DNA of 8,339 nt from an uncultured Erysipelotrichaceae bacterium (lineage in GTDB: Bacteria; Bacillota_I; Bacilli_A; RFN20; CAG-826), in the NCBI GenBank assembly GCA_902799855.1, contig CADCCA010000066.1:1-8339 (forward strand), given 5' to 3'. The notes under the pieces were generated by a model. That model did no database searches, was not told where the DNA came from, and saw only the letters and a list, made by a program, of their open reading frames with translations. Numbering within the stretch: position 1 is the stretch's first letter; every line of letters begins with the position of its first letter. The position numbers and the translations under genes were made by a program. This document shows positions 1-8,339 of the stretch, piece by piece.

Positions 1-36
1 CTAGCTAATTCCAATCAGTTTCATAAATCTCCATAT

Positions 37-79
37 GGTAGAGGTGGGGGCTAACTTGTCCTCTGCCCTTGCCTCTACT
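37..79 (+). other. Strong intergenic hairpin, identity unknown
   Basis: Positions 37-51 pair with 65-79 in a 15-bp stem that includes four G-U pairs when read as plus-strand RNA, closing a 13-nt pyrimidine-rich loop (52-64). No T-tract follows, so it is not an ordinary intrinsic terminator. The left arm AGAGG (40-44) can also pair with CCTCT in the loop (60-64), which gives an alternative fold. It may be the end structure of an upstream transcript or a leader element of the gene starting at 185. I recognise no known riboswitch family. Confidence 0.4.
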
Positions 80-184
80 TCTCATCAAAATAGCGAAGAC
101 GGTATCGAATAATGATGCCTCGCGCGTCTTTAAAAGCGCTTTTCTTCTTAAATAATAAAACCTCATTAGAAAGGGATGACACCT
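80..184 (+). other. Upstream region of the surface-protein gene with RBS
   Basis: This stretch holds a perfect palindrome AAAAGCGCTTTT (132-143) followed by TCTTCTT, which could be a weak terminator or a protein-binding site. AATAAT (108-113) is a possible -10 box, but there is no convincing -35. AGAAAGGG at 168-175 is a good ribosome binding site for the ATG at 185 (9-nt spacing). It abuts the in-frame ATG at 176 with no spacing, so the downstream start is preferred. Confidence 0.45.
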
Positions 185-3100
185 ATGTCAAAATTCTTAC
201 TAACGCTTGTTGCAGCGGCAATTGCATCGTCATCGATTGGTGCTATTAATGTTGCTAAAAACAAAGCGCAAAACGAAACGAACAATCAATATGAAGTAGT
301 CAATCTCAAAGAAAAAGTCATGAGAAGATATTATGATGAACTAGATGACTTCAAAAAGAATGAGATTGAATATGAAGATTTCGAAGATGGATATTACAGT
401 TCTGGTATGTCTATCAAAGATTATACAGAAACTGTAAAAGAATCGACCAATATTGCTAGTAGTTCTAGCGGTTCTCGCGGTAGTGGCGGCAAAGTCGATG
501 ATGTTCGCCACATCATTTCAAACTATAGAAAAATGAATGGTACCGGCTCTCGTCCTTCATTAAGTAGCGTAATTCCACAATTTGATAAAGAAGAATTATC
601 TATCAATTGGGATCAGAATCATGAAATGTGCTTTTCTTTGGAAGAAGGCAGAAATCCAGATATACCAGTCTATTACGAAAGGGAAGAACTTGAAACAGAA
701 GAAGAAAAAGCAAATTATATCCCTTGGGAAAACGCAGATTTGCGTGTTGGCGATATTGTTTGGGACACAATTAGCAGTGTCGAACAAGACCCAATCAACA
801 TCGTTACACACATGGCATTAATTTCTAATACTTGCAAAAGAGGATATACTGAAGACAATTACGGAAACAGAAAATACTTCAACTTCGTAGAGACTATTGA
901 AGCTTTCTCAAGTGGTGTTCGTTTTGGTTTTCTTGATGACGACAGAATTTTAGAGTGTGGAACAGTTGTTCTTCGCGTTGGTCTCTATATGCAAAACGTA
1001 AGAGACAGCGCCGTTAATTTCATGCTTCATCAGTATGGTGAACCATACGATCTTGACCTTACTAATAATTATCCGGTGCCAGATAGTAGCAGAAATAAAT
1101 GGTTCTGCACTCAGTTAGTTTTTGCGGCTTATTACAATGCCGGCCTTGACATAACTGAAGTTATATCTGATTCTTTTGATCCAGTTGTTGATGATAATGG
1201 CATAATTAGAACTCAAATTGTTGCAGATCACATTGCTAGAGGTCGCTGGACCTACTCTGTCGGTTTTTATGATGCTTATTTGGAACAATTTGTTTCTGTG
1301 TCAAAATACAGCAACCAATTTGAATTGACAAATTTATCTGGAAAGCCTTACAACGTTTCCTACGCCGGATCACTCTATTTTTGGAATGACGCCTTAAAAA
1401 ATTACAAAACCATTTGTAAAAAGAACGTTTCAGTCCCAGACAACAGCACTGTAGCGGTCAATATCTCAAACAACCTTCTTGCTAATACAGCTGCACTTTA
1501 TGCAAAAGATGGAACAGCGATGTACACAACTCTCGCTCATCACTTTGCGGACTGTTGGTTTAATAGTTATATCCAAACAACAGTTGATGATTTTGAAATA
1601 ACTCACAACGAAAGTAACTATTCTATTAAAATCCGTAATAGAGGCACTTCAACTGAAACATATTATTATCCATCAGCTTTAATGACTTATAACGATGCAA
1701 CAAATTGGAATTTCTCAAACGGCATCACCAAAAAGTCAATCCAAATTGCTGCCGGTAATACCGCAACTGTCACAGTAAACAAAAAAGGCAACAATATGTT
1801 TGCTCCATTTGTTTTAAAGAACAGCACAGAAGATAACAATGCGGCACTTGTGAGAATTACTCCAAACAAAAACAATTACCACATGGTGTCTCCAACATAC
1901 ATCGACACAACTCCAAGCAATCCTGGAGGCGGTCAAGGTGGAGGCGGTCAAGGTGGTAATACACAAACCTACCCAACAATCACCGCTGAAGGTCAATTAT
2001 ATTTCTCTATCGACAGCAGTCGTATTAGAGAATTCGGACATGGCCAACCAGATCTTTATATTCTTGATATGTATGTTCCATATGCCAGTATTCCTGTGAG
2101 TTCTTATGAAACAGTGGAAGTAACTTACTATGAAGATCTAAGTGATGGTGCATTCTTCAATGGACAAATAACTGCTTGTTCAGAAGGCTTCTCAGTCTAT
2201 CTTTTCACAAACAATCTTTACGCAGAAGGTGGCATTAATGTCCACTTTACTTATCAAGCCGAACTAATTTTAGAATCAATTTCATTATCAGGTGACTATC
2301 AAACAGATTTCTTTGTTGGCCAACCAGCCAATACAGATAACATCGTAGTTACTGCACACTATACATGTGGTTATTCTAGAGTCATTGATAGTTCAGACAG
2401 CAACTTAGGTATCTATGTTCTTTATTATGATTCAACTCGTCCGTGCATTGCTTTAGTGGCTGTTATGTACACAGAAAACGGAATCTCTTTCACAGAATAT
2501 TACAATATTGTGGTTAGATATCCTAATATCACTTCGATGTCATTTGAAGGCGATTTCCAAACAGATTTCTATGTGGGAGATGAATTCAACTATGATGGCT
2601 TAGAAGTCTATGCAACTTTAGAAACAGGAGAAGTTGTTGAAGCAGACAGTTTTTATGTTGATTCCAGTGCTGTCGATATGACAACTGAAGGATTCTACGA
2701 AGTCTATGTCACAGCCTATGTGAATGGCATCGCTTACACTGATTATTATTTTGTCTCTGTTGAAAACCTTGTTTTAGAATCAATTTCATTATCAGGCAAT
2801 CAAGCAACAGTTTTCGAAGTTGGCGACACATTCAACTATGACGGTTTAGTTGTTACCGCTCATTATGCTAATGGTGATACTAGAGTAGTTACTGATTACA
2901 CTGTCGTGACTCGCACAATTGACATGAATACCGCTGGAACATACAACGTAAAAGTTCGTTATACAGAAAACGACATTACTGTTAACGCAACATATCAAAT
3001 TACTGTTGTGTACAATGGTCCAACATTAACAGGTATTACATTATCTGGCGATTATCAAACATCTTTCCAAGTTGGCGAACAATTTAATCATGATGGATTA

Positions 3101-3592
3101 GTTGTGACTGCTCATTATAGTGATGGCACATCTAGAGTCGTCACAAATTACGCCGTAATGCCTATGAACTACAATCCAAATAGACCTGGAACTTACAATG
3201 TCATAATCAACTATAGTGATAATGGTGGATTTGCTATTACATCTTATAGTGTTACTGTAGAATTCTTGTTTACACCAGTTTTCTTAGAATCAATTACATT
3301 ATCCGGTAATTACAGAACAAATTTTAGAATGGGTCAAGCACTTGACTTTACTGGTTTAATCGTTACAGCGAATTATACCGATGGTAGTTCTGAAGAAGTG
3401 ACCAACTACACAATTGATACAAGTGATGTCGACGTTTTCTTCCCAGGCACCTATCAAGTTAGAGTCCTATACACTTTCAAAGGCGTAACTGCTGTTGCGA
3501 TTATCACAATTCGTATATCGAGATTTATAAAAGATACTGATTTACCAACTCTCCCAGATGATCCAATCAAACCATTCCCAGGAAAGTTCTAG
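185..3592 (+). CDS. Secreted permuted papain-like hydrolase with Ig-repeat stalk
   Basis: A predicted secreted protein of 1135 residues (1138 from the ATG at 176). Residues 1 to about 22 form a signal peptide with a single Lys and an Ala/Ser/Leu-rich core. A charged acidic region follows. Residues about 180-357 resemble the YiiX/YaeF permuted NlpC/P60 fold (peptidase C92 type): GDIV at 189, His209 in THMALI, Glu239, the YGEPYD motif near 284-289, and Cys308 in WFCTQLV. His before Cys is the permuted order. Such enzymes hydrolyse cell-wall peptides, amides or lipids; the substrate here is unknown. Residues 360-570 look like beta-sandwich modules. A GGGQGGGGQGG linker (581-591) and an unassigned beta domain come next, then five Big_3-type Ig repeats at about 695-778, 782-859, 862-942, 947-1025 and 1033-1112, each opening with a version of LESISLSGDYQTDF and a VG-x-x-F-N-Y-D-G-L motif. 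The protein ends in a Pro-rich tail with no LPXTG motif, membrane anchor or GW/SLH domain. It appears monocistronic with its own terminator. The hydrolase call is moderately sure and the Ig repeats are sure. Confidence 0.85.
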   Translation: MSKFLLTLVAAAIASSSIGAINVAKNKAQNETNNQYEVVNLKEKVMRRYYDELDDFKKNEIEYEDFEDGYYSSGMSIKDYTETVKESTNIASSSSGSRGSGGKVDDVRHIISNYRKMNGTGSRPSLSSVIPQFDKEELSINWDQNHEMCFSLEEGRNPDIPVYYEREELETEEEKANYIPWENADLRVGDIVWDTISSVEQDPINIVTHMALISNTCKRGYTEDNYGNRKYFNFVETIEAFSSGVRFGFLDDDRILECGTVVLRVGLYMQNVRDSAVNFMLHQYGEPYDLDLTNNYPVPDSSRNKWFCTQLVFAAYYNAGLDITEVISDSFDPVVDDNGIIRTQIVADHIARGRWTYSVGFYDAYLEQFVSVSKYSNQFELTNLSGKPYNVSYAGSLYFWNDALKNYKTICKKNVSVPDNSTVAVNISNNLLANTAALYAKDGTAMYTTLAHHFADCWFNSYIQTTVDDFEITHNESNYSIKIRNRGTSTETYYYPSALMTYNDATNWNFSNGITKKSIQIAAGNTATVTVNKKGNNMFAPFVLKNSTEDNNAALVRITPNKNNYHMVSPTYIDTTPSNPGGGQGGGGQGGNTQTYPTITAEGQLYFSIDSSRIREFGHGQPDLYILDMYVPYASIPVSSYETVEVTYYEDLSDGAFFNGQITACSEGFSVYLFTNNLYAEGGINVHFTYQAELILESISLSGDYQTDFFVGQPANTDNIVVTAHYTCGYSRVIDSSDSNLGIYVLYYDSTRPCIALVAVMYTENGISFTEYYNIVVRYPNITSMSFEGDFQTDFYVGDEFNYDGLEVYATLETGEVVEADSFYVDSSAVDMTTEGFYEVYVTAYVNGIAYTDYYFVSVENLVLESISLSGNQATVFEVGDTFNYDGLVVTAHYANGDTRVVTDYTVVTRTIDMNTAGTYNVKVRYTENDITVNATYQITVVYNGPTLTGITLSGDYQTSFQVGEQFNHDGLVVTAHYSDGTSRVVTNYAVMPMNYNPNRPGTYNVIINYSDNGGFAITSYSVTVEFLFTPVFLESITLSGNYRTNFRMGQALDFTGLIVTANYTDGSSEEVTNYTIDTSDVDVFFPGTYQVRVLYTFKGVTAVAIITIRISRFIKDTDLPTLPDDPIKPFPGKF
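1925..1957 (+). repeat. 15-bp tandem repeat encoding the Gly/Gln linker
   Basis: GGAGGCGGTCAAGGT occurs twice in perfect tandem (1925-1939 and 1940-1954), followed by GGT. It is in frame and encodes GGGQG units. The repeat joins the N-terminal enzymatic half to the C-terminal Ig half, so copy-number change would alter linker length without a frameshift. Confidence 0.8.
2268..2796 (+). repeat. Identical 25-bp segments in two Ig-repeat units
   Basis: The 25 bases at 2268-2292 are identical to 2772-2796, encoding the opening LESISLSG of Ig repeats 1 and 3. A near copy lies at about 3286-3304 (repeat 5). The distance between the identical copies is 504 bp, a multiple of three, so recombination between them would remove two Ig modules in frame. 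Confidence 0.75.
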
Positions 3593-3628
3593 CTACTAAT
3601 TCCTGAAATAGATATTCATTACAAACGG

Positions 3629-3670
3629 GAAAGCCCCAAATCCTTCAAGGATAAGGGGTTTTCTTTATTT
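3629..3670 (+). terminator. Intrinsic terminator of the surface-protein gene
   Basis: The left arm (AAGCCCC 3631-3637 and TCCTT 3641-3645) pairs with the right arm (AAGGA 3647-3651 and GGGG 3655-3658) around a small internal loop, followed by TTTTCTTTATTT (3659-3670). It lies 37 bp after the stop codon. The T-tract also occupies the -35 position of the rlmD promoter. Confidence 0.85.
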
Positions 3671-3681
3671 GCTCGCACATT

Positions 3682-3693
3682 TATAATGTTGCT
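3682..3693 (+). promoter_or_regulatory. rlmD promoter -10 box, probable leaderless start
   Basis: A perfect TATAAT lies at 3682-3687. The ATG follows after exactly 6 nt (3694), where transcription would be expected to begin. No Shine-Dalgarno sequence is present, only TTATAATGTTGCT. The -35 is weak and lies in the terminator T-tract (TTTTCT, 3659-3664, 17-bp spacing). Leaderless translation is inferred. Confidence 0.6.
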
Positions 3694-5016
3694 ATGCAAA
3701 GAATAGTGCATGGTACAGCAATTGATTTATCAAGTGAAGGCAAAGGTGTCGTTAAAAATCGTAACGATATCATCTTTGTAGATGGTCTTTTCCCTGGAGA
3801 AGAAGCAGATATCGAAATACTTTATCAACGTGCGGGAGTGTATTTTGGTAAAGTTAAAAAACTCTATAAATTATCAAAAGAAAGAATCCAACCAAAGTGC
3901 AAAATATGCACCTCGTGTGGTGGATGTCAGTATCAACAACTCGACTATAAAGCCCAATTAAAATATAAAACCAAAAGAGTAAAAGAAGCCCTTACAAGAA
4001 TCGCTAAAGTCAAATGTGAAGTATTGCCTTGTATAGGCGCTAGTAACCCATATAACTACCGCAATAAAATCCAAGTGCCTTTCGTTAAAGATAAAAAAGG
4101 TGTCGTTAAGTTTGGTTTCTATAAAGAAAACAGTCATATCATCATGCCAATTAAAGAATGCGCGATTGAAGATAAGAAAGCTGCACCAATATTATGGGAT
4201 ATCAAACTTCTTTTAGAAGATATGGATATTCCTATCTATAACGAAGACAGTGGTAAAGGTATTTTGAGATACGTATTAATAAGAACTAGTTATCATTACG
4301 ATGAACTAATGGTGGTCCTAGTTACCACTCAAATGAATTTCCCTGGTCAAAGAAACTTCATCAATGAATTAGTAAATAGACATCCTGAAATCACCACAAT
4401 CGTAGAAAATGTTAATTCTAGAAAAACTAATGTCATATTAGGTGATAAAGAAAAAGTCCTTTATGGTCCGGGTCATATTAAAGATGATATTTTAGGTCTT
4501 TCTTTTGAAATATCTGCCTCATCCTTCTTCCAAATCAATCCAGAACAAGTGGAAAAACTATACACGCATGCCTTGGATTTAATTGATTTCTCTAAAAAGG
4601 AAATTGTTTTAGATGCCTATAGTGGTGTTGGAACGATTGGTTTAATTGCCGCTAGAAACGCTAAAAAAGTAATAAGTGTTGAAATAAATAGAAGCGCGCA
4701 TAAAAACGCGATTGAGAATGCCAAAAGAAATAATGTTGATAATATTGAATTTATCTGTGATGATGCTGGTAAATTCATATCCAACTATAAGGGAGACATC
4801 GATGTTTTAATCATGGATCCACCAAGAAGCGGTAGTGATGAAACATTCTTATCAACAATCATGAATAAAGGCATTAAGAAAATTGTCTATGTTTCATGTA
4901 ATCCAGAAACACTCGCTAGAGATATTCAATATTTGTCACACTCGCTAGAGATATTCAATATTTGTCCAATATGTATGAAGTTAACTACGTTCAGCCTGTC
5001 GATATGTTCCCAATGA
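3694..5016 (+). CDS. rlmD: 23S rRNA uracil-C5 methyltransferase, C-terminus frameshifted
   Basis: A TrmA/RumA-family SAM-dependent enzyme that makes 5-methyluridine in 23S rRNA (U1939 in E. coli RlmD; Gram-positive relatives may also modify U747). Residues 1-60 form a TRAM RNA-binding domain. Cys69, Cys75, Cys78 and Cys156 match the 4Fe-4S cluster ligands. The methyltransferase domain shows FFQINPEQ (near 278), the SAM loop DAYSGVG (307-313), DPPRSG (375-380) and the nucleophile Cys402 in [11 protein letters not shown]. From residue 415 the frame departs from the family because of a 29-bp tandem duplication, ending in an unrelated tail at a TGA (440 aa in total). The usual DMFPxTxHVE motif, whose Glu is the general base in E. 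coli RumA (Glu424), is missing from this product. It survives in another frame to 5057, and removing one repeat copy restores a normal 444-aa protein. As written, the enzyme is probably inactive or impaired. The ATG follows a TATAAT box by 6 nt, with no ribosome binding site. Family assignment is firm; exact target base is inferred. Confidence 0.9.
4909..4966 (+). repeat. Perfect 29-bp tandem duplication in rlmD
   Basis: Bases 4909-4937 are repeated exactly and without a gap at 4938-4966. The unit encodes [10 protein letters not shown] just after the catalytic Cys. Because 29 is not a multiple of three, the second copy shifts the downstream frame. Slipped-strand loss of one copy would restore the family-typical C-terminus. 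An assembly error cannot be excluded from sequence alone. Confidence 0.95.
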
Positions 5017-5057
5017 CTGCGCACGTGGAGACTATAGTAGGGCTATATCGAAAATAA
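4967..5057 (+). pseudogene. rlmD: Displaced out-of-frame 3' end of rlmD
   Basis: Read in the frame set by the second repeat copy (codons aat 4968-4970 onward), this stretch encodes NMYEVNY then [14 protein letters not shown] and a GLYRK end, stopping at TAA 5055-5057. This is the conserved C-terminal strand and general-base motif of the RumA family, with Glu at 5028-5030. It has no stops or decay, suggesting the duplication is recent, reversible or an artefact. Confidence 0.9.
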
Positions 5058-5058
5058 G

Positions 5059-5117
5059 TGGCAAGTTTTAGAATTTTATATTGCCAAAATGGCAAGAAAT
5101 AAATTATAATATTGCCA
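5059..5117 (+). promoter_or_regulatory. Symmetric four-half-site operator with embedded promoter
   Basis: Four perfect 6-bp half-sites occur: TGGCAA 5059-5064, TTGCCA 5081-5086, TGGCAA 5090-5095 and TTGCCA 5112-5117. All are symmetric about position 5088; the inner pair forms TTGCCAAAATGGCAA and the outer pair lies 22 bp outside on each side. The second half-site doubles as a -35 box. After an 18-bp spacer comes TATAAT (5105-5110), and the last half-site overlaps the ATG at 5117, 6 nt after the -10. No Shine-Dalgarno sequence exists. The HTH domain of the first gene is the likely ligand (inference). Confidence 0.7.
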
Positions 5118-5575
5118 TGGAACTAAAAGAAACAAGAAAACAATTAGGACTTACACAGCCCGAAGCAGCGGCTATTTTAAACATACCTTTTAGAACATAC
5201 TGCCGCTATGAAGATGAAGAACAATATAAAGGGACATTTAAATATAACCAAATGCTTACTATCTTGAATGATTATGCTAGTAAAGCAGTTTTATCCCTCG
5301 ATTTGATTAAAAATGCAGTATCTAGTGTTTGCCAAAAATATGATGTTAGCGCAGTTTATCTTTTTGGCAGTTACGCTAAAAGCAAAGCAAGAAGTGATAG
5401 CGATATCGATTTAATGATTGTTTCAGGTATTGAAGGCATTGAATATTATCAATTGTTAAATGAACTAGAAACCAAACTTAAGAAAAAGATTGATTTGCTA
5501 AGATTAGAAACAGCAATCCAAAATGTTAAATTAATGAATGAGATTTTGAAGGACGGAATAAAAATCTATGGATAA
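5117..5575 (+). CDS. mntA: HTH-MNT antitoxin: XRE-type HTH plus minimal nucleotidyltransferase
   Basis: A 152-residue protein. Residues 1-55 are an XRE-like helix-turn-helix (RKQLGLTQPEAAAILNIPFRTYCRYE). Residues about 68-152 are a MNT-type nucleotidyltransferase with the G-S-X10-D-X-D motif (Gly84, Ser85, Asp96, Asp98) and a third carboxylate Asp126 in KKIDLL. In characterised MntA-HepT pairs the MNT protein transfers AMP to a tyrosine of the HEPN toxin and so neutralises it; all catalytic residues for this are present. The fused HTH suggests autoregulation at the half-site array that overlaps its own promoter and start codon. An in-frame TTG at 5081 would add 12 residues, but it lies in the -35 element and would lack the promoter upstream of it, so the ATG is preferred. 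The stop overlaps the next gene's start by 8 nt, implying translational coupling. mntA is used here in the toxin-antitoxin sense, not for the manganese transporter. Confidence 0.85.
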   Translation: MELKETRKQLGLTQPEAAAILNIPFRTYCRYEDEEQYKGTFKYNQMLTILNDYASKAVLSLDLIKNAVSSVCQKYDVSAVYLFGSYAKSKARSDSDIDLMIVSGIEGIEYYQLLNELETKLKKKIDLLRLETAIQNVKLMNEILKDGIKIYG

Positions 5576-6236
5576 CGTTAAAAATGATTTTTATTATGTC
5601 AAAAGATTACTGAGAAGCATAGAGGTTTCATCTAGATATCTTAAGGACAAAAGCATGGATGATTTAATCAACGATGGTTTTCTATGCGACGCGATAGAGA
5701 ATAGATTCACGAAAATCGCAGAAGATGCTTCAAATCTATCAAAAGACTTTAAAAAGAATCTTTCATCTATTCCTTGGGACGGCATAGCTTCGATAAGAAA
5801 TAGAGTTTGCCACGATTATGACGTAGTTGATTTTGCAATTCTTTATAAAACCATCAAAGTCAATTTTCCTTCTTTTAGAAAGAACCTACTTGAAGTTGCT
5901 ACTGTTCATAAAATGAATCTCTATCCAGATGCTTTTGAACTTATTGAGAATGGAAACAAAAAAGTAGAAATGAGACTCAATGATGAAAAAAGACAAAAAG
6001 TTACTATTGGAGATCTCATTATTTTTACAAACACTGAAACAAAAGAAGAAATAATAGTGGAAGTTACTGATTTAAAAACTTTTAAATCGTTCGATGAACT
6101 TTATTCTTCGTACGAGAAAACCGCAATTGGCTACAAGAAAGACGAAGTAGCAAATCCAAATGACATGCTTAATTACTATTCCAAAGAACAAATAGATAAA
6201 TATGGTGCTTTGGCTATAGAAATCAAACCATATTGA
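5568..6236 (+). CDS. hepT: HepT-like HEPN toxin fused to an ASCH domain
   Basis: A 222-residue protein. Residues 1-108 match the HepT/DUF86 HEPN family: IPWDGI (68-73) followed by R77-N-R-V-C-H82-D-Y84, the complete R-X4-H-X-Y motif. Arg and His are the RNase residues, and Tyr84 is the expected AMPylation target of the MNT partner. The HEPN domain is complete, ending in the usual FPSFRKNL. Residues 113-222 form an ASCH domain: NLYPDAFELIENGNKKVEMR contains the G-x-K-x-x-E-x-R signature (Gly129, Lys131, Glu134, Arg136), then the GDLIIF strand and a closing LAIEIKPY. ASCH domains are PUA-like and bind RNA or modified nucleosides; in E. coli YqfB, as I recall, the Lys and a Thr three residues on are catalytic, and here that Thr is Glu134, so YqfB-type ac4C hydrolysis is doubtful. 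The fusion may steer the RNase to a particular RNA (inference). The start overlaps mntA by 8 nt, with GAAGGA at 5548-5553 as a weak RBS. Stop is TGA. No terminator is evident. Confidence 0.85.
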   Translation: MDNVKNDFYYVKRLLRSIEVSSRYLKDKSMDDLINDGFLCDAIENRFTKIAEDASNLSKDFKKNLSSIPWDGIASIRNRVCHDYDVVDFAILYKTIKVNFPSFRKNLLEVATVHKMNLYPDAFELIENGNKKVEMRLNDEKRQKVTIGDLIIFTNTETKEEIIVEVTDLKTFKSFDELYSSYEKTAIGYKKDEVANPNDMLNYYSKEQIDKYGALAIEIKPY

Positions 6237-6340
6237 TATATCCCTGTTGTAATATTGATTCCTGGGGCACGGTTATCATCTACGATATTATTAAGAATAT
6301 TTATTCAGGAACATTAAAGATTGATGCTAAAGAAGAATAG
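6233..6340 (+). pseudogene. Short orphan open frame, possible gene remnant
   Basis: A frame open from 6200 to TAG at 6338-6340 reads IDSWGTVIIYDIIKNI then YSGTLKIDAKEE, which looks protein-like but matches no family I recognise. The only start is a TTG at 6233 without a ribosome binding site, overlapping the HEPN gene end. It could be the tail of a decayed gene displaced near the toxin-antitoxin operon, or chance. Confidence 0.2.
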
Positions 6341-6342
6341 TG

Positions 6343-6356
6343 TTGATTTAAATCAA
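6343..6356 (+). promoter_or_regulatory. Perfect FNR-type palindrome TTGATTTAAATCAA
   Basis: This 14-bp perfect palindrome fits the Crp/Fnr-family box TTGAT-N4-ATCAA exactly. Its centre (6349.5) lies about 40 bp upstream of the expected transcription start (about 6389-6391), the class II activator position. The lipoprotein promoter has an extended -10 and no -35, consistent with activator dependence. Chance in AT-rich DNA is possible. Confidence 0.4.
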
Positions 6357-6373
6357 ATTAAAAACTGCTTTTG

Positions 6374-6398
6374 TGATATAATGAATATAAATTAGGTG
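6374..6398 (+). promoter_or_regulatory. Extended -10 promoter and RBS of the lipoprotein gene
   Basis: TGATATAAT (6374-6382) is a perfect extended -10 element. AGGTG at 6394-6398 is a Shine-Dalgarno sequence 6 nt before the ATG at 6405. It fixes that ATG as the start and rules out the GTG at 6396, which lies inside the Shine-Dalgarno. Confidence 0.65.
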
Positions 6399-6404
6399 TT
6401 TTAT

Positions 6405-7109
6405 ATGAAAAGGTTATCTTTAGTTTTTGTTTTAGGCGCAAGCGCTTTTTTACTTGTTGGATGTGATGGCTATAAGAAAATAAGTGAAGAGGAGTTTAAC
6501 TCCTATTTCAGCGCGGAAAAAGTTAGTGCGGCGAAAGAAAAATTCGCGGCAATTAATTGTTATTATTATGAAATAATTCAGACCACAAAAGAATTTGATT
6601 ATGACTTATGGCGTTACAACGATACTGATTATTACTATCAATATGCTGTCGCTACCGTAGAGGGCAAAAAAGATACTTCTCACGATTTATATCTTGGCTC
6701 ATCTAACGTTGATGAATGTAAGTGGTATGGTGTTAGTTCCAGCGGCGAAAACAAAGTGACGATAGGCCAAGAAGCCTTCAATCAATATGATGAACAAAAA
6801 GGATACGAAAGAAATACCGTCACAAGGGCAATGGACGATCCTTTCTACTATGCGAAAGAATTTTCTGGGAACGTCAACGAGAAAAAGTACTATGTCAGTG
6901 GCAACAAATTAAAAATAACGTTCAAAAGTTCAGGCGAAGACCAAGAAGAGTCGTCTGGATACGGAATTTTTGATAGCAAAACACTATTAGTGGATTCTTT
7001 TGTAATCAAGATTAAAACCGCTGAAGCGTCTGGTACAGTTAAATACAAGTTTACTTACAACAAAAGCTTTAAACACAAAACACCCCAAGACATCGGTTAT
7101 AAAGAATAA
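6405..7109 (+). CDS. Predicted lipoprotein of unknown function
   Basis: A 234-residue protein beginning with a type II signal peptide: MKRLS, a hydrophobic core (VFVLGASAFLL) and the lipobox L17-V-G-C20. After lipidation at Cys20 the mature protein would sit on the outer face of the membrane. The rest is soluble, rich in Tyr, Lys, Glu and Ser, with predicted beta-strand character in the second half (KKYYVSGNKLKITF, GTVKYKFTYNKS). I see no catalytic motif or known domain and do not recognise the family. It has its own promoter, with a possible Fnr-type site upstream, so it is probably monocistronic and separate from the toxin-antitoxin operon. Lipoprotein status is confident; function is unknown. 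Confidence 0.8.
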   Translation: MKRLSLVFVLGASAFLLVGCDGYKKISEEEFNSYFSAEKVSAAKEKFAAINCYYYEIIQTTKEFDYDLWRYNDTDYYYQYAVATVEGKKDTSHDLYLGSSNVDECKWYGVSSSGENKVTIGQEAFNQYDEQKGYERNTVTRAMDDPFYYAKEFSGNVNEKKYYVSGNKLKITFKSSGEDQEESSGYGIFDSKTLLVDSFVIKIKTAEASGTVKYKFTYNKSFKHKTPQDIGYKE

Positions 7110-7125
7110 AATAGAAATCTTCTTT

Positions 7126-7153
7126 TTCACATATGTCTTCATGTACATATAAT
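7126..7153 (+). promoter_or_regulatory. Strong consensus promoter downstream of the lipoprotein gene
   Basis: TTCACA (7126-7131, 5 of 6 to the -35 consensus) and TATAAT (7148-7153, perfect) are 16 bp apart. The spacer region is rich in palindromes (ACATATGT 7129-7136, ATGTACAT 7141-7148), possibly an operator. No ordinary gene lies downstream before the terminator at 7251. Confidence 0.5.
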
Positions 7154-7159
7154 CTTTTG

Positions 7160-7275
7160 TGTGATTATATCGAGGTACACTCTTTGGGTAGCCCATAAAA
7201 GCGTTGAAGACACTGAAAAACTCATTGATATGTGGCTTCAAGAAGAAAAAGGAAGGCATCGCCTTCCCTTTTAAT
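7160..7275 (+). ncRNA. Candidate small RNA or 37-aa leaderless ORF
   Basis: Between the promoter (-10 ending 7153) and the hairpin terminator at 7251-7267 lies a unit of about 110 nt. It could be a small RNA ending in GGAAGGC-ATC-GCCTTCC plus CTTTT. The same stretch contains an open frame from GTG 7161, 7 nt after the -10, to TAA 7272-7274, with the segment AHKSVEDTEKLIDMWLQEEK looking protein-like. The stop falls after the terminator stem, which is unusual for a real gene. It may instead be a gene remnant. Confidence 0.3.
7240..7275 (-). terminator. Bidirectional terminator between convergent genes
   Basis: GGAAGGC (7251-7257) and GCCTTCC (7261-7267) form a perfect 7-bp stem with a 3-nt loop. 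On the minus strand it is followed by TTTTTCTTCTT (complement of 7240-7250), giving a strong terminator 18 bp past the oxidoreductase stop. On the plus strand the tail CTTTTAATT is weaker but usable. Confidence 0.85.
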
Positions 7276-7284
7276 TCAATGTAG

Positions 7285-8235
7285 CTATTTATCTTTTGAG
7301 TGTCTTTCACCGATTTGATATTCTTCGTTATGTTCAAACATTTCTAAGACTGTAATTGGATCATCACCAGTTAGTTCTTTGAAGTCATTGGTGTGGACTG
7401 CCATCTTACCTTCTCTAATCGCTTGGGCAAATGTTACCATGCCATCACTTGAGAAAGGAGCTTCACTATCTTTCTTAAAGACACCATCTGTTGTTCTTGG
7501 AACGCCCATCGCATCAAAGATTTGATAATTTTCTTCGTCGGTTAATTCTTTGTAAGAAACATTGTTACCTGTGGCTTTATTACCATATTCAATGAATTTA
7601 GAAATGGTCATTAGTTCTTTACCGTTGATATCTAATGTGGCCTGATGATATCTTTCTTCAAATCCTCTATGGAGGGCATAGGCCATTGCTTTGGCGCAGT
7701 CTTTTCTAGAGATGTACGCCATTAAGCCATCACCTTGGCTGTTTTTAAGCACTCCATCAAGATGGACATAGGTGAAGTAATTAGTAATCATTGCTTCAGC
7801 ATATTGGCTATTTCTTAAGAAGATGTAATCTAATCCCACTAATTGAATATATCTTTCAGTGTAAATGTGGTCCTTCTTTTCCACACTTGGATTAGTTTCA
7901 TCTCCAGCATTAACTAAAGATGTATAAACAATCTTTTTAACACCAACCTTTTTAGCGGCATCCACGACATTCTTTTGAGCGGCTTGTCTTTTTGGGCCGA
8001 CGAACGGCATAGAAATTAAACCTAAAATGTCCGCACCTCTAAAGGCTTCTTCTAACCCTTCATAATAATTGAAATCAGCGACACGTGTATCAATACCCAT
8101 CGCTTTATATTTTTCTAATGCTTTTGCAGAATAGGCGACAAAAATAAGGTTTTCCTTCTTCTCAAGTTTTAATAAGATTTCCGCGGCAATAGAACCAAGG
8201 TTACCATCAACCCCAGTCAATAAAATTTTACTCAT
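7285..8235 (-). CDS. NmrA/QorB-like NAD(P)-binding oxidoreductase
   Basis: A 316-residue atypical short-chain dehydrogenase of the NmrA / quinone oxidoreductase 2 (E. coli QorB/YtfG) type. The N-terminal Rossmann motif is ILLTGVDGNLGS, with Gly8, Gly11 and Gly14 as the dinucleotide-binding glycines. The next blocks follow the family order: VADFNYYEGLEEAF (second strand end), ADILGLISMP, QKNVVDAAKKVGVKKIVYTSL, and LRNSQYAEA, the family's LRNGWYxEN region. The classical SDR Tyr-x-x-x-Lys is absent, as usual for this group. Relatives reduce quinones, azo dyes or similar electrophiles with NADPH, or act as redox sensors; the substrate here is not evident. The C-terminus has about 30 residues beyond QorB length. 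The start is at the Rossmann strand and well fixed, but no Shine-Dalgarno is near it; TACGAT (8242-8247, minus strand) lies 6 nt upstream, a poor -10 at the spacing of the leaderless starts elsewhere in the window. It converges with the lipoprotein gene. Confidence 0.85.
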   Translation of the reverse strand: MSKILLTGVDGNLGSIAAEILLKLEKKENLIFVAYSAKALEKYKAMGIDTRVADFNYYEGLEEAFRGADILGLISMPFVGPKRQAAQKNVVDAAKKVGVKKIVYTSLVNAGDETNPSVEKKDHIYTERYIQLVGLDYIFLRNSQYAEAMITNYFTYVHLDGVLKNSQGDGLMAYISRKDCAKAMAYALHRGFEERYHQATLDINGKELMTISKFIEYGNKATGNNVSYKELTDEENYQIFDAMGVPRTTDGVFKKDSEAPFSSDGMVTFAQAIREGKMAVHTNDFKELTGDDPITVLEMFEHNEEYQIGERHSKDK

Positions 8236-8246
8236 ACTATAATCGT

Positions 8247-8298
8247 ATTATTCAGTTAAGCCTAGTTTGATGACTGAATAATTTCTCCTTTCTAGGCT
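8247..8298. repeat. Two interlocked inverted repeats in the oxidoreductase promoter region
   Basis: ATTATTCAGT (8247-8256) pairs with ACTGAATAAT (8273-8282), a perfect 10-bp inverted repeat with a 16-nt spacer. AGCCTAG (8259-8265) pairs with CTAGGCT (8292-8298), a perfect 7-bp repeat. The order A-B-A'-B' interlocks them. They lie between the oxidoreductase start and a divergent TATAAT box, so operators for a regulator are the simplest reading. Confidence 0.7.
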
Positions 8299-8339
8299 AT
8301 AATTTCTATATGCTGTGTACCTGTCTCATACTATTGCCA
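8298..8339 (+). promoter_or_regulatory. TATAAT box and possible start of a truncated divergent gene
   Basis: TATAAT (8298-8303) is followed 6 nt later by ATG (8310-8312), the same spacing as at rlmD and the MNT gene. The open frame MLCTCLILLP runs off the window at 8339. Thirty bases are too few to identify it. A divergent regulator gene next to an NmrA-type oxidoreductase would be common, but nothing here shows it. Confidence 0.3.

Follow-up and report, generated by a model that had tools for sequence, protein, structure and literature searches.

A conserved HTH-MNT/HEPN-ASCH operon, apparently a lineage-specific form of a familiar toxin-antitoxin type

Introduction

HEPN/MNT pairs are predicted to be the most abundant prokaryotic toxin-antitoxin (TA) system, and in the MntA-HepT pair MntA adds three AMPs to the tyrosine of the Rx4HxY motif, blocking the HepT RNase; the trigger of this AMPylation, or of its reversal, was left open in that work (PMC7641770). 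The 8,339-nucleotide stretch of DNA analysed here (the window), which probably comes from a gut-dwelling member of the Bacilli, carries a pair of this kind in which the toxin ends in an ASCH domain, raising the questions of whether this fusion is real and what the added domain could contribute.

Results and Discussion

Operon Layout and Domain Architecture

The first gene of the operon (5117..5575, + strand) encodes a 152-aa HTH-MNT protein, the predicted antitoxin, adenylyltransferase and repressor, composed of an HTH domain (residues 1-57; 5117..5287, +) and an MNT domain (residues 58-152; 5288..5572, +). The second (5568..6236, +) encodes a 222-aa predicted RNase toxin, with a HepT-like HEPN domain (residues 1-111; 5568..5900, +) followed by an ASCH tail (residues 112-222; 5901..6233, +). 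The two ORFs overlap by 8 nt with the MNT gene upstream, in agreement with the original prediction of a four-domain HTH-MNT/HEPN-ASCH operon at 5117..6236, and the same gene order was observed in loci L001, L003, L004 and L005. No tRNA or Rfam RNA was found in the window. The module is flanked by a 234-aa ORF resembling a lipoprotein, for which no family match was significant (6405-7109), and by an NmrA-like NAD(P)-binding protein (7285-8235, - strand). A probable surface protein of 1138 aa, with Ig-like domains that include Big_3, is encoded at 176-3592; matches of its N-terminal part to DUF1287 and to YaeF-like (permuted papain) families were very weak.

Pfam matches to the antitoxin included Polbeta (63.7 bits, cut-off 26.9) and NTP_transf_2 (45.6 bits, cut-off 21), and the toxin matched HepT-like PF01934 over residues 15-107 (49.7 bits, cut-off 23.5) and ASCH PF04266 over residues 117-184 (34.0 bits, cut-off 21.2). 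The HTH part stayed under the Pfam cut-off (HTH_3, 17.7 vs 23 bits); its predicted structure has helices at residues 2-9, 14-21 and 25-33, with middling fold matches. Confident structure models and fold matches, among them HepT and MntA chains, back the domains of both proteins, and the structure prediction that had been proposed for the 222-aa protein gave a confident model with fold matches for both HEPN and ASCH, in which the ASCH domain appears to join the last HEPN helix almost without a linker. The fold matches of residues 112-222 include YqfB and PH0355-like proteins and place this part in the PUA-like ASCH superfamily, so that the possibility, raised at the outset, that residues 113-222 might turn out not to be ASCH in a profile search was not borne out.

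The catalytic motifs are intact in both proteins: GS-x10-DxD from residue 84 (residues 84-98; 5366-5410) and D126 (5492-5494) in the antitoxin, R77-x4-H82-x-Y84 (5796-5819) in the HEPN domain, and G129-x-K131-x-x-E134-x-R136 (5952-5975) in the ASCH domain. All residues named for MntA-HepT AMPylation are present, and the locus combines the features of a type VII system, namely an R-x4-H-x-Y HEPN toxin, a GS-x10-DxD MNT antitoxin and an adjacent upstream MNT gene. The NCBIfam equivalog cut-offs for the NF047752/NF047751 pair were missed for both MntA (57.9 vs 60 bits) and HepT (23.2 vs 60 bits), and the label type VII-like is therefore used rather than equivalog of MntA-HepT.

Distribution and Origin of the Fusion

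A protein search with HEPN-ASCH returned 143 homologues (E<=1e-3) and a profile search 158. Among the best 120 of the 143, 99 are at least 210 aa long and carry both the HEPN and the ASCH motifs, 5 more of at least 210 aa lack one motif as written, and 16 are shorter. Some match at E<=1e-3 was detected in 148 of 279 genomes of one order, that of G001, with the full fusion in five (G001-G005; in G002, where the contig ends, the match begins with residue 20); the order's other listed matches cover one domain, or more only through stop codons, and many are free-standing ASCH or plain HepT. Samples of the class (395 genomes, E<=1e-25) and phylum (392 genomes, E<=1e-18), which overlap each other and the order, each gave one full-length match, G001 in both cases. 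A scan of genome contigs for two short peptide patterns yielded at least five loci, all in MAGs titled Bacilli or Bacillales.

In a tree of HEPN domains one branch separates the fused ones from 20 plain ones (SH-aLRT 100), and in a tree of ASCH domains the fused ones are likewise apart from 26 others (SH-aLRT 87, not starred), both trees coming from short searches on few columns. A single origin of the fusion would be consistent with both trees, short of proof. A chance join of HEPN and ASCH is excluded by the 99 of 120 homologues with both motifs, the five of 279 genomes and the grouping in the HEPN tree; the search for the fused architecture thus did not meet the absence from related genomes that would have suggested such a join. 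Searches of open-licence PMC papers did not turn up the fusion, and the main text of the 2013 HEPN census contains no occurrence of ASCH.

The HTH-MNT antitoxin, by comparison, is not new. At 21 inspected plain-HepT loci (20 of the best-scoring plus L011), the MNT gene lies upstream in all 21 and has an HTH part in 20, as judged by length and reading, and in many listed HTH-MNT genes the match to the antitoxin profile A2 spans residues 1-152 or almost all of them. An HTH-MNT fusion as the novelty was thus ruled out, and since HTH-MNT beside plain HepT is ordinary in the order, the ASCH tail is the new part. At L052, two tandem MNT genes (3-332 and 411-908) precede a single plain HepT.

Relatives of the ASCH domain in the order are fused to other proteins as well: to GNAT acetyltransferases (L032:1480-2349 and L033:1483-2346, both -) and dihydrofolate reductase (L036:1489-2364, -) and, in L018 and L020, to a protein encoded next to DUF3990-HTH, the Pfam scan covering L033, L036 and L018, with L032 assigned by likeness. 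Judged from these matches, the ASCH family is a locally common, promiscuous domain. The two-gene operon of L018 (170-1863) and L020 (681-2374, -) encodes an HTH-DUF3990 protein followed by the ASCH-ended partner; the DUF3990 domain is ADP-ribosyltransferase-like through a weak PARP match (Pfam, L018 only), and the operon is predicted to be a second ASCH-tailed toxin-antitoxin-like pair. In the 197-aa homologue P0121, the C-terminal half consists of an ASCH domain sharing 60% identity with that of the window, preceded by what we take by eye to be a winged HTH.

Conservation and Selection on the ASCH Domain

The leading alternative for the ASCH tail is that the locus is an ordinary MntA-HepT module in which the added domain does no more than stabilise, dimerise or localise the protein and has no specificity for a ligand or RNA. 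The fusion alone is weakly informative on this point, as a common ASCH family is fused to unrelated enzymes in the order, and the signature is lost in some members: P0113 and P0118, two of the 55 proteins in the hand-chosen alignment A1 (the window protein and 54 of the 120 listed homologues), have lost it, and in these two, as in P0114 outside A1, the ASCH domain is degenerate or shortened. Several short homologues also keep HEPN with ASCH cut or frameshifted, some of them maybe through contig ends or assembly errors. Such members indicate that ASCH is not indispensable everywhere. Against this alternative stands the GxKxxExR signature, present in 53-54 of the 55 aligned members (K131 in 54, E134 and R136 in 53 each) and conserved much as in free-standing ASCH relatives. 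In A1, R77, H82, Y84 and E165 are found in 55/55, and mean pairwise identity is higher for HEPN (0.72) than for ASCH (0.57); the antitoxin residues G84, S85, D96, D98 and D126 occur in all 33 aligned members. Selection also speaks against the alternative: dN/dS values from two close pairs, which hold few substitutions, were 0.10 and 0.12 for ASCH and 0.10 and 0.15 for HEPN by NG86, and, where computed by YN00, 0.12 and 0.17 for ASCH and 0.11 for HEPN. The ASCH domain is under purifying selection similar to that on HEPN and is not freely evolving. A role without such specificity is regarded as unlikely, although it is the strongest of the competing explanations.

These results sustain the earlier claims that the nucleotidyltransferase has its complete catalytic residues (GS-X10-DXD plus Asp126), that the HEPN R-X4-H-X-Y motif is complete and that the C-terminal ASCH domain has an intact G-x-K-x-x-E-x-R signature. 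Pfam, homologues, models and fold matches likewise give good support to describing the locus as a variant of MntA-HepT that carries an ASCH tail; the operon is real, conserved and, apparently, a lineage-specific version of a toxin-antitoxin type already known.

Upstream Control Region

Two exact copies of TGGCAA-N16-TTGCCA, predicted to be operators, lie 31 bp apart at 5059..5086 and 5090..5117 (both +), an arrangement found in 0 of 200 shuffles, and the A of the start codon is the last base of the second copy's final half-site. Inside them is a promoter-like TTGCCA-18-TATAAT (5081..5110, +) matching the consensus at 11 of 12 positions; the promoter scan gave fewer sites in the region than the shuffle average, so that the argument is one of position, not of count. 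Only 6 nt separate the -10 box from the ATG, which makes a leaderless transcript possible, and the HTH-MNT/HEPN-ASCH mRNA may be of this type.

In 11 of 11 compared loci (the window, L001, L003, L004, L005, L012 and L058-L062), each of the four half-sites is retained at a fixed position (±1 base) and with no more than one mismatch, a conservation reached by none of 2000 shuffles per locus that keep base composition only. Several of these loci are close kin, and the flanking DNA visibly differs between a window/L001/L012/L058 set, an L003/L005/L062 set, L004, L059, L060 and L061.

Mobility and Toxin Loss

Comparison of the window with L001 delimits an exchanged segment (5009..6236, unstranded) with 90-100% identity per 60-nt block, vs about 80% in the upstream rlmD; the recombination border lies near 5009 and the high identity runs to near the toxin stop. 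The dS values between the two loci (NG86) follow the same pattern, with 1.15 for rlmD, 0.11 for HTH-MNT, 0.23 for HEPN and 0.30 for ASCH. In L001 an rlmD 3'-end remnant directly follows the toxin stop, with a second, 76-bp copy at 7402-7477; an rlmD 3'-end tail also follows the toxin stub of L058, and P0059 reads into one. These remnants and the contrast in identity and dS suggest that, in the window/L001 lineage, the module came to the rlmD 3' end by insertion or exchange. Neighbours other than rlmD surround it in L003, L004 and L005, and no recombinase was seen beside it in the ORF lists of these loci (the profile search covered the window). A 29-bp tandem duplication in the window (4909-4966) frameshifts the rlmD 3' end, the normal end lying in another frame, and is either a true lesion or an assembly error. 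Direct repeats of about 70-180 nt occur on both sides of the module in L003 (155-332, 2040-2217 and 3755-3887) and L005 (1472-1540 and 2911-2978); a 135-nt repeat query against whole genomes gave three matches in G003, eight in G005 and none in G001, and the repeats may be a cassette border or a dispersed repeat.

Ten HTH-MNT genes of the order score closest (E<=1e-69, against 8e-50 for the one after them); five are in full-toxin genomes, with the pair and the toxin of G002 on two contigs, and five are without a full toxin. Toxin remnants of 30 and 31 residues were found in L058 and L062 and a 12-residue C-terminal stub, identified by eye, in L061, while no remnant was detected in L059 and L060 at E<=0.01. 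Despite the missing full toxin, the HTH and the catalytic motifs of the antitoxin are intact in L058, L059 and L060. The antitoxins of L061 and L062 are damaged (DxN in the former, no ATG in the latter), and these two loci are, as read from their sequences, cases of plain decay. Toxin loss next to a retained antitoxin is the pattern that a costly toxin would produce, and it is clear in three of the five loci.

Proposed Mechanism and the Role of ASCH

The reading we favour, and hold to be moderately probable, is that of an autorepressed, mobile type VII-like TA module whose ASCH domain would recognise RNA or a nucleoside and so steer or trigger the RNase. The HTH-MNT protein would repress the operon by binding the tandem operator pair that covers its own promoter and start codon, as suggested by the conserved sites. 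Its MNT domain would place AMP on Tyr84 of HEPN and keep the RNase silent, as the intact motifs and the MntA-HepT precedent (PMC7641770) suggest. After a drop in antitoxin or loss of the AMP mark, HEPN could cleave RNA, and the conserved pocket of ASCH might bind RNA or a (modified) nucleoside, either picking the RNA for cutting or setting the condition for activation. Recognition of this kind is favoured by the ligands of the fold, in which YqfB binds a nucleoside and ZmASCH binds RNA (PMC6972931, PMC5615036), by the signature shared with free-standing relatives and by the PUA-like readers known or suggested in other conflict systems.

A bolder version, which we regard as speculative and rather improbable, is that ASCH is the missing signal input of type VII systems, reading a nucleoside, RNA or the AMP mark on Tyr84 and controlling de-AMPylation or unmasking of HEPN. 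Activation would then be independent of antitoxin decay, and the DUF3990-HTH operon of L018/L020 would make ASCH a reusable trigger module. This natural toxin, to which a nucleoside/RNA-binding fold has been joined directly, apparently only once, and kept under selection, offers a handle on the question of what triggers AMPylation or its reversal, through the contrast of the fused toxin, the toxin minus ASCH and the plain HepTs of the same order.

Phage Defence and Alternative Functions

The module could alternatively be an anti-phage abortive-infection system, with ASCH recognising bases modified by the phage and setting the RNase free. ASCH and PUA-like readers of modified bases act, or are proposed to act, in defence (PMC7641849, PMC10853773, PMC12839542, PMC13160076), the module has been exchanged between lineages, and the MNT domain matches the PADLOC candidate models PDC-S09 (best, 54.7 bits) and PDC-M05A. 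However, the toxin matched no PADLOC family, no recognised defence gene lies in the window, and no relative was confirmed among the 23 and 14 candidate stretches from viral contigs. The suggestion of phage defence in the original prediction has found almost no support, the weak PADLOC candidate matches of the MNT domain being the one hint, and such a role is considered improbable. One phage record gave a plain-HepT-like match only, over less than 80% of the query, and six plasmid records matched, none spanning 80%; a phage or plasmid origin was rejected, with the viral stretches unconfirmed and all plasmid and phage matches below 80% query coverage. On the Mycoplasmopsis plasmid NZ_LR215033.1 (19005-19298), a protein annotated as a Cof-type HAD hydrolase (H1) matches the ASCH part with 40.8% identity.

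Least probable, and very doubtful, is that ASCH is a second enzyme, such as an N4-acylcytidine amidohydrolase like YqfB or an RNase like ZmASCH, given that YqfB uses the Thr of its Lys21-x-x-Thr24-x-Arg26 motif as nucleophile and is inactive as Thr24Ala (PMC6972931, PMC5615036). Thr24 is replaced by Glu134 in the window (K131-x-x-E134-x-R136), making YqfB-type catalysis unlikely, and the nearest structures (PH0355 and PF0455) belong to uncharacterised proteins. A counterpart of Glu74 of YqfB is presumably absent from the window's ASCH domain too.

Comparison with Known Systems

The closest characterized counterpart is MntA-HepT of Shewanella (SO_3166/SO_3165, PMC7641770), which shares the upstream MNT gene overlapping the HEPN gene, the intact GS-x10-DxD and R-x4-H-x-Y motifs and matching chain folds; unlike it, the window has an HTH on MNT, an ASCH on HEPN and tandem operators, and falls short of the equivalog cut-offs. 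The HTH-MNT and plain HepT pairs of the same order (L038-L057) have the same antitoxin architecture and overlapping gene order (20 of 21 loci), whereas their toxins stop at the end of HEPN, without ASCH, and the fused HEPN domains group apart from them. Free-standing PH0355-like ASCH proteins (2z0t, 1s04) and their same-order relatives share the signature and the fold over residues 112-222 but have no toxin attached and are themselves uncharacterised. YqfB and ZmASCH share the ASCH fold and the Lys and Arg of the motif, with YqfB differing in its Thr24 nucleophile, Glu134 here (PMC6972931, PMC5615036). The PIN-GNAT-EVE and HTH-ASCH predicted TA operons (PMC7641849) similarly tie a PUA-like domain to predicted toxins and an HTH, with other toxin and antitoxin families; the main text of that article contains no occurrence of HEPN, MNT or HepT. 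With the operon described here, HEPN would join the toxins and nucleases already tied to PUA-like reader domains.
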